Source: Sporomusaceae bacterium
Lineage (GTDB): Bacteria > Bacillota > Negativicutes > UBA1444
Length of the DNA stretch: 64,000 nucleotides
Direction: 5' to 3'
NCBI GenBank assembly: GCA_018434355.1
Contig: JAHDPL010000007.1
Coordinates: 124,001 to 188,000 of the forward strand
Under the pieces are notes generated by a model. It saw only the letters and a program-made list of their open reading frames with translations, searched no databases and was not told where the DNA came from. This document shows positions 1 through 64,000 of the stretch, one piece after another (position 1 is the first letter of the stretch; each line of letters starts with the position of its first letter). Position numbers and translations under genes: made by a program.

Positions 1-635
1 CGCGCAAAGACAACCTGCCGATGCCGCGGGTTTATATCATTGATACAGATGCCCCTAATGCTTTTGCAACAGGACGGGACCCGGAACATGCCGCCGTGGC
101 GGTAACGACTTCATTGATGCGTGGACTGACCGAAGCGGAATTAGAAGGTGTCATGGCGCACGAACTCAGTCACGTCAAAAACCGCGATACGTTGATCAGT
201 ACGATGGTATCTTCGCTTGCCGGAGCAATTACCATGCTGGCGAATATGGCGCAGTGGGCGGCGATCTTCGGCATGGGCAGAAGCGATGACGAAGATAATG
301 GCGGCGGACTTGTCGGTTCACTGTTCATGATTATCCTGGCGCCGCTGGCCGCTGCCTTGATTCAGTTTGCCATCTCGCGTTCACGCGAGTACATGGCCGA
401 CGAATCAGCCGGGCGACTGACCGGTCAACCGATGGCGCTGGCTTCGGCGCTGAAGAAAATCGAGTATTATGCCCAGCATAGGATGATGCCGGAAGCAACC
501 CCTGCCACAGCGAACCTGTTTATCATCAATCCGTTCGCCGGGTCCGGCGCCTGGCTGACCAGCCTGTTCAGCACTCACCCGGCCACCGAGGCACGGATAC
601 AGAAATTGCAGGAATTGGCGCGCACTATGCGCTGA
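1..635 (+). CDS. htpX: HtpX family membrane zinc metalloprotease (5' end outside window)
   Basis: This is the C-terminal part of an HtpX/M48 membrane protease that degrades damaged membrane proteins. The reading frame is open from base 3, so the start lies upstream of the window. The zinc-binding HELSH motif is encoded at about 159-173, and the third ligand region EYMADE lies further on. Two hydrophobic segments follow the HExxH helix ([18 protein letters not shown] and [18 protein letters not shown]), as in the family, where the active site faces the cytoplasm. The C-terminus with [14 protein letters not shown] is a typical M48 ending. The N-terminal membrane helices are not visible. A strong hairpin follows, so this gene ends its transcription unit. 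Confidence 0.93.
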
Positions 636-652
636 TTGCCGGATTGCCTGCG

Positions 653-688
653 GACGGCTCTCTGCTTCGAGACAGAGGGCCGTCTTTG
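653..688 (+). terminator. Rho-independent terminator after htpX
   Basis: A 12-bp stem pairs 653-664 with 673-684, with one G-U pair and an 8-base loop. A short T run (TTTGTT) follows. It separates htpX from the next gene. Confidence 0.7.
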
Positions 689-730
689 TTCAGGCGAACC
701 GGCGAATAATAAACGAGGAGGAGCGATATT

Positions 731-1495
731 GTGAAGTATGTCCGGTTTTTGTGGAAAAATGAAGTTGCGTGTGGCATTTTGTCGGGTGATCGCATCAATA
801 TTCTGCAGGGAGATATATTTTCGGAACATACGCCTACTGATCATATCGTTGGCCTGAATGAAGTGAAACTGCTGGCGCCATGCAAGCCGAGCAAAGCGGT
901 GTGCATCGGATTGAACTATCGCGACCATGCCGAAGAAATGAAATCGGAATTACCGAAAGAACCGCTGATGTTTCTTAAACCGTCCTCCGCTTTGAACGAT
1001 CCGGATGGTGAAGTTTGTTATCCTTCCATATCAAATAACCTTCACCATGAAGCTGAGCTTGCCGTTGTCATCGGCAAGACGTCAAGACATGTAAAGGCAG
1101 CGCAGGCCGATGAATATATTTTCGGCTACACTTGCGCCAATGATGTCACTGCGCGAGATATTCAGAAAGGCGATGGACAATGGACCCGTGGCAAGGGGTT
1201 TGACACTTTTTTGCCGCTGGGACCTTGCATCGAAACTGAACTGGACCCGCATACGCTGGAGATAAAAGGCTGGGTCAACGACGAACTGCGACAGTCTTCC
1301 AATACGAACAACCTGATTTTTTCGGTACCGTATTTGGTGGAGTTCGTCAGCAAAGTCATGACACTCTACCCGGGAGATGTCATATTAACCGGGACGCCTT
1401 CCGGGGTTGGTCCTATGCAGGTCGGCGACAAGGTGACTGTTGAAATCGCCGGAATTGGCTCTTTGCAGAACCATATTGTGGCGGAATGTGAATAG
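731..1495 (+). CDS. Fumarylacetoacetate hydrolase (FAH) family protein
   Basis: This 254-residue protein belongs to the FAH superfamily, whose members hydrolyse or decarboxylate acylpyruvates, oxaloacetate and related 2-oxo acids with a divalent metal. The metal-ligand pattern is visible: E107 and E109 in HHEAELAVVIG and D138 in ANDVTARD. The family GTPSGVGPM loop lies at 221-229. The start is GTG, preceded by a good site (GAGGAGG). The M42 peptidase gene follows 16 bases later, so the two are probably co-transcribed. Sequence alone does not separate fumarylpyruvate hydrolase, oxaloacetate decarboxylase and other activities in this family, so the substrate is left open. Confidence 0.88.
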   Translation: MKYVRFLWKNEVACGILSGDRINILQGDIFSEHTPTDHIVGLNEVKLLAPCKPSKAVCIGLNYRDHAEEMKSELPKEPLMFLKPSSALNDPDGEVCYPSISNNLHHEAELAVVIGKTSRHVKAAQADEYIFGYTCANDVTARDIQKGDGQWTRGKGFDTFLPLGPCIETELDPHTLEIKGWVNDELRQSSNTNNLIFSVPYLVEFVSKVMTLYPGDVILTGTPSGVGPMQVGDKVTVEIAGIGSLQNHIVAECE

Positions 1496-1511
1496 GAATA
1501 GGAGAGATAGC

Positions 1512-2597
1512 GTGGGACAAAAAACGGATCCAATGTTGAGTTGGCTGAAGGAAATTTCGGAAGTTCCCGGTCCGTCCGGGTTTGAGCGCAGGGTGCGGGA
1601 CCTGATGACCCGAAGATTGGCGGGACAGTGTGAAGTGCTGGAAGACCGGATCGGTAGCGTGATATTCAAGAAACAAGGTAGCGTCGACGGGCCGATCGTA
1701 ATGTTGGCTGCTCATATGGACGAAATCGGTTTTCTGGTGAAGACGGTGACTAAAGAGGGATTTCTGAAATTTGTCACGCTGGGTGGTTGGTGGGAGCAAG
1801 TCATGCTCGGCCAACGGGTTACTGTAATGTCCCCCAAAGGCGATATCCCAGGGATTATCGGTTCAAAACCGCCGCATGTTTTGTCGGCGGATGAACGAAA
1901 AAAAATGGTTACCAAGCGAGAAATGTATATCGATATCGGCGCTTCGGATAAAAAGGATGCAGAAGAACGGATGGGAGTGACTCCTGGCGTGCCAATCGTC
2001 CCCTACGCGCCGTTTACGACGATGGCAAACCCCGACTTTTTAGTTGGCAAGGCATGGGATGACCGGGTAGGCTGCGCCGTGGTGACCGATGTGCTGCAGC
2101 AACTGGCGAAACTGAAGCACCCAAACACCGTGTTTGGCGTTGGCACGGTTCAGGAAGAAGTCGGCTGCCGCGGCGCCAAGACAAGCGCTGATGTAATCGG
2201 TCCGCATGTCGCGATTGCAGTGGATACCTGCATTGCCGGCGATACGCCGGGCATGAGCGAGGACCAGGCCTCAGCCAAACTTGGTGAAGGCGTGGCTGTT
2301 TGCATTTATGATGCATCGTTGATTCCACATGTTAAATTGCGGGACTTTGTTCTGGAGACAGCCAAGGCGGAGAAGATCCCGTTCCAGCTGGAGTTTTCCG
2401 AAGGCGGCGGAACGGATGGCGGCCGAATCCATCTCCACGCACAGGGTGTGCCCAGTATCGTATTGTCGGTGCCGACGCGTTATATCCACTCGCACCATGG
2501 CATTATCAGTCGCAAGGATTATGAATCGACAGTCCGGTTGTTGATTGCCCTGATTCGGAAGTTGGATGCGAAAAAGATGCAGGAACTTTTAGCTTAA
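1512..2597 (+). CDS. M42 family metallopeptidase (deblocking aminopeptidase-like)
   Basis: This 361-residue cytoplasmic, di-metal (Zn/Co) peptidase belongs to the M42 family, which forms tetrahedral TET-type particles that remove N-terminal residues from peptides. Expected ligands are present: H68 in AAHMDEIGF, D183 in AWDDRVGC, catalytic E215 and ligand E216 in TVQEEVGCRGA, D238 in VDTCIAGD, and a late His in YIHSHHG near 326-329. I chose the GTG start because AGGAG lies about 8 bases upstream. An in-frame ATG at 1533 would trim seven residues. Some M42 members were once called cellulases (CelM); the peptidase role is better established. Confidence 0.9.
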   Translation: MGQKTDPMLSWLKEISEVPGPSGFERRVRDLMTRRLAGQCEVLEDRIGSVIFKKQGSVDGPIVMLAAHMDEIGFLVKTVTKEGFLKFVTLGGWWEQVMLGQRVTVMSPKGDIPGIIGSKPPHVLSADERKKMVTKREMYIDIGASDKKDAEERMGVTPGVPIVPYAPFTTMANPDFLVGKAWDDRVGCAVVTDVLQQLAKLKHPNTVFGVGTVQEEVGCRGAKTSADVIGPHVAIAVDTCIAGDTPGMSEDQASAKLGEGVAVCIYDASLIPHVKLRDFVLETAKAEKIPFQLEFSEGGGTDGGRIHLHAQGVPSIVLSVPTRYIHSHHGIISRKDYESTVRLLIALIRKLDAKKMQELLA

Positions 2598-2656
2598 TTT
2601 ATGTCCTCTAACTCATGTGTCATCGTAGCATTAAGAAATAATAGGAGTGTGCATCA

Positions 2657-3070
2657 ATGGAAAGAACGTTGGTATTGGTTAAACCGGATGGTGTGGAACG
2701 TCGATTGAGCGGAGAAATCATCGCCCGTTTCGAGCGGCGCGGTCTAAAAATAGTAGCGCTCAAGTTGTGTCGGATGACCCGCGAAATGGCGGAGCGGCAT
2801 TATGCGGAACATGCAGGGAAACCTTTCTTTGCCGGCCTGGTCGAGTTTATCACATCAGGTCCGATTGTGGCGATGATTGTGGAAGGTGAGAATGCAATCA
2901 AGGCAGTTCGTACCATGATGGGAGCGACCAATCCGCTGGATTCGATGCCAGGGACGATTCGCGGCGATTTTGCCCTGACAATGTCCAACAACGTGATTCA
3001 CGGCTCTGATGGTCCAGAAAGTGCTGCTCGTGAGATGACTACGTTTTTTTCGGCTACGGAAATTTTTTGA
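2657..3070 (+). CDS. ndk: Nucleoside diphosphate kinase
   Basis: This protein of 137 residues transfers the gamma phosphate of ATP to nucleoside diphosphates through a phosphohistidine. The catalytic His is H115 in [13 protein letters not shown], the classic NDK signature. The N-terminus [15 protein letters not shown] is also diagnostic, and the length is normal for a bacterial NDK. The ATG start has an AGGAGTG site. The adenosyltransferase gene follows after 23 bases, which suggests one transcript. Confidence 0.97.
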
Positions 3071-3093
3071 CAGAACAGAATGGAGGATAGGCC

Positions 3094-3612
3094 ATGAAAA
3101 TCTATACCAAGACGGGCGACAAAGGGACAACCGGTTTATACACGGGTCAACGGGTCGACAAGGACAGTCTGCGGGTAGAAGCCTATGGCAACGTCGACGA
3201 AATAAATTCTGCGCTGGGGATGGCCCGGGCGCATGTCAAAAATGATGAGGTCCGACGTACGATACTGGAACTGCAAAAACTATTAATGCAGCGAGTGATG
3301 TCTGATTTGGCAAGCGTGGGACAAGAATCTGCTTATACCAGCGCAAAAGATGTGACCTGGCTAGAAGAACTCATCGACGGGTTTACGGCTCAACTGGCCC
3401 CGTTGAACCGTTTTATCGTTCCCGGCGACAATCCGGGCGCGGCAGCGCTGGATGTGGCAAGGACGACGACCCGGAGGGCCGAGCGTCAATTGTGGCGGTT
3501 GTTCCGCCAGGAGAAAATTGATGAGACATTGATCGTTGTGCTCAACCGTTTGTCTGACCTGTGTTTTACGTTGTCCCGCATCGAAATCGAACTGCCGGAA
3601 GAAATGCATTAG
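3094..3612 (+). CDS. PduO-type cob(I)alamin adenosyltransferase
   Basis: This 172-residue enzyme transfers the adenosyl group of ATP to cob(I)alamin, making coenzyme B12 for radical mutases and dehydratases. The N-terminal ATP-binding motif YTKTGDKGTTGLYTGQRV and the Arg-rich C-terminal signature ARTTTRRAERQLWRL are typical of PduO/MMAB trimers. The acidic VDEINSALG segment also matches. No cobalamin riboswitch precedes it, because the gap to ndk is only 23 bases. A terminator follows immediately. The presence of this gene implies B12-dependent metabolism in the organism. Confidence 0.93.
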   Translation: MKIYTKTGDKGTTGLYTGQRVDKDSLRVEAYGNVDEINSALGMARAHVKNDEVRRTILELQKLLMQRVMSDLASVGQESAYTSAKDVTWLEELIDGFTAQLAPLNRFIVPGDNPGAAALDVARTTTRRAERQLWRLFRQEKIDETLIVVLNRLSDLCFTLSRIEIELPEEMH

Positions 3613-3618
3613 TTGTCT

Positions 3619-3649
3619 ACCGCTCTGGTTTTCGCCGGGGCGGTTTTTT
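3619..3649 (+). terminator. Rho-independent terminator after adenosyltransferase gene
   Basis: A 10-bp stem (ACCGCTCTGG with CCGGGGCGGT, two G-U pairs) closes a 6-base loop and is followed by TTTTT. No gene is seen in the remaining bases up to 3784. Confidence 0.85.
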
Positions 3650-3784
3650 CTTGCAAATTTTTTCACTTATACTTTTTGGAATCGTCAGAATCAGCAGGAA
3701 TATATCAGCAACGGCGAGAATTTATAAAAAATATGATCGTGATACTCGCTGAAAGCAAATTGACAAAAATAGGAGGGGCCCGAT

Positions 3785-5863
3785 TTGAAAGAGTACAAAA
3801 GTGACAGGATCAAAAATGTGGGCATTGTTGCTCACGGTGGCGCCGGAAAATCTTCTCTGGCCGAAGCTATGCTGTTTAATGCCGGAGCGGTTACCCGCCT
3901 TGGACGTGTTGATGACGGCACGGCGACCACCGATTTCGAGCCGGAGGAAGTCAAACGCAAGGTCAGTATCAGCGCGGCTTTGGCTCCGTGTGAATGGAAA
4001 GACTTCAAAATCAATGTCGTGGATACCCCGGGCTATTCGGATTTCGTTGCGGAAGTAAAAGGAGCCCTGCGAGCTGTTGATGCTGCGCTAATCGTATTAT
4101 GCGCTGCGTCGGGCGTCGAAGTGGAAACTGAAAAGGTCTGGAAATATGCTGCGGATCAGAAGTTGCCGCGCATAGCGTTTGTTAATAAGATGGATCGGGA
4201 GAACGCCGATTTTGATGCAGCGGTAGAGGGAATGAAAGCAACCTTCGGTGGCAGCGTAGTGCCAATGCAACTGCCGATTGGATCGCAAGATAGTTTTACC
4301 GGGATTGTAGACCTGGTTTCTATGAAAGCGGTGATTTATAAAGGCGGCAAAGCAACGGAAGCGGAAATTCCCGATGATATGAAGGATTCGGCCGAACTGG
4401 CACGAATGAGCATGATCGAGGCCGCAGCAGAAGCGGATGACGATGCGCTGGCAAAATATCTGGAAGGCGAAGAACTGACGGACGAAGAGATTTTCTCCGG
4501 CTTAGTAAAAGGGATTGCTGATGCAAGGTTTGTTCCGGTATTTTGTGGCTCAGCAACAAAGAATATCGGAATTGCCGAATTGCTGAACGCGATTGCAAAA
4601 TATGCTCCGAATGCCGAAAAAGCTGTGGCAACCGGAATTAACCCGAAAAATGATGAAGCCGTGACCAGAGGGTGCAGTGACCCGTTCTCCGCTCTTGTGT
4701 TCAAGACGACTGCCGACCCGTTTGTCGGACGACTCAGTTTCATCCGGGTTTTTTCCGGCACGTTGAAACCGGACAGCATGCTGTATAATGCCACCAAAGA
4801 TAAGACGGAACGGATCGGCAACCTGTTCACGATGCGGGGGAAAACACAGGATGCAATGACCGTCGCTCATTGCGGCGATATCGTTGTTGTGGCGAAAATG
4901 GCGGAAACCGGCACGGGAGACACTCTGTGCGACAAGGAAAAACCAGTCGTATATGCACCGATCTCCTACCCCGGGCTGATGTTCACGATGTGCCTGGAAC
5001 CCAAGAACAAAGGTGACGAAGACAAAATCGGCAATGCACTGCATCGTTTGGCGGACGAAGATCCCACATTGAAATTCAAAAAGGATGCGGAAACCAGTCA
5101 GTTGTTGGTCAGCGGCATGGGTGATTTGCATCTGGCGATCATGGGGGAACGGCTAAAACGTAAATTCGGCGTGGAAGTCAAACTCAGCGATCCCAAAATC
5201 GCCTATCGGGAAACGATCCGTACCGGCGTCAAAGTCGAAGGAAAACATAAGAAACAAACCGGCGGTCATGGTCAGTACGGCCATGTCTGGTTGCAACTCG
5301 ATCCGTTGCCGTCCGGTTCGCCGTTTGAATTTGTCGATGCGACCTTTGGCGGGTCAGTACCCAAGCAATTCATTCCGGCTGTTGAAAAGGGCGTGCGTGA
5401 AGCGTTTGCCAAAGGCGTTATTGCCGGCTATCCGTTGGTAGATATCAAGGTGACCCTTACTGACGGTTCATACCACGATGTCGATTCTTCGGAAATGTCC
5501 TTTAAAGTGGCCAGCGCATTGGCGATTCGTAAAGGCGTAGTGCAAGCCAAACCGATCTTGCTGGAACCGATTTATAGCGTGGAAGTCACGGTGCCGGAGT
5601 CCTATATGGGTGATATTATCGGCGACCTGAACGGTAAACGCGGGCGAATTCTTGGTATGGAACCGATCGGCGGCGGTCTGGGAATTGTCAGAGCTATGGC
5701 GCCGATGTCGGAAATGTTCCGCTATGCGATTGATTTACGCTCGATTACGCAGGGCCGAGGCAGTTTCAGCATGGTATTCAACAATTATGCCGAGGTGCCT
5801 CAGCGTCAGGCCGATGCGATCATTGAGGCCTACAAAAAAGAAAAACAAGACGACGAAGATTAA
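3785..5863 (+). CDS. Elongation factor G-like translational GTPase (EF-G paralogue)
   Basis: This 692-residue protein has the full EF-G layout: GTPase domain, domain II, and domains III-V near the C-terminus. It departs from canonical EF-G at the active site. The P-loop is AHGGAGKSS (16-24) rather than AHxDxGKTT. The G3 motif is DTPGYSDF (80-87), with Tyr where translational GTPases keep the catalytic His. The switch-I segment lacks the RGITI motif. NKMD (134-137) is intact. These features match the FusA2-like paralogue family found in many Firmicutes and Actinobacteria rather than the main fusA, which normally sits beside rpsL/rpsG. The start is TTG after a strong AGGAGGGG site. Its function is uncertain; a specialised translation or ribosome role is possible. 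Confidence 0.85.
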   Translation: MKEYKSDRIKNVGIVAHGGAGKSSLAEAMLFNAGAVTRLGRVDDGTATTDFEPEEVKRKVSISAALAPCEWKDFKINVVDTPGYSDFVAEVKGALRAVDAALIVLCAASGVEVETEKVWKYAADQKLPRIAFVNKMDRENADFDAAVEGMKATFGGSVVPMQLPIGSQDSFTGIVDLVSMKAVIYKGGKATEAEIPDDMKDSAELARMSMIEAAAEADDDALAKYLEGEELTDEEIFSGLVKGIADARFVPVFCGSATKNIGIAELLNAIAKYAPNAEKAVATGINPKNDEAVTRGCSDPFSALVFKTTADPFVGRLSFIRVFSGTLKPDSMLYNATKDKTERIGNLFTMRGKTQDAMTVAHCGDIVVVAKMAETGTGDTLCDKEKPVVYAPISYPGLMFTMCLEPKNKGDEDKIGNALHRLADEDPTLKFKKDAETSQLLVSGMGDLHLAIMGERLKRKFGVEVKLSDPKIAYRETIRTGVKVEGKHKKQTGGHGQYGHVWLQLDPLPSGSPFEFVDATFGGSVPKQFIPAVEKGVREAFAKGVIAGYPLVDIKVTLTDGSYHDVDSSEMSFKVASALAIRKGVVQAKPILLEPIYSVEVTVPESYMGDIIGDLNGKRGRILGMEPIGGGLGIVRAMAPMSEMFRYAIDLRSITQGRGSFSMVFNNYAEVPQRQADAIIEAYKKEKQDDED

Positions 5864-5936
5864 GTTCCCCGGACGAGATCCCGCCAGCGGGGTCTCGTTC
5901 TCGTTATACGGAGAATTGTTGGAAGAGGTCGACAAT

Positions 5937-6434
5937 ATGGAAACAGTCCCCCAATGTCATCGCTGCGGCGCTTCAGCGAGCGTTTTTCATTTTTGGATGG
6001 GTAAACGCTGGTGCGAAAGCTGTTTTCAGCAGCAAACCGGTCTTTCAGGTGAACCTGTGGAATACCCGGCGTGTCCGCTATGCGGTGAGGAAATATTATC
6101 CGCGACCGCGTATCCATTGCAGCATGAAACTATCTGCATGCATTGTTTGTTGCGCCTCGGACCGGAGCGCGCGCAGACTTTGCTGAAGGTGAATAAACTG
6201 AATCCGATGGAAGTTGCTAAAGCGGTGAGCTTTTTGCGCGGTTTGCTGAACCGAAACCAAACGTTGCGACTGCGTGAAGCAATTGAGTTGGGTGGACGCA
6301 ACTGGTGGGTAAAGTTGCCGGATTTTGGCGAGTATGTTTGTCGTAAGCTAATCGAACAAGGAATCATCGACTGGGACGGCGAAGTATTGGATGAGGTCTG
6401 GGACCGTCTAATTGAACAAGCAGTGGAGGAATGA
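5937..6434 (+). CDS. Small zinc-ribbon protein, function unknown
   Basis: A 165-residue hypothetical protein. The first 70 residues hold three Cys pairs (CHRCG, CESC, CPLCG) plus CMHC, enough to bind two zinc ions in rubredoxin-like knuckles. The remainder is helical and charged, with no membrane segment or signal peptide. I chose the ATG preceded by GGAAGAGG. The nitroreductase gene follows after 4 bases, so the two are translationally coupled. I do not recognise a named family. Confidence 0.7.
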   Translation: METVPQCHRCGASASVFHFWMGKRWCESCFQQQTGLSGEPVEYPACPLCGEEILSATAYPLQHETICMHCLLRLGPERAQTLLKVNKLNPMEVAKAVSFLRGLLNRNQTLRLREAIELGGRNWWVKLPDFGEYVCRKLIEQGIIDWDGEVLDEVWDRLIEQAVEE

Positions 6435-6438
6435 AACA

Positions 6439-7092
6439 ATGTCGGCTGAAAAAAACAGGGAAGCATTAGGATTTATTTATCGTCGCCGCAGTGTGCGAAA
6501 ATTTACCGACCAACCGATTCCGAATGAAGTAATTGAACAATTGATTGATGCAGCGATTCACGCCCCATCAGGAAAAAATCAACAAAACTGGCATTTTGTC
6601 GTGGTGCGCAACAAGCAACTGATTCAGGACATGGTCAAATTGGTCGAAGCAAAGCATGAAAAATTGCTGCCATATATTGCTGATGCGGAAAAACAAAAGG
6701 CATTCAAGGGAACAGTCGGTTATCATACGGTTTTCAAGAATGCGCCTGTAGTGGTGCTGGCATTTGCCGGACCTTATCCGGGGCCTTCCGATGACATGGT
6801 TGCCGGCCCCGGGCTGACACAGCAGGAAATCGATGAGATGAAACAAACTAAACCCGGGGTTCAGAATGTTGCTGCAGCGATGCAAAACTTGTTGTTGGCG
6901 GCTGCAACGCTGGGATATGGAACATGTTGGATGACTGGTCCGACGTATGCCGGCCCGGAAATCGCCGAACTGGTAGGGTTCCAAAAGACCGGTTATAGTT
7001 TGGCGGCGCTAACGCCGCTGGGAGTTCCGGCCGCCGATGGCGCTTCACCTCCGCGCAAGCCGCTTGCGGAAGTGCTTACGATTGTTGACTGA
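6439..7092 (+). CDS. Nitroreductase family FMN oxidoreductase
   Basis: This 217-residue protein belongs to the NAD(P)H-dependent FMN nitroreductase fold. The FMN-binding start RRRSVRKFTDQPIP and the APSGKNQQNWHF segment are diagnostic, and the C-terminal GYGTCWMTGP motif contributes to the flavin site. ATG 6439 is used because GGAGGA lies 8 bases upstream. The physiological substrate cannot be assigned; members reduce nitroaromatics, quinones or enones, or act as dehalogenases. A long bidirectional terminator follows. Confidence 0.88.
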   Translation: MSAEKNREALGFIYRRRSVRKFTDQPIPNEVIEQLIDAAIHAPSGKNQQNWHFVVVRNKQLIQDMVKLVEAKHEKLLPYIADAEKQKAFKGTVGYHTVFKNAPVVVLAFAGPYPGPSDDMVAGPGLTQQEIDEMKQTKPGVQNVAAAMQNLLLAAATLGYGTCWMTGPTYAGPEIAELVGFQKTGYSLAALTPLGVPAADGASPPRKPLAEVLTIVD

Positions 7093-7114
7093 ATCTGGAT
7101 TTGCCGAGATGGTG

Positions 7115-7163
7115 ATATAAAACAAACAGGGACTTCGCAAAGAAGTCCCTGTTTGTTTTATAT
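7115..7163. terminator. Bidirectional terminator between nitroreductase and tRNA-Pro
   Basis: A perfect 22-bp inverted repeat (7115-7136 with 7142-7163) closes a 5-base loop. The arms end in A/T tracts, so T runs follow the stem on both strands. It can stop the plus-strand nitroreductase transcript and the minus-strand tRNA transcript. Confidence 0.88.
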
Positions 7164-7166
7164 AGT

Positions 7167-7243
7167 TGGTCGGGGCGACAGGACTTGAACCTGCGGCCTC
7201 CTGGTCCCGAACCAGGCGCGCTACCAAACTGCGCTACGCCCCG
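7167..7243 (-). tRNA. tRNA-Pro (anticodon CGG)
   Basis: Read on the minus strand, the 77-nt cloverleaf is complete. It has acceptor stem CGGGGCG/CGCCCCG, D arm GCGC...GCGC, anticodon stem CCTGG/CCAGG with loop TTCGGGA (anticodon CGG, decoding CCG), T arm GCAGG-TTCAAGT-CCTGT, and an encoded ACCA 3' end. A perfect-consensus promoter lies upstream. Confidence 0.97.
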
Positions 7244-7259
7244 GAGTTCACAGTTTCAA

Positions 7260-7288
7260 ATTATACACACTCCGACAGGGATTGTCAA
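7260..7288 (-). promoter_or_regulatory. SigA promoter for tRNA-Pro
   Basis: On the minus strand TTGACA (7288-7283), a 17-base spacer and TATAAT (7265-7260) match the vegetative consensus exactly. Transcription would start about 10 bases before the mature tRNA 5' end. Confidence 0.9.
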
Positions 7289-7311
7289 CTCAAAATCCGG
7301 TCTGATATAAT
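7282..7311 (+). promoter_or_regulatory. SigA promoter for the NlpC/P60 gene
   Basis: TTGTCA (7282-7287), an 18-base spacer and TATAAT (7306-7311). The -35 box shares five base pairs with the divergent tRNA-Pro -35 box. The predicted leader of about 84 bases contains the palindrome at 7374-7385. Confidence 0.75.
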
Positions 7312-7373
7312 GCTTCTTGGAATAAAGATGTGAAAAAGCAGGAAAAAATAAAAAGAAACAGAATGTAATATCA

Positions 7374-7385
7374 TTAGTATACTAA
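7374..7385. promoter_or_regulatory. Palindrome TTAGTATACTAA before the NlpC/P60 start
   Basis: A perfect 12-base palindrome lies 17 bases upstream of the start codon, inside the predicted leader. It could be a repressor site; the regulator is unknown. Confidence 0.35.
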
Positions 7386-7401
7386 ATAAAAGAGGTGAGC
7401 C

Positions 7402-8121
7402 ATGGGAGATAAACAACTGAAACTCAGAAATTTGGCAGTGGCTTTGATTGCTTCAGTAATGATGTTTTTGGCGATTCCCTATGCGGCTGCACAGCCGGCT
7501 AGCCCCGATATGCCGGTAAAACGCGGGATGTATGGAGATGAAGTTTCCAAGCTGCAAAATAAATTGAAAGAATATGGTTATTACAAAGACCCGGTCGACG
7601 GCAAGTTTGGCGCAAATACTCTCAGTGCGGTGGTCCAATTTCAAATGGACGCAGGATTGACGGCAGACGGGATCGTCGGTTTGTCCACCTGGGAATCGTT
7701 GAAAAATTTCCGTGGCGCCAGTTCGATCAGCCGAGGACGCGGCAATTCGCGCAAAGCACAGATATTGCTCAGCATGGCGAGGCAATATGTCGGCGTGCCT
7801 TATGTTTGGGCGGGACGGTCGCCAAGCGGCTTTGATTGTTCCGGGTTTATCTATTATGTGTTCGATCAACTGGGCTATGGTTTGCCGCGGATGGCGGACG
7901 GTCAGTTTGAAGTCGGGATTCCCGTTTCGCGAAACTCGCTTGAACCTGGCGATTTGGTGTTTTTTGAAACGTATGAGCCGGGGCCGTCCCATGTCGGTAT
8001 TTACATCGGCAATGATCAGTTCATCCACGCCAGTTCCGGCGCAGGCCACGTCACAGTGACACCGCTGAACAAGACGTATTATCGGGACCGATATCTCGGC
8101 GCCCGCAGAATCCTCAAATAA
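7402..8121 (+). CDS. Secreted NlpC/P60 endopeptidase with peptidoglycan-binding domain
   Basis: This 239-residue cell-wall hydrolase is exported. A signal peptide with a hydrophobic core (LAVALIASVMMFLAIP) ends in AAA near residue 30. Residues about 38-102 form a PG_binding_1 repeat (KRGMYGDEVSKLQNKLKEYG). The NlpC/P60 catalytic domain covers about 117-238, with the triad C146 in FDCSGF, H197 in SHVGIYIG and H209 in FIHASS. Such enzymes cut the gamma-D-Glu-diamino-acid bond in stem peptides. The ATG start has an AGAGGTGAG site. The gene has its own promoter and terminator and is monocistronic. Confidence 0.93.
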   Translation: MGDKQLKLRNLAVALIASVMMFLAIPYAAAQPASPDMPVKRGMYGDEVSKLQNKLKEYGYYKDPVDGKFGANTLSAVVQFQMDAGLTADGIVGLSTWESLKNFRGASSISRGRGNSRKAQILLSMARQYVGVPYVWAGRSPSGFDCSGFIYYVFDQLGYGLPRMADGQFEVGIPVSRNSLEPGDLVFFETYEPGPSHVGIYIGNDQFIHASSGAGHVTVTPLNKTYYRDRYLGARRILK

Positions 8122-8123
8122 AG

Positions 8124-8151
8124 CAAGAACCGGGCAAGCGCCCGGTTCTTG
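8124..8151. terminator. Terminator between convergent NlpC/P60 and DUF4127 genes
   Basis: A perfect 12-bp stem (CAAGAACCGGGC and its complement) has loop AAGC. The T run on the plus side is short (ATTTT), so it is probably shared by both convergent genes. Confidence 0.75.
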
Positions 8152-8156
8152 ACATT

Positions 8157-9839
8157 TTAACGCCGTTCATCGATCATGGCAGGCAAAGGTGTCGTATCCA
8201 GCCTTGTTTCAAAGGTGCGGTCCCAAGGCAGGCTAGCCGCGACTCGCCAATTGGCAATCGCATACGTGCCATGCGCGGGAGTTGGTAAGGCAAACAGGCT
8301 GTTTTGCCACTGCCGCTCGACCAACTGGGGAAAGATGCCGGTCAACTGCAGTTCGATCCGCCGATTGACTTTGTTTCGCGCTGACTGCAAGTCATAGGGA
8401 TTGATTTGCTGCCGTTGCAGGGAATCGTTCAGAATCGGGCGAAAGCTCTTTTGATAGTACCAGTCGTCAAGCATCCGCTCCGCCAGGAAACTGATCCTCT
8501 GGAGATCTCGGTTCAAGGGGGCGTTTTGAGAGCCGGCATGATTTCCACTAAGCACCATGGCAGCCTGGGTCACTGCCGTGCCGATCGAGTTGCTGGCGGT
8601 GTTCCAACCGGCGTAAGCAATCAGACGGTGAAGCGGTGCGCCATTTTGTTGCAGCGAAGGCAAAAAGGTCTGGTCGGTCCGCCAGTCGGCCGCCAGGTCC
8701 ACCAAGGCGACTTGCTTGCCGCTTACCAGCCAGTCCTTGACCAAGGCTGCGGATTTAGCCGTATCGGCGCTGCGGCTGCGAGCAGAACCGGCATGAATGA
8801 CCAGGATATAGTCAGCGCTCGAAAAATCGCGACTTAGCTCTGCATTGCCTATGGCCAGCTTTTCGGCCACGGTACGTGACAGCGGCCCCGGCATGTAGGG
8901 CAGGATCAGGTCAGCGGTCGTCGCTTCGGTATAATGTACGTATACCTTGGTTTTGTTCGCGATAGTGCCGGCAATGACTTGCCCCAACAAACTGAGGGCC
9001 ACTTCATCGGTTCCCCGGGTGACAAAGACTTTGCTTTGCAATAGAGGATTCCGGCTGATCACTGCGTCAAGCCATTGTCGTTCCAGATTGCCCAGACCGA
9101 ACGGGGCGCTGTCATCCTGTCCAAGCACCAACCCGGCAAGAGTTCCTTCCTGTACCAGTTCCAGCAGTTGACTGTTCAATTGGCGGTTGGCCCGGTATAG
9201 ATTGCGGTATCGCTCAATCAGTTCCGGCGGCAGTACTGTTTCCAGCTTGCGCAGCTTTTCCACATCGACCGGGTTTTCAAAGATGCGAATGGTCTCCTGC
9301 AGGATCGACCAATCCGACATCAGGGGCTTGAACCTTTCGGTAAGCGGATTGTCGGCGATGAACAGGCGGGGAATGATGTTGAAGGCAAACAGGCGCACCT
9401 GAGGTTGTTCACGATGAATTGTCCGCAACAATTGAATGGTTGCGGCTGCATCCGCTTGATGGTCGTTTCCCTGACGGGATGCCAGTAAACCGCCATGCAC
9501 CAGCATATCCACCGAGATAATCGCCGCGTCGGAGCGGACTGCTTCTTGCGCCAGCCAGTTTCGTAGCCCGGTGGTATCGCCGGGCTGCCGATAGTTGTCG
9601 AGCAGTTTTGCGGGGGGCAGCGATACCTGTAAATCAGCCATAGATGCCAGTTTTTGCACATAATCGGTGCAGGGAGGGCGACTGTCTAACGGCGCCAGTG
9701 CGATCGTGAAGCGGGGAGTCGGCGGTTTCGGCATGACCGGAGTTGCCGTATGCATAAGATTATTTTGCAATAATAATGTCCAGCTTGCGCCGACAAAAAT
9801 AATAATCAGGCCTAAATGAATAAAAAAACCGCGAATCAT
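8157..9839 (-). CDS. DUF4127 family protein, membrane-anchored
   Basis: This 560-residue protein of unknown function carries the DUF4127 start APLDSRPPCTDYVQKLA after one N-terminal membrane helix (FIHLGLIIIFVGASWTLLL). The bulk is therefore probably outside the cytoplasmic membrane. Conserved-looking blocks include IISVDMLVHGGLLASR and LVLGQDDSAPFG. The family is known only as a conserved domain of Firmicutes and some other bacteria. The gene stands alone on the minus strand, convergent to NlpC/P60 and divergent from rsmD. I infer an envelope-associated role from topology only. Confidence 0.8.
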   Translation of the reverse strand: MIRGFFIHLGLIIIFVGASWTLLLQNNLMHTATPVMPKPPTPRFTIALAPLDSRPPCTDYVQKLASMADLQVSLPPAKLLDNYRQPGDTTGLRNWLAQEAVRSDAAIISVDMLVHGGLLASRQGNDHQADAAATIQLLRTIHREQPQVRLFAFNIIPRLFIADNPLTERFKPLMSDWSILQETIRIFENPVDVEKLRKLETVLPPELIERYRNLYRANRQLNSQLLELVQEGTLAGLVLGQDDSAPFGLGNLERQWLDAVISRNPLLQSKVFVTRGTDEVALSLLGQVIAGTIANKTKVYVHYTEATTADLILPYMPGPLSRTVAEKLAIGNAELSRDFSSADYILVIHAGSARSRSADTAKSAALVKDWLVSGKQVALVDLAADWRTDQTFLPSLQQNGAPLHRLIAYAGWNTASNSIGTAVTQAAMVLSGNHAGSQNAPLNRDLQRISFLAERMLDDWYYQKSFRPILNDSLQRQQINPYDLQSARNKVNRRIELQLTGIFPQLVERQWQNSLFALPTPAHGTYAIANWRVAASLPWDRTFETRLDTTPLPAMIDERR

Positions 9840-9935
9840 GCGTCCTCCAGCTGTGAAAGTATTTTCATACGTTGACTTTTCGGGTAATATATTAGTGTTG
9901 AAATGATGTCTGGGATGGTTGGTGGGTTTGCAGAC

Positions 9936-10523
9936 GTGAGAATTATTGCCGGAACAGCAAAAGGAATCAGACTGAAAGCGCCAAAAGGGATGAATACCAG
10001 GCCAACGGCGGATCGGGTGAAAGAATCGGTTTTCGGAATTTTGGCCGCTAACCTTGTTGACGCCGAGGTCCTCGACCTATTTGCCGGCACCGGAAATCTG
10101 GGACTTGAAGCGCTGAGTCGGGGAGCGGCTTCGGCAACCATGGTGGATAAAAATATTCAAAGCATAAAGATCATCATGGAAAATGCCATATTGACCGACT
10201 TGGTCAGAGCAACCATAATTTGCCGGGAAGATGTGTTGGCAGCGATAAGGCGATTTCAGGCGACAGGAAAATCGTTTGATTTGATTTTTTGCGATCCTCC
10301 TTATAATCTGGGTTTTGCGGCTAAAGTTCTCAGCTGCCTGGAAGCGAACGATGTCCTGCGCCAGGGTGGGATATTCATTCTGGAACACTCCCGACATGAA
10401 AAACTTCCTGAAGGATTAAAGAGGATTGTTGCATATCGTAGCGAATTTTATGGAGAAACCGTAGTGAGTTTTTTCACGAAGCAGGAGGGAAATAATAGTG
10501 AGAATTGCAGTGTGCCCGGGTAG
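9936..10523 (+). CDS. rsmD: 16S rRNA (guanine(966)-N2)-methyltransferase RsmD
   Basis: RsmD methylates G966 of 16S rRNA using S-adenosylmethionine. The family N-terminus RIIAGTAKGIRLKAP, the SAM motif DLFAGTGNLG (47-56) and the N6/N2 methylase motif DPPYN (120-124) are clear. GTG 9936 is preferred because it gives the family N-terminus and has GGTGGG 9 bases upstream; in-frame ATGs at 9903 and 9915 would add 7-11 residues. The last 26 bases overlap coaD, as in many Firmicutes where rsmD-coaD form a coupled pair. Confidence 0.94.
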   Translation: MRIIAGTAKGIRLKAPKGMNTRPTADRVKESVFGILAANLVDAEVLDLFAGTGNLGLEALSRGAASATMVDKNIQSIKIIMENAILTDLVRATIICREDVLAAIRRFQATGKSFDLIFCDPPYNLGFAAKVLSCLEANDVLRQGGIFILEHSRHEKLPEGLKRIVAYRSEFYGETVVSFFTKQEGNNSENCSVPG

Positions 10524-10983
10524 CTTTGACCCGGTGACACGCGGCCATCTCGATATTTTCGAGCGGGCGGCAAAGATGTTCGACCAGGTGATTGTTGCTG
10601 TGTTTCATAATCCCGGCAAACGCCCGGTTTTTTCCATGGAAGAACGGGTGCAGATGTTGCAGGATGCGACCCGCCACATCCCGAATATACAAGTGGACTG
10701 TTTTTCAGGTCTATTGAACGAGTATGTCCGGGCTCGCAACACCAATATCATTGTTCGTGGCCTGCGGGCGCTTACGGATTTTGAATATGAGTTTCAACGG
10801 GCTTTATTGATCAAGCACGTGGACCCTGATATTGAAACGGTATTCATGATGACCAGCAGCGAATATTCTTTTGTCAGTTCATCGGCGACAAAAGAACTGG
10901 CCAAGTTTGGCGGCTCGATTCGCGGACTGGTTCCGGCCAACGTGGAAGGGCAGATTGTTCGCCGGCTGAATGACCGGGCGTAA
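10498..10983 (+). CDS. coaD: Phosphopantetheine adenylyltransferase
   Basis: CoaD makes dephospho-CoA from ATP and 4'-phosphopantetheine, the penultimate step of CoA synthesis. The 161-residue protein has the nucleotidyltransferase motif GSFDPVTRGHLD and the C-terminal SSSATKEL-FGGSIRGLVP block that binds ATP. The start is GTG with AGGAGGG upstream, inside the end of rsmD. CoA supply fits the nearby acetate kinase and fatty-acid genes. Confidence 0.97.
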   Translation: MRIAVCPGSFDPVTRGHLDIFERAAKMFDQVIVAVFHNPGKRPVFSMEERVQMLQDATRHIPNIQVDCFSGLLNEYVRARNTNIIVRGLRALTDFEYEFQRALLIKHVDPDIETVFMMTSSEYSFVSSSATKELAKFGGSIRGLVPANVEGQIVRRLNDRA

Positions 10984-11000
10984 GAAAGGATGTGGCGTTC

Positions 11001-11519
11001 ATGAAAGTCGAAGAGATTCTGGAAGAAATGGAAAATATCCTGTTGGAGTCAGGGCGAGTTCCTTTTACGAACAAGCGGTTGGTAGAAGAAGACGACATGG
11101 CCCGTCTGATTGATGAATTGCGTGATGCGATGCCTTCCCAACTGGTTGAGGCAGGTCGTATCGTGAGTGATCGGCAGCGTATTTTAGAAGAAGCCCAACA
11201 AAAGTCTGATGAGATCATTCAACAAGCTAAAGCATACCACAGCAAGCTGACGGATGAAAACCTGATTACCCGGCAAGCGCAGGAACAGGCCAATGAAATT
11301 GTGACCAACGCACGCAAGGAATCGGAACAGACGTTGCGGGAAGCGGAGGAAAAGGCCGCCGACATGATGGCAATCGCACAGAAGAATGCACAGGAATTGG
11401 CGATGGATGCCATGGTCTACGCGGATCAGGTGTTCAACCTGGTCGAGACCAACTTGTCGCAGTCGTTGGATACGGTACGCAAAGGGCATGATGAATTGAA
11501 ACAGCAGTTTCGTAAATAA
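11001..11519 (+). CDS. Coiled-coil protein, ATPase-subunit/DivIVA-like, function unknown
   Basis: A 172-residue, charged protein that is almost wholly predicted coiled coil from about residue 35 on, with repeats such as EEAQQKSDEIIQQAK and AEEKAADMMAIAQKN. It has no signal peptide or membrane helix. The pattern resembles proteins often annotated as ATPase or H+-ATPase subunit H-like, or DivIVA-like, but I see no diagnostic motif. ATG 11001 matches the start of conserved sequence, after an AAGAAAGGA site. It lies 17 bases after coaD and converges on tmcAL. Coaxial packing with coaD suggests one operon. Confidence 0.75.
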   Translation: MKVEEILEEMENILLESGRVPFTNKRLVEEDDMARLIDELRDAMPSQLVEAGRIVSDRQRILEEAQQKSDEIIQQAKAYHSKLTDENLITRQAQEQANEIVTNARKESEQTLREAEEKAADMMAIAQKNAQELAMDAMVYADQVFNLVETNLSQSLDTVRKGHDELKQQFRK

Positions 11520-11535
11520 AGCCTAGCGATTTTCA

Positions 11536-12786
11536 TTAATGATTTGGCAGAAAAATGGCGGATTGGCGAAAGTCGAGGCCGCCTTTTCTCTGCGCAGTGC
11601 TTGGCAGGCTGAGGCAGAACAGGTCGGTCGCCGTAATGTCAACGGCAAGCATCGACTGTAGCGGCGAAAACTCTTTTGTATGATAGTTGCGAGAGTTTAG
11701 CGCCGAAGTTGTTTTGGTGATTACCGAAATGCTGTCCAGATCGTTTATTTTGCGCAGTGCGGCCCGACCGTGGCTGTTTAGGGCAAGAACCCGGGCATAT
11801 AGCGGGCCTGATGCGTCGAATGCTGAGATTTGCTCACGCTGGGTTCCCAGTAACAGGTGTACAAGCAATCGCTGCAGACGGGAGTAAGGATAGCGCTTTG
11901 TTTTTATCACTTCCAGCAGTTCGGGCAAGTTTCCGACGTTTCGCGCCGCAAGTTTTATGCGGTTTTCCAATCCTTCCGATATTTCGGGCGTTGCCAACAA
12001 TTCTTTGTCGGACAGGCTTCGTAACTTTGCCAGAATGATATTTTCCAGCTTGCTGATTTGGGCCGGCGCCGCACCGGCATCGAGCAGTGATTCCAGGATG
12101 GCGGCAGTCGCGGTTGGTAGGGCGGCATGGAGCGCCGGTGTCACGCTGCCTGACAGAAGCAGTTGATGACGGATTGCTGTCGCGCTGGCAAAACCGTCAG
12201 AGAGATCTTTGTCGTGAAACCCGCTGCCGATTCGGCGCACCGGTAGCGGACGTATGGCCGGAGCATATCGGGCCAGGGCGCGAAGATATTCCACTGCCAA
12301 GATATTGTTGGGCGAGATGATAAAGTCGCGTGCTGTATAACCGCCTGCGACCAAAGCATCCGCCAAGGCGGCGGCGTAATTTTTTCCCCGGGACAGGCCA
12401 AGTTTTAATTTTTCACCGACCTGTGGGTCGTCCAGACCGGCTGCTGCTGCAGAGAGGCAGTCAAGATCGGAATTTTCGGCGCCGAAGGAGAGATAGTCAA
12501 CGATACCCAGACGGCTAAGCAGGCGAATGCCACCGACAGCAAAGTACTGGGCGCTGCGGACGGCAAAGACGGCCGGCAGTTCCAGCACCAGGTCGACGCC
12601 TGACTTTACGGCCGCTTCGGCTCGACGCCACTTGTCGATGATTGCGATTTCACCGCGCTGGGTAAAATGCCCGCTCATCACGGCGATCACTGTATCGGCC
12701 TGCGCCAACTGCCTGGCGTGTTGCGCCTGATACGCATGGCCCTTGTGAAAAGGGTTGTATTCTGCGATGATCCCTACGGTTTGCAT
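11536..12786 (-). CDS. tmcAL: tRNA(Met) cytidine acetate ligase TmcAL (YlbM family)
   Basis: TmcAL activates acetate with ATP and transfers it to the wobble C34 of elongator tRNA-Met, forming N4-acetylcytidine. The 416-residue product begins with the nucleotidyltransferase signature GIIAEYNPFHKGHAYQ and continues with VMSGHFTQRGEIA, as in YlbM. The size is normal. It uses free acetate rather than acetyl-CoA in Bacillus, which is notable because acetate kinase is the divergent neighbour; their 5' ends are 120 bases apart. Confidence 0.93.
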   Translation of the reverse strand: MQTVGIIAEYNPFHKGHAYQAQHARQLAQADTVIAVMSGHFTQRGEIAIIDKWRRAEAAVKSGVDLVLELPAVFAVRSAQYFAVGGIRLLSRLGIVDYLSFGAENSDLDCLSAAAAGLDDPQVGEKLKLGLSRGKNYAAALADALVAGGYTARDFIISPNNILAVEYLRALARYAPAIRPLPVRRIGSGFHDKDLSDGFASATAIRHQLLLSGSVTPALHAALPTATAAILESLLDAGAAPAQISKLENIILAKLRSLSDKELLATPEISEGLENRIKLAARNVGNLPELLEVIKTKRYPYSRLQRLLVHLLLGTQREQISAFDASGPLYARVLALNSHGRAALRKINDLDSISVITKTTSALNSRNYHTKEFSPLQSMLAVDITATDLFCLSLPSTAQRKGGLDFRQSAIFLPNH

Positions 12787-12814
12787 TGTTAGTTTGTTCC
12801 TTTTGTAATATAAT
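12786..12814 (+). promoter_or_regulatory. SigA promoter for ackA
   Basis: TTGTTA (12786-12791), a 17-base spacer and TATAAT (12809-12814). The -35 box begins at the first base of the divergent tmcAL start codon. The leader would be about 86 bases. Confidence 0.7.
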
Positions 12815-12906
12815 TACTTAGACGTATGTTTCGGGCGGAAAAGCAAATTATCCTGCCGGGATCGAAGATTGGTTCGATTCATTATTTATTTTGGGAGGTA
12901 AAAAAG

Positions 12907-14112
12907 GTGAAAGTACTCGTTGTAAACTGTGGTAGTTCCTCGCTCAAGTATCAATTGTTCAACATGGAAGATGAAAGCGTATTGGCCAAAGGACTGGTCG
13001 ACCGGATCGGCCTCGATGGTTCGGTGCTAAACCATCAGCCGACAGGAAAACCGAAAGTGCCGCTGACGGCCGAAATCAAGAATCATACGATTGCGATCAA
13101 AATGGTGCTTGAGGCATTGGCTCACCCCGAATACGGCGTTGTTTCCAGTATTGAAGAAATCGATGCGATTGGCCACCGAGTGGTGCATGGCGCAGAAAAG
13201 TTCAGCGATTCGGTCCTGATCTCGCCTGCTGTTTTGGCAGCATTGGACGAATTTACCGAATTGGCGCCGCTGCACAACCCGCCCAATATTGCCGGCATCA
13301 ATGCCTGTGCTGAGATATTGCCTAGCGTTCCGCAAGTCGGTGTTTTTGACACCGCATTCCATCAAACGATGCCCAAGCATGCCTTCCTGTATGGGATTCC
13401 TTACGAAGCGTACAAGAAGTACGGAGTTCGTCGCTACGGATTCCACGGGACTTCGCATAAATATGTTTCCCAGCGTGCAGCAGAGATGATCGGCGACCAC
13501 ATGAGCAATCTGCGGATTATCACCTGTCACCTTGGCAATGGCGCCAGCATCACGGCGATCAAAAACGGCAAATCAATCGATACCAGCATGGGTTTCACCC
13601 CGCTGGAAGGGTTGGTCATGGGAACCCGCTGCGGCGATATCGACCCGGCGATCCCCCCTTATCTGATGCGCAAAGAAGGTATGACGCCTGACGAAGTCGA
13701 TACCTACCTGAACAAAAAATCCGGCGTGCTCGGATTGTCCGGTCTGTCCAGCGATTTCCGCGATCTCGAAGAAGCAGCCGACAAAGGCAATGAGCGGGCG
13801 CAACTGGCAATTGACGTTTTTGCCTATACGGTGCGCAAATATATCGGCAGTTATGCTGCGGCAATGGGCGGGGTCGATGCCATCGTATTTACCGCCGGCC
13901 TGGGCGAGAACTCGCCGCGTATGCGCGACCAAATCTGCAATGGCCTTGAGTTTTTGGGAACGCGGGTTGATGCTGCCAAGAATGCAGGACGCGGCAAAGA
14001 GCAGGAAATCAGCGTCGATGGATCGAAAGTGAAGATTTTTGTCATTCCGACCAATGAAGAATTGGTGATTGCCAGAGATACCAAAACGATCTGTTTGCCG
14101 TTGGTCAAGTAG
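12907..14112 (+). CDS. ackA: Acetate kinase
   Basis: AckA makes ATP from acetyl phosphate, the substrate-level phosphorylation step of acetate fermentation. The 401-residue protein has the N-terminal motif [13 protein letters not shown], the [14 protein letters not shown] signature, the phosphate loop GNGASITAI and the C-terminal [16 protein letters not shown] 12907 is chosen because GGGAGGT lies about 8 bases upstream and the protein then starts as the family does. No pta gene is next to it; the next gene has its own consensus promoter. Confidence 0.97.
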
Positions 14113-14117
14113 TATTC

Positions 14118-14146
14118 TTGACAAGCTTTGACTGCATCGCTATAAT
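14118..14146 (+). promoter_or_regulatory. Perfect-consensus SigA promoter for yceD-rpmF
   Basis: TTGACA (14118-14123), a 17-base spacer and TATAAT (14141-14146) match the vegetative consensus in all twelve positions. The expected start site near 14153 is only about 12 bases before the TTG start codon. Confidence 0.9.
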
Positions 14147-14164
14147 GGGTAAGGTGATTGACCC

Positions 14165-14635
14165 TTGATTAAAGTGGATGTTTCTCAAATTCTCGCGCAT
14201 GTCGGCGATAATCAACCTTTTTCGCTGGTTGTCGATGCCGCTGCGATTGGCGAAACTTCACCCTGGTTCGGCGGGGATATCACTATTTCCGGCGAAATTG
14301 TCAATCTGGGAAATGCATTCCGCTTAAATGCCCGGATTAGCGGGCAAGCGACATTAGAATGCGGTCGATGCCTTACTGTATTCGAACAACCAATTGATTT
14401 TTTTCTGGAAGAAGAACTGGAAACTGAGGAAATCGATCCGGTTTCCGGCGTGGTTGATATTGCAGAAACGATTCGCACAGCATTGATTTTTCATGAACCG
14501 ATGCAACCGCTTTGCAAAGAAGAATGCAAAGGTCTCTGTTATCATTGCGGTGCTGACCGTAATCAGCATGAGTGCAAGTGCGATCAACAGGCGATTGACC
14601 CACGTTTGGCTGGATTGAGCCGTTTGCTTGAATAA
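14165..14635 (+). CDS. YceD family protein (DUF177)
   Basis: This 156-residue protein belongs to DUF177/YceD, nearly always encoded next to rpmF and linked in other organisms to 23S rRNA or 50S biogenesis. It has the GRCLTVFEQP segment, an acidic stretch and a C-terminal Cys cluster CKEECKGLC-YHCG-CKC that may bind zinc. The start is TTG, with AAGGTG 8 bases upstream; no better start is available. Function is inferred from family and neighbourhood. Confidence 0.9.
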   Translation: MIKVDVSQILAHVGDNQPFSLVVDAAAIGETSPWFGGDITISGEIVNLGNAFRLNARISGQATLECGRCLTVFEQPIDFFLEEELETEEIDPVSGVVDIAETIRTALIFHEPMQPLCKEECKGLCYHCGADRNQHECKCDQQAIDPRLAGLSRLLE

Positions 14636-14647
14636 TGAATTGTGAAG

Positions 14648-14665
14648 ACTCTATATATATAGAGT
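14648..14665. repeat. Perfect 18-base AT-rich palindrome before rpmF
   Basis: ACTCTATATATATAGAGT is self-complementary. It lies between the yceD stop and the rpmF ribosome binding site and can form a hairpin in the mRNA or bind a dimeric regulator. Confidence 0.6.
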
Positions 14666-14689
14666 GGCACGTGAAGGAGGTGTAATGAC

Positions 14690-14869
14690 ATGGCGGTACC
14701 CAAGCGGAAACTATCGAATTCACGGAAAAATCGGCGTCGGGCGAATTGGAAACTCACAGCTCCCAATCTTTCGGCCTGCCCACATTGCCACGAACTGAGA
14801 ATGCCTCACCGGGTTTGTCCGGAATGCGGTTATTATGACGGTAAAGAAGTTGTCAAAAAGGCCGAATAG
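14690..14869 (+). CDS. rpmF: Ribosomal protein bL32
   Basis: A 59-residue 50S subunit protein. The start MAVPKRKLSNSRKNRRRANW is the L32 signature, and C30-x2-C33 and C43-x2-C46 form the zinc-binding knuckle. It is therefore the zinc-containing form rather than the Cys-free paralogue. The ATG has an excellent AAGGAGGTG site, and a terminator follows. Pairing with yceD is universal in this phylum. Confidence 0.98.
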   Translation: MAVPKRKLSNSRKNRRRANWKLTAPNLSACPHCHELRMPHRVCPECGYYDGKEVVKKAE

Positions 14870-14899
14870 GTCAATGCAGTGCATGCTGTAATAAAGAAT

Positions 14900-14929
14900 G
14901 GATCAGGGGTTGCCTGATCCTTTCTTTTT
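14900..14929 (+). terminator. Rho-independent terminator after rpmF
   Basis: An 8-bp stem (GGATCAGG with CCTGATCC), a 5-base loop and TTTCTTTTT. Confidence 0.9.
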
Positions 14930-14981
14930 ATGTTCGTTTCAATGTTTGTGAGCATTTTTTGATGGATACGGAAGTAAGGAT

Positions 14982-15977
14982 GTGAATCGAATCATGGTCG
15001 AAGAAGTCTACCCGTCAATTTTTCGTATGGAAATTCCGATTCCGCGCAGCCCATTGAAAGCTACAAACTCTTATGTGATTAAAGGCGCCGAGCGAACGCT
15101 GCTGATTGACAGCGGGCAAAACTGTGAAGAGAGTCTCGCGGCGATTCGGGCCGGACTGTCTGAGCTTTCGGTCGACCTGGCGCAGACTGATATTTTTGTT
15201 ACTCACATGCATGCCGATCATTCTGGTTTGTTGCCATTTTTGCGACAGGAAGGCACGCGCTTTTTTGCTTCTGCAGCAGATGCGGATGTTATTAATCATA
15301 TGTTTACTGAAGCAGACCCATTGGAGTCGCTGCGAGTCGCCGCCTGTGAAAATGGATTCGCGCCGGAAGAAGCTGCTGCCGCCATTCGACGTCATCCAGG
15401 CAATGATATCGGTTCCAGGGATGCTTTGCAGTTTGAGACGGTTGTGGATGGAGCTGTTTTTGCGGCGGGGCCATTCCGCTTCCGCTGCATTGCTACGCCG
15501 GGGCACACGCAGGGACATATCTGCCTGTATGAAGCGGATCATAAATTATTGATATCTGGCGACCATATTTTGGGCGATATCAGTCCCAACATCACGTATT
15601 ATTGGGGCGAGCAAAACCCTCTCCAACAGTTTTGGCGTTCGTTGCGGCTGGTTGAAGGCCTCGATGTGAAAAAGGTTTTGCCGGGTCACCGTCGATTATT
15701 CGATGATTGCCACGGCAGGATCGAGGAGTTGTTTACCCACCATCGGCATCGCCTGGACGAAGCCTATGCAATCGTAAAAACCGAGCCGATGACAGGTTAC
15801 CAGGTCGCGGCCGGCATGACCTGGGATATGGTCTATCGAACCTGGGACGAAGTGGCGCCGGTGCAAAAATTCTTTGCCACGGGGGAAGCGTTGGCCCATC
15901 TGCGATATTTGATGGCGGAAGGAAAAGTCGCTTGCGAACAGCGCGGTGGTCGTTATCTGTACTCGCAAATTGCCTGA
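14982..15977 (+). CDS. MBL-fold metallohydrolase
   Basis: A 331-residue metallo-beta-lactamase-fold protein of the glyoxalase-II-like group. The di-metal signature THMHADHSG is intact, followed by TPGHTQGHICL and the metal-bridging Asp in LISGDHILGDISP. A C-terminal helical extension (about 230-331) resembles the BLACT winged-helix domain of such hydrolases. The substrate is probably a thioester or glutathione-like conjugate but is unknown. GTG 14982 is used with GGAAG 7 bases upstream; ATG 14994 is a possible alternative. The gene is bracketed by terminators and so monocistronic. Confidence 0.85.
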   Translation: MNRIMVEEVYPSIFRMEIPIPRSPLKATNSYVIKGAERTLLIDSGQNCEESLAAIRAGLSELSVDLAQTDIFVTHMHADHSGLLPFLRQEGTRFFASAADADVINHMFTEADPLESLRVAACENGFAPEEAAAAIRRHPGNDIGSRDALQFETVVDGAVFAAGPFRFRCIATPGHTQGHICLYEADHKLLISGDHILGDISPNITYYWGEQNPLQQFWRSLRLVEGLDVKKVLPGHRRLFDDCHGRIEELFTHHRHRLDEAYAIVKTEPMTGYQVAAGMTWDMVYRTWDEVAPVQKFFATGEALAHLRYLMAEGKVACEQRGGRYLYSQIA

Positions 15978-15988
15978 ACTTTATGTTG

Positions 15989-16018
15989 AAAACCGGTCGA
16001 TGGCCGGTTTTTTTATTT
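15989..16018 (+). terminator. Rho-independent terminator after MBL-fold gene
   Basis: AAAACCGG pairs with CCGGTTTT, followed by a long T-rich tract (TTTTTTTATTTTTTTT). Confidence 0.9.
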
Positions 16019-16027
16019 TTTTTACTA

Positions 16028-16056
16028 TTGCGTTCAAAACCATATGCCGCTATAAT
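16028..16056 (+). promoter_or_regulatory. Promoter for the fapR-plsX-fab operon
   Basis: TATAAT at 16051-16056 with TTGCGT 17 bases upstream (16028-16033). The weak -35 box and the perfect -10 box suit a regulated promoter. The start site would be near 16063, inside the proposed FapR site. Confidence 0.6.
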
Positions 16057-16059
16057 TTT

Positions 16060-16076
16060 ATAGTAGCAGATAATAA
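16060..16076. promoter_or_regulatory. Candidate FapR operator
   Basis: ATAGTA-N5-TAATAA lies at the predicted transcription start of fapR. From memory, Bacillus FapR sites have half-sites TTAGTA and TACTAA with the same 5-base spacing, so 10 of 12 half-site bases match. FapR represses its own operon until malonyl-CoA releases it; the position just downstream of the -10 box fits repression. Confidence 0.5.
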
Positions 16077-16105
16077 TATCAAGTGATATAAATGGTGTGG
16101 TGAAG

Positions 16106-16663
16106 ATGGCGCGTCAAGCCAAAAAGCTTCGGCATGAACAACTCAGACATTTGATTGAGCATTCGCCGTTTGTGACGGACGAAGAACTGGCGACTCGATT
16201 TGGCGTCAGCATCCAGACCATCCGGCTGGACCGAATGGAGATGGGGATTCCCGAACTGCGGGAACGGACCCGTCAGGTGGCGCAGGAAGCGCATACCAAT
16301 CCCAAGGCGATTGCCAGCCAAGATATGGTTGGAGAAATCCTTGATCTTGAATTAGGCAAGACCGGCATTTCCACGTTGGTCGTCACGCCACAGATGGTAT
16401 TTGAAAAGACGCATCTGGCGCGCGGGCATCATATTTTCGCGCAGGCCAATTCACTGGCGCTTGCCGTGATGGATGCGCCGGCCGCAGTCACCGGAGTCGC
16501 GAACATCAAGTTCAAGGCGCCGGTCCGTGAAGGGGAACGACTGGTGGCCAAAGCGGAAATCGTCAGAACGCGCGGCAACAAAAATTTTATTTGGGTTAAG
16601 ATTCGTTCCGGTGCACACGAGGTATTCCGAGCCAAATTTATAATGGTTACACTGGAAGGATGA
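16106..16663 (+). CDS. fapR: Transcription factor FapR, malonyl-CoA-responsive repressor
   Basis: FapR represses fatty-acid and phospholipid synthesis genes and is released by malonyl-CoA. The 185-residue protein has an N-terminal helix-turn-helix (EELATRFGVSIQTIRLDRMEMGI) and a C-terminal hot-dog domain that binds the ligand (GHHIFAQANSLALAVM, then KFKAPVREGERL). The length matches Bacillus FapR. The ATG start is chosen over two upstream GTGs; the ribosome binding site is weak (GGTG). It is the first gene of the plsX-fab cluster, as in Bacillus. Confidence 0.95.
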   Translation: MARQAKKLRHEQLRHLIEHSPFVTDEELATRFGVSIQTIRLDRMEMGIPELRERTRQVAQEAHTNPKAIASQDMVGEILDLELGKTGISTLVVTPQMVFEKTHLARGHHIFAQANSLALAVMDAPAAVTGVANIKFKAPVREGERLVAKAEIVRTRGNKNFIWVKIRSGAHEVFRAKFIMVTLEG

Positions 16664-16668
16664 CAAGC

Positions 16669-17697
16669 GTGATAAAGATTGCCGTTGATGCAATGGGGGG
16701 CGACTTTGCTCCTGAAGAAATCGTTCGCGGTGCTGTCGCAGGAGCGCGGCAGTATGAGTGTGAAGTCTTTTTGGTAGGTGACGAAGCTCGTATTCGCAAT
16801 GTGTTGCAAACAATTCCCGCCTGGGAGAAATTGCCGGTGCATATAGTGCATGCATCGGAAACGATTGACATGCATGATCAGCCAGGCGTTGCCATCCGGC
16901 GCAAAAAAGATGCGTCGGTTGTGGTGGCGACCAGGCTGGTGAAGGAAAAAAAGTGCGATGTGGCGATTGCTGCGGGTCACACTGGCGCTGCTGCGGCGGC
17001 AGCGATATTTGGTCTGGGCCGGATTGCCGGAATTGAAAGAGCGGCGATTGCCACCGTTTTGCCTAACATGAACGGCAAGACCGTCATGCTGGATGCGGGG
17101 GCCAATGTCGATTCCAAGCCGAAACACCTGGTGCAGGCGGCCATCATGGGCTCGATTTACGCAGAATATGTGTTGGGAATGAAAAAGCCACGCGTCGGCT
17201 TGCTGAATATCGGCGAAGAACCCTCCAAAGGCAATGAACAGGCGCTGGCCACGTTTCCCTTGTTGTCGGAACTGAAAACCATCAATTTTATTGGCAATGT
17301 CGAGGGACGCGATATTACGGCCGGCACCGTCGATGTAGTAGTCTGCGACGGATTTGTCGGCAACATCGTGCTCAAAACCGCCGAGGGTCTGGCAAAGTCC
17401 TTGATGCAACTAGTCAAGGAAACCATCATGCAGGGCGGTGTTCTGGCCAAATTGGGCGGACTGCTGATTATGCCTGCCATGCGCAAACTTAAGAAGAAAC
17501 TGGACTACGCAGAGTACGGCGGCGCTCCGCTGCTTGGCGTTGACGGCGGGTTCATGATATGTCACGGCAGCTCCAAAGCGCTTGCGATCGAGAGTGCGAT
17601 CCGTGCCGCAAAAGAATTTTCCGAGCAACGGGTCGTTGAGCATATCCGTGAAAACTTGATTCGGGAGGGATTGACCAGTGACAACAAAGAAGGATAA
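16669..17697 (+). CDS. plsX: Phosphate acyltransferase PlsX
   Basis: PlsX converts acyl-ACP to acyl phosphate, the donor used by PlsY in phosphatidic-acid synthesis. The family start KIAVDAMGGDFAPEEIV and the VGLLNIGEEPSKGNE and YGGAPLLGVDG blocks are present in 342 residues. GTG 16669 is preferred because GGAAGGA lies 8 bases upstream and it aligns with the family start; ATG 16660 would add three residues. The 3' end overlaps fabH by 20 bases. Confidence 0.96.
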   Translation: MIKIAVDAMGGDFAPEEIVRGAVAGARQYECEVFLVGDEARIRNVLQTIPAWEKLPVHIVHASETIDMHDQPGVAIRRKKDASVVVATRLVKEKKCDVAIAAGHTGAAAAAAIFGLGRIAGIERAAIATVLPNMNGKTVMLDAGANVDSKPKHLVQAAIMGSIYAEYVLGMKKPRVGLLNIGEEPSKGNEQALATFPLLSELKTINFIGNVEGRDITAGTVDVVVCDGFVGNIVLKTAEGLAKSLMQLVKETIMQGGVLAKLGGLLIMPAMRKLKKKLDYAEYGGAPLLGVDGGFMICHGSSKALAIESAIRAAKEFSEQRVVEHIRENLIREGLTSDNKEG

Positions 17698-18682
17698 AGC
17701 TGTCGGCATCATTGGGATTGGAAGCTATGTCCCGGCCAGAGCCGTTACCAACAAAGACATGGAAGCGATCGTCGAAACTTCGGATGAGTGGATTTCTGAA
17801 CGGACCGGCATCAAATGCCGCCATTTTGTCGCCGAGGATGAGCATACTTCGGATATCGCAACCCGAGCGGCGGAGAGAGCGCTAAAAGACGCAAACCTGA
17901 CTGCGGACGACATTGATCTGATCGTTGTAGCGACCGCTACCCCGGATATGTTGTTTCCTTCCACGGCTTGCCTGGTCCAGCACAATCTGAATGCGGGCAA
18001 AGCTGCGGCGTATGATCTGTCGGCCGGTTGTTCGGGATTCATGTATTCGATTGCGACAGCCAGCCAGTTTATCAAGACTGGGTTGTACAAGTACATATTG
18101 GTGATTGGCGCCGAAACATTGTCACGACTGATGGATTTCACCGACCGTAACACCTGCGTGTTGTTTGGCGATGGTGCAGGCGCGGTGGTACTTGGCGAAG
18201 TTCCTGAAGGGTACGGGATTCTTGGCGTGCATCTGGGTTCTGATGGCGGCGGTGGTCCGCTACTAAGCCTGCCGGCTGGCGGCACCCGCATTCCAGCGAG
18301 TGAAGAATCTGTGAAAAATCGTTTGCACTACATCCATATGGAAGGCAATGAAGTTTTTAAGTTTGCCGTGAAAGTGATGGGCGAAGCTGCGGTAAAGGCG
18401 CTTGACCACGCTGGAATGCAGTCGTCGGAGGTCGAATGGCTGATTCCGCATCAGGCGAATATCCGGATCATCCAGTCTGCAGCCAAACGTTTGAAAATGC
18501 CGATGGAAAAAGTCATTGTCAATGTCGACCGCTACGGCAACACTTCTTCCGCCTCGATTCCAATCGCATTGGAAGAAGCGATTCACGACGGGCGGATCAA
18601 ATCGGGCCAAACTGTTGTCATGGTTGGCTTTGGCGCAGGACTTACCTGGGCATCTACAGTAATTCGTTGGCACCACAAGTAA
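17678..18682 (+). CDS. fabH: Beta-ketoacyl-ACP synthase III
   Basis: FabH starts fatty-acid synthesis by condensing acyl-CoA with malonyl-ACP, and sets straight- versus branched-chain content. The 334-residue protein has the Cys-His-Asn triad: C118 in DLSAGCSGF, H258 in IPHQANIRI and N288 in RYGNTSSAS. The start is GTG with GGGAGGGA, within plsX. It is translationally coupled to plsX. Confidence 0.97.
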   Translation: MTTKKDKAVGIIGIGSYVPARAVTNKDMEAIVETSDEWISERTGIKCRHFVAEDEHTSDIATRAAERALKDANLTADDIDLIVVATATPDMLFPSTACLVQHNLNAGKAAAYDLSAGCSGFMYSIATASQFIKTGLYKYILVIGAETLSRLMDFTDRNTCVLFGDGAGAVVLGEVPEGYGILGVHLGSDGGGGPLLSLPAGGTRIPASEESVKNRLHYIHMEGNEVFKFAVKVMGEAAVKALDHAGMQSSEVEWLIPHQANIRIIQSAAKRLKMPMEKVIVNVDRYGNTSSASIPIALEEAIHDGRIKSGQTVVMVGFGAGLTWASTVIRWHHK

Positions 18683-18709
18683 TCACAGGCTGAATGAAGG
18701 AGGATATGT

Positions 18710-19654
18710 ATGGCAAAAACAGCATTTTTATTTCCCGGACAAGGATCGCAAACGGTTGGCATGGGCAAGGCCCTGTATGATAATTTTCCTGTAGCAAAAG
18801 CGGTTTTTGAAGCCGCTGATGCGGCACTGGGCTTCTCGATCACAAAGCTTTGCTTTGAAGGACCGGAAGAGGAACTGCGCAAAACAGTCAACACGCAACC
18901 TGCCATTTTGACTGTCAGCGTTGCGGCGCTTCGGGTTCTGGAGGAAGCCGGTGTGAAAGCCGATATTACCGCAGGACATAGCCTGGGAGAATATTCGGCA
19001 TTGGTCGCAGCCGGGGTGCTCGATTTTGCCGATGCTGTGCGGCTTGTCAATAAACGCGGCGCTTTTATGCAGGAAGCCGTGCCGCTCGGTCAGGGCGCGA
19101 TGGCTGCCGTCATGGGAATCGAGCGGGAAAAAGTCGTATCGATCTGCGCAGAAGTGGAGAAAGAACATGGCGCGGTGCAAGCAGTCAACTTCAATTGCCC
19201 GGGACAAATCGTCATCGCCGGAACAACTGGTGGAGTCGAAAAAGCGGCGGAAGCATTGAAAGCAGCTGGCGCTAAACGGGCGATTATGTTACCGGTCAGC
19301 GCTCCTTTCCATAGTAGTTTGTTGCAGCCCGCAGCCGAAAAACTGGCCGTGGAATTAGCGAAAGTCGAGTTTCATGAACCCACAATCCCAGTTGTGGCCA
19401 ATGTTAATGGCAAAGCCTCTGTTTCCAAGGACGGCATTCAGGAATTGCTTGTTACTCAAGCTGCCAATCCTGTCCTGTGGGAAGATTGCGTGGCAACCGT
19501 CGCCGAGTCTGGCGCGGCGGTATGTATCGAGGTCGGACCCGGAAAAGTTTTGACCGGATTTACCAAAAAAATCGCACCGCAAGTCGTTACGCTGAATGTG
19601 GAAGATTTGGAGTCATTGCAAAAAACGCTTGATTATTTCAAGGAGGTCCGCTAA
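18710..19654 (+). CDS. fabD: Malonyl-CoA:ACP transacylase
   Basis: FabD loads malonyl groups onto ACP. The 314-residue protein has FPGQGSQ at 8-14, the nucleophile S91 in [10 protein letters not shown] and the catalytic His in PVSAPFHSS near 201. The ATG start has GAAGGAGG upstream. The single-base gap to fabG indicates coupling. Confidence 0.97.
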
Positions 19655-19655
19655 A

Positions 19656-20399
19656 ATGCTATTAGCCAACAAAACGGCTCTTGTTACCGGTGCATCGAGA
19701 GGAATTGGCCGCGCTACGGCGATTGAACTGGCAAAGGCCGGAGCCAAAGTAGCCGTCAATTACGCAGGAAATCGTGCTGCTGCAGAAGAAGTAGTGGCGC
19801 AGATTCAGGCGGCAGGCGGACAGGCTTTCATGGTTCAGGCTGATGTCGGTGACGCGGCGGCAGTTGATGCGATGGTCAAATCGGTTGTGGAACAATTCGG
19901 CTCGATTGATATTTTAGTGAACAACGCCGGAATCACCCGCGACAACTTGATCATGCGGATGAAAGAAGAAGACTGGGATGCAGTAATTCACACCAATCTA
20001 AAGGGAATCTTCAACTGCACAAAAATTGTCACGAAGTTGATGATGAAGCAGCGGTATGGTAGGATTGTTAATATGACCTCGGTGGTCGGCATAATGGGGA
20101 ATGCCGGGCAGTCGAACTACGCAGCCGCCAAGGCCGGCGTGATCGGATTCACAAAATCAATGGCCAAGGAACTGGCTTCGCGAAATATCACCGTTAATGC
20201 CGTGGCGCCAGGCTATATTTCGACCGATATGACGGCTGATCTGCCTGACCAGGCCAAAGCGGATCTGCAATCCCAGATTCCGTTGCAACGTTTAGGAAAT
20301 CCCGCAGATGTCGCAAGTGCGGTACTGTTCTTGGTATCGCCCGGCGCTGACTATATTACGGGCCAGACGCTCCATGTGGATGGCGGAATGGTAATGTAA
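19656..20399 (+). CDS. fabG: 3-oxoacyl-ACP reductase
   Basis: FabG reduces 3-oxoacyl-ACP with NADPH. This 247-residue short-chain dehydrogenase has the cofactor loop [14 protein letters not shown] near 89-92 and the catalytic S142, Y155 and K159 ([13 protein letters not shown]). The start follows AAGGAGG at the end of fabD. Confidence 0.97.
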
Positions 20400-20433
20400 A
20401 CAACAGGACACACTTTGGAAGGAGGTGAAAAGC

Positions 20434-20670
20434 ATGTCGACATTTGAAACAGTCAAGCGGATCGTGGTAGATCAGCTGCAGGTAGCTGCCGATGACGTCA
20501 AAATCGATTCCACGTTTATTGATGATCTTGGCGCAGACTCTCTGGACATCGTGGAATTGATCATGGCTTTTGAAGAGGAATTCAACATTGAAATTCCTGA
20601 TGAAATCGCCGAAAAGATCAAGACCGTCAAGGACGCGGTGGACTATATTGAGAAGGAAAAACAGGCTTAA
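20434..20670 (+). CDS. acpP: Acyl carrier protein
   Basis: A 78-residue acidic carrier of acyl intermediates. S36 in [10 protein letters not shown] is the 4'-phosphopantetheine attachment site. ATG 20434 has a strong GGAGGTG site. A hairpin follows, which may raise ACP expression relative to the distal genes. Confidence 0.98.
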
Positions 20671-20685
20671 CTGATTGTTGCGTGA

Positions 20686-20718
20686 GAAAGTCCCGCGGAA
20701 CTGCTTCGCGGGACTTTC
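20686..20718 (+). terminator. Hairpin/terminator after acpP
   Basis: A 12-bp perfect stem (20686-20697 with 20707-20718) extends by two further pairs into the loop. The T run is weak (CTTTCTTAAAG), so it may be an attenuator or an RNA-stabilising 3' end rather than a full stop. Confidence 0.7.
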
Positions 20719-20774
20719 TTAAAGCGACCGCTTCAAATGCTGATTTGTAGATGTCGATTGGGGGATTAAGACAA

Positions 20775-21722
20775 TTGAGACTCCCGGAGTTAAGAATAGG
20801 AAAACTGGTTGCAAAAGTTCCGGTAATTCAAGGTGGCATGGCAATTCGCCTTTCAACGGCGCCACTCGCGGCGGCGGTTGCACGTGAAGGCGGCATCGGC
20901 CTGATTGCCGCATCCGGAATGACGGTGGATGAGTTGCGCAATGAAATCAAACTGGCCCGGTCCCTGACTGATGGGATTGTCGGTATCAATATGATGGTTG
21001 CGGCTCGCTCCTTTGCAGTAATGATAAAAACAGCGATTGAAGAAGGAATCGACCTGGTAGTTGCCGGCGCGGGATTTTCCCGCGATATGTTTGCTCTGGG
21101 CAAGGAATCGGGAACTCCGATCGTTCCTATTGTATCGAGCGCCAAACTTGCTCGAATTTCTGAAGTATTGGGTGCTGCGGCGGTCATTGTCGAAGGCAAG
21201 GAAGCCGGGGGTCACTTGGGAACCGACCGTTCGATGCGGGTAATCGTGCCGGAAGTACGAGCTGCGGTGAAAATACCGGTGATCGGAGCCGGCGGCGTGA
21301 TGAACGGCAAAGACATCGTCGATGTGATTCGACTGGGCGGCAATGGGGTTCAGATGGGGATCCGGTTTGCTGCCAGCGAAGAATCGAACGCGGGTCCAGC
21401 TTTGAAAGAGTTTTACTTAAAAGCCAAACCGGAAGATGTGATGCTGATTAATAGTCCGGTCGGTTTGCCGGGGCAGGCTGTCCGCAATCCGTTCGCGGCC
21501 AAGATCGCAGACGGAACGGTGGCTAGGCCGGATACCTGCGATGCTTGCCTGAAGCACTGTTCTCAATCGTTTTGCATTATCAAGGCGCTGATTCGTGCAC
21601 AGCAGGGCGACGTGGAAACCGGGTTGGTATTTACCGGCGAAAATGTGCATAAAATTGATAAAATCCTATCAGTCAAGGAGATCATGGCAACATTGGTCAA
21701 GGAAGCCGAAGAGACTGAATGA
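20775..21722 (+). CDS. FabK-like enoyl-ACP reductase / nitronate monooxygenase family flavoprotein
   Basis: A 315-residue FMN TIM-barrel protein of the FabK/nitronate monooxygenase superfamily. It has the N-terminal VIQGGMAIRLS, the GGHLGTDRS loop and the FMN phosphate motif VIGAGGV-MNG with GVQMGIRF. Its place between acpP and fabF and the absence of fabI in the window suggest enoyl-ACP reductase, but many relatives are annotated nitronate monooxygenases. Near the C-terminus lies a C-x2-C-x3-C-x4-C motif (CDACLKHCSQSFC) that classical FabK lacks. TTG 20775 is chosen because GGGGGA is 9 bases upstream and the protein then begins RLPELRIGKL as relatives do; ATG 20751 would add 8 residues. Confidence 0.78.
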   Translation: MRLPELRIGKLVAKVPVIQGGMAIRLSTAPLAAAVAREGGIGLIAASGMTVDELRNEIKLARSLTDGIVGINMMVAARSFAVMIKTAIEEGIDLVVAGAGFSRDMFALGKESGTPIVPIVSSAKLARISEVLGAAAVIVEGKEAGGHLGTDRSMRVIVPEVRAAVKIPVIGAGGVMNGKDIVDVIRLGGNGVQMGIRFAASEESNAGPALKEFYLKAKPEDVMLINSPVGLPGQAVRNPFAAKIADGTVARPDTCDACLKHCSQSFCIIKALIRAQQGDVETGLVFTGENVHKIDKILSVKEIMATLVKEAEETE

Positions 21723-21737
21723 TGAGGAGTGACTGAG

Positions 21738-22979
21738 TTGAAGAAACGTGTAGTTATCACCGGAGTAGGTGCGATTTCGCCGGTGGGCAATACGGCGGCC
21801 GAGTTTTGGCAGGCGTTGCTGGCGGGAAAATCAGGAATAGGTCCGATTACCCGGTTTGACGCTTCGGAGTATGATGCGAAAATAGCCGGCGAGGTAAAAG
21901 GGTTTGACCCGACTGCCTTCATTGACAAAAAAGAAGCCCGTCGAATGGATCGTTTCACCCAGTTTGCGATTGCTGCGGCAAAAATGGCGCTGGATGACTC
22001 CGGAATCGACTTGGAAAAAGCAGATAAGGCCCGTATTGGTTCCTTTGTCGGTTCCGGTATTGGCGGCATGGATACGCTGCATGACCAATACAAGACTTTG
22101 TTTGAGAAAGGTCCGAATCGTGTCAGTCCGTTCTTTATTCCGATGATGATTGCCAATATGGCAGCCGGTCAGGTTTCGATTGCGTTCGGTCTGCAAGGTC
22201 CCAGCAGCTGCGTGGTCACTGCTTGTGCGACCGGCACCAATTGCATCGGCGATGCAATGAAAGTCATCCAGCGTGGCGATGCCGACGTGATGGTGGCTGG
22301 CGGGACCGAAGCAGCGATTTCCCCTGCAGGCATGGCCGGTTTTTGCTCGATGAAAGCGCTGTCAACTCGCAATGATGCGCCGGAAAAGGCTTCCCGCCCG
22401 TTTGAAAAGGACCGTGACGGCTTCGTCATGGGTGAAGGTTCAGGTATTGTGATTCTTGAATCCCTCGAACATGCACTTGCCCGTGGCGCGCGGATTTATG
22501 CGGAACTGGCCGGATATGGCACGAATGCCGACGCCTATCATGTAACGGCTCCGGCGCCGGAAGGCGCTCAGGCCGCCCGTTGCATGGAGCTGGCCATCAA
22601 AGACGCCGGTCTGCAAGTGACAGATGTCGATTACATCAATGCACATGGAACTTCAACTCCGCTCAATGACAAAAACGAGACGCTGGGAATCAAAGCGTTG
22701 TTTGGCGATCATGCCAAGAACCTGGCGGTCAGTTCGATCAAATCGATGACCGGTCATTTGCTGGGGGCAGCCGGTGGAATCGAGTGCGTGGCAACCGCTC
22801 TGACAGTCGCCAATGACATGATGCCGCCGACGATCAACTATGACACGCCTGATCCGGAACTTGACCTTGACTACGTCCCCAACACGGCAAGAGCCAAAGT
22901 GGTGCGTGTCGCTCTGTCCAATTCTTTTGGTTTTGGCGGACACAATGCAACCCTGCTCGTTAAAAAATTTGAACAGTAA
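21738..22979 (+). CDS. fabF: Beta-ketoacyl-ACP synthase II
   Basis: FabF elongates acyl-ACP with malonyl-ACP. The 413-residue protein has the Cys-His-His triad: C163 in VTACATGTN, His in [11 protein letters not shown] near 303 and His in [12 protein letters not shown] near 340. TTG 21738 is used with GAGGAG 8 bases upstream; GTG 21729 would add three residues. It overlaps the proposed rnc start. Confidence 0.96.
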
Positions 22980-23670
22980 GCAGAGCCGGGAGCGTCTTCA
23001 AAAATTGATGACCGCTCTCGGTTTTTCTTTTCAGCAGCCTCAACTATTGCTTCAGGCTTTGGTTCATTCCTCCTATGCGCACGAGAATCCCAAACTGCGG
23101 ATTGCGCATAATGAACGACTGGAGTTTCTTGGCGATGCGGTGCTGGAACTGATTGTCAGCCATTGGCTGTACCGGTCGACGCCCGAAATGTCTGAAGGCG
23201 CGATGACCAGGGCGCGTTCGACAGCAGTTTGTGAAAGAAGTCTTTCGATTGCGGCGCGCAAAATCGGTCTGCACGAATACTTGCTGCTCGGTTGCGGCGA
23301 ACAAACGGAGGAAGCAAAAATGCGTCCTTCTATTTTGGCCGATGCTTTTGAAGCGTTGGTCGGCGCCGTGTATCTTGACGGTGGCATGGAAGCGGCAACA
23401 CAATTTGTCGAGAACACATTGGGCGAGATGTTACTGCAAGCAGGACAGGGTCTGCTTTATGCCGACTATAAGACAAAACTGCAGGAAGAACTGCAAAAGG
23501 AAGGACCGAGGAATATCGTCTACGAACTGGACGAAGAAACGGGTCCGGCCCATGCACGACAATTCCGCGTATCCGTGTCAGTGGATGGGATACGACTTGG
23601 TAGCGGTACAGGCAAAACAAAAAAACAGGCGGAGCAAGCTGCTGCACAAGCTACACTGGAGAAACGATGA
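22969..23670 (+). CDS. rnc: Ribonuclease III
   Basis: RNase III cleaves double-stranded RNA in rRNA maturation and mRNA decay. The catalytic signature [16 protein letters not shown] and the second acidic site [15 protein letters not shown] are intact. A C-terminal double-stranded RNA-binding domain covers about 160-232 ([14 protein letters not shown] to [16 protein letters not shown]). I propose TTG 22969, overlapping fabF by 11 bases, because it keeps the usual N-terminal helix. No clear ribosome binding site exists for this start; TTG 23005 or ATG 23008 are alternatives. Confidence 0.94.
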
Positions 23671-23715
23671 AGTTTGAGTGAAGCGAAGAAAACTGATAAA
23701 GAATGGTCTTTTGCA

Positions 23716-23746
23716 ACAGTCGGAGCATTCTTCGACTGTGTTTTTA
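23716..23746 (+). terminator. Rho-independent terminator after rnc
   Basis: A 9-bp stem (ACAGTCGGA with TTCGACTGT, one G-U), a 6-base loop and TTTTTATTT. It ends the fapR-rnc unit. Confidence 0.85.
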
Positions 23747-23760
23747 TTTGCCGTTAATTG

Positions 23761-23787
23761 CAAGGATTTATCATGCGGATGCAGAAT
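23761..23787 (+). promoter_or_regulatory. Candidate sigma-H promoter for spoVS
   Basis: AGGATTT (23763-23769) and GCAGAAT (23781-23787) resemble the sigma-H consensus RnAGGAwWW / RnnGAATww with the usual 11-base gap. spoVS is sigma-H-controlled in Bacillus subtilis. No SigA promoter is seen in this gap. Confidence 0.5.
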
Positions 23788-23837
23788 CTAATATTGGAAT
23801 ATCAAATGCCGATAGAGTGTAGCGGGGAGGTTTTTGC

Positions 23838-24098
23838 ATGACTGTTCTAAAAGTTTCGGCCCAATCCAATCCCAAATCGGTTGCTGGTGCTTTGGCATCA
23901 GTTGTGCGAGAGCAGGGGACTGCGGAGATGCAGGCGATCGGCGCCGGAGCAGTAAATCAATCAATGAAGGCGATTGCCATCGCCAGGGGCTATCTTGCAC
24001 CGGCGGGCGTCAATCTGATCGCAATTCCCGCTTTTGTCGAGGTGGAGATTGATGGTCAAGAAAAAACCGCGATTCACTTCCGGGTTGAACCGCGTTAA
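23838..24098 (+). CDS. spoVS: Stage V sporulation protein S
   Basis: SpoVS is an 86-residue Alba-like protein needed for septation and spore-coat assembly in Bacillus. The sequence is highly conserved (VLKVSAQSNPKSVAGALA and GAGAVNQSMKAIAIARGYL). The ATG start follows GGGGAGG. It is flanked by terminators and so transcribed alone. Its presence is the main sign of sporulation in the window. Confidence 0.97.
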   Translation: MTVLKVSAQSNPKSVAGALASVVREQGTAEMQAIGAGAVNQSMKAIAIARGYLAPAGVNLIAIPAFVEVEIDGQEKTAIHFRVEPR

Positions 24099-24117
24099 AT
24101 CGGTTGCGGCAATACCG

Positions 24118-24147
24118 GAACCTGTCCGTGTGATAGCGGACAGGTTC
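24118..24147 (+). terminator. Hairpin/terminator after spoVS
   Basis: An 11-bp stem (GAACCTGTCCG with CGGACAGGTTC) with an 8-base loop. The T run is weak (TATTTGT). Confidence 0.65.
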
Positions 24148-24150
24148 TAT

Positions 24151-24179
24151 TTGTGCTTCGCGCCGTCTCGTGTTAAAAT
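24151..24179 (+). promoter_or_regulatory. Candidate SigA promoter for smc-ftsY
   Basis: TTGTGC (24151-24156), a 17-base spacer and TAAAAT (24174-24179). The -35 match is modest. Confidence 0.4.
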
Positions 24180-24241
24180 TTCTCTGGCCGGATTTGTTGA
24201 ACAAACTGTTGATTCATGAATAATAGACTGGATGTGATCGT

Positions 24242-27200
24242 TTGCTGCTGAAAAAGTTCGAGGTTTTCGGCTTCAAGTCATTTGCTGACAAGACCGAACT
24301 TGAATTCAGTCCTGGTATCAATGCCATCGTCGGGCCAAACGGCAGTGGCAAGAGCAACATATCGGACGCTATCCGCTGGGCGCTGGGAGAACAGAGTATC
24401 CGGACCCTGCGGGGCGCCAAGATGGAGGATGTGATTTTTGCCGGCACAACCCATCGCAAACCGCTTGGTGTCGCTGAAGTATCGCTGACTTTTGACAATT
24501 ATGATGCACTGTTGCCGCTAGATTTCGGTGAAGTCACCGTGACCCGGCGTGTTTTTCGTTCCGGTGAGAGCGAGTATTTGATCAATAAAAGTCAGTGCCG
24601 GTTGAAAGACTTGCACGAATTGCTGGCCGGAACCGGATTGGGTCGCGAATCGATGGCTGTCATCGGTCAGAATAAAATTGATGAGATCTTAAACAGCAAG
24701 CCGGAAGAGCGTCGACTGCTGTTTGAGGAAGTGATCGGCATCGCCCGTTTCAAGCAACGGCGCAAGGACGCGGTCCGCAAGATGGATGATACCGAACAGA
24801 ACCTGACCCGTGTGCGTGACATCATTGCCGAAATAGAGTCGCAGCTTGACCCTCTCAAAGCGAGCGCCGACAAGACAAACCGTTACAACCGGCTTTATGC
24901 CCAGTTTGTCCAATGCAAGACGACTTTGTATATCAACCGCTATGATACGGCGCAGACTCAGTTGACCGCATTGGCGGCCAATGAAAAGAAGGCGTTGGAT
25001 GCGGCTATTGCTGCGATGACCCAAACCTCCGTCACCGAAAGCGAACGGGAATTGGTCGGCGCCGAGTTGTCGAACGCAGACGAACAACTGCTTTATTATG
25101 ACCGGATTCTCGCCGCCAGTTCGCTGACTTTGCAAAAAACCGACGGGCAAATCCAGGTTGGTCGTGAACGGCTGGAACATATCGGGCAACGGCGTGAAAA
25201 GCTGATTGGCGAAACAAACGCATTGACCGCCCGGCTGGAATTTTTGGACGGGTCTTTGTCGGATTGTCGTGAAAAACTGGCGGTGCTTCAGGCGGAAGAA
25301 GCAGCGGCGACGAGTGAACTGAATGAAGCAGCTGCTTTACTGGAACAACAGTCGACAACAATCAAGGGTTTGCAGCAACAGATTCATGAAGCACGGGATC
25401 TGGTATTCGACCAGTTGCAGGAAGTCGTTGACGAGCGAAACAATCTGCGCCAGGCTGAACGCGAGATTGAGAATCTGGCCCAACAGAAGAATCGTCTCAA
25501 CCGGGAAATGGAGTCACTTTCCGATGAATACCAGGCAGCCTGGGATTTGTTGCGGGCCAAAGAAGTCGAGTTGCAACAACAGACGGTTTTGCTGCAAACG
25601 TTGGAACGCCAACAGGCAGAACTGGGGCGGGAACGGGAAGCGTTGCAGGCGGATTTGCTTAAACAGCAACAGCGCGAACAACAATTGACGAACCAACGAC
25701 AGGAATACTTGTCGAAACGAAAAGTTCTGGTCTCGATGCAAAGCGCCTACGAAGGGTTCAGCTTTGGCAGCCGTAGTGTGCTTCGCAGCGCCGAACCCTG
25801 GAAAAAAGGCGTTCTTGGTGCGGTGGCTCAGTTGATTACAGTGCCGGACGCTTATGTGACTGCGATTGAAACGACTTTGGGCCAGGCACTGCAGAATATT
25901 GTCACCGAAGATGAGCAGACAGCCAAGGCGGCGGTTAATTATCTAAAGGAGGGCCGACTGGGCCGGGCGACATTCTTACCTTTGCAATCGATTCGCGCCC
26001 AGGCGCCGCGCGACCATGAACTGACAGCAGCTGCTGCTGCCGGAGCAATAGGCCTGGCTTCCTCGCTGGTGCAGACGGAGCCGCGGTTCAAAGTGTTGGC
26101 TGAGATGTTATTGGGCCGGACGGTGGTGGCGACAGATCTTGACTCCGCAATGCGGATTGCCAAAAATAGTGGGCAGCGGCTGAGAGTGGTCACACTGGAC
26201 GGCGAATTGATTAACCCGGGCGGCGCGATTACCGGCGGCCGTTCCAGCCAAAAAGAACAAGGTTTTTTGAGCCGGCAGAATGAAATCGACGAGTTGTCGC
26301 GCAATATCGGGCAGTCGGACACAATGTTGGTGCAACTCGCCGAAGAAATTAGCAAAATGCAACAAGCGCTCGCCGATCAGGAAAAAATGCTGCAGGGGAA
26401 AAAGGCGGAGCAGGCACAGGCTGAGCTGAACCGCGCGGACATCGATCGCGGCCTGATTCGCTGGCGTCAAGATGAACAACGACTAAAACTGGCGGTGGAA
26501 ACCTGTCGGCAAGAACTTGAACAGACCAGGCAACGAACTGGACAGCAGCAGGCTCTGGTTGAGAAAACCAAAATCCTGCTGGAATCACTGCGTGAACGGG
26601 AAGCGCAAAACAAGGGGAAAATTGACGAGTGGCAGGCGTTGCTTTTAAAAACTCAAGCTGAGCGGGACTTGCAGGACCAGACTGTTACCGAACTCAAGCT
26701 GCGTCAGAATGATCTCAGTCACCGGAGACATAATGCGGTGGCGGATCAGGCGAGGCAGTCGGAAGAACGTCAGCGCCATGATGCACAGTGGCAAGCGTTG
26801 CAGGATGAAATGGCAACGGTTGCTGGTCAAACGGAACAGACAACATTCGAATTGCAGCAAGCGGTTGCTTTGCGCGAGGCTTTGCTGCAAAAAATCGGCA
26901 GTTATCGCACATTCCGCAATGAATTGTACACGACCAAAACCAATCTTATGTCAGAGGTGCAAAAACTCGACCGCAGTCTGCGTGATCTGAAACGACGCAG
27001 CCATGAGCTGGAAGAACGCGTGCACGCGTTGCGACTGGATAGCGCCAAATACGAATATGAATTGAAGCACTGTCGTGATCAGATTGAAACACAGTATAAC
27101 CTTAGCCTGGCCGAAGCTTATGAAAAACGGCTGGATGCACCGGTCGCCGAATTGGAAGCGGAGGCCGGTCGCTGCGAAGCAGCGATTCAGGAAATCGGCC

Positions 27201-27835
27201 CGGTCAATCCGGCGGCAGTCGAGGAGTATCGCAGAGCTGCCGACCGATATGACTTCATGCTTTCGCAGTCGGAGGACCTGGAGAAAGCGGCGGCTTCATT
27301 GCGACAGATTATCGCGGACATTGACCGGACGATGGCAGAAAAATTCGAAGAAGGTTTTGCTGCGATCAATGCGCATTTTTCCGATATTTTTGTCCGGCTG
27401 TTTGGCGGCGGCAGCGCGGTGCTGGAACTTTCCGAAGCTGACAGCGTTCTGGAATCCGGTGTGGAGATATTTGTCCAACCACCCGGAAAACGACGCCAGA
27501 ATCTGGCGCTGCTATCCGGCGGTGAACGGGCGCTTACCGTTATTTCGATCCTGTTCTCGTTCTTGGCCTATCGGCCGGCGCCGTTCTGCGTGATTGACGA
27601 GATTGATTCGGCGCTGGACGAATCCAATGTGCGCCGATTCAGCGAGTTCTTGTCCGAGTATTCCAAACATAGTCAGTTTATTGTGGTCACTCATCGAAAA
27701 GGGACAATGGAAGCCGCAGACATCCTGCACGGAGTTACTATGGAGGATTCGGGCGTTTCCCGTCTGGTGTCGGTTAAGTTTCAGGAAGAAGGGCAACAAG
27801 TGGAAGAGGGGCGAATGATGCGTGGGACTAATTGA
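24242..27835 (+). CDS. smc: Chromosome segregation protein SMC
   Basis: SMC is the ATPase of the bacterial condensin complex with ScpA and ScpB. The 1197-residue protein has the full layout: Walker A GPNGSGKSNISDAIRW (33-48), a long coiled coil, a hinge around residues 500-660 (YEGFSFGSRSVL to NPGGAITGGRS), the second coil, then the ABC signature LLSGGERALT and Walker B FCVIDEIDSALDESN. The start is TTG, with a GGATGTGA stretch upstream, and gives the family N-terminus LLKKFEVFGFKSF. The 3' end overlaps ftsY by 14 bases, the conserved smc-ftsY coupling. Confidence 0.97.
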   Translation: MLLKKFEVFGFKSFADKTELEFSPGINAIVGPNGSGKSNISDAIRWALGEQSIRTLRGAKMEDVIFAGTTHRKPLGVAEVSLTFDNYDALLPLDFGEVTVTRRVFRSGESEYLINKSQCRLKDLHELLAGTGLGRESMAVIGQNKIDEILNSKPEERRLLFEEVIGIARFKQRRKDAVRKMDDTEQNLTRVRDIIAEIESQLDPLKASADKTNRYNRLYAQFVQCKTTLYINRYDTAQTQLTALAANEKKALDAAIAAMTQTSVTESERELVGAELSNADEQLLYYDRILAASSLTLQKTDGQIQVGRERLEHIGQRREKLIGETNALTARLEFLDGSLSDCREKLAVLQAEEAAATSELNEAAALLEQQSTTIKGLQQQIHEARDLVFDQLQEVVDERNNLRQAEREIENLAQQKNRLNREMESLSDEYQAAWDLLRAKEVELQQQTVLLQTLERQQAELGREREALQADLLKQQQREQQLTNQRQEYLSKRKVLVSMQSAYEGFSFGSRSVLRSAEPWKKGVLGAVAQLITVPDAYVTAIETTLGQALQNIVTEDEQTAKAAVNYLKEGRLGRATFLPLQSIRAQAPRDHELTAAAAAGAIGLASSLVQTEPRFKVLAEMLLGRTVVATDLDSAMRIAKNSGQRLRVVTLDGELINPGGAITGGRSSQKEQGFLSRQNEIDELSRNIGQSDTMLVQLAEEISKMQQALADQEKMLQGKKAEQAQAELNRADIDRGLIRWRQDEQRLKLAVETCRQELEQTRQRTGQQQALVEKTKILLESLREREAQNKGKIDEWQALLLKTQAERDLQDQTVTELKLRQNDLSHRRHNAVADQARQSEERQRHDAQWQALQDEMATVAGQTEQTTFELQQAVALREALLQKIGSYRTFRNELYTTKTNLMSEVQKLDRSLRDLKRRSHELEERVHALRLDSAKYEYELKHCRDQIETQYNLSLAEAYEKRLDAPVAELEAEAGRCEAAIQEIGPVNPAAVEEYRRAADRYDFMLSQSEDLEKAAASLRQIIADIDRTMAEKFEEGFAAINAHFSDIFVRLFGGGSAVLELSEADSVLESGVEIFVQPPGKRRQNLALLSGGERALTVISILFSFLAYRPAPFCVIDEIDSALDESNVRRFSEFLSEYSKHSQFIVVTHRKGTMEAADILHGVTMEDSGVSRLVSVKFQEEGQQVEEGRMMRGTN

Positions 27836-28739
27836 TTCTCTGAAGAACGGATTGGCGAAAAGCCGTCGCAGTCTGGCTGAAACATTGGGAGGACTGATTC
27901 GCGGTTCAAGCGCTTTGGATGACGATTTTTTTGAAGAGTTGGAAGCAACGCTGATTTTATCAGATGCAGGCGCAACTGTTGCCAGTCGGCTCGTCGAATC
28001 AATCCGTAAGCGGGCAAAGCAGGAGAATCTGCAAGACCCGTCGGAGATATTGCCTGTGCTGGAGATGGAAATCGCCGGCATGATGACAGGCGAGGATCCG
28101 GTCAAAGTAAAAATTGGCGCGTCGCCGCACGTGATTCTCGTCGTCGGGGTCAACGGCTCCGGCAAGACTACATCAATCGGCAAATTGGCGCATTATTACC
28201 GTGAACAAGGGAAAAGCGTCCTTGTAGCTGCCGCGGATACTTTTCGGGCGGCAGCGGGCGAGCAACTGACGCTCTGGGCTAAACGGACCGGCGCGGAAAT
28301 TGTCTGCCATGCGGAAGGGGCCGATCCGGCGGCAGTGGTCTTCGATTCCGTGGCTGCAGCCAAAGCAAGAAAAACGGATATTCTGATTATCGATACGGCA
28401 GGGCGGCTGCATACCAAAACCAATCTGATGGAAGAACTGAAGAAAATTCGTCGCGTGATTCAACGGGAATTGCCGGAGGCGCCACAGGAAACCTTGTTGG
28501 TGCTAGACGCGGTTACCGGTCAGAACGCCTTGCATCAGGCAAAGATATTCAATGAAGCGACTGAATTGACTGGCGTGATTCTGACTAAACTCGAAGGAAC
28601 TGCAAAAGGCGGTTTCGCGATTTCGATCAAGACGGAGCTTGGCGTTCCTGTGCGCTGGGTGGGCCTGGGCGAAACGCAGTCAGATTTTGCCCCCTTTGAT
28701 GCCCGGGCATACGCACATGCGCTATTGAATGACAAATAA
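27822..28739 (+). CDS. ftsY: Signal recognition particle receptor FtsY
   Basis: FtsY is the membrane-associated SRP GTPase that receives ribosome-nascent chain-Ffh complexes. The 305-residue protein has an N-terminal helical N domain, then the NG GTPase motifs [38 protein letters not shown] and [10 protein letters not shown]. It lacks a long acidic A domain, as in other Firmicutes. The start is GTG inside smc. In Bacillus ylxM-ffh follows; here a 9.5-kb cassette intervenes. Confidence 0.97.
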
Positions 28740-28751
28740 TCTGACAGAACT

Positions 28752-28788
28752 GGCTCGGCAGTGTATATTGCCGGGTCGCTTTTTTTTT
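28752..28788 (+). terminator. Rho-independent terminator after ftsY
   Basis: A 9-bp stem (GGCTCGGCA with TGCCGGGTC, two G-U pairs) followed by eight or more T residues. It is the left edge of the accessory cassette. Confidence 0.85.
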
Positions 28789-28833
28789 GTCGAAGCATGA
28801 GAAAAATTTCCCGACTGAATCTAAAATTGTCTA

Positions 28834-28862
28834 TTGACAAATTTATCTGAATTAACCATACT
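28834..28862 (+). promoter_or_regulatory. SigA promoter of the lacI-tct cassette
   Basis: TTGACA (28834-28839), a 17-base spacer and CATACT (28857-28862). The predicted start near 28869 falls on the operator that follows. Confidence 0.75.
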
Positions 28863-28867
28863 TAATA

Positions 28868-28881
28868 TGTAAACGTTTCCA
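28868..28881. promoter_or_regulatory. LacI/CcpA-type operator (cre-like) at the lacI promoter
   Basis: TGTAAACGTTTCCA fits TGNAANCGNTTNCA, the general LacI-family/cre pattern. It covers the predicted transcription start and ends 12 bases before the LacI-family start codon. Autoregulation by the encoded regulator or catabolite control by CcpA are both possible. Confidence 0.65.
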
Positions 28882-28893
28882 TTGGGAGATTGC

Positions 28894-29946
28894 ATGATGA
28901 AACAAGCACCGCGAAATCGCGGGTCGGTTACGATTAAAGACGTGGCAAAGAAGGCGGGGACGTCTATTGCCACGGTTTCTTATGTTTTTAGCAATGAAGA
29001 GCGCTATCTACGGCCAGAACTGCGAGAAAGAGTATTGCAAGCTGCGGCGGAAATCGGCTATGTGAAAAATGCCGCCGCCAGCAGTCTCAAGGGGAAACGG
29101 CGTGGCATCCTGGCCGTGGTGGTTGCGCAATTCGGCAATACTTTTTTTACTCGCATGTGTGTTGAAATTGTTTCGATTGCCAGGCAGGAAGGCTATGTGG
29201 TGACGCTGTGCAACAGCGATGAAGATCTGCAGCAGGAACGACTGATCCTCGAGAGACTGATTGCCCAGCGAATTGACGGATGCATCCTTTGTCCGGCATT
29301 TTCTCGCTCAGATAATGTGGAACTGCTTCGCAAACATAATGTACCGTTTGTTGTTCTGGAACGGTCATTGGAACAAGAGGCGCCTGAGTATTCTTTTGTC
29401 GGACACGACAATTTCCAGTCCGGCTACCTGGCGACAAAGACCCTGCTATTGGCCGGACACCGCAAGATCGCCTTCCTGGGATGGGATGCGCCGATACCCA
29501 ATGTGCGGGAACGCGTGGACGGTTACAGTCAGGCGATGCAGGAGCATGGTCTGGCGGAGTCAGAGCAATGCGTTCTGCTTGATGAACTTTCGATGGATGC
29601 GGGACGGCGAATGGCGGAAAAACTCAATACAGATAAGATTACCGCCGTTGTACTTGGTCACCACGAGTCTGCCAAAGGAGTATTGTTGTATTTTCAAGAG
29701 AAGGGGGTGATTTGGCCGGAACGGGTTTCCGTCGTAATGATCGGTACGCCGGAATGGGCAGAGATGCTCAGGCCCAAACTGACCTGTGTAAAACGACCGG
29801 AACAGGAAATGGGACAGGCGGCGGCACAGGCATTACTCGCCCGAATGAACGATTCCCAACAGAGGGTGCAAAGTCGGGTTTTTTCCTGCACTTTGCAACA
29901 GGGACACTCGGTTGCAGCATTTAAGCAGGAGGGAGAAAAATCATGA
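28894..29946 (+). CDS. LacI family transcriptional regulator
   Basis: A 350-residue LacI/GalR regulator. The N-terminal helix-turn-helix and hinge are typical (VTIKDVAKKAGTSIATVSYV, then NAAASSLKGKRRGILAVVV), followed by a periplasmic-binding-protein-like effector domain. ATG 28894 and ATG 28897 are both possible starts; GGGAG lies 5 or 8 bases upstream. The stop overlaps the tctC start, so regulator and transporter are one transcript. It probably senses the substrate, or a product, of the cassette. The effector is unknown. Confidence 0.92.
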   Translation: MMKQAPRNRGSVTIKDVAKKAGTSIATVSYVFSNEERYLRPELRERVLQAAAEIGYVKNAAASSLKGKRRGILAVVVAQFGNTFFTRMCVEIVSIARQEGYVVTLCNSDEDLQQERLILERLIAQRIDGCILCPAFSRSDNVELLRKHNVPFVVLERSLEQEAPEYSFVGHDNFQSGYLATKTLLLAGHRKIAFLGWDAPIPNVRERVDGYSQAMQEHGLAESEQCVLLDELSMDAGRRMAEKLNTDKITAVVLGHHESAKGVLLYFQEKGVIWPERVSVVMIGTPEWAEMLRPKLTCVKRPEQEMGQAAAQALLARMNDSQQRVQSRVFSCTLQQGHSVAAFKQEGEKS

Positions 29947-30989
29947 ACAAAAATTTGCGGTTGGTGCTCTCATTACTCATCATCCTTTCCATGGCGGTCG
30001 CCCTTGCCGGATGCGGCGTCAAACAGCAGGCGGCGGAAAAGAAAGAAGAGGTCAAGTGGCCGACCAAAGACATTACCGTAGTAGTACCATGGAACCCTGG
30101 TGGCGGGACCGATCTGACCGTTCGCGCGCTGACAACGGAAATGTCAAAAACTCTCGGCGTGAACATTGCAGTGGTCAATACGCCTGGCGCCAACGGTTCG
30201 GTTGGCACCAAGAGCGTCTGGAACGCCAAGCATGACGGCTATACCATTTTGGGCGCCGGATTGATGCCTTTCACAAGTTACCAAGTCATGGGCTATATGG
30301 ATCAGGGCCATAAGGACTGGATTACCTGGACCGCGACCTTCTCGCCGAATGTGCTGGCGGTTCGCGCTGAATCTCCCTATAAAGATGCCAAGTCGCTGCT
30401 GGCGGCGTTCAAAGCCAAGCCTGGCGCCGTTACCGCCGGAACCGCCGGTGTGGGTTCGGGTGGACACATGGGGATTGAGATCATCCGTCGCGCCGGAAAA
30501 TTTGAATACAAACACGTTCCGTACCAAGGCGGCAATCCGGCGATTATTGCCACTCTTGGCGGTGAAGTCGATTTCACGCCGCAACTTTCGATGGAGATGA
30601 CCGATATGTTCCGGGCCGGCAAGCTTCGCGCATTGGCGTCCCTCAGCGACAAACCGCTTGAAATTGACGGTGTGAAACCGATTCCTTCGCTGGGTGACGA
30701 GCTGTCTGATCTGAAGAAGACCTTGCCGATGGGTGAATTCTTTGGACTGACCATGCCGAAAGATGCGCCGCCGGAAGCGATCAAAAAAATCGATGAAGCT
30801 TTTAAGAAAGCAATGCAAAGCGAAACCATGAAGAAATTTGCCAAAGACAAAGGCGTTGTGCTGGTTGGCTATGGTCCCGAAGAGTCAATGAAAAAACTGG
30901 ATAATCTGGCGTCAGTCGTCTGCTGGACCCTGTTTGACACGGGAACAGCCAAGATTTCACCGGAAAAATTCAAGATTGCCAAACCTTAG
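29943..30989 (+). CDS. TTT transporter substrate-binding lipoprotein (TctC family)
   Basis: A 348-residue extracytoplasmic binding protein of the tripartite tricarboxylate transporter family. The lipoprotein signal ends in the lipobox LAGC with C24 as the lipidated residue. The family motif VVPWNPGGGTDLTVRALT and the PGANGSVGT loop are present; these line the carboxylate-binding cleft in known TctC/Bug proteins. The ATG overlaps the regulator stop (ATGA-type coupling) with GGGAG upstream. Together with TctB and TctA it should drive ion-coupled uptake of a carboxylate. The ligand cannot be read from sequence. Confidence 0.92.
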   Translation: MNKNLRLVLSLLIILSMAVALAGCGVKQQAAEKKEEVKWPTKDITVVVPWNPGGGTDLTVRALTTEMSKTLGVNIAVVNTPGANGSVGTKSVWNAKHDGYTILGAGLMPFTSYQVMGYMDQGHKDWITWTATFSPNVLAVRAESPYKDAKSLLAAFKAKPGAVTAGTAGVGSGGHMGIEIIRRAGKFEYKHVPYQGGNPAIIATLGGEVDFTPQLSMEMTDMFRAGKLRALASLSDKPLEIDGVKPIPSLGDELSDLKKTLPMGEFFGLTMPKDAPPEAIKKIDEAFKKAMQSETMKKFAKDKGVVLVGYGPEESMKKLDNLASVVCWTLFDTGTAKISPEKFKIAKP

Positions 30990-30998
30990 TGATATTTG

Positions 30999-31027
30999 TA
31001 CCGGGCCGACAACGGGTCGGCCCGGTA
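30999..31027 (+). terminator. Intra-operon hairpin between tctC and tctB
   Basis: A perfect 12-bp GC-rich stem (TACCGGGCCGAC with GTCGGCCCGGTA), loop AACGG, followed by ATTATTTTG. It is probably an attenuator or 3'-stabiliser that makes more binding protein than permease. Confidence 0.7.
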
Positions 31028-31052
31028 ATTATTTTGCAAAAGGATGATTGTT

Positions 31053-31550
31053 ATGCGGTCTTCTTTACGTCCCGGCAGTTCCGGCGACTTTTTTTCCGCC
31101 GTCATATTGTTGCTGTTCACCGGTTTTTTGTTTCAACAAAGCCTGCTGATCCATCAGGATGCAAAAGTCGCCTGGAATGTATCTCCTGCGTTATTGCCGG
31201 TGTTTTTGGGATCATGTCTATTGATTTGTTCGTTGATTCTGTTGTTTCGCAGCCAGCGCGGTCAGAGTTTTGCCGAATTGACCGCTTCTGTTATTCAACA
31301 TGTCCGACTGTGGTTTGTCGATGAATCTTCGGAATGGAAACGCATTCTCGGCGGCATCGCTCTGCTTGCGATATATATATTTGTCTTGATTCCGATATTT
31401 GAATTTTGGCTGTCATCTTCTCTATTTTTGCTGCTAATCTTTATTTTTTTACGGGCTGCCGCTTATTGGAAGATTGTTCTGGTCACAGCCGGTGCGGTCG
31501 GCGGAATTATACTTTTGTTCAATAAGATTTTTAACGTAACATTGCCGTAG
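31053..31550 (+). CDS. TTT transporter small membrane subunit (TctB family)
   Basis: A 165-residue membrane protein with four predicted helices (AVILLLFTGFLFQQS, LLPVFLGSCLLICSLILLF, IALLAIYIFVLIPIFEFW and a C-terminal pair around LLLIFIFL and GAVGGIILL). Family identity rests on size, topology and position between tctC and tctA. ATG 31053 is chosen because AAAAGG lies 9 bases upstream; ATG 31044 abuts the site. The gene ends 12 bases before tctA. Confidence 0.85.
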   Translation: MRSSLRPGSSGDFFSAVILLLFTGFLFQQSLLIHQDAKVAWNVSPALLPVFLGSCLLICSLILLFRSQRGQSFAELTASVIQHVRLWFVDESSEWKRILGGIALLAIYIFVLIPIFEFWLSSSLFLLLIFIFLRAAAYWKIVLVTAGAVGGIILLFNKIFNVTLP

Positions 31551-31562
31551 AGGGGAAATACG

Positions 31563-33074
31563 ATGGAATTGCAATATTTGCTTCATGCGCTGAATTTACT
31601 CGCGTCGCCCGAGGCAGTCGTCACGATTGTGTTGTCGGTGTTTTTTGGCATCGTCGTCGGTATGTTGCCGGGCCTGACGGCAACCATGGCTGTGGCTCTG
31701 CTCACGGGACTGACGTATAAGACCAGTTCGGACATGGCGATTCTTTCATTGATCGGCGTGTACGTTGGGGCGATATCCGGCGGTTGCCAGTCGGCAATCC
31801 TGCTGAATATTCCCGGCACGCCCGCCTCGGCGGCGACTGCACAAGATGGATACCCAATGGGTCAAGAGGGGAGGGGCGGTTTGGCAATCTTTCTGGCAAC
31901 GTCGGCTTCTGCCCTGGGGACGCTAGGCAGCGTAATTTTCTTATTGTTCCTGACGCCGCTATTGACCAGTTTCGCGTTGAAATTTGGTTCGTGGGAGTTC
32001 TTTTTGTTAGCGGTTTTCGGCATCATGATCTGCGGACAACTTGCATCAGGCGGTGATCCTTTGAAGGGGTGGATTGCCGGAATCCTCGGTTTGCTGGCAT
32101 CCTTGGTCGGGATCGACGGTTTACAGGGAGTGCCGCGATTTTCTTTTGACAACATCGACTTGATGGCCGGGTTTTCACTGATTCCGATCATGATCGGACT
32201 GTTTGGCTTTCCTGAAATTGTGGCTGCATTTAAGAAGAAGACAGCTGTCATTGGCGAATTGCAAAGTATCAATTACCGGGAAGGCATTCGCATTATGCTG
32301 CAAAACTGGGAAACGATCATCCGATCGACTTTTATTGGCGTGATGGTAGGGATCATTCCAGGGGTTGGCGAGGATGTCGGCGGCTGGCTGTCTTACTGGG
32401 CGGCACGGATGCGCAGTAAGGCCAGAGCCATGTTTGGCAAAGGAAATCCCGAAGGGGTGATTGCTGCAGAATCAGGCAACAATGCCTGTATTGGCGGCGC
32501 GATCATTCCGATCTTGTCTCTTGCCGTTCCCGGTAGTGCGCCGGCTGCGGTGCTGATGGCGGCCTTCTGGTTGCACGGATTGCGACCCGGTCCACTGATG
32601 ATGACTGAAACGCCGGGATTCCTCTATACGGTTGCGACTTATCTGGTAGCCGCCTCGTTCATTATGTGGGCGCTTGGTCTTCTAATTTCACGGTTTACCG
32701 TGAAAATTCTGCAGGTATCGCCTCAGCTGCTGATGCCGGTAGTCTTTCTATTCTGCGTAGTTGGTTCGTATGTCATTAATGATCGGATTTTTGATGTATG
32801 GGTGATGTTTGCGTTTGGCTTTGTCGGTCTTTTCCTTTCACATATGAAGTTTCCCAGTGCGCCGTTTTTACTGGGAGTCATTTTGGGGCCGATGGCGGAT
32901 ACGAACCTGCGCAGGGCATTGACTCTGTCCGATGGTAGCATCTTGCCGTTTTTCACCCGCCCGATCTGTTTGTTCTTTGCAGTCATTATTTTGTTGATGA
33001 TTGCTGCACAAATGGGGTTGTTCTCGCGTTTGCGCAGCAAAGAGATGAATCAAGAAGCAGGAGGAACCAAGTGA
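31563..33074 (+). CDS. TTT transporter large permease subunit (TctA family)
   Basis: A 503-residue integral membrane protein with about 12 helices. The TctA signatures are clear: GMLPGLTATMAVALLTGLTY and the mobile-loop motif LLNIPGTPASAATAQDGYPM, repeated in the second half as GIIPGVGEDVGGWLSYW and LSLAVPGSAPAAV. The two PG-containing repeats reflect the inverted symmetry of the family. The stop overlaps the start of the dehydrogenase gene by one base. Confidence 0.95.
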   Translation: MELQYLLHALNLLASPEAVVTIVLSVFFGIVVGMLPGLTATMAVALLTGLTYKTSSDMAILSLIGVYVGAISGGCQSAILLNIPGTPASAATAQDGYPMGQEGRGGLAIFLATSASALGTLGSVIFLLFLTPLLTSFALKFGSWEFFLLAVFGIMICGQLASGGDPLKGWIAGILGLLASLVGIDGLQGVPRFSFDNIDLMAGFSLIPIMIGLFGFPEIVAAFKKKTAVIGELQSINYREGIRIMLQNWETIIRSTFIGVMVGIIPGVGEDVGGWLSYWAARMRSKARAMFGKGNPEGVIAAESGNNACIGGAIIPILSLAVPGSAPAAVLMAAFWLHGLRPGPLMMTETPGFLYTVATYLVAASFIMWALGLLISRFTVKILQVSPQLLMPVVFLFCVVGSYVINDRIFDVWVMFAFGFVGLFLSHMKFPSAPFLLGVILGPMADTNLRRALTLSDGSILPFFTRPICLFFAVIILLMIAAQMGLFSRLRSKEMNQEAGGTK

Positions 33075-34243
33075 TGAAACCTATTCGCGTCGGATTGGTC
33101 GGCAGTGGCTTTGTTGCCGAATTGCACATGCATGCTTATCGCCGGGTATATGGCGCCACTGTTTCGGTTGCAGCCGTCGTTTCGCGGGGCGATGCAGTGG
33201 TGGATTTTGCCAAACGGCACCGGATCGCCAAGGTTTACCGCAACTACCAGGATTTGCTGAAAGATCCCGAGATTGATGTGATCGATATTTGCACCCCGGC
33301 GGTGCTGCACGCGTCAATGATTATTGATGCCATGGAATCGGGGCGGCATGTAATCTGCGAAAAACCGTTTACCGGCTATTTCGGACAACCCGGAGACCCG
33401 GCGCCGATCGGGCGCAAGCTGTCCAAGGCGCTAATGTACGAGCGGGTCATGCAGGAGATGGCTGAAACCCGGCGCAGAATGCTGGCCAGCGGGCAGTTGT
33501 TCATGTATGCTGAGAACTGGGTATACGCGCCTGCCATCCATAAGAGCGCCGAAATTTTGCGCAAGACCGGCGACAAGATCTTGTTTATGAAAGCGGAAGA
33601 GAGTCACAGCGGTTCGCACGCCGATCATGCGGCCCGCTGGGATATGACCGGCGGCGGCGCATTGATCCGCCAGGGCTGCCATCCATTGTCCGCTGTGCTT
33701 TATCTTAAACAGGTAGAAGCAAAAACCAGAGGGGAGAAGATCGTTATTGCCGATGTCACTGCGGATGTGGGAAATATCGGCGATGGCTTGCCGGCGGAGG
33801 AGCGGCGTTACATCCAGTCGCATCCACTTGACGTCGAGGACTGGGCGATGATGAACCTGACCTTCTCGGACGGGACCAAGAGTACGGTTTTTGCTGGAGA
33901 CATGATTCTCGGCGGGGTGCGGAACCTGGTGGAAACCTATACCACCGGCGGGATTCTCAACGCCAATATCTGCCCGAACACCGGAATGATCACCTACCTT
34001 ACCGATGAAGAGAAGCTAAAGGATGTATATATAACGGAAAAAGTCGACCGAAAAACCGGTTGGCAGTATGTCTGCCTGGAAGAAGAATGGACCCGAGGGT
34101 ATATTCAGGAAATCCAGGATTTTATCGAATGTGTGGCGCAAGGCCGGCAGCCTTTGGCGGATCTGGACCTGGCATTCGATACGATTCAAGCGACCTATGC
34201 CGCTTATTGGTCGGCGGAAGAGGGAAGACGGATAAAGCTATAG
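33074..34243 (+). CDS. Gfo/Idh/MocA family NAD(P)-dependent oxidoreductase
   Basis: A 389-residue dehydrogenase. The Rossmann motif VGLVGSGFVAELHMHAYR and the catalytic HVICEKPF motif are typical of inositol/glucose-fructose oxidoreductases. The C-terminal half contains the GGGALIRQGCHPLS segment in which His acts in catalysis. The ATG overlaps the tctA stop, with AGGAGGA 9 bases upstream, so it is translationally tied to the transporter. That coupling suggests it oxidises the imported compound, most likely a polyol, sugar or sugar acid. Substrate not assignable. Confidence 0.92.
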   Translation: MKPIRVGLVGSGFVAELHMHAYRRVYGATVSVAAVVSRGDAVVDFAKRHRIAKVYRNYQDLLKDPEIDVIDICTPAVLHASMIIDAMESGRHVICEKPFTGYFGQPGDPAPIGRKLSKALMYERVMQEMAETRRRMLASGQLFMYAENWVYAPAIHKSAEILRKTGDKILFMKAEESHSGSHADHAARWDMTGGGALIRQGCHPLSAVLYLKQVEAKTRGEKIVIADVTADVGNIGDGLPAEERRYIQSHPLDVEDWAMMNLTFSDGTKSTVFAGDMILGGVRNLVETYTTGGILNANICPNTGMITYLTDEEKLKDVYITEKVDRKTGWQYVCLEEEWTRGYIQEIQDFIECVAQGRQPLADLDLAFDTIQATYAAYWSAEEGRRIKL

Positions 34244-34323
34244 CAACAAAATCTCATCATTGAATAGTCGTTGGAGGCAGGAATCTTTCGTCTTCACAGC
34301 GAACATAATAATCGCAGTAAATA

Positions 34324-34337
34324 ATAAACCGGTTTAT
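34324..34337. promoter_or_regulatory. LacI-type palindromic operator upstream of the TRAP genes
   Basis: ATAAACCGGTTTAT is a perfect 14-base palindrome with the central CG usual in LacI-family sites. It lies in the 214-base gap before dctP, the largest gap in the cassette, where a second promoter is expected. I could not place a convincing -35/-10 pair, and nothing else is seen in this gap. Confidence 0.55.
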
Positions 34338-34457
34338 GCGCGTTTCAACGGATTCATCTTTATCTTTCATGGCCCGTAATGAAAGGGGGAACAGGCGGCG
34401 CGGGCAATGCTGACGATTATGAAACGGAAAACAGTTTGAGGGGGAACAAATATCACT

Positions 34458-35483
34458 ATGAAGAAGAGTACATTATTATTGATGGTATTCATCCTAGTGG
34501 CAGCCTTGCTTGCCGGTTGCGGCGGCGAAAAAAAAGATGCGGCTCCGGCGGCGAATAAGCCGATCAAGATTATTGCCGCTCACAACCAGACCTCGCCGGA
34601 TAACCCGTATCAGGTCGGCTTGCTGAAATTCAAGGAAGTTGTCGAAAGCAAGTCAAAAGGACAAATGACCGTTGAAGTGCATGCCGGTACGTTGGGCACC
34701 AATGAGAACGAACTGGTGGAAAAGCTGAAACTGCGAGCGGTAGATGCTGTTGTCGTATCGCCTGGTTTCATGACCCAAACAGGCGTAAAAGAAGTCGACC
34801 TGTTGGCGTTGCCATATCTGTTCGATAGCTATGACCACTGGAAAAAAGTCATCGATGGAGATGTCGGCAAACAATTGGCTGAGATGATCAATAAAAAGTC
34901 CAATAATGATTTCAAAATCGTTGGCTACTGGTCTGCCGGCGTACGCCACTATTATGGAAAAAAACCCTTGAATTCGATGGCTGATCTTAAAGACATGAAA
35001 ATCCGTACCCAGACTTCCGGCGTCATTGGCGATTTTTGGAAAGGTCTTGGCGCAATTCCTACCTCGGTAGCTTGGGGTGAACTCTATCAGGCATTGCAAC
35101 AAAAGACGGTTGACGGCGCTGAAAATGCCTATCCGTATTTTGTGCAACAAAACCATCACAAAACAGAAAACGGAAAATACACTACCGAAATTGGCGCAGA
35201 CTACACAACCCGGTTCTTACTGGTCAATGGCAAGAAATTTGATGCGATGACCAAAGAGCAGCAACAAATCATTTTGGAAGCGGCCAAAGCTTCGGTCGAT
35301 GCAGAACGGGCTTCCGTAATCGCCCAGGAAAAAGAATACAAAGAAAAAGCGATAAAAGATGGCGCCGTGGTGAATTCGATTGACCGCAAGCCTTTTATTG
35401 CGGTCGCATTACCGATCCAGGACAAGTTTGCCAAGAGCATCGGTGCGGAAGCACTGGTGAAGAAAATCCGCGAAACGAAATAA
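34458..35483 (+). CDS. TRAP transporter substrate-binding lipoprotein (DctP family)
   Basis: A 341-residue binding protein. The lipoprotein signal ends in LLAGC with C21. The DctP family signatures include the KIRTQTSGV strand with the conserved substrate-carboxylate-binding Arg, followed by GAIPTSVAWGELYQALQQKTVDGAEN. Such proteins bind C4-dicarboxylates, sugar acids or other carboxylates. It has its own candidate operator region and is followed by a strong hairpin before dctQ. The start is ATG with GAGGGGGA about 12 bases upstream. Confidence 0.95.
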   Translation: MKKSTLLLMVFILVAALLAGCGGEKKDAAPAANKPIKIIAAHNQTSPDNPYQVGLLKFKEVVESKSKGQMTVEVHAGTLGTNENELVEKLKLRAVDAVVVSPGFMTQTGVKEVDLLALPYLFDSYDHWKKVIDGDVGKQLAEMINKKSNNDFKIVGYWSAGVRHYYGKKPLNSMADLKDMKIRTQTSGVIGDFWKGLGAIPTSVAWGELYQALQQKTVDGAENAYPYFVQQNHHKTENGKYTTEIGADYTTRFLLVNGKKFDAMTKEQQQIILEAAKASVDAERASVIAQEKEYKEKAIKDGAVVNSIDRKPFIAVALPIQDKFAKSIGAEALVKKIRETK

Positions 35484-35493
35484 CGCTTGCCTG

Positions 35494-35536
35494 TACCGTT
35501 GGGGTTGGGCTCGAACCAACTCCAACGGTATTTTTT
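35494..35536 (+). terminator. Intra-operon hairpin between dctP and dctQ
   Basis: A 15-bp stem (35494-35508 with 35516-35530, one G-U pair), a 7-base loop and TTTTTT. It is a good intrinsic terminator in form, so expression of dctQM probably depends on read-through. Confidence 0.8.
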
Positions 35537-35571
35537 CAACCTGACAAACAAGCAAGAGGTGTTGGCACAAT

Positions 35572-36051
35572 ATGAATTTGAAACTGATGGAGCGCATTCA
35601 ACTGGTTGTTGGTGTTGCCTGCTTGTCGATATTTCTGGTGACGATTCTGATCCAGGTTTTTTCCCGTTATCTTGGCATTTCAGTCATGTGGTCGGAAGAG
35701 GTGGCCAATTTTTCTTTTATCTGGGCGGTATTCATGGGAGCGTCTATCATGCACAACAAGCAGGAGCATTTTAAATTCACGATGATTGCCGATAAACTTA
35801 CCGGCAAGAAAAAAATCGCGCTGGATATTTTCAACAACTTGATATTGCTGACATTCAACCTGCTGATATTTTACTACGGCGTGCAAACCGTCCTAAATTT
35901 CTGGGATTATACTTGGGTTTCGTTGCCGCTGAAAATGGGCTATGTTTGGCTTTGCATCCCGATAATGGGGTTTAGCATGAGCATGTACACGTTGTCGCAC
36001 TTGATTGGTAATGTCCGGCAGTTGCGCACCAAGGAGGCGGAACTGCGATGA
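35572..36051 (+). CDS. TRAP transporter small permease (DctQ family)
   Basis: A 159-residue protein with four helices (LVVGVACLSIFLVTILIQVF, NFSFIWAVFMGASIM, NNLILLTFNLLIFYYGVQTV and GYVWLCIPIMGFSMSMYTL). The conserved WSEEVANFSFIW motif of DctQ is present. The start is ATG with AAGAGGTG upstream, and the stop overlaps dctM by an ATGA. Confidence 0.95.
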   Translation: MNLKLMERIQLVVGVACLSIFLVTILIQVFSRYLGISVMWSEEVANFSFIWAVFMGASIMHNKQEHFKFTMIADKLTGKKKIALDIFNNLILLTFNLLIFYYGVQTVLNFWDYTWVSLPLKMGYVWLCIPIMGFSMSMYTLSHLIGNVRQLRTKEAELR

Positions 36052-37328
36052 GCGGATTTTTGCTGGTCTTATTATTTCTAGTTTTGATCATCATCGGAAT
36101 TCCGATTGCTTTTTCAATTGCGATTGTTGCCCTGGTGGGAGTCATGGGGGTTCCCTATATTCCGGAGATTACAGTGCCGATGAAAATGTTCAACGGCTTG
36201 AATTCTTTTGTTTTATTAGCGGTGCCATTGTTCATCCTGGCTGCCAATCTGATGAACAGCGGACAGATTTCGCAAAAACTGATCGATTTTTCCATCGCAA
36301 TCGTCGGTCATATTCGTGGCGGACTGGCGCATGCCAATATTCTTGTATCGATGATTTTTGCCGGAGTATCCGGTTCCTCAACGGCAGACACGGCCGGAGT
36401 CGGGAAAATTTTAATCCCGAACATGATGAACACCGGTTATGATAAGGAAACCGCCGTTGGGGTCACAGCGGCCTCCTCCACGATCGGCGTCATTATACCG
36501 CCCAGCATTCCGATGATTGTTTACGCCGGTTTGACAAACGCGCCGATTGCTGCCCTGTTTGTGGCTGGAATCGTGCCAGGAGTATTGATTGGTCTGGGAA
36601 TGATGTTGGTTGTCTATGTGATGTCCTTCAAATGTGGCTATCCCAAGTATCAGAAAACGACGATGCCGCAATTTCTGAAACTGTTGCTGGACACGATACC
36701 GGCATTACTTACGCCGGTAATCATCATCGGCGGAATCGTCACGGGCTGGTACACTGCGACGGAAGCGGCGGCGTTCGCTTGCCTCTATGCTTTGGTGATC
36801 AGCATGTTTGTGTATAAGACGCTGACGTTACGCGACTTGCCTATTGTATTGATTGAAACCTTGAAACTTAGCTCTTTGTCGCTGTTTGCCCTTGCCGCTG
36901 CCAGTGCGTTGGGTGAGCTGCTCGGGTACTACAGGGTGGCGACTGCCGCCGAGGCTTTTTTTACAACTTACATCACAAGTCCCTGGATATTTATGACGAT
37001 TGTGATTGCCTTTTTCTTGTTTATTGGAACCTTTATGGATGCGATTCCGGCGATGATTTTGTTCATCCCTGTCTTACTGCCGATTTCGTTGAAACTTGGC
37101 ATCGATTCGGTGTTGCTCGGGATTGTCACTGTCATCACACTGGCAATTGGTCTGATCACGCCTCCCTATGGGCTTTGTTTGCTGATTGCTTCGTCAATCG
37201 GCAATTTGCCGATTGAACGATCGTTCAAGGCGGTGCTGCCGTATTTGACAGTGATTTTAGTAGTCCTGGTATTTGTAGCTTATTTTCCTGACCTTAGCAT
37301 GATGTTGCCAAGAATGATGAATAAGTAA
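36048..37328 (+). CDS. TRAP transporter large permease (DctM family)
   Basis: A 426-residue membrane protein with about 12 helices that carries out sodium-coupled transport together with DctQ and DctP. Family blocks include FVLLAVPLFILAANLMNSG, the GVSGSSTADTAGVGKILIP loop and ASSTIGVIIPPSIPMIVYA. Length is normal. The gene is coupled to dctQ and followed by a terminator. Confidence 0.96.
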   Translation: MSGFLLVLLFLVLIIIGIPIAFSIAIVALVGVMGVPYIPEITVPMKMFNGLNSFVLLAVPLFILAANLMNSGQISQKLIDFSIAIVGHIRGGLAHANILVSMIFAGVSGSSTADTAGVGKILIPNMMNTGYDKETAVGVTAASSTIGVIIPPSIPMIVYAGLTNAPIAALFVAGIVPGVLIGLGMMLVVYVMSFKCGYPKYQKTTMPQFLKLLLDTIPALLTPVIIIGGIVTGWYTATEAAAFACLYALVISMFVYKTLTLRDLPIVLIETLKLSSLSLFALAAASALGELLGYYRVATAAEAFFTTYITSPWIFMTIVIAFFLFIGTFMDAIPAMILFIPVLLPISLKLGIDSVLLGIVTVITLAIGLITPPYGLCLLIASSIGNLPIERSFKAVLPYLTVILVVLVFVAYFPDLSMMLPRMMNK

Positions 37329-37349
37329 ACGATAAATATTTTATGCCCG

Positions 37350-37394
37350 AACTGCCCCGAAGTTTGAAGTGATTTCAAGCGGCGGGGCGGTTTT
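37350..37394 (+). terminator. Terminator after dctM
   Basis: AACTGCCCCG (37350-37359) pairs with CGGGGCGGTT (37383-37392), with a small inner hairpin in the loop and TTTT at the end. Confidence 0.65.
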
Positions 37395-37464
37395 CATGCA
37401 ATGCAGGAAAATTGATCGGCAGAACGAATACGGAACAATAAGAACAACAGTGGGAGGTAAGTTC

Positions 37465-38295
37465 ATGACAACGACAAAAACTGAAACTGCAATTCAGGTT
37501 GATTTGGCGAAATGTACGCGTTGCGGCTTTTGCGCTGAGGTCTGTCCATCGGGAATCATTCGTGTGGATGTAAACGGTCCGTCACTAATAGCACCAAAGG
37601 CCTGCATAAAGTGCGGTCACTGCGTCGCGGTCTGTCCTCATGCGGCGATGGACCACAATCGCAACCCGCTGGCAAAACAAGTGAAACGTCAGGCAAGTTT
37701 GACGGTTTCCGCCGAGATGGCCGAACAGTTCTTGCGCAGCCGGCGCTCGATACGCGCCTATAAGCCGGAAAAGGTTTCGCAGGAAAAAATACTGCGGTTG
37801 TTAAATGTAGCGCGGTTAGCGCCCTCGGGCGGAAATTCACAGGGAGTCTCCTTTTTGGTTTTAAGTGATGCTGCTGTGTTAAATCAAATATCAGCGGCGG
37901 TAGTCGATTGGCTGGAAGAACAAATCAACCAGGGTGTGGCATGGACAAAACCTTACGCCGGGATGGCAAAAATCTATCGCGAAACCGGTTACGATGTAGT
38001 GTTGCGGGGCGCGCCGCACCTGCTGCTTTCATTGGCTGCGACAGGCAATCCGATCGGTCGCGATAATGGTCGCTATGCATTGACTTATGCAGAACTATTT
38101 GCAACTTCTTTGGGTCTGGGAAGTTGCTGGGCGGGCTTCTTTGAAATGGCCGCCTTTTCGAATTATCAACCGCTGCTGGACCTGATCGGGGCGCCGGAAG
38201 GCAAGACGATTACCGGCGCGATCATGCTGGGAGTGCCAAAACATCAGTATCAACTTTTGGTAGAACGTAATCCGCTGGATGTATTGTTTAAGTAA
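37465..38295 (+). CDS. Ferredoxin-nitroreductase fusion protein
   Basis: A 276-residue fusion. Residues 10-60 are a two-[4Fe-4S] ferredoxin (C17, C20, C23, C27 and C47, C50, C53, C57). From about 88 a nitroreductase-fold FMN domain follows (RSRRSIRAYKPEKVSQEKIL, APSGGNSQGVSF). Such fusions take electrons from low-potential donors inside an anaerobic cell. ATG 37465 has GGGAGGT upstream. The gene has terminators on both sides and so may be separate from the TRAP operon, although it closes the cassette. Substrate unknown. Confidence 0.92.
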   Translation: MTTTKTETAIQVDLAKCTRCGFCAEVCPSGIIRVDVNGPSLIAPKACIKCGHCVAVCPHAAMDHNRNPLAKQVKRQASLTVSAEMAEQFLRSRRSIRAYKPEKVSQEKILRLLNVARLAPSGGNSQGVSFLVLSDAAVLNQISAAVVDWLEEQINQGVAWTKPYAGMAKIYRETGYDVVLRGAPHLLLSLAATGNPIGRDNGRYALTYAELFATSLGLGSCWAGFFEMAAFSNYQPLLDLIGAPEGKTITGAIMLGVPKHQYQLLVERNPLDVLFK

Positions 38296-38318
38296 AGACA
38301 GGCGTGTAGTGCGCAGAA

Positions 38319-38368
38319 TAAAGCGGGATGACTGTCAAGTATTTTGCCTTGACAGTCATCCCGCTTTA
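38319..38368 (+). terminator. Very long hairpin terminator before ylxM
   Basis: A perfect 21-bp stem (38319-38339 with 38348-38368) with an 8-base loop ends in TTTAATTT. Its right arm contains the TTGACA of the ylxM promoter. Confidence 0.85.
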
Positions 38369-38377
38369 ATTTATAAT
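38349..38377 (+). promoter_or_regulatory. Perfect-consensus SigA promoter for ylxM-ffh
   Basis: TTGACA (38349-38354), 17-base spacer, TATAAT (38372-38377). The expected start site, 7 bases downstream, is the A of the ylxM ATG, so the transcript should be leaderless. Confidence 0.88.
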
Positions 38378-38383
38378 CAATCC

Positions 38384-38746
38384 ATGATTGAAAAAATGCT
38401 TCGCATTGGCCGGTTATATGATTGCTACGGCGCGTTGCTGACAGAGAACCAGCAAAAATGTCTGGAACTCCACTACCTGCAAGATCTGTCGCTGGGCGAG
38501 ATCGCAGCCGAATTGTCGGTTTCCCGGCAGGCAATCAATGATATGTTGCGTCGGGCAGAAGATTCTCTGGAACAATACGAAGCGAAACTCAACCTGTATT
38601 CGCAGGAACAACAACGGTTGCAATCGTTGCGGGAGCTACGGAGAATAATCATGGACGCAAATGGATCCTCCCCGGTGGATCCTGCACTGCTTACACTGGC
38701 TGTCGAAAAAATCGACGATATTCTCAAACAAGAGATGAGGGACTGA
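38384..38746 (+). CDS. ylxM: YlxM family DNA-binding/SRP-associated protein
   Basis: A 120-residue helix-turn-helix protein of the sigma-70 region-4-like YlxM family, always encoded before ffh and thought to modulate SRP. The signature DLSLGEIAAELSVSRQAIND is present, and the C-terminal half is coiled coil. ATG 38384 aligns with Bacillus YlxM. No ribosome binding site precedes it because the promoter ends 6 bases upstream. ATG 38396 is the only other candidate and also lacks one. Confidence 0.93.
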   Translation: MIEKMLRIGRLYDCYGALLTENQQKCLELHYLQDLSLGEIAAELSVSRQAINDMLRRAEDSLEQYEAKLNLYSQEQQRLQSLRELRRIIMDANGSSPVDPALLTLAVEKIDDILKQEMRD

Positions 38747-38749
38747 GGC

Positions 38750-40099
38750 GTGTTGTTTTCGGGATTGGCGGATCGTTTACAAGGTATCTTTAAGAATCTG
38801 CGTGGCCGCGGTCGTTTGTCGGAGACCGATGTCAACGAGTGTTTGCGCGAAGTACGCATGGCGCTACTGGAAGCTGACGTAAACTTCAAAGTGGTAAAAG
38901 ACTTCATCGCCCGGGTCAAAACCCGCGCTGTGGGGGCCGATGTGCTGGAGAGTTTGAATCCGGCCCAACAGGTCGTTAAAATCGTTTACGAAGAAATGAC
39001 CGAAATGATGGGCGGCGCTCAGCGAAGCATCACTATGGCGTCCGAGCCACCTACCGTAATCATGATGGTCGGCTTGCAGGGTTCCGGCAAGACGACGACA
39101 GCTGCCAAACTAGCCAGACACTTTGCCAAACAAGGCAAACGTCCCTTATTGGTTGCGGCTGATTTGTATCGACCGGCTGCCGTGCAGCAACTGCAGACGC
39201 TTGGCAAGCAGCTGGACATTCCTGTTTTGGCGATCGAAGGAGAATCGAATCCGCTGGCGGTTGTTCGGTCGGTTCGCGAGACTGCGCTGTCGCAGCTGCG
39301 TGATGTCGTGATCGTTGATACGGCTGGACGATTGCATATCGACAGCGAACTGATGAACGAGCTTAACAATATCAAGGCACTGGTCAAACCCCACGAAATC
39401 ATGCTGGTGGTTGACGCAATGACCGGACAGGATGCGGTTAATGTCGCGGAAAACTTCCATGGCGTGGTAGGAATCGACGGGATCATCCTGACAAAGATGG
39501 ACGGCGATGCGCGCGGCGGCGCGGCGTTGTCGGTCAGGGCAGTCACGGGCCGGCCGATAAAATTTGTCGGTAGCGGCGAAAAAACCGAGAACTTGGAAAT
39601 GTTCCACCCGGACCGGATGGCGTCGCGGATTTTGGGAATGGGCGATATGCTCAGCCTGATAGAAAAGGCGCAGGAAACTTTCGACAAAGATAAAGCGATG
39701 GCTTTGCAGCAAAAAATGCGCAAAGACGAGTTTACTCTCGATGACTTTTTGACACAGATGCAGTCGATCCGGAAAATGGGTTCGTTTGAACAATTGCTTG
39801 GCATGATTCCCGGTTTGGGCGGCAAAATGAAGCAACTCCAGGATATGCAGGTCGACGAAAAGGACATGAATCGGGTGGAAGCGATCATTCAGTCCATGAC
39901 TAAAAAAGAACGCCGCGACCCCTCGATAATCAATGGCAGTCGCCGCAAACGCATCGCTGATGGCAGCGGTACCCGGGTGCAGGACGTCAATCGATTGTTG
40001 AAGCAATTTCTTGAAGCGCGCAAGATGATGAAGCGTATGCAGGGGATGCAGAAGGCTGGACAAAAACTTTCTTCCTTCCGGTTGCCTTTTGGCAATTGA
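38750..40099 (+). CDS. ffh: Signal recognition particle protein Ffh
   Basis: Ffh is the SRP54 homologue that binds signal peptides and the SRP RNA. The 449-residue protein has the N domain, GTPase motifs GLQGSGKTTTAAKLA, ADLYRPAAVQQL, VDTAGRLHIDSEL and TKMDGDARGG, and a Met-rich M domain ending ARKMMKRMQGMQKAG. GTG start with a GAGG-rich stretch upstream. It lies 3 bases after ylxM. Confidence 0.97.
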   Translation: MLFSGLADRLQGIFKNLRGRGRLSETDVNECLREVRMALLEADVNFKVVKDFIARVKTRAVGADVLESLNPAQQVVKIVYEEMTEMMGGAQRSITMASEPPTVIMMVGLQGSGKTTTAAKLARHFAKQGKRPLLVAADLYRPAAVQQLQTLGKQLDIPVLAIEGESNPLAVVRSVRETALSQLRDVVIVDTAGRLHIDSELMNELNNIKALVKPHEIMLVVDAMTGQDAVNVAENFHGVVGIDGIILTKMDGDARGGAALSVRAVTGRPIKFVGSGEKTENLEMFHPDRMASRILGMGDMLSLIEKAQETFDKDKAMALQQKMRKDEFTLDDFLTQMQSIRKMGSFEQLLGMIPGLGGKMKQLQDMQVDEKDMNRVEAIIQSMTKKERRDPSIINGSRRKRIADGSGTRVQDVNRLLKQFLEARKMMKRMQGMQKAGQKLSSFRLPFGN

Positions 40100-40149
40100 G
40101 ATTGACGAATATCCAATGATGGCTTGATTATGAAAAGGAGGTGAAAGAT

Positions 40150-40434
40150 ATGGCAGTAAAAATTCGTTTGCGTCGTATGGGTGGCAAAAAGGACTCTTTC
40201 TTCCGGATTGTGGTGGCTGACGCCCGGTCTCCTCGCGATGGGCGGTTTGTTGAATCCATCGGTTATTATGACCCGACCACAGAGCCGGCGACAGTGAAAA
40301 TGGATGAAGAAAAAGCGCTTGAGTGGATCGCCAAAGGCGCCCAGGTTACCGATACGGTAAAAGCCCTGCTGCAAAAGCAAGGGACCCTGAAAAAAATCGA
40401 AGAAATGAAACAACAAGCCCGGAAGGAGGGCTAA
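40150..40434 (+). CDS. rpsP: Ribosomal protein bS16
   Basis: A 94-residue 30S protein. [20 protein letters not shown] and [16 protein letters not shown] are the S16 signature. ATG 40150 has AAGGAGGTG upstream. It begins the conserved rpsP-khpA-ylqD-rimM-trmD run. Confidence 0.98.
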
Positions 40435-40439
40435 TCCAG

Positions 40440-40670
40440 ATGAAGGAACTCGTCGAATTGTTGGTGCGGTCTCTGGTGAAAAACCCGGACCAAGCCTGCG
40501 TTACGGAACGTATTGAAAATGACACCTGGATTTATGAAGTGACAGTTGCCCAGGAAGACATGGGCAAGGTCATCGGCAAGCAGGGGCGTATTGCCAAAGC
40601 GATCCGTACTGTGGCCAAAGCAGCGGCAACCCGGGATAATCGAAGGGTAATGGTGGAGATAATCGGATGA
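40440..40670 (+). CDS. khpA: KH-domain RNA-binding protein KhpA
   Basis: A 76-residue single-KH protein that partners with KhpB (Jag/EloR) in RNA binding and control of cell division in Gram-positive bacteria. The GxxG loop is GKQG in GKVIGKQGRIAKAIRT. The start follows GGAAGGAGGG at the end of rpsP, and the stop overlaps ylqD. Confidence 0.96.
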   Translation: MKELVELLVRSLVKNPDQACVTERIENDTWIYEVTVAQEDMGKVIGKQGRIAKAIRTVAKAAATRDNRRVMVEIIG

Positions 40671-41074
40671 AGACAATCACTTTAAAATGTCCGGTGACAG
40701 TCAAGTCGAAAGTTACCGCTGTTCTCAAAGAACAACTGGTAGCTGAGATCAAGGAAGCCATGGCCAAGGTCGATATGGAGTTGCAACAAATCGAGTTTCA
40801 CGCAAAACGCTTGATGACCGAACAGGTCCGTTCCGACGTGCAGGGATTGACGGCATTGCGGCAACAGATCGATGGCGAGAAACAAAAGCGGCTTGAGCTC
40901 AAAAACCACCTGCAGGAAAAAATGAAAGAAACGAGCCAACTGGAACTCGGCGCTGAGATTGTTCAGGGAACGATGGAACAGATGGTAACGGTTCAAGAAG
41001 GCGATGACCTGCAAAAACTGATGAATCGTGAGATTTTGCTGGAAGACGGCAAAATTTTGGCGATTCGAGAATGA
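40667..41074 (+). CDS. ylqD: YlqD family protein
   Basis: A 135-residue protein of the YlqD family, found between khpA and rimM in Bacillus and relatives. It begins with a short beta segment (KTITLKCPVTVKSKVTAVL), has a long central helix likely to form a coiled coil (about 25-95) and ends with a beta-rich tail. No catalytic motif is visible and its function is unknown. ATGA overlap with khpA. Confidence 0.88.
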   Translation: MKTITLKCPVTVKSKVTAVLKEQLVAEIKEAMAKVDMELQQIEFHAKRLMTEQVRSDVQGLTALRQQIDGEKQKRLELKNHLQEKMKETSQLELGAEIVQGTMEQMVTVQEGDDLQKLMNREILLEDGKILAIRE

Positions 41075-41086
41075 GATGAGGGCGCA

Positions 41087-41584
41087 GTGAAAGATAATTT
41101 GATCGCTGTGGCCAGAATATCTTCAGCGCATGGAGTCCGTGGAGAGGTGAAATTGTTGCCTCTCACGGACTTTCCGCATCGTTTTGAATCGACAAAGTAT
41201 TTGTTGCTTGCCGATGGGACAAAACTGGTGTTGGAATCGGCTCGTGTGCACAAAGGGATGGTTCTGGCGAAATTTCAAGGATTTGATACGCCGGAAGTCT
41301 GGTTGGATTATCGGCAAAAAGAACTGTATGTCACCGAAGAAGATTTGATGCCGCTACCTGCCGGCCAATATTATATTTATCAAATGATCGGATTGGCGGT
41401 ATTTGATGAACAAGGGACGTTGCTGGGGGAATTGTCCGACGTATTGCAGACAGGCAGCAACGATGTTTATGCGGTAAAACTGACGGACGGCGAGGAACTT
41501 TTGATCCCTGCGATTGAACGTTTTGTCAAACAGATTGATATGGCTGCCCGAAAAATGATCGTGGTTGTGCCGGAGTATTGGTGA
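41087..41584 (+). CDS. rimM: Ribosome maturation factor RimM
   Basis: RimM helps assemble the 30S head near S19. The 165-residue protein has the N-terminal [21 protein letters not shown] and a C-terminal PRC-barrel ([20 protein letters not shown]). GTG start. It ends close to or inside the trmD start region. Confidence 0.96.
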
Positions 41585-41589
41585 CGCAG

Positions 41590-42342
41590 ATGCGAATTGA
41601 CATCGTGTCTTTGTTTCCCGAGATGTTTGCCGGGCCGCTTGGTTGCAGCATCATCGGTCGCGCTCGCGAGGCGGGACTGGTAGACTTGCATGTGGCAAAC
41701 CCGCGCGATTTTACAGTCGACAAGCATCATATCGTTGATGACTATCCTTTTGGCGGCGGTTCGGGAATGGTGATGAAGCCGGACCCTTTTTTTGCCTGCG
41801 TTGAGAGCTTGGTCGATAGTATCGCGACGGATAAGCGACGGGTGATTCTGATGAGTCCGGTCGCGCCCCGGTTTTGTCAGGCGGATGCGGAACGATTGAG
41901 TCAGTACGAACACCTGATTTTGTTATGCGGGCACTATGAAGGGGTCGATGAACGGGTACGCGAGCATCTCTGCGACGAGGCGCTGTCGATTGGCGACTAT
42001 GTGCTGACGGGCGGGGAGTTGCCGGCGATGATTGTCGCAGATACTGTGGTGCGGCTTTTACCAGGCGCTTTGGGCGCCGAAGACGGTGCGGCCAAGGATT
42101 CGTACTCATCAGGCTTGCTTGAGTATCCCCAGTATACGAGGCCTAGGCAATATCGGCAGTGGGAAGTCCCTGCGGTCTTATTGTCCGGCAATCATGCGGA
42201 AATCGATCGCTGGCGGCGGCAACAGTCTCTGCGGCGGACTTGGCAGCTGCGCCCCGATCTGTTGGACGCTGCGGCTCTGTCGCCGGCAGATTTAAAATAT
42301 CTGGCGACATTGAAAAACAGACCGGATGAATGTGAAAAATAA
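41590..42342 (+). CDS. trmD: tRNA (guanine(37)-N1)-methyltransferase TrmD
   Basis: TrmD methylates G37 of tRNAs reading CNN codons, preventing frameshifts. The protein (about 250 residues) has the SPOUT trefoil knot with [15 protein letters not shown] and [19 protein letters not shown] 41590 gives the family start [15 protein letters not shown] 41581 has a closer ribosome binding site and would add three residues. Confidence 0.96.
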
Positions 42343-42354
42343 TGCTATATGTCA

Positions 42355-42383
42355 TTGTCATTGTCAAATCATTATGATACAAT
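42355..42383 (+). promoter_or_regulatory. Internal SigA promoter for rplS
   Basis: TTGTCA (42355-42360), 17-base spacer, TACAAT (42378-42383) with an extended -10 TG. TTGTCA is repeated directly next to it. Confidence 0.7.
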
Positions 42384-42388
42384 CTTAA

Positions 42389-42450
42389 TGTTTATACAGG
42401 ATGGTCCGCTGAGTGGCAAGCGCCGCCATGAACATCCGGAGAAAGGGGAG
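42389..42450 (+). ncRNA. Candidate L19 autoregulatory leader
   Basis: The rplS leader can fold into one rod: ATGTTT with GAACAT, then ATGG with CCAT, then CGCT with AGCG at the tip. Firmicutes are known to carry L19 leader structures upstream of rplS. The match is structural only; I could not test it against the family model. Confidence 0.4.
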
Positions 42451-42455
42451 CAATC

Positions 42456-42797
42456 ATGGATATTATCAGGATTTTGGAACAGGAACAATTGCGCACCGAC
42501 ATTCCCGCATTTCGGCCGGGAGACACCGTCAAAGTGCAGGTAAAGGTCGTCGAAGGAACCCGTGAACGTCTGCAGGCATTTGAAGGTCTGGTCATTGCCC
42601 GTAGTGGCGGCAGCTCGCGTGAAACTTTCACCGTACGTCGTATTTCTTACGGTGTTGGCGTCGAAAGAACCTTCCCGGTGCATTCCCCGCGCGTTGAAAA
42701 AATCGAAGTCGTGCGTCGCGGTGTGGTTCGTCGCGCGAAACTCTACTATCTGCGCAAACTGACCGGAAAAGCAGCCCGAATTAAAGAAAAACGCTAA
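42456..42797 (+). CDS. rplS: Ribosomal protein bL19
   Basis: A 113-residue 50S protein at the subunit interface. [20 protein letters not shown] and the C-terminal [16 protein letters not shown] are diagnostic. The ATG follows GGAGAAAGGGGAG. It has its own promoter and terminator, although it lies in the trmD neighbourhood. Confidence 0.98.
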
Positions 42798-42810
42798 ATT
42801 TAACGAAAGA

Positions 42811-42840
42811 AAAGGGGCTGGAAGCAGTCCCTTTTTCTTC
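42811..42840 (+). terminator. Rho-independent terminator after rplS
   Basis: A 10-bp stem (AAAGGGGCTG with CAGTCCCTTT, one G-U), loop GAAG, then TTCTTC. Confidence 0.85.
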
Positions 42841-42863
42841 ATTTGCGGAGAGGTCGTGTTTTT

Positions 42864-43391
42864 TTGTCAACAATCAATTGGGGACAGGAAGTCAAGGACT
42901 GGGTAGTATCGATACTGATTGCGGTCGTACTTGCCTTGTTCATCCGATACTTTATTGTCGAACTGTATCTGGTCGAAGGGCCGTCGATGCGTCCGACTCT
43001 GGTCCATAGCGAACGGTTGGTCGTCAACAAGTTCCTTTATCATTTTCGCACGCCGGAACGCGGCGAGATCATTGTATTTCGCTATCCACGCGACCCCAGC
43101 CGCGACTTTATCAAGCGGGTGATCGGCTTGCCGGGCGATATGATTGAAGTGAAGCAGGGCCAGGTGTATCGCAATGGTGAATTGCTCAAAGAACCGTATA
43201 TTTTGGAAATGACCCGTGGCAGCTTTCCGGCGACCAAAGTGCCGGAAGGGCACTTGTTTGCCATGGGTGACAATCGCAATAATTCAGAGGACAGCCGTTC
43301 CAGGGCCGTTGGATTTGTGCCGTTCCAGATGGTTAAAGGAAAAGCGATGTTGGTGTTCTGGCCACCTTCTGAGTTTAAGACGTTGCCGTAA
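42864..43391 (+). CDS. lepB: Signal peptidase I
   Basis: Signal peptidase I removes signal peptides on the outer face of the membrane. The 175-residue protein has one N-terminal helix (VVSILIAVVLALFIRYFIV), the catalytic S41 in EGPSMRPTL and K84 in FIKRVIGLPGD, and the C-terminal GDNRNNSEDSR box. TTG 42864 is chosen, with GGAGAGG about 10 bases upstream; TTG 42843 would add 7 residues but lies before that site. Confidence 0.95.
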   Translation: MSTINWGQEVKDWVVSILIAVVLALFIRYFIVELYLVEGPSMRPTLVHSERLVVNKFLYHFRTPERGEIIVFRYPRDPSRDFIKRVIGLPGDMIEVKQGQVYRNGELLKEPYILEMTRGSFPATKVPEGHLFAMGDNRNNSEDSRSRAVGFVPFQMVKGKAMLVFWPPSEFKTLP

Positions 43392-43403
43392 TGAGTTGTA
43401 CTG

Positions 43404-44267
43404 ATGAGTAAGACAATTCAATGGTACCCTGGCCACATGGCCAAAGCGACGCGGATTTTAAACGACGATCTCAAAGTTGTCGATGTGGTCATTGAAGTGT
43501 TGGATGCCCGATTGCCACGCAGCAGCGCCAATCCGGTGCTGCAGGAACTGATCGGCGCGCGTCCGGCGGTGATTGCCTTGAACAAGTCAGATTTGGCGGA
43601 TCCAGCAGTGACCGAAGCCTGGGTGCGTTTTTTTGAAAAGCAGGATCGTCCTGCGGCATTGATTAACGCTGTGGATGGCAAGGGAATACGCAATCTGATC
43701 CAAAAGGCCAAACAGGCAGGAGCGCCGGCACTGGAAAAACTGACACGAAAAGGACTGCGGCCGAGACCGGTGCGTGTGATGATCATGGGGATCCCCAATG
43801 TCGGGAAATCGTCGCTGGTCAATCGTGTTGTGAAGGGTGCGCTTACAAAGACCGGCGATAAACCGGGGGTTACACGTGGCCGCCAATGGATCCGGGTCGA
43901 TAGCGATGTCGATTTGCTGGACACGCCGGGGATTTTGCCGCCAAGCCTGCCAAATCAGCAAAGTGCCCTGTTGCTGGGAATCTGCGGTGCGATCAAAGAC
44001 ACGATTTATGATAGCGGGGAGGCTGTATTGGAGTTGATTCGTCAACTGGAGATCCGCTATCCCGGCAAACTCCAGCAACGCTACCTCAAAGGGGGCGCGT
44101 TTGCGGGGAACACACCGGAAGAAGTGCTGGAACAGGCGGCCCGTTTGCAAGGTCAGCTTGGTAAGGACGGCGTTGTTCAGACGGAAAATATGGCCCGGAT
44201 GATGCTGTCGGATTTTCGTCAGGGCCGGTTGGGGCCGATTTCTTTTGAAACACCGCAAGAAAGCTGA
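43404..44267 (+). CDS. rbgA: Ribosome biogenesis GTPase RbgA (YlqF)
   Basis: RbgA is a circularly permuted GTPase needed for late 50S assembly. The 287-residue protein starts IQWYPGHMAKATR, has the G4 motif NKSDL near 60 before the P-loop GIPNVGKSSLVNRV near 130, and G3 DTPG after it, which is the permuted order. C-terminal helical domain present. ATG start. It overlaps rnhB by 23 bases. Confidence 0.96.
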   Translation: MSKTIQWYPGHMAKATRILNDDLKVVDVVIEVLDARLPRSSANPVLQELIGARPAVIALNKSDLADPAVTEAWVRFFEKQDRPAALINAVDGKGIRNLIQKAKQAGAPALEKLTRKGLRPRPVRVMIMGIPNVGKSSLVNRVVKGALTKTGDKPGVTRGRQWIRVDSDVDLLDTPGILPPSLPNQQSALLLGICGAIKDTIYDSGEAVLELIRQLEIRYPGKLQQRYLKGGAFAGNTPEEVLEQAARLQGQLGKDGVVQTENMARMMLSDFRQGRLGPISFETPQES

Positions 44268-44931
44268 ACGACTGCAGACGGACTTGTTCGAGGATACGGG
44301 GCCACAAAGCCGGTTTGGAATGCATGCTTACGAACAGTATTGGCGGCAACGAGGCTATCTGCGAATAGTGGGAACAGACGAGGCAGGCAGAGGACCGCTG
44401 GCGGGACCGGTGGTTGCCGCTGCTGTGATTTTGCCTGCGGGGCTTGAAATCCCTTTTCTGAATGATTCAAAACAACTGACGGACCGACGTCGACGCCTGC
44501 TGTTCGCAGAAATCAACGAAAAAGCGATTGCCTGCGCTTGGAGTCAAGTGACACCGTCGGAAATCGATTCGGTCAATATCTATCAGGCATCAAGGCAGGC
44601 GATGTTGCAGGCTTTGGCCAGCCTAAACCACCCCTTTGACATCGTGCTTTCCGATGCGATGCCGCTACCGGACCTGTCGGTTCCCTGCGTGCCGATCATC
44701 CGGGGTGACGCGCTTAGCGCAAGTATCGCCGCTGCATCGGTGATCGCCAAAGTGGTCCGTGATGACCTGATGACAGAATTTGATGAGCTGTATCCAGGAT
44801 ATGGCTTCGGACAGCATAAAGGCTATGGAACGCCAGCCCACTTGAAGGCTCTGCGGACACTGGGTCCCTGTGCCATCCACCGGCGAAGTTTTGCGCCGGT
44901 CAAGTCGTGGAGGTCGACCAATGAAGATTGA
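44245..44931 (+). CDS. rnhB: Ribonuclease HII
   Basis: RNase HII nicks RNA-DNA hybrids at ribonucleotides. Catalytic acidic residues appear in GTDEAGRGPLAGPVVAA, SDAMPLPDL and DELYPGYGFGQHKGYGT. The start is uncertain: TTG 44245, within rbgA, gives 228 residues with a short extension, while ATG 44320 gives a minimal enzyme beginning HAYEQYWRQRGY. It overlaps the next gene by 11 bases. Confidence 0.94.
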   Translation: MKHRKKAERLQTDLFEDTGPQSRFGMHAYEQYWRQRGYLRIVGTDEAGRGPLAGPVVAAAVILPAGLEIPFLNDSKQLTDRRRRLLFAEINEKAIACAWSQVTPSEIDSVNIYQASRQAMLQALASLNHPFDIVLSDAMPLPDLSVPCVPIIRGDALSASIAAASVIAKVVRDDLMTEFDELYPGYGFGQHKGYGTPAHLKALRTLGPCAIHRRSFAPVKSWRSTNED

Positions 44932-46681
44932 TGAACTGATGCGGGAGACGACAATCAAACTGGACCAGGCCGCCAAAGGAAAAGTGGCGACCGGTACGGT
45001 CGCGCCGACAGAGGTGGCGACTCTGATTGCCGATAGCATGCCGGATTCGGATTTTTTCTTTCCGGATTTGCTGCAATCCTTTGCCAAATTGCTTTCACGG
45101 CGTCAGGAACTGATGGATTTGTTGCCGCAATCTGCACAGAACAGGTTGAATGATACCGCCGGGTTACCGCAAACGGTTGTGCCGCGTTCTCCTGAAAGTG
45201 CGGTATCAGCCGACGGACAAACTGTCAACGCAACGTTTCCGCAGGGGATTTCGGGCTTGGCTCGCGACAGCCGGATGATGACCGATACGCTGCGACAGAT
45301 GATCTCGGAACTGGAATTTGTCGAACGCGTGCCTGATTTAGCGAATGTTTATGAACAAGTGCGAATCAAGCCGGCTGAAATTACCGGACAGAGGCTTTAT
45401 AGCAATAATACAGTTGTTCCGTCCGTTCCGGTTGGCGCAGAAGTGCAGGCGCCATTGATGCAGGCAGTGTCGCAGAGAGTGAATGAAACGATGGCAGTGC
45501 TGCAGTCTGTAGTGGATGCAGCACAGAATCCGTCTGTGCCGATATCATATTTGAACCGCATCACGACGCAGGCCGCGGCGACAGGAAAAATTGCACCGGA
45601 GCTGGCCGAGTGGGTGGATGAGGTCGCGGCTACGTTGGACGGGACGCCGGAAACGCCGGAGTTTACTGCTGCAGTGACCAAGTGGGTCAATCAGGTTGAC
45701 CCACGTATAATGAGAAGCGCGCAAATCTTTGAAAAACCAGAACTGGTCAGGGTCTGGGCTGCAGTCCAGGCATTGAACGAATTTCCACTGCCAGTTGAAC
45801 AGTCGCCCGCGACTATTGCGGCAAGACCCGTGATAGGCAACGATCCTGCCGGACAGAAAATGATGCCGCAACTTGATTCTTTACGCTCGGTTGTGCAACG
45901 AATTATCGATTTGCCGACATTGGTACAAACAGGACAACCAACCAACCAAATGGCACCGCTTTCCCAGGTTGGCCGCTTTGAGTTACTACTGTCAACCGCA
46001 GCGGCGCGTCCGGAATTATTGGAAAAGTTGCTTGCTGTATTGCCGGAGTTCGTGACTGCCGGAGAAATTCCCACAACATCGAAGGCAACGCCGCCAGCCT
46101 ATCAGACATTGACGCAGACTGCGCCCCAATGGCTGAAAACGATGGCCGAGCGGGAAGACAAACCCGTATTGCTTCAGTTTTGGCTCGCTGCAAAGGCAAC
46201 CGATCTTGGTCCATGGTTAAGCATGGAACCGGCAGAGCGACAACAATTGACAACAATGCTGAAAGAACTGCGTACTACGTTTGAGCAACCCGAAGCGTTT
46301 CACACGCCGCGGGAAGATGCCAGCTCGCGCAGTTTTATGATGCAGGTCCCGTTGTATGCGCCAGGGCAAGAGCGTCCATATCCGGCGCTGATCCAAGTGT
46401 TCGAAGAAAAAAAGGAACGTGGCGGCGGACAATTGCCGGAACAGGAAGTCTGGGTCCGCGTCTCGCTGGAAACGGATCATATCGGCACGGTCGACCTGAG
46501 CTTTCGCCTGCAGGAAAAAAAGTATCTTTCGATTTTCAGCCGGTTTGCCGACCCGCAGGCGGCGTCGGAGTTTCGGGCATCCTTGCCGGAATTGCGCAAG
46601 GAAATGGCCGGCACATCGCTGGAACTGAAAAAAATCGCCGTAGCCGGTAGAATCCATCCAGGAGGCAAGGGTGATGGATAA
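44921..46681 (+). CDS. YlqG-like protein with FliK-type C-terminal domain
   Basis: A 586-residue protein in the position of Bacillus ylqG (after rnhB, before ylqH). The N-terminal 450 residues are helical, rich in Gln, Thr and Ala, with no membrane segment. The last 90 residues (WVRVSLETDHIGTVDLSFRL to SLPELRKEMAGTSLELKKIA) resemble the flagellar hook-length control FliK C-terminal fold, which in FliK contacts the FlhB tail. The next gene is exactly an FlhB-tail protein. Flagellar or type III export control is an inference; the family is uncharacterised. Confidence 0.7.
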   Translation: MKIDELMRETTIKLDQAAKGKVATGTVAPTEVATLIADSMPDSDFFFPDLLQSFAKLLSRRQELMDLLPQSAQNRLNDTAGLPQTVVPRSPESAVSADGQTVNATFPQGISGLARDSRMMTDTLRQMISELEFVERVPDLANVYEQVRIKPAEITGQRLYSNNTVVPSVPVGAEVQAPLMQAVSQRVNETMAVLQSVVDAAQNPSVPISYLNRITTQAAATGKIAPELAEWVDEVAATLDGTPETPEFTAAVTKWVNQVDPRIMRSAQIFEKPELVRVWAAVQALNEFPLPVEQSPATIAARPVIGNDPAGQKMMPQLDSLRSVVQRIIDLPTLVQTGQPTNQMAPLSQVGRFELLLSTAAARPELLEKLLAVLPEFVTAGEIPTTSKATPPAYQTLTQTAPQWLKTMAEREDKPVLLQFWLAAKATDLGPWLSMEPAERQQLTTMLKELRTTFEQPEAFHTPREDASSRSFMMQVPLYAPGQERPYPALIQVFEEKKERGGGQLPEQEVWVRVSLETDHIGTVDLSFRLQEKKYLSIFSRFADPQAASEFRASLPELRKEMAGTSLELKKIAVAGRIHPGGKGDG

Positions 46682-46973
46682 CGCCAGACAGAAACCGCCG
46701 CAGGAAGCTGTCGCGATCCGCTATGACAGGGACCGGGAAAATGCGCCGCGGGTTGTGGCCAAAGGGAAAGGCTACGTTGCCGAACAATTGCTTGCAATAG
46801 CCAGGCGTCATGCGGTTCCGGTGTATCAGAACCAGACCGTCACCCAACTTTTGATGGCGGTGGAACTGGACCGGGAAATCCCGCCGGAGTTGTATCAGGC
46901 GGTTGCCAATGTTTTGGCGTATGTATATCGAATGGATGGACGGGCGGCTGAAAAGGTGAAAGCCCGTAGGTGA
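46674..46973 (+). CDS. FlhB C-terminal-like protein (YlqH/FhlX type)
   Basis: A 99-residue protein equal to the cytoplasmic FlhB-CC fragment that follows the NPTH autocleavage site. It has AVAIRYDRDRENAPRVVAKG and VPVYQNQTVTQLLMAV, both characteristic of FlhB/EscU export-switch proteins. The cleavage motif itself is absent (PPQEAV where PTHYAV would stand), so the protein appears to be made already in the cleaved form. ATG 46674 has GGAGG 8 bases upstream and overlaps the preceding gene by 8 bases. Confidence 0.88.
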   Translation: MDNARQKPPQEAVAIRYDRDRENAPRVVAKGKGYVAEQLLAIARRHAVPVYQNQTVTQLLMAVELDREIPPELYQAVANVLAYVYRMDGRAAEKVKARR

Positions 46974-46978
46974 ACAAA

Positions 46979-47338
46979 ATGAACTGTGTAGAAAAAGGCC
47001 GCCGCGGAGAGGACCTCGCGGCGGCTTTCCTATTGGAAAACGAGTACCGGATTGTGGTCCGCAACTGGCGGACAAAATCCGGTGAAATTGATATTGTGGC
47101 GATTGATGGCGATACATTGGTGTTTTGCGAAGTGAAAAGCCGCAGCAACAATTTTCATGGTAGTGGCGCGGAAGCGGTGGACATTCGCAAACAGCAGAAA
47201 ATCGTTCAGACAGCCAGTCTTTATTTGCAGCGCTATCGGCTGAATCATTGTGCCTGCCGGTTTGATGTGATTGAAATTAAGGATAATGAACGGCAAAAAC
47301 CTGAGATTTATCACATAAAGAACGCGTTTGGCGGGTGA
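46979..47338 (+). CDS. yraN: YraN family (UPF0102) nuclease-fold protein
   Basis: A 119-residue protein with the Holliday-junction-resolvase-like restriction-endonuclease fold. The E-x-D...E-x-K core is present in KGRRGEDLAAAFLL, KSGEIDIVAIDGDTLVFCEVKSR. Function not established. ATG 46979 has AGGTG upstream; the gene sits between ylqH and comM as in many Firmicutes. Confidence 0.93.
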   Translation: MNCVEKGRRGEDLAAAFLLENEYRIVVRNWRTKSGEIDIVAIDGDTLVFCEVKSRSNNFHGSGAEAVDIRKQQKIVQTASLYLQRYRLNHCACRFDVIEIKDNERQKPEIYHIKNAFGG

Positions 47339-47347
47339 GGAGGAAAA

Positions 47348-48892
47348 ATGTTTGCCAAGACATTCGGCGCAGGAGTTTTAGGTTTGAACGGAGTAATATT
47401 CAGTATTGAGGTAGATATTTCCAATGGACTGCCCTGCATGGAAATCGTGGGATTGCCTGACACAGCGGTCCGCGAGTCCAAAGAACGGGTACGAGCTGCG
47501 ATACGTAACGCGGGTTATGAGTTTCCCTGCCGGCGAATCACGATCAATCTGGCGCCGGCCGATCAGAAAAAAGACGGGTCAGGACTGGATTTACCGATCG
47601 CAATCGGGATACTTGTCGCATCTGGGCAACTTTCCGCCGCGAGGTTGGAAGAATGTGTCCTGATCGGTGAACTGTCGCTGGATGCGAAGGTGCGTGGCGC
47701 CAACGGAGTCTTGCCGATGGCGATCAAGTGCAGGCAAACCGGTATACGGCAATTGATCTTACCGCAAGAAAATTTTGCCGAAGCGAGAATCGTCGATACT
47801 GTCGAGGTTGTGGCCGCTGAAAGTTTGCAATCGGCAATCGCTGTTCTTGCCGGTCAACCGCGTGAGGCGACGAAAATAGACGCAGTGAAATCGGTGGGTT
47901 CTGTCGGCGCGACTGTCTTGCCAGGCGATGATTTTCGCGATGTCCAGGGGCAACGGGCTGCCAAACGGGCTTTAGAAATCGCAGCTGCCGGCGGACATAA
48001 TTTGCTGATGACAGGGTCGCCAGGTGCAGGGAAGACGATGTTGGCTCGCCGGATCTCTACCATTTTGCCGCCAATGACCAAGGACGAGGCGCTGGAAGTC
48101 AGTAAGATTTACAGCGTCGCCGGTCTGCTGGGGCCGATGACTGGATTGATTGAGCAACGTCCGTTCCGTGCGCCGCATCATACTGTCTCGGCGGCAGCGA
48201 TGGCTGGTGGCGGCAGGATTCCCAGGCCGGGCGAAGTGACACTGGCACACCATGGCGTATTGTTTTTGGATGAGCTGACTGAGTTTCCCCGCCAGGTGCT
48301 CGAAGTGTTGCGCCAACCGATTGAAGACGGTCAGGTTACTGTCGCAAGAGTTAACTCAACCTATACTTACCCTTCGCGGTTCATGCTGGTCCTGGCAATG
48401 AATCCTTGTCCCTGCGGGTATTCCGGTGATCCTCTGCGTGAATGCAGTTGCACTCGTGCGGAAATCAAGCGTTATCTGCGGCGTATATCCGGACCGTTGA
48501 TGGATCGGATCGATTTGCATATCAACGTACCGCGACTTCGCTATGAAGAAATGGCTGGCGAGCAAAAAGCGGAAGCTTCCAGTGCGATTGCCGAAAGGGT
48601 CGCAGCGGCGCGAATGCGACAGGCTGAGCGACTTTGCGCAGTGGGAGTATTCTGCAACGCGCAGATGAATCACCGCCAGTTGAAGCAGCAGTGTCAATTG
48701 AACAGGGAAGCGCAAGAGTTGTTGCGCCAGGCATTTGAAAAAATGAAACTGAATGCCCGTGCATACGACAGGATCATAAAAGTTGCGCAAACGATTGCCG
48801 ATTTGGCGGGTCAGCAAAAGATCGCCTATGAACATATTGCGGAAGCGATACAACTGCGAATTGCGGTTTCTGAAAATGAAAATGGGAATTGA
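47348..48892 (+). CDS. comM: YifB/ComM family Mg-chelatase-like AAA+ ATPase
   Basis: A 514-residue AAA+ protein. N-terminal ChlI-like domain (VEIVGLPDTAVRESKERVR), central AAA+ with Walker A TGSPGAGKTMLA and Walker B LFLDELTEF, then a C-terminal Mg-chelatase domain with a Cys group (NPCPCGYSGD and CSC). ComM is a branch-migration helicase needed for natural transformation in Gram-negative bacteria. dprA, another transformation gene, lies 4.4 kb downstream. ATG start with GAGGAGG. Confidence 0.94.
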   Translation: MFAKTFGAGVLGLNGVIFSIEVDISNGLPCMEIVGLPDTAVRESKERVRAAIRNAGYEFPCRRITINLAPADQKKDGSGLDLPIAIGILVASGQLSAARLEECVLIGELSLDAKVRGANGVLPMAIKCRQTGIRQLILPQENFAEARIVDTVEVVAAESLQSAIAVLAGQPREATKIDAVKSVGSVGATVLPGDDFRDVQGQRAAKRALEIAAAGGHNLLMTGSPGAGKTMLARRISTILPPMTKDEALEVSKIYSVAGLLGPMTGLIEQRPFRAPHHTVSAAAMAGGGRIPRPGEVTLAHHGVLFLDELTEFPRQVLEVLRQPIEDGQVTVARVNSTYTYPSRFMLVLAMNPCPCGYSGDPLRECSCTRAEIKRYLRRISGPLMDRIDLHINVPRLRYEEMAGEQKAEASSAIAERVAAARMRQAERLCAVGVFCNAQMNHRQLKQQCQLNREAQELLRQAFEKMKLNARAYDRIIKVAQTIADLAGQQKIAYEHIAEAIQLRIAVSENENGN

Positions 48893-48982
48893 AGGGTAGT
48901 GCGGCAGGAAAATAGGAATCAACAGGGAATAAACCTTAATAGCAGGATGCAGTTGCGGTCGTTTCGATAAGGAGGAGTGATC

Positions 48983-49888
48983 ATGGAAGGCACTCAGGGG
49001 TTTTATCGGACCGTTTTGAACCATTTGAACGAAGGGGTATATTTTGTTGATGTAGATCGCAAGATTACCTTTTGGAACAATGGGGCCGAAAAGATTTCCG
49101 GTTATAGTGAAACTGAAGTAATCCACAAGCCTTGCTATTGGAATGTCTTGTTGCATCAAGACCGTGAAGGTCACAATCTGTGTGATAAACACTGCCCGGT
49201 CGCTCTTACTCTTCAGGATGGATTAATGCGGGAAGAAACCTTGGTTTTGCGACACAAGCACGGCTACCGTCTTCCGGTTGCTGCGCGGATATTTCCGATT
49301 ACGACACCTTCCAATCAGATTGTCGGCGCAGTTCAAATTTTTTCAGAAATGATGCCTGGCGGCGATCAGAGTAAAAAACTAAAAGCATTAGCGACGCTGG
49401 CCTATTTTGACCTGGTGACAGGACTGGCAAACCGCCGGTACGTGGAAAGCCGGCTGGGAATCATGCTTGCAGAGTACAAGAAAACACTTTCGCCCTTTGG
49501 CATGATACTGGTTAATATTGTTGGTTTTAAGCTGCTAAATGACAAATATGGTACGGAAATGGGCGATCAGGTATTGCGGTCGGTTGCCCGCAGCATAGCG
49601 GCGGAAGTAGGGCCGGGCGATATAGCGGCCCGTTGGGATGGAACGCGCTTTGTGCTTATCATTCCCAATACCAAGCGGGCTATGCTGATGTTGTTGGCGG
49701 AAAAAATAAAAGGCGTCGCGATGCGCGCCGCCAATTCGGTCAACTCGGAAGAAGTAGCATTGACTGTCAGTATTGCGGGAACCATCAACCAGGTCGATGA
49801 CACTCCGCAGGAATTGCAGCGACGGATTGTCGCGCATCTGCAGGAAAGCGAGCAAAAAGCAGGCGTGTTCGTCATGGATGATGAATAA
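48983..49888 (+). CDS. PAS domain protein with degenerate GGDEF domain
   Basis: A 301-residue cytoplasmic sensor. Residues about 5-120 form a PAS domain (LNEGVYFVDVDRKITFWNNG) with a Cys set C51, C67 and C71. Residues about 135-300 are GGDEF-fold, but the signature is WDGTRF (218-223) in place of GG(D/E)EF. The metal Asp positions before GFKLLND are N178 and V180. It should not make cyclic-di-GMP; nucleotide sensing or scaffold duty is likelier. The ATG start follows GGAGGAG. It converges on the nicotinate phosphoribosyltransferase gene. Confidence 0.85.
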   Translation: MEGTQGFYRTVLNHLNEGVYFVDVDRKITFWNNGAEKISGYSETEVIHKPCYWNVLLHQDREGHNLCDKHCPVALTLQDGLMREETLVLRHKHGYRLPVAARIFPITTPSNQIVGAVQIFSEMMPGGDQSKKLKALATLAYFDLVTGLANRRYVESRLGIMLAEYKKTLSPFGMILVNIVGFKLLNDKYGTEMGDQVLRSVARSIAAEVGPGDIAARWDGTRFVLIIPNTKRAMLMLLAEKIKGVAMRAANSVNSEEVALTVSIAGTINQVDDTPQELQRRIVAHLQESEQKAGVFVMDDE

Positions 49889-49904
49889 CCGTTGACGTCT
49901 CTGC

Positions 49905-50957
49905 TCAGTCAACAGGACAAAGTCGCGGGTTTTCGCGATAGTGGCGACCAACTTTTGCGCAGGGTTTTCCCTCGATAGACACGATATCCGCCGTAAAATT
50001 GACGTTATCGTTAAACAGGCTACTGCCGACTGCATAAACATCGGCGGGTGTCTTTTCGGCTTCAAAGGCTTGGATCTTTTCAGCGGTAAAGCCGCCGGAA
50101 ACCATGATTCTCACATGATTGAAACCTTCGGCATCCAGTGCTTCGCGCACATTGCGTACCAAACGGGAACAGACGCCAGTCGGTTTGAACGAACCCATAT
50201 AAGGCAATACCGATACATCCACCAATGTGTCGGCAGTATCAAGGCGGACTCCGTACAGACGGGGTCCGAATTTTCTTGCCACTTCCAAAGCGGTGCGAAC
50301 GCAGTCGTTATCGAAATCGACCAGTGCAACCCGGTTGACAGCAGGGGCGATATGGCGGTCAAAGGCTTCGGTAGCCGCCAAAGTATCGCCGTTGTAAGCT
50401 GCGATCAATGCGTGAGGGATCGTTCCCAGTGCGACACCTCCCCAATAAGAAGCGTTGGCGGGTGTTGACACGCCAGTGACGCCGCCCACTTTTGCTGCAT
50501 AGCCATCTTCAGCCTGAACGGCATAGTGATCGAAACGCGAAGGAAAGAACAATACCGGCTTACCGGCAGCTGCCTTCACGACCCGGTCAACGTTGGTGGC
50601 GATTTTTGTCTGGCGTGAGAGCACGCCGAGGTAAACCGTTTCCAAATGGACAAAATCGGCCAGTTTTCCCTCGATGGTCATTACCGTATCCCAGGGTGCA
50701 AGCCGGTCGCCGTCAAACATGGCGCGGATTTGCAAATTCTCCGGATGATCGGCGCATGTTTTCAGAATCGCGATGGCATGGTCCACCCCGCATACAACCG
50801 AATGTTGACGCTGGAACACCTGCATCATGACATGTGGATTGTAGTTGTCCTTTTCCAGGATGTTTTTTGAACGGACAAAGTAGCTGTCACTGTAATAACC
50901 GCGGCGTATTTCATCAATCGGAAGTTTGAAATGCTCGACCGGCAAGCGTTGTTTCAT
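49905..50957 (-). CDS. Nicotinate phosphoribosyltransferase
   Basis: A 350-residue enzyme of NAD salvage that joins nicotinate to PRPP. Recognisable blocks are RRGYYSDSYFVRSK near the N-terminus, the RFDHYAVQAEDGYAAKVGGVTG segment, the core LVDFDNDCVRTALEVARKFG with RLDTAD, and MVSGGFTAEKIQAFE, which holds the phosphate-binding loop. It is of the shorter form found in archaea and Firmicutes rather than E. coli PncB. ATG 50957 (minus strand) has AGGAGGCG upstream; an earlier in-frame Met lacks a site. Confidence 0.92.
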   Translation of the reverse strand: MKQRLPVEHFKLPIDEIRRGYYSDSYFVRSKNILEKDNYNPHVMMQVFQRQHSVVCGVDHAIAILKTCADHPENLQIRAMFDGDRLAPWDTVMTIEGKLADFVHLETVYLGVLSRQTKIATNVDRVVKAAAGKPVLFFPSRFDHYAVQAEDGYAAKVGGVTGVSTPANASYWGGVALGTIPHALIAAYNGDTLAATEAFDRHIAPAVNRVALVDFDNDCVRTALEVARKFGPRLYGVRLDTADTLVDVSVLPYMGSFKPTGVCSRLVRNVREALDAEGFNHVRIMVSGGFTAEKIQAFEAEKTPADVYAVGSSLFNDNVNFTADIVSIEGKPCAKVGRHYRENPRLCPVD

Positions 50958-50990
50958 GAGAGCGCCTCCTTGATGCTGTTTCTTGGTCGG

Positions 50991-51021
50991 TTGCCATCGT
51001 TGATTGTTACTATGATACAAT
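50991..51021 (+). promoter_or_regulatory. Candidate SigA promoter for folP-folB-folK
   Basis: TTGCCA (50991-50996), a 19-base spacer and TACAAT (51016-51021) with the extended -10 TGA. It overlaps the divergent -10 box on the other strand. Confidence 0.5.
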
Positions 51022-51040
51022 ATCGTTAGGCAGGCTGCAA
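51012..51040 (-). promoter_or_regulatory. Candidate SigA promoter for nicotinate phosphoribosyltransferase
   Basis: On the minus strand TTGCAG (51040-51035), 17-base spacer, TATCAT (51017-51012). Confidence 0.55.
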
Positions 51041-51063
51041 CAGGATGATGCAGGAGGGATAGT

Positions 51064-52275
51064 ATGAGTTGTTCGGCTCAGGTACGAAATTTAATCGGTG
51101 AAAACGATGTCAAGCAGTTATTGTCTGAGATGGGATGCGACCCGGTCGGCATTTCGATTATGACGCCGAAGGCTTGCTTCAAAACTGTTTATATCGAGAG
51201 TGTTTCTACAAAAGCAGCCAATCTGCTGAAACAGACTTTTTTGGCCAAAGGAGCGGAAGTGGCCGTCACCAGGGGGACAGCCGACTTGAGTGTGGCTGCG
51301 ACGCCGGTGCTGATCTGCGGAACAATGAAGCAGTACCGGCAGGCATTGGCGCAACTGCGACAGCAACCGTGGGGCTTGCCGCATATCGCGGCGAAAGTCG
51401 AGCAGGCCTTGTTCCATGCAGCGACTCCGCCGATCCGGCGATATCTGTTTGGTGATAGGACATTGCAGATTGGACCGGGGAAAACCGTGGTAATGGGAAT
51501 ATTGAATCTGACGCCGGACTCCTTTTCCGACGGCGGCAAACATAACGAGTGCGATGCTGCGGTCCGGCAAGCGCTGGCGATGATCGAAGACGGAGCAGAT
51601 ATTATTGATGTGGGGGCCGAATCCACCCGACCGTATGGAGCGGTTAAGATATCGGCAACAGAAGAGCAAGCGAGATTGTTGCCGGTTTTGGAAAAAATCC
51701 TTGCGGTGACCAGCGTGCCGGTGTCGGTTGATACTTATAAAGGCGAAGTTGCCGAAAAGGCGTTGGCGATGGGAGCGCATATCCTTAATGATATCTGGGG
51801 ATTGCAACAAGATAAGGCAATGGCGGAAATAGCGGCGCGATATAAAGCTCCCGTGATTATCATGCACAATCGGACGTCGAATGAATCAAAACGCGATATC
51901 ATGTCGGAAATGAATGAGTTTTTTTGTCGCAGCATCGAAATTGGCTTGCAGGCAGGAATTGAGCAGGCGCAATTTATTCTCGACCCAGGGATCGGATTTG
52001 GCAAGAATACGCCGCAAAACCTGGAAGTCCTGGCCCGCCTGTCCGAACTAAAGGCATTGGGATGCCCGATTCTGGTCGGTGCTTCGCGCAAGCGCTTTAT
52101 CGGAGAAGTATTAAATCTGCCGGTGGAAGAGCGAGCCGAAGGAACCGGCGCTACGGTGGTTCATTCGATTATTAATGGCGCGTCGATTGTCAGGGTGCAT
52201 GATGTGAAGCTGGCAAAGCGTATGGCAATGATGGCGGATGCTTTGCAGAATTGGAAGGAGTACGCACATGGATAA
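51064..52275 (+). CDS. folP: Dihydropteroate synthase with N-terminal extension
   Basis: FolP condenses p-aminobenzoate with the pterin pyrophosphate made by FolK. The catalytic domain begins near residue 142 with VMGILNLTPDSFSDGG and continues with DVGAESTRPYGA, NDIWGLQ and the KR motif GASRKRFIGEV. The first 135 residues are an extra domain (YIESVSTKAANLLKQTF, TPVLICGTMKQY) that the usual 270-285-residue enzymes lack. ATG start with GCAGGAGGG. It overlaps folB by 8 bases. Confidence 0.95.
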   Translation: MSCSAQVRNLIGENDVKQLLSEMGCDPVGISIMTPKACFKTVYIESVSTKAANLLKQTFLAKGAEVAVTRGTADLSVAATPVLICGTMKQYRQALAQLRQQPWGLPHIAAKVEQALFHAATPPIRRYLFGDRTLQIGPGKTVVMGILNLTPDSFSDGGKHNECDAAVRQALAMIEDGADIIDVGAESTRPYGAVKISATEEQARLLPVLEKILAVTSVPVSVDTYKGEVAEKALAMGAHILNDIWGLQQDKAMAEIAARYKAPVIIMHNRTSNESKRDIMSEMNEFFCRSIEIGLQAGIEQAQFILDPGIGFGKNTPQNLEVLARLSELKALGCPILVGASRKRFIGEVLNLPVEERAEGTGATVVHSIINGASIVRVHDVKLAKRMAMMADALQNWKEYAHG

Positions 52276-52630
52276 GATCACTTTGCAGAATATGAAATTT
52301 CTTGGTTATCATGGTTGTGAAGCCTATGAACAAGAGTACGGTCAGGTTTTTGAAGTCGATCTCGATCTTTTGGTTGATGCGAAGTTGGCGGGAGCTACAG
52401 ACTGTTTGAGTGATGCAGTCGATTATGTGTCGGTTTTTCAAAGCGTGAAGCAGGTTGTCGAGCAGGAACGCCACAATTTATTGGAGCGGGTGGCGCAGAG
52501 GATTGCCGAGCAGGCTTTGCAAGTAAGCGGCGTGACTGCGGTCACGGTACGAATCCGCAAACCTGCCGTGCCATTGAAGGGGGTGCTGGATTGGGTACAA
52601 CTGGAAATCAGCCGGGAGCGACCGCTATGA
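52268..52630 (+). CDS. folB: Dihydroneopterin aldolase
   Basis: FolB cleaves dihydroneopterin to the hydroxymethyl pterin used by FolK. A 120-residue tunnelling-fold enzyme with GYHGCEAYEQEYGQVFEVDL, including the active-site Glu and Tyr region, and the C-terminal RIRKPAVPLKGVLDWV. ATG start with GGAAGGAG. The stop overlaps folK by ATGA. Confidence 0.96.
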   Translation: MDKITLQNMKFLGYHGCEAYEQEYGQVFEVDLDLLVDAKLAGATDCLSDAVDYVSVFQSVKQVVEQERHNLLERVAQRIAEQALQVSGVTAVTVRIRKPAVPLKGVLDWVQLEISRERPL

Positions 52631-53145
52631 TTCTGATCGGGTTGGGCAGTAATCTGGGGGAACGTGAATGTCAGCTTGAACAGGCGTTGCAGTGGCTGGA
52701 GCAAGCTGGCGACCTTCATATCATCAGTGTATCGAATCTATATGAAACTAAACCTGTCGGCGACACGGACCAACCGGAATTTTTGAATATGGCCGCAAGG
52801 GTGGAAACGTCCCTTACGCCAATAGAGTTGTTGCAAAGGTGTCTGGCTGTGGAAAATAAAATGGGTCGGGTAAGAACCCGGCGCTGGGGGCCGCGGATCA
52901 TCGATATTGACCTGTTGGAATACAATGCAAAGCGAGTCCGTCAGCCCGAACTGACTTTGCCGCACCCGGAAATCGTGAATCGCGGTTTTGTGTTGATTCC
53001 GCTAAATGATATTGCCCCTGAACTGATTTTGGAAAATGGAAAAACCGTCGCAGAGATGGCCGGGCAGTGTCTGTCCGGAACGCAAAGCGATGTCCGATTA
53101 TGGAAAAAAGTCAATTGGGATGTGATGAGAAAATGTTTGGTATGA
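52627..53145 (+). CDS. folK: Hydroxymethyldihydropterin pyrophosphokinase
   Basis: FolK pyrophosphorylates hydroxymethyldihydropterin with ATP. A 172-residue protein with the family start LIGLGSNLGERECQL and the metal motif RRWGPRIIDIDLL followed by LTLPHPEIVNRGFVLIPL. ATG start inside the folB stop. Together folP-folB-folK form one operon that ends in a terminator. Confidence 0.97.
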   Translation: MILIGLGSNLGERECQLEQALQWLEQAGDLHIISVSNLYETKPVGDTDQPEFLNMAARVETSLTPIELLQRCLAVENKMGRVRTRRWGPRIIDIDLLEYNAKRVRQPELTLPHPEIVNRGFVLIPLNDIAPELILENGKTVAEMAGQCLSGTQSDVRLWKKVNWDVMRKCLV

Positions 53146-53151
53146 ATGATT

Positions 53152-53184
53152 GCGGCCAGTCTTAGCAGCGCCGCATTTTTTTTA
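53152..53184 (+). terminator. Rho-independent terminator after folK
   Basis: TGCGGC pairs with GCCGCA across a 13-base loop, followed by eight T residues. Confidence 0.8.
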
Positions 53185-53189
53185 TTGCT

Positions 53190-53219
53190 TGACCCCGCTT
53201 TCCATGCGGGACTATAATT
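53190..53219 (+). promoter_or_regulatory. SigA promoter for dprA-topA
   Basis: TTGACC (53190-53195), 18-base spacer, TATAAT (53214-53219). The spacer contains the inverted repeat CCCGC-N7-GCGGG. Confidence 0.75.
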
Positions 53220-53258
53220 AGGACCGTATTACTTATTTGTTTTGGTCTCGAGGTAACG

Positions 53259-54341
53259 ATGGAACATCTATATGATGCCTTGATTCTGACGACTTCAGGG
53301 ATTGGCAAAGGCCGATTGGAAAGACTCAAACAGGTTTTCGGCGATGCACGCACAGTCTGGCAGGCTGATTCGACAGAGTTGCGAGGTGCGGGAATTCTTA
53401 GCACCCGGGAACTTGAAAATTTGCTGCAACAGCGTTTGCTGCAGGACCCCGAAACCGTTTTTGCTAGCTGGCAAGCGAAACAAATCGGCATTTGTAGTCA
53501 GGATGAAGCGGACTACCCGCCACTTCTGCGTAGATGCTATAATCCACCACCGTTTTTGTTTTATCGGGGTCAGCTGCCAGAGGACGCTGCATGCTTGGCA
53601 GTGGTAGGATCAAGGCACGCCACCCCTTACGGTCGGAACGTTGCCCGTTCGTTCAGCGAAAGTTTGTCGCGATACGGAGTAACGATTGTCAGCGGCGCAG
53701 CGCGCGGGATCGATGCTGCGGCCCACGAAGGGGCCATATTGGGGGGAACCCCGACGATTGCTGTTTTGGGCTGCGGCGTTGATGTTACCTATCCGCCGGA
53801 AAATAGACGACTGATTGAGCAGATTGCCCAGACCGGCTGCGTGATATCGGAATATCCGCCAGGCACACCGCCGATGGCGGGCCGCTTCCCGGCGCGAAAT
53901 CGGATTGTGGCGGGAATGTCGCTGGCGGTGCTGGTCGTGGAGGCGGCCGAGAAAAGCGGCGCATTGATTACAGCGGATCTCGCGCTGGAAGAAAATCGCG
54001 ATGTATATGCGATTCCCGGCAGTGTGTTTTCTGATGCCAGTAAGGGGACGCACCGGCTGATTCAACAAGGGGCGCGTTTGATTGGCAGTGTTGAAGACAT
54101 TTTGCAGGAACTGGGACTGGCCGGAACGGAAGCCAGCCAGAGAACTCCAGTGAAGTTGACGGCAACAGAGCGGCGGGTGCTTGATGCATTGTCCATCGAC
54201 GAGGCGAAACCGGTGGAAGCACTGATTCGAGAGCTGGATATGGCGGCTGCCGACATACAGGTTTTGTTATTGCAACTGGAATTGTCCGGTCAGGTTGAGA
54301 AAGACCGGTCCATGCGGTATATAAAGGTAGCCAGGGAGTGA
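53259..54341 (+). CDS. dprA: DNA-processing protein DprA
   Basis: DprA loads RecA on incoming single-stranded DNA during transformation. The 360-residue protein has an N-terminal helix-hairpin-helix-like region (GIGKGRLERLKQVFG), the Rossmann-like core (VVGSRHATPYGRNVA, SGAARGIDAAAHEGA, PARNRIVAGMS) and a C-terminal winged helix (about 295-358). ATG start with a GAGG stretch. Four bases separate it from topA, as in Bacillus (dprA-topA). Confidence 0.96.
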   Translation: MEHLYDALILTTSGIGKGRLERLKQVFGDARTVWQADSTELRGAGILSTRELENLLQQRLLQDPETVFASWQAKQIGICSQDEADYPPLLRRCYNPPPFLFYRGQLPEDAACLAVVGSRHATPYGRNVARSFSESLSRYGVTIVSGAARGIDAAAHEGAILGGTPTIAVLGCGVDVTYPPENRRLIEQIAQTGCVISEYPPGTPPMAGRFPARNRIVAGMSLAVLVVEAAEKSGALITADLALEENRDVYAIPGSVFSDASKGTHRLIQQGARLIGSVEDILQELGLAGTEASQRTPVKLTATERRVLDALSIDEAKPVEALIRELDMAAADIQVLLLQLELSGQVEKDRSMRYIKVARE

Positions 54342-54345
54342 CGAT

Positions 54346-56661
54346 ATGGCGAAAAATCTAGTAATAGTTGAATCACCGGCGAAAGCGGCCACCATCGAGA
54401 AGTATCTCGGTAAAAACGAATACACTGTCAAAGCTTCGATGGGGCATTTGCGCGATTTGCCGAAGAGCCAGCTTGGCATTGACGTGGAAGCGCGCTTTGA
54501 ACCGAAATATATTGTTGTGCGCGGCAAGAACGATCTTTTGAAAGAACTGCTCAAGCAAGCGGCGCAAGCCGACAAAGTATATCTGGCAACTGACCCGGAT
54601 CGTGAAGGGGAAGCGATTGCTTGGCATTTGGCTGCCTTGTTGAATATTTCGCCGCACGACCCCTGCCGGATCGAATTCAATGAGATTACCAAAACGGCGG
54701 TGGTCGAAGCCCTCAAGCATGCCCGTATCATCGATGATAATAAGGTGAATGCGCAACAGGCTCGGCGAGTGCTTGACCGCATCGTTGGTTATAAATTGAG
54801 CCCATTGCTTTGGAAGAAAGTGCGCCGGGGTCTCAGCGCAGGTCGGGTGCAATCTGTTGCTGTCCGATTGATTTGCGACAGGGAACGTGAAATTGAAGCG
54901 TTTGAAGTGACCGAATACTGGTCGATTCATGCAATGATGCAGAAAACTGATACCTCGGCAGCTAGCTTTGAAGCAGAACTAAGTACTTTTGAAGGGAAGA
55001 AATTCAATATTTCTTCCGCTGAAATGGCTGAAAGCACGATACGAGAACTGTCGCAAGCCGAGTTTCGAGTTGAGCAGGTAAAACGCGGCGATCGTCAGCG
55101 TAAGCCATATCCTCCTTACATTACCAGTACGCTGCAGCAGGATGCTTCCCATAAACTTGGATTTAGCGCAAAGAAAACGATGATGTTGGCCCAACAACTT
55201 TACGAAGCGGGGCATATCACCTACATGCGTACCGACTCGACCCGCGTATCGAATGAAGCGCAGGCGCAGGCGCGGCAATGGGTGGAAGAGAATCTGGGAC
55301 CCCGTTTTTTGCCTGCGACTCCGCCGCAATATGCCAAAAAGGCGGCTCAGGATGCTCACGAAGCTATCCGGCCTTCTCTGCCGGAAGTATCAGTAAACGA
55401 CCTGCCTGCCACACTCAGTCGCGATCAAAAGAGAGTGTATGAATTAATATGGAAGCGATTTATTGCCAGCCAAATGCGACCGGCTATTTTTGATACGATG
55501 GCTGTTGTCATTGCGGCCGGCAAGTATAGCTTGAAGGCAAATGGATCCATTCTTCGGTTTCCAGGCTATATGGCGGTATACTCGGATGCAACAGACGGCC
55601 AGGCTATAACGGCTAACGATAAATTGTTGCCGCCACTTGTAGAGGGTGAATTATTGACGGCGCGAGAGATTCGCCCCGATCAACATTTCACTGAACCGCC
55701 GGCCAGATTTACTGAAGCTGCGTTGATCAAACTGCTTGAAGAAAAAGGGATAGGCCGTCCCAGCACCTATGCGCCGATTATCGACACAATCCAGGGCCGA
55801 GGCTATGTTGTGAAGTCGGAAAAAAAGTTTCAACCGACACCGCTCGGATTCATAGTCAGTGATTTACTCAAAGAACATTTTCCTGCAATCGTTGATACCG
55901 ATTTCACCGCAACGATGGAAAAAAGCCTGGATGATGTCGCGCAGGGAGAGGTTGAATGGCGACAATTACTGGAAGACTTCTACGGGCCGTTCATTGACAC
56001 GATCGAGCGGGTGGAAAAAGAAGCAGCTCGCGTCAAAGTACCGGAAGAAATCACTGATATAGTCTGTGAGAATTGCGGCGCCTTTATGGCTGTCAAACAC
56101 GGTAGGTTTGGTTCTTTTCTCGGCTGCACAAAGTTCCCCGAGTGCCGTACGACAAAGCCGATTGTAAAAGAAATCGGCGTTGCCTGTCCGCTGTGCGAGA
56201 AACCGGTTGTAGAACGCAAATCAAAAGCCGGGCGTTTATTTTATGGCTGTAGCGATTATCCGGCCTGTACCTTTGTATCATGGAATAAGCCGGTCAACGA
56301 GCCGTGTCCGGTTTGTGGATCATTCATGGTCGAAAAGAAATATCGCAATCAACAGCAGGTCGTCGAATGCAGCAATAGTAGCTGCTTATCGCGTGCCGGC
56401 AAAGAAATTGAACCTGATGAAGAGCCTGCTGTAGCGGTAAAAAAACCGGTAGCCAAGGCGTCGCAAAAAAAAGCCGCCGTGACCAAAACAAAGGCGGGGC
56501 TAAAAACGAAAGCGACCGTAAAGAAAAAAACGGAAACCAGCAAAGCCGTCAAGACTAAAGCGGAGAAAACAACAAAAGCTTCGACAAAATCGTCAAAAAC
56601 GGCAAAAAGCAAGCAGAGTTCCGGTAAAAAAATCTCGAAGTCTAAACAAGACAGCGCCTGA
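54346..56661 (+). CDS. topA: DNA topoisomerase I
   Basis: Type IA topoisomerase that relaxes negative supercoils. The 771-residue protein has a Toprim domain (VIVESPAKAATIEKYL, TDPDREGEAIAWHL), the catalytic Y293 in ITYMRTDSTRVS, and three four-Cys zinc modules near residues 568-675 (CENCGAF..., CPLCEKP..., CPVCGSF...). The last 80 residues are a Lys/Ala/Thr/Ser-rich basic tail, longer than in Bacillus, that may bind DNA or RNA polymerase. ATG start. Confidence 0.97.
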   Translation: MAKNLVIVESPAKAATIEKYLGKNEYTVKASMGHLRDLPKSQLGIDVEARFEPKYIVVRGKNDLLKELLKQAAQADKVYLATDPDREGEAIAWHLAALLNISPHDPCRIEFNEITKTAVVEALKHARIIDDNKVNAQQARRVLDRIVGYKLSPLLWKKVRRGLSAGRVQSVAVRLICDREREIEAFEVTEYWSIHAMMQKTDTSAASFEAELSTFEGKKFNISSAEMAESTIRELSQAEFRVEQVKRGDRQRKPYPPYITSTLQQDASHKLGFSAKKTMMLAQQLYEAGHITYMRTDSTRVSNEAQAQARQWVEENLGPRFLPATPPQYAKKAAQDAHEAIRPSLPEVSVNDLPATLSRDQKRVYELIWKRFIASQMRPAIFDTMAVVIAAGKYSLKANGSILRFPGYMAVYSDATDGQAITANDKLLPPLVEGELLTAREIRPDQHFTEPPARFTEAALIKLLEEKGIGRPSTYAPIIDTIQGRGYVVKSEKKFQPTPLGFIVSDLLKEHFPAIVDTDFTATMEKSLDDVAQGEVEWRQLLEDFYGPFIDTIERVEKEAARVKVPEEITDIVCENCGAFMAVKHGRFGSFLGCTKFPECRTTKPIVKEIGVACPLCEKPVVERKSKAGRLFYGCSDYPACTFVSWNKPVNEPCPVCGSFMVEKKYRNQQQVVECSNSSCLSRAGKEIEPDEEPAVAVKKPVAKASQKKAAVTKTKAGLKTKATVKKKTETSKAVKTKAEKTTKASTKSSKTAKSKQSSGKKISKSKQDSA

Positions 56662-56691
56662 CAAAAATGGATGTTTTCGAAAACAATTGCG

Positions 56692-56726
56692 AAAAGTGTG
56701 ACAATGGTATTGCCACACTTTTTTTG
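56692..56726 (+). terminator. Rho-independent terminator after topA
   Basis: AAAAGTGTG pairs with CACACTTTT, one A-C mismatch, then CAAT with ATTG; loop GGT and a T tract. The right arm contains the -35 box of the xerC promoter. Confidence 0.88.
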
Positions 56727-56738
56727 TTGTGCTACAAT
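56710..56738 (+). promoter_or_regulatory. SigA promoter for xerC-codY
   Basis: TTGCCA (56710-56715), 17-base spacer, TACAAT (56733-56738). It overlaps the terminator stem and T tract of topA. Confidence 0.65.
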
Positions 56739-56771
56739 AAATCCCAAAAGAGCAGACGGGGCATTTTGCGC

Positions 56772-57680
56772 ATGAGCAATGAAGCGGCGACTTTTCTCGA
56801 ACCGTATCTGGAATTTTTGCAGGGAGCAAAAAATGTTTCCCCGCATACTGTTGCCGGATATCGTCGGGATATTGAACAATTTATTGTTTTTTTGCGCCGG
56901 ATTATCCCCGGCGATTTTCAATTGTCGATGCTTGACACCTATATGGCCCGTCGGTATCTGGCCTCGCTGGTCACCCGTGAATATTCGCGGCGCTCCATCG
57001 CCAGGCATATTGCAGCGTTGCGATCGTTCGGACGGTATTTGTCCCGCGAACAATTGCTCGATGCCAACCCTTTCGTCGGTATCCGTACGCCGAAACTGGA
57101 GCGTAGGTTGCCGCAATTCTTAGACATTCCGGAAATTGACGCATTGATGCTGTTGCCTGCTGATACGGTATTGGGCAGACGGGATCTGGCGATTTTGGAG
57201 TTGCTCTATGGCGCAGGAATCCGGGTGTCCGAACTGACAGGTCTTTCATTGGCCCGGATTGATCTGGAAGAGAGATACGTTCTGGTATTTGGCAAGGGGT
57301 CCAAAGAACGAATCGTGCCAATCGGTGAGAAGGCAATCTGTGCAATTGCAATCTATTTGCAGAATAGCCGTCCGGTACTTTGCAAAAAACAAGACAAAGC
57401 AACCGACCGACTGTTTCTGAATCATAGCGGGACTCCTTTGAGCGATCGAAGCATCCGCAGAATTTTGGAAAAATACGTGGACACCCTGGCTGTAAAAAAA
57501 AGAGTGACACCTCATACGCTGCGGCACAGTTTTGCCACCCACTTGTTGGATAATGGCGCCGATTTGCGCTCGGTTCAAGAGCTGTTGGGTCATGTCAGCC
57601 TCAAAACAACTCAGGTTTACACCCATGTGTCCAGTGAAAGACTTTTGTCTGTGTACCGAAATTCACATCCTAGGGCATGA
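56772..57680 (+). CDS. xerC: Tyrosine recombinase XerC
   Basis: XerC resolves chromosome dimers with XerD at dif. The 302-residue protein has an N-terminal SAM-like core-binding domain and a catalytic domain with R151 (GAGIRVSELTG), K175, H248 and R251 (HTLRHSFATH), H274 (LLGHVSLKTT) and Tyr 283 (TQVYTHV). ATG 56772 is the first start after the promoter. Position between topA and codY matches Bacillus codV, so this is the housekeeping recombinase rather than a phage integrase. Confidence 0.95.
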   Translation: MSNEAATFLEPYLEFLQGAKNVSPHTVAGYRRDIEQFIVFLRRIIPGDFQLSMLDTYMARRYLASLVTREYSRRSIARHIAALRSFGRYLSREQLLDANPFVGIRTPKLERRLPQFLDIPEIDALMLLPADTVLGRRDLAILELLYGAGIRVSELTGLSLARIDLEERYVLVFGKGSKERIVPIGEKAICAIAIYLQNSRPVLCKKQDKATDRLFLNHSGTPLSDRSIRRILEKYVDTLAVKKRVTPHTLRHSFATHLLDNGADLRSVQELLGHVSLKTTQVYTHVSSERLLSVYRNSHPRA

Positions 57681-57738
57681 GGTCCTTATAGTTTTTCCTC
57701 GGATTGTCGAAATGAATAGATGAAAGGTGGAATTTCCC

Positions 57739-58518
57739 GTGGCGAGTGTATTGTTGGAAAAAACCCGGAAGATCAGTCGGTTATTGGAAAAAGTTGAAAA
57801 GATTGCCTATGCCGATTTGTCAAAGACGCTTAGCGAAGTAATGACTGCAAATGTTTACCTGGTGAATCGGGATGGAAAAATCCTGGGTTACAGCATCGTT
57901 GATGAATTTGAATGCACGTTGATGATGGAGAAGGTCTTGAATACCGGACGTTTTCCAGAGCGCTACGTGAATTGGTTGTCCAAAGTGCTTGAAACATCGG
58001 AAAACCTGACGCTGAACAACGGGATGTGTGCATTTAGTGCAGATACTCCTTGCATCGCCAATGAAAAATATACGACTGTCGTGCCGATCTATGGTGCAGG
58101 TGAGCGATTGGGGACGCTGATTGTCGCAACATTTAACGAACCATTTGTTGATGAAGATCTCATTCTGGCCGAGTATGCGGCAACTGTCGTCGGTATCGAG
58201 TTTTTACGCGACCGCACAGAGCGGATTGAAGATGATGCCAGAAAAATGGCAACGATCCAGGTCGCTTTGGGGACTCTATCCTATTCGGAAATGGAAGCCG
58301 TCATGCACATTCTGGGTGAATTGGATGGCAATGAAGGCTTGTTGGTTGCCAGCAAGATCGCTGATCGGGTTGGAATCACACGCTCGGTGATCGTCAATGC
58401 GCTGCGAAAGTTCGAAAGCGCCGGTGTCATTGAATCGAAGTCGCTCGGGATGAAAGGGACCTATATAAAAGTGCTCAATGAAAAATTGATTGACGAATTG
58501 AAAAAACTTAAGAAATAA
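57739..58518 (+). CDS. codY: Global regulator CodY
   Basis: CodY senses branched-chain amino acids and GTP and represses stationary-phase and nutrient-uptake genes. The 259-residue protein has an N-terminal GAF domain (about 1-155) and the strongly conserved winged helix ASKIADRVGITRSVIVNALR with GMKGTYIKVLN. GTG 57739 is preferred because AAAGGTGG lies 8 bases upstream and it gives the family start; GTG 57727 lies within that site. It directly precedes the flagellar operon, which CodY controls in Bacillus. Confidence 0.96.
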   Translation: MASVLLEKTRKISRLLEKVEKIAYADLSKTLSEVMTANVYLVNRDGKILGYSIVDEFECTLMMEKVLNTGRFPERYVNWLSKVLETSENLTLNNGMCAFSADTPCIANEKYTTVVPIYGAGERLGTLIVATFNEPFVDEDLILAEYAATVVGIEFLRDRTERIEDDARKMATIQVALGTLSYSEMEAVMHILGELDGNEGLLVASKIADRVGITRSVIVNALRKFESAGVIESKSLGMKGTYIKVLNEKLIDELKKLKK

Positions 58519-58527
58519 CAGTATTTA

Positions 58528-58564
58528 TGACAAGTGAACCACCCTAAGGGGTGGTTCACTGTCA
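58528..58564 (+). terminator. Strong hairpin after codY without a T run
   Basis: A 16-bp stem with one bulged A (12-bp perfect core AGTGAACCACCC/GGGTGGTTCACT, loop TAAG). No T tract follows. It may be a read-through element or an RNA-processing site ahead of the flagellar genes. Confidence 0.6.
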
Positions 58565-58581
58565 ACCGGCAGGAGAATTCT

Positions 58582-58611
58582 TATTTATGTCGAATGATAT
58601 TTATGTCGAAT
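58582..58611 (+). repeat. Direct repeat TATTTATGTCGAAT upstream of flgB
   Basis: Two identical 14-base copies (58582-58595 and 58598-58611) are separated by GA, giving a 16-base period. They lie between the codY hairpin and flgB, where a flagellar regulator might bind. Confidence 0.7.
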
Positions 58612-58664
58612 AATTGATATGAGATATTGTTGGAATGATTGCGAAAAAGGAAGGAGTGAGAGCT

Positions 58665-59075
58665 TTGTTTGAACGCTTATTCGGATCACAACCGATTAAT
58701 CTGCTGGAGAAGGCACTGACCGGCTCATCGCTCCGTCATAAAGTAATCAGCAACAACATAGCAAATATTAATACACCAGGATATAAAAGGATGGAAGTAT
58801 CTTTTGAAGAGGAACTTGCTGCAGTGGAACAGCGTGAAACGCGTAAGAGCGGAATCGCTTTGACGCATCCAAAACACCTGGCGCCTCCGCAAAAAGTGCC
58901 ACCTTCTAACCAGATTCGCACGATTGAAAACACTTCGCTGCGAACCGATGGGAACAATGTTGATATTGACGCCGAGATGGCAGCTATGACCAAGAACAAT
59001 ATCTTTTACAACACAGTGGCGCAGCGTATCAATGGCTATTATACCAATATCAAGACCGCGATTAAGGGAGGTTGA
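58665..59075 (+). CDS. flgB: Flagellar basal-body rod protein FlgB
   Basis: A 136-residue proximal rod protein. KVISNNIANINTPGYKRMEV is the flagellar rod/hook N-terminal signature and NIFYNTVAQRINGYYTNIKTAI the C-terminal helix. The start is TTG, with AAGGAAGGAG about 9 bases upstream; an earlier ATG at 58635 lies before that site. First gene of the flagellar operon in the order flgB-flgC-fliE-fliF-fliG-fliH-fliI. Confidence 0.94.
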   Translation: MFERLFGSQPINLLEKALTGSSLRHKVISNNIANINTPGYKRMEVSFEEELAAVEQRETRKSGIALTHPKHLAPPQKVPPSNQIRTIENTSLRTDGNNVDIDAEMAAMTKNNIFYNTVAQRINGYYTNIKTAIKGG

Positions 59076-59080
59076 CAGAA

Positions 59081-59527
59081 ATGGGGATTTTTGGCGCGAT
59101 TGATGCGGCAGCTTCCGGTATGACGGCGGAACGTTTGCGGCTAGATGTGATTTCCAATAATATCGCCAATGTCAATACGACCCGGACAACCGAGGGCGGC
59201 CCTTATCAACGTCAGTTCGTCGTTTTTGAACCCAGACCAAACAGTGGCGAGTTTGCCAAGCTGATGAGCCGGCAAATGCAAATGAATGGAGTTCAATTAA
59301 ATGGAGTCAAGGTTACCGGAATCAGGAAAGACGATTCGCCGCCGCGAATGATTTATGAACCGGGGCACCCGGATGCTGACGCTGACGGTTATGTCAAGAT
59401 GCCGAACATAAACATTATAACGGAAATGGTGGATATGATGACTGCGTCGCGGGCTTATGAAGCGAATGTTACTGCGGTCAATGTGGCCAAGAGTATGATG
59501 CTGAAAGCGTTGGAAATTGGCAAGTGA
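59081..59527 (+). CDS. flgC: Flagellar basal-body rod protein FlgC
   Basis: A 148-residue proximal rod protein. AASGMTAERLRLDVISNNIANVNT is the rod N-terminus, and NIITEMVDMMTASRAYEANVTAVN the C-terminal coiled helix. ATG 59081 has GGGAGG 9 bases upstream. Confidence 0.97.
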   Translation: MGIFGAIDAAASGMTAERLRLDVISNNIANVNTTRTTEGGPYQRQFVVFEPRPNSGEFAKLMSRQMQMNGVQLNGVKVTGIRKDDSPPRMIYEPGHPDADADGYVKMPNINIITEMVDMMTASRAYEANVTAVNVAKSMMLKALEIGK

Positions 59528-59558
59528 AGGCGGATAACGTGGGTAGGAGGTTAATTTG

Positions 59559-59864
59559 ATGCCGATACAAGCGGTTAATCCGACAAAATTGCCGATGATG
59601 CCAAGCGGGGGAGCTGGAGCGACAGGCGCATCGACTACTCCTGATAAATCATTCGGCAAGATGTTGATGGATGCATTGGAAGACGTTAATGATTTGCAGC
59701 AAAAAGCCAGCCAGGCTTCGACTGATTTGGCGACTGGCAAAATCGAAGACATCTCACAGGTCGTCATTGCTGCGGAGAAGGCTGCGGTTGCTCTTCAGCT
59801 GACAATCCAGGTTCGTAACAAAATGTTGGAATCGTATCAGGAAATGATGCGGATGCAAGTCTGA
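59559..59864 (+). CDS. fliE: Flagellar hook-basal body protein FliE
   Basis: A 101-residue adapter between the MS ring and the rod. The C-terminal half (KMLMDALEDVNDLQQKASQ and VALQLTIQVRNKMLESYQEMMRMQV) is diagnostic. ATG 59559 has GTAGGAGG 8 bases upstream; TTG 59556 is less well spaced. Confidence 0.96.
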   Translation: MPIQAVNPTKLPMMPSGGAGATGASTTPDKSFGKMLMDALEDVNDLQQKASQASTDLATGKIEDISQVVIAAEKAAVALQLTIQVRNKMLESYQEMMRMQV

Positions 59865-59884
59865 TGACGGCGAGGTAATGCAGG

Positions 59885-61450
59885 ATGGCTGAACTGCGGG
59901 AGCAGCTAAAGACTTTGTGGGAACGTTTCTCACCCCGACAACGCTGGCTCATTTTGGGCTCTGCGTTGCTTCTGTTTATTTCGGTATTGGCCGCCAGTTA
60001 CTGGGTAGGCGGAAAACCGCAATATGTGCCTTTGTTTGCCGAGATGGAGAGCAAAGATGCCGGCGATGTGGCGGCAAAGTTGCAAGAAATGAAGATACCC
60101 TTTGAAATCATCAATAATGGAACCGCGATTGCCGTGCAGCAAAAAGACGTGTACAAGACGCGGCTAGAGCTGGCCAGGCAGGGCTTGCCGCGCGGCAACA
60201 AAGGGTTTGAAATTTTTGATGAAAGCAAATTCGGCACCACCGAATTTCAAAACCGTGTCAAGTTGTTGCAGGCGTTGCAGGGAGAGCTGACCCGGACGAT
60301 CGAGGGTATGGCCGAAGTAGATAAAGCAAGGGTCCATATCGTCCTGCCGGAAGATAGCCTTTACAAACGCAATGAAAAACCCGCCACAGCTTCGATCATG
60401 CTGAAACTGAAGCCAAGAGCCAAACTGTCTCCCGAACAGGTGAAGGGGATTGTCAATCTGGCCGCGCATAGCATCCGTGGCCTCAAGGCGGAAAACATCA
60501 CTGTCGTGGACAATTTTGCCCGGGTACTGAATGAGCCGGTTGATCCGTTGGGGCTGGATGCAACTGCCAATATCAAACAAGTCGAATTGACCCGCAAAAA
60601 GCAGGATGAGATGCAAAAGGCGCTGGAGTCGCTGCTGGAACAGGTGTTGGGGCCTAACAAAGCGGCAGTCAGAGTCAGTCTGGAATTGAGTTTTGACCAG
60701 AAAGTAGTCGACAAACAGACATTTGAGCCTGTGGTCGATGATAAGGGGATTTTACGCAGTACACAGGAAAGCAACGAGTCATTTAAAGGGACCAATCCGC
60801 AACCTGGAGGGCCTCCCGGTACTACATCCAACATTCCCGGTTACGTGACAGGCAATGCAAATTCGCAGTCGACTTTTGAAAAGAAAGATGCGACGCGCAA
60901 CTATGAAATCAATGAAACAAAAGAAAAGACGGTGGTTGCGCCAGGCGGAATCAAGCGGATTTCGGTCGGGGTTCTGATTGACGCCAGTATCAGTAAGGCG
61001 CAGCAGGATAGCGTAGCCAAGGCGGTGGCGTCAGCTGCCGGCATCAATCCGGCGCGCGGCGATGCGATCAGCGTGGAAACGGTTCCGTTCAGCACCGAGA
61101 TTGCTGACAAAATCAAAAAAGAAGAACAAGACCTGGCGCAGGAACAGCAACGGGCGCAATGGACAAAAATCGGCGCCGGTGCGGCAGTTGTCCTATTGAT
61201 TGCCGGAGTCGGCTTCTGGGTATTGAAACGCCGGCAAGAAGAAGAACTTGAAGTGCTGGCGCTGGAAGGCGGTTTGACGGCAGGCGATGTTGATGCTGAT
61301 AGCGTCAGTGAGCAGGCGATCAATGCGATTCGTGAATTGACGCCGGAAGAAAAAACACGCAACGCTGAATTGGATGCGATTGAAACCCTGTCGAAAGCAA
61401 AGCCGGAAGAAGTCGCCATGTTGCTAAAAACTTGGCTGGCTGAAGAATAA
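59885..61450 (+). CDS. fliF: Flagellar MS-ring protein FliF
   Basis: FliF forms the membrane ring that templates basal-body assembly. The 521-residue protein has two membrane helices (about 20-40 and 428-448), ring-building motifs between them (FEIFDESKFGTTEFQNRVKL, ARVHIVLPEDSLY) and a C-terminal cytoplasmic tail that binds FliG (EVAMLLKTWLAEE). ATG start. Confidence 0.97.
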   Translation: MAELREQLKTLWERFSPRQRWLILGSALLLFISVLAASYWVGGKPQYVPLFAEMESKDAGDVAAKLQEMKIPFEIINNGTAIAVQQKDVYKTRLELARQGLPRGNKGFEIFDESKFGTTEFQNRVKLLQALQGELTRTIEGMAEVDKARVHIVLPEDSLYKRNEKPATASIMLKLKPRAKLSPEQVKGIVNLAAHSIRGLKAENITVVDNFARVLNEPVDPLGLDATANIKQVELTRKKQDEMQKALESLLEQVLGPNKAAVRVSLELSFDQKVVDKQTFEPVVDDKGILRSTQESNESFKGTNPQPGGPPGTTSNIPGYVTGNANSQSTFEKKDATRNYEINETKEKTVVAPGGIKRISVGVLIDASISKAQQDSVAKAVASAAGINPARGDAISVETVPFSTEIADKIKKEEQDLAQEQQRAQWTKIGAGAAVVLLIAGVGFWVLKRRQEEELEVLALEGGLTAGDVDADSVSEQAINAIRELTPEEKTRNAELDAIETLSKAKPEEVAMLLKTWLAEE

Positions 61451-61468
61451 GGAGCGGGGAGTGTAGCT

Positions 61469-62479
61469 ATGGCCCAGCTTGCCGAAATGTCCAACAAACA
61501 AAAGGCCGCCGTCTTGTTGATCACGTTGGGGCCGAACCTTTCGTCCCAGATATTGAAACATATGGGCGAAGAAGAAATAGAAAAGCTTACTCTCGAAATC
61601 GCCAACCAGCGAAAACTGACTCAGGACCAAAAGGATAAGGTCATCCACGAATTTCACGAGATGTGCATCGCCAAAGAGTATCTTTCTTCAGGCGGTCTTG
61701 ATTATGCGCGAGATGTATTGGAAAAAGCGCTGGGAAGTGAAAAGGCCAGTGCCATAATCACACGGCTCACTTCCAGTCTGCAGATACGACCGTTTGATTT
61801 TGCCCGCAAAACTGATCCGGCCCAATTGCTGAACTTTATCCAGAATGAACATCCGCAGACGATTGCGTTGATCATGTCTTATTTGCAACCGGACCAGGCG
61901 GGAGCGATATTATCTGGGTTGCCGCCGGATCGGCAGATTGATGTGGCCCGGCGCATGGCTACCATGGACCGGACATCGCCGGAAGTTATTCGTGACGTGG
62001 AAAAAATATTGGAACGTAAGTTGTCCTCGCTTGCGACAGAGGACTTCACATCGGCAGGAGGCGTCGATGCCGTGGTCGAAATTCTGAACCGTGTCGACAG
62101 AACGACCGAGCGCACGATTGTAGAAAGTCTGGAAGTACAGGACCCCGAATTGGCCGAAGACATCAAGAAACGCATGTTCGTATTTGAAAATATCATCATG
62201 CTTGATGACAGAGCTTTGCAGATGGTGTTGCGTGAAGTCGACAGCAAGGAGCTGGGATTGGCGCTCAAAGCGGCGTCTTCCGATGTGGCGAACAAAATTT
62301 TCAAGAATATGTCGAAACGTGCAGCCGAAATGTTGCGTGAAGAGATCGACTTTATGGGGCCGGTACGGATACGCGACGTAGAAGAGGCGCAGCAGAAGAT
62401 CGTAGCAGTCATCCGCCGTCTCGAAGAATCGGGCGAGATTGTGATTTCCACAGGACGGGGCGACGATGTCCTCGTCTGA
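61469..62479 (+). CDS. fliG: Flagellar motor switch protein FliG
   Basis: FliG couples the rotor to the stator. A 336-residue protein with N, middle (EHPQTIALIMSYLQPDQAG) and C-terminal torque domain (IIMLDDRALQMVLREVDSKE, containing the charged residues that face MotA). ATG start. It overlaps fliH by 14 bases. Confidence 0.97.
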   Translation: MAQLAEMSNKQKAAVLLITLGPNLSSQILKHMGEEEIEKLTLEIANQRKLTQDQKDKVIHEFHEMCIAKEYLSSGGLDYARDVLEKALGSEKASAIITRLTSSLQIRPFDFARKTDPAQLLNFIQNEHPQTIALIMSYLQPDQAGAILSGLPPDRQIDVARRMATMDRTSPEVIRDVEKILERKLSSLATEDFTSAGGVDAVVEILNRVDRTTERTIVESLEVQDPELAEDIKKRMFVFENIIMLDDRALQMVLREVDSKELGLALKAASSDVANKIFKNMSKRAAEMLREEIDFMGPVRIRDVEEAQQKIVAVIRRLEESGEIVISTGRGDDVLV

Positions 62480-63296
62480 TAATCGCATCATCAAGGATGC
62501 AAAAATTTCTGCCAGCCCCATTGTCATCGTCATGCATGATTTTGCCGATTTGTCTGGCGTAGAAACTGAGTCGACCGATTATGTCGAAGAGGTTGACGAA
62601 TCTACTACCCAAGAAGAAGCCGGACAACCGATACTGGATGTTAAACCTCGTTTAGATGAAGAATTGGTGCAGGCGGCCCAAAAACAGGCAACTGAGCTAT
62701 TGGCGCAAGCCAGCCAAGAAATTAATGAAATGAAGCTCAGTGCTGACAAAGAGATTGCTCAGGAAGCGGAGCGGGTGAAAGCTGCTGCGGCCGAGGCTGG
62801 AAAGCAACAGGGATATGCCGCCGGACTGCAGCAGGGACTCGATGAAGCGAAGCGGCAAATGTCCGAACAATTGAAGCAGACTGCCGATATTTGTAATGCG
62901 ATGGTTGCAGCCGCGGAGCAGGATGCGCGGCGGATTTTACGGGAAGCGGAACCGAAAATCATTGAACTCGTGTTGGCAATCAGTCGCAAGATCATTTATG
63001 ACGAAGTGGAAGAGCGGCCTGCAGTGGTGCTGGGGCTCGTGCGCGGCGCGTTGGAACGGGTACGTGACCAGAACCAGATCGTCATCCATGTCAGCCCGGA
63101 AGATTATGAATTTATCCTGCAATCGCGTCAAATATTGCAGTCGGTTGTAGGCGCCGAGCGAAGCTTGACGTTGACGGCGGATGCAGTGCTAGGCAAGGGC
63201 GGTTGTTTGATCGAAACATCGTTTGGCACGGTCGAAGCAGGTATCGATACTCAAATGGAGTCGATTCGTCGTGTGTTGCAAGGGATGCTGCCGTGA
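62466..63296 (+). CDS. fliH: Flagellar export ATPase regulator FliH
   Basis: FliH binds FliI and holds it at the export gate. A 276-residue protein: variable N-terminus, a long central helix (about 60-150) and a C-terminal V-ATPase-E-like domain (LREAEPKIIELVLAISRKII, then VLGKGGCLIETSFGTVEAGI). The start lies in fliG and the stop overlaps fliI. Confidence 0.93.
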   Translation: MSSSDNRIIKDAKISASPIVIVMHDFADLSGVETESTDYVEEVDESTTQEEAGQPILDVKPRLDEELVQAAQKQATELLAQASQEINEMKLSADKEIAQEAERVKAAAAEAGKQQGYAAGLQQGLDEAKRQMSEQLKQTADICNAMVAAAEQDARRILREAEPKIIELVLAISRKIIYDEVEERPAVVLGLVRGALERVRDQNQIVIHVSPEDYEFILQSRQILQSVVGAERSLTLTADAVLGKGGCLIETSFGTVEAGIDTQMESIRRVLQGMLP

Positions 63297-64000
63297 ACTC
63301 TTTTTGCGCCGACCAATATCTGAACGCGATCAACAGCACGGAAACGGTATTGATGAAAGGAAAGATCACCAAGATTATTGGATTGGTGATCGAAGCCGAT
63401 GGGCCCAGCATCAATTTGGGCGAGCTTTGCTATATCTATCCGCGAATCGATGCCCCGTTGTTACCGGCCGAAGTGGTCGGCTTCCGCGAAAACCGGGTTT
63501 TATTGATGCCGTTGGGGGAAATGCAGGGGATCGGTCCCGGCAGTGAAGTGGTTTCATCGCGCAACCTACTGAGGGTTAAAGTTGGGCCAGGCTTGTTGGG
63601 GCGAATTCTTGACGGACTTGGCAATCCGATTGATGGCAAGGGGCCATTGGTTGCGGAATGCGAATATGCGATTCAGAATGCGCCGCCGCCGCCATTATCG
63701 CGCCGCCGGATTTGTGAGCCGGTTTCTGTAGGGATTCGGGCTATCGATGGGTTGATGACTCTGGGGAAAGGCCAGCGGATGGCGATTCTGGCTGGAAGCG
63801 GCGTTGGCAAGAGTACAATGATGGGAATGATTGCTCGCAATACCAGTGCGGATGTCAATGTAATCGCACTGATTGGTGAACGAGGGCGCGAAGTGTTGGA
63901 CTTTATCGAGCGCGACCTGGGTGAAGCGGGGCTGCAAAAATCAGTCGTTATCGTATCCACTTCGGATCAGCCTGCTTTATTGCGTATCAAAGGCGCCAAT
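63293..64000 (+). CDS. fliI: Flagellar export ATPase FliI (3' end outside window)
   Basis: N-terminal 236 residues of the type III export ATPase that unfolds and delivers flagellar substrates. The frame stays open to the window end. The F1-ATPase-like P-loop GSGVGKST is encoded near 63793-63816, after GIRAIDGLMTLGKGQRM and before IGERGREVLDFI. The start is GTG overlapping the fliH TGA. The N-terminal beta-barrel domain and the start of the catalytic domain are visible. Confidence 0.95.
   Translation, partial: MNSFCADQYLNAINSTETVLMKGKITKIIGLVIEADGPSINLGELCYIYPRIDAPLLPAEVVGFRENRVLLMPLGEMQGIGPGSEVVSSRNLLRVKVGPGLLGRILDGLGNPIDGKGPLVAECEYAIQNAPPPPLSRRRICEPVSVGIRAIDGLMTLGKGQRMAILAGSGVGKSTMMGMIARNTSADVNVIALIGERGREVLDFIERDLGEAGLQKSVVIVSTSDQPALLRIKGAN

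Follow-up and report, generated by a model that had tools for sequence, protein, structure and literature searches.

The promoter of ylxM and ffh in a Sporomusaceae genome lies partly within a long perfect hairpin and ends almost against the ylxM start codon, which raises the question of what the hairpin does and where the mRNA of these SRP genes begins. The stretch of DNA that was analyzed, here called the window, comprises 64,000 nucleotides of contig JAHDPL010000007.1, and every feature given below is on its plus strand. ylxM (38384 to 38746) encodes a UPF0122 protein with a sigma-region-4-like HTH, a member of the SRP accessory family (NF045758, 94.8 bits against a curated cutoff of 80) and a candidate autorepressor, and is followed by ffh (38750 to 40099), which encodes the SRP GTPase (TIGR00959, 615.7 bits). 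The gene upstream (37369 to 38295, start codon uncertain) encodes a ferredoxin and nitroreductase-like protein, and its stop codon lies 24 nt 5′ of the hairpin. We note that positions 34458 to 37328, 5′ of that gene, encode a DctP-like solute-binding protein and then a small and a large TRAP-type membrane protein, as named from translations only.

Promoter geometry and the start of ylxM

The left arm of the hairpin (T38319 to G38339) and its right arm (C38348 to A38368) form 21 perfect pairs around an 8-nt loop, TATTTTGC (38340 to 38347), and the −35 element TTGACA (38349 to 38354) lies within the right arm. Thus, both the perfect 21-bp hairpin with TTGACA in its right arm and the sharing of bases between hairpin and −35 element, as claimed in an initial annotation of this DNA, were borne out. 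The further order of elements proposed there was also found: a 17-nt spacer separates the −35 from the −10 element TATAAT (38372 to 38377), and a 6-nt discriminator, CAATCC, separates the −10 from the ATG of ylxM (38384 to 38386). This promoter is the sole 12/12 match within positions 37000 to 40500, and the 6-nt discriminator places the expected +1 at A38384. Genome-wide (3.9 Mb), 12 perfect TTGACA/TATAAT promoters are followed by an ATG 4 to 24 nt past the −10, and only the ATGs of ylxM and of an alaS-like gene open a long ORF. The pattern TATAATN4-9ATG occurred 125 times in the genome versus 65 times for a reversed-pattern control, in a count made without gene starts.

In the family alignment (A1), the homologous start of YlxM falls at ATG 38384. 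A Shine-Dalgarno (SD) site was looked for there and at the next in-frame ATG, 38396, and was found at neither; translation from a downstream codon with a ribosome binding site, the outcome that the initial annotation had set against its own proposal, therefore finds no SD at that ATG. To compare relatives, ylxM upstream regions were taken from 110 Negativicutes genomes, two of which, the window's own and L005 (the genus-mate), represent the window's genus. The genus-mate YlxM is 57% identical to that of the window. Its upstream region retains CCTTGACAGT, the 17-nt spacing, and TATAATCAATCC directly abutting the ATG, whereas little of the spacer and nothing farther upstream is shared. Because the gene upstream of ylxM also differs between the two genomes, the promoter arrangement appears to travel with ylxM.

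Conservation in relatives, which the initial annotation had named as a check, thus extends to the genus-mate but not to the class, as nearly all of the 110 genomes have a consensus promoter far upstream, a leader, and an SD. An SD match of at least 4 nt was present in 101 of the 110 class members, and the best match was 2 nt in the window and the genus-mate. Once L062 was left out of the low-SD set for a misassigned start codon, only these two genomes, among correctly assigned starts of the 110, had both TATAAT-6-ATG and no SD match longer than 2 nt. What stands of the original claim of a leaderless ylxM is a geometry kept in both genomes of the genus and the lack of an SD; the +1 is a predicted rather than a mapped position. 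Given the conserved TATAAT-6-ATG, the missing SD, and the rarity of the arrangement among perfect promoters, we conclude that the ylxM mRNA is probably leaderless, with its +1 at the A of the ATG.

A conserved dyad inside the hairpin

The inner part of the hairpin is a 22-bp dyad, TGTCAAG-N8-CTTGACA (38333 to 38354), a predicted operator whose right half-site holds the −35. A dyad was scored when 12 of 14 half-site bases matched at a spacing of 8, and dinucleotide shuffles served as controls. TGTNAAG-N8-CTTNACA was present upstream of ylxM in 102 of 110 Negativicutes (0.1 in shuffles) and at 48 of 60 other ylxM loci, mainly from Bacilli and Clostridia (0.0 in shuffles), counts that are not independent because the genomes are related. 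At a spacing of 7, the dyad was found in 5 Negativicutes and at 11 other loci, and spacings of 4 to 6 and 9 to 12 each gave at most 2 loci. Some of the ylxM loci scanned, such as Enterococcus L199, had no recognizable dyad. We also note that a locus from a MAG labelled, by a binning taken as given, as belonging to another phylum (L200, Nitrospiraceae) has the perfect dyad TGTAAAGGAAAAAACCTTTACA at a distance of 37 nt on the 5′ side of ylxM.

Across the class, a first copy of the dyad, O1, sits on the −35 of a TTGACA-17-TATAAT promoter. Many class genomes also have another copy between the +1 and the SD; this second copy, O2, is often TGTAAAG-N8-CTTGTCA. Among the Negativicutes, O1 occurs in 62 different sequences and O2 in 48. 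In Bacilli and Clostridia, O2 is mostly TGTAAAG-N8-CTTAACA, and O1 often has TGTTAAG or TGACAAG at N7/8 from CTTGACA. The centers of O1 and O2 are mostly 50 to 53 bp apart, with a second group at 61 to 64 bp among the other loci; distances of 46 and 56 to 58 bp were also found, and these are out of helical phase. In genome G117 (L120) and Acidaminococcus intestini (L181), the dyad is instead downstream of ylxM, on an ffh promoter located between the two genes, and therefore ylxM itself would not be autoregulated there. The genus-mate has TGTAAAG-N8-CTTGACA at the same place as the window. Its left half-site is O2-like (compare L031 TGTAAAGGGTTTTCCCTTGTCA with TGTAAAGGGAAAACCCTTGACA), and thus the promoter in that lineage may have shifted onto O2, consuming the leader.

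The dyad has one copy in the window's genome. A strict pattern run against 16 genomes returned 12 sites, of which nine are at ylxM-ffh, two lie 5′ of rpsP in Bacilli, and one is elsewhere. In the Bacilli loci L246 and L241, an identical 22-mer, TGTTAAGAAAAAACACTTTACA, lies between ffh and rpsP with the −10-like hexamer TAATAT 17 nt on, before rpsP; here the dyad recurs on a second promoter of the gene cluster. Palindromes of the form TGTCAAGT-ACTTGACA with shorter spacing (18, 19, or 21 bp) also recur away from ylxM in several relatives (e.g., G006:C1:601016, G032:C20:2298, and G014:C12:39652), and these are perhaps the sites of different regulators. The left half-site was also considered as mere coding sequence for the FtsY C terminus (..DK-stop). 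That reading was rejected, as roughly half of the genomes without an ftsY recognized directly upstream retain the half-site; a dyad that persists there is not a by-product of coding for FtsY. We conclude that the dyad is conserved upstream of ylxM and very likely functions as an operator.

As RNA, the full hairpin had an MFE of −41.9 kcal/mol versus −14.85 ± 2.92 for shuffles (z, −9.3). Its sequence is single copy in the 3.9-Mb genome scanned, and a mobile or REP-like repeat was rejected for that reason. A terminator scan picked up the stem, and the U-rich tail that follows the right arm, TTTAATTTAT, is interrupted and gives a moderate U tract. The genus-mate lacks the outer 14 bp of each arm (38319 to 38332 on the left). 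A perfect dyad core was found in 10 Negativicutes genomes, nine of them without ftsY recognized directly upstream; several of the 10 extend the core outward, some with a T-run after it, and the window is the extreme of these extended cores, with 14 extra pairs. We think it fairly likely that the outer arms form a lineage-specific intrinsic terminator for a new upstream neighbor. The initial description of a terminator-promoter fusion accordingly suits the outer 14 bp, which are terminator-like, but not the core, a Bacillota-wide 22-bp promoter element that is kept in species where it is too weak and mispaired to terminate.

YlxM as candidate binder and the proposed mechanism

The predicted structure of YlxM (pLDDT, 92) matched the solved YlxM structures 1xsv and 1s7o and then sigma region 4, the domain that reads the −35. 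Against many sigma region 4 chains, the model gave Z scores of 8.4 to 9.8 over residues of about 3 to 76, and against Taq region 4 on −35 DNA, it gave a Z score of 9.5. Foldseek E values for sigma region 4 were weak (0.1 to 1), and KorA-operator complexes (5clv and 2w7n) were weaker Foldseek matches of low significance. Residues R48, Q49, A50, and D53 of YlxM are invariant in alignment A1, and by sequence register we take R48 and Q49 to correspond to the R and E of SigA region 4.2 that contact the −35. YlxM is a candidate reader of the dyad because the half-site resembles a −35 box, as expected of a sigma-4-like domain, and local autoregulation is pointed to because the site is almost unique to an operon that begins with a gene for an HTH protein. 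YlxM is, we estimate, somewhat likely to be the binder. The dyad has a conserved position on the promoter of the candidate regulator itself and is specific to the operon, as would be expected of an autoregulatory operator. YlxM is reported to be an accessory protein of the SRP, binding both Ffh and scRNA (PMC8546722), and the HTH might therefore be used to contact RNA or protein; it is conceivable that SRP status is linked to repression through YlxM.

In the mechanism that we propose, the core at 38333 to 38354 would be a DNA operator overlapping the ylxM-ffh −35 and the genus form of a Bacillota-wide element. A YlxM dimer on the half-sites TGTNAAG and CTTNACA, 8 bp apart, would block SigA, and expression of the SRP genes would thereby be under negative feedback. 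The genus of the window would have lost the ancestral leader, the SD, and the second operator copy, leaving a promoter that abuts the start codon, so that the mRNA is most likely leaderless, and the outer arms would serve the upstream gene as an added intrinsic terminator. Leaderless transcription would then probably be a genus-specific derivative of the conserved operator-like dyad. We give a slightly better than even chance to this combination of an operator dyad on the −35, YlxM as its likely binder, and a leaderless variant in the genus.

Alternative readings and known systems

The dyad could instead act as RNA, a protein- or SRP-RNA-responsive hairpin in the transcript that serves as an attenuator or in translational control. 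The perfect hairpin of the window, the location of O2 in the leader adjoining the SD, and the reported scRNA binding by YlxM (PMC8546722) would fit such an element. Most conserved copies, however, are mispaired as RNA: mispairs occur in 53 to 74% of distinct sequences, at 3/20 in the O1 and O2 copies of Negativicutes or at 4/19 in the O2 copies of both groups, and pairing is also poor at the inner positions, so the dyad is most likely a DNA operator, with two half-sites at fixed spacing as the better fit. Moreover, O1 is located 5′ of its own +1 and so is missing from its own transcript, the window's dyad is outside the predicted transcript altogether, and a search of five loci for Rfam matches with E values up to 0.1 returned none, by which a known RNA family was rejected. 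We consider an RNA element very improbable. Only a little less so is a plain intrinsic terminator of the upstream gene, with the −35 inside it by chance and no protein bound. The stability of the stem, its U-rich tail, its position shortly after a stop codon, and the perfect arms that are also extended, in some cases before a T-run, in relatives without ftsY upstream would all be expected of a terminator, but such a stem would not account for a core that is kept where it is weak, mispaired, without a T-run, or overlapping the end of ftsY, for a second copy within the leader, or for a genus-mate that has the dyad without the long hairpin.

If the dyad is an operator, SRP synthesis may be controlled through it by a transcription factor that is not YlxM. 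Any protein that binds DNA as a dimer would suit the conservation and the spacing, and the dyad controls ffh alone in some genomes and has a copy at rpsP in Bacilli; set against this are the near uniqueness of the site to an operon led by an HTH protein gene and a half-site that is like a −35 box, as would be expected for a sigma-4-like reader. We regard another factor as somewhat unlikely and retain YlxM as the candidate. It is unlikely, too, that ylxM is not leaderless and is instead expressed by read-through from an upstream promoter or translated from ATG 38396. The leaderless 5′ end is a prediction from sequence, and the in-frame ATG 12 nt downstream is also present in the genus-mate, but a very stable hairpin stands between any upstream promoter and ylxM, neither ATG has an SD, the family alignment backs the first ATG, and TATAATCAATCC with its abutting ATG is identical in the genus-mate.

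More broadly, we tentatively suggest that YlxM combines the roles of SRP component and autorepressor. Its sigma-4-like domain would read the −35 itself as a half-site of a Bacillota-wide operator, at ylxM-ffh and, for certain Bacilli, at rpsP as well, linking SRP transcription to SRP supply; within the genus of the window, a single dyad would serve as operator, −35, and part of a terminator and would drive a leaderless mRNA. A literature search, the coverage of which did not include Williams 2014, the main YlxM paper, found no earlier account of the ylxM-ffh dyad and no report of a regulator for the SRP operon of Bacillota. In the literature found, YlxM has a DNA-binding-type fold without an explained role, and a near-unique, phylum-wide dyad on the ylxM-ffh promoter makes both that role and regulation of the SRP operon directly testable. 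The window's genus shows compaction of a control region until leader and ribosome binding site vanish.

Each part of the locus resembles a known system and departs from it. Like an intrinsic terminator, the hairpin has a GC-rich perfect stem and a U-rich tail shortly after a stop codon, but the stem has at its core an older promoter element that is conserved, and the U tract is interrupted. Predicted leaderless genes of Firmicutes are found mainly in Lactobacillales and Mycoplasma (PMC3160421); ylxM of the window shares with bacterial leaderless genes a −10 box 6 nt before the ATG and the lack of an SD, but it is an isolated case in a class with SD-led ylxM genes. The window protein belongs to YlxM/UPF0122 (1xsv and 1s7o) by sequence and fold and is encoded with ffh, whereas the literature found on the family concerns SRP, Ffh, and scRNA binding (PMC8546722) rather than an operator or autoregulation. 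KorA-type plasmid repressors are dimeric HTH proteins on palindromic operators with a low-significance fold match to YlxM, but they have no demonstrated sequence relation to it, use another operator, and control plasmid genes. Finally, YlxM shares its HTH fold with sigma-70 region 4 on the −35 (e.g., 1ku7), and the half-site CTTGACA resembles a −35 box, but YlxM is without the other sigma domains and its candidate site is a dyad of two half-sites at a fixed 8-bp spacing.
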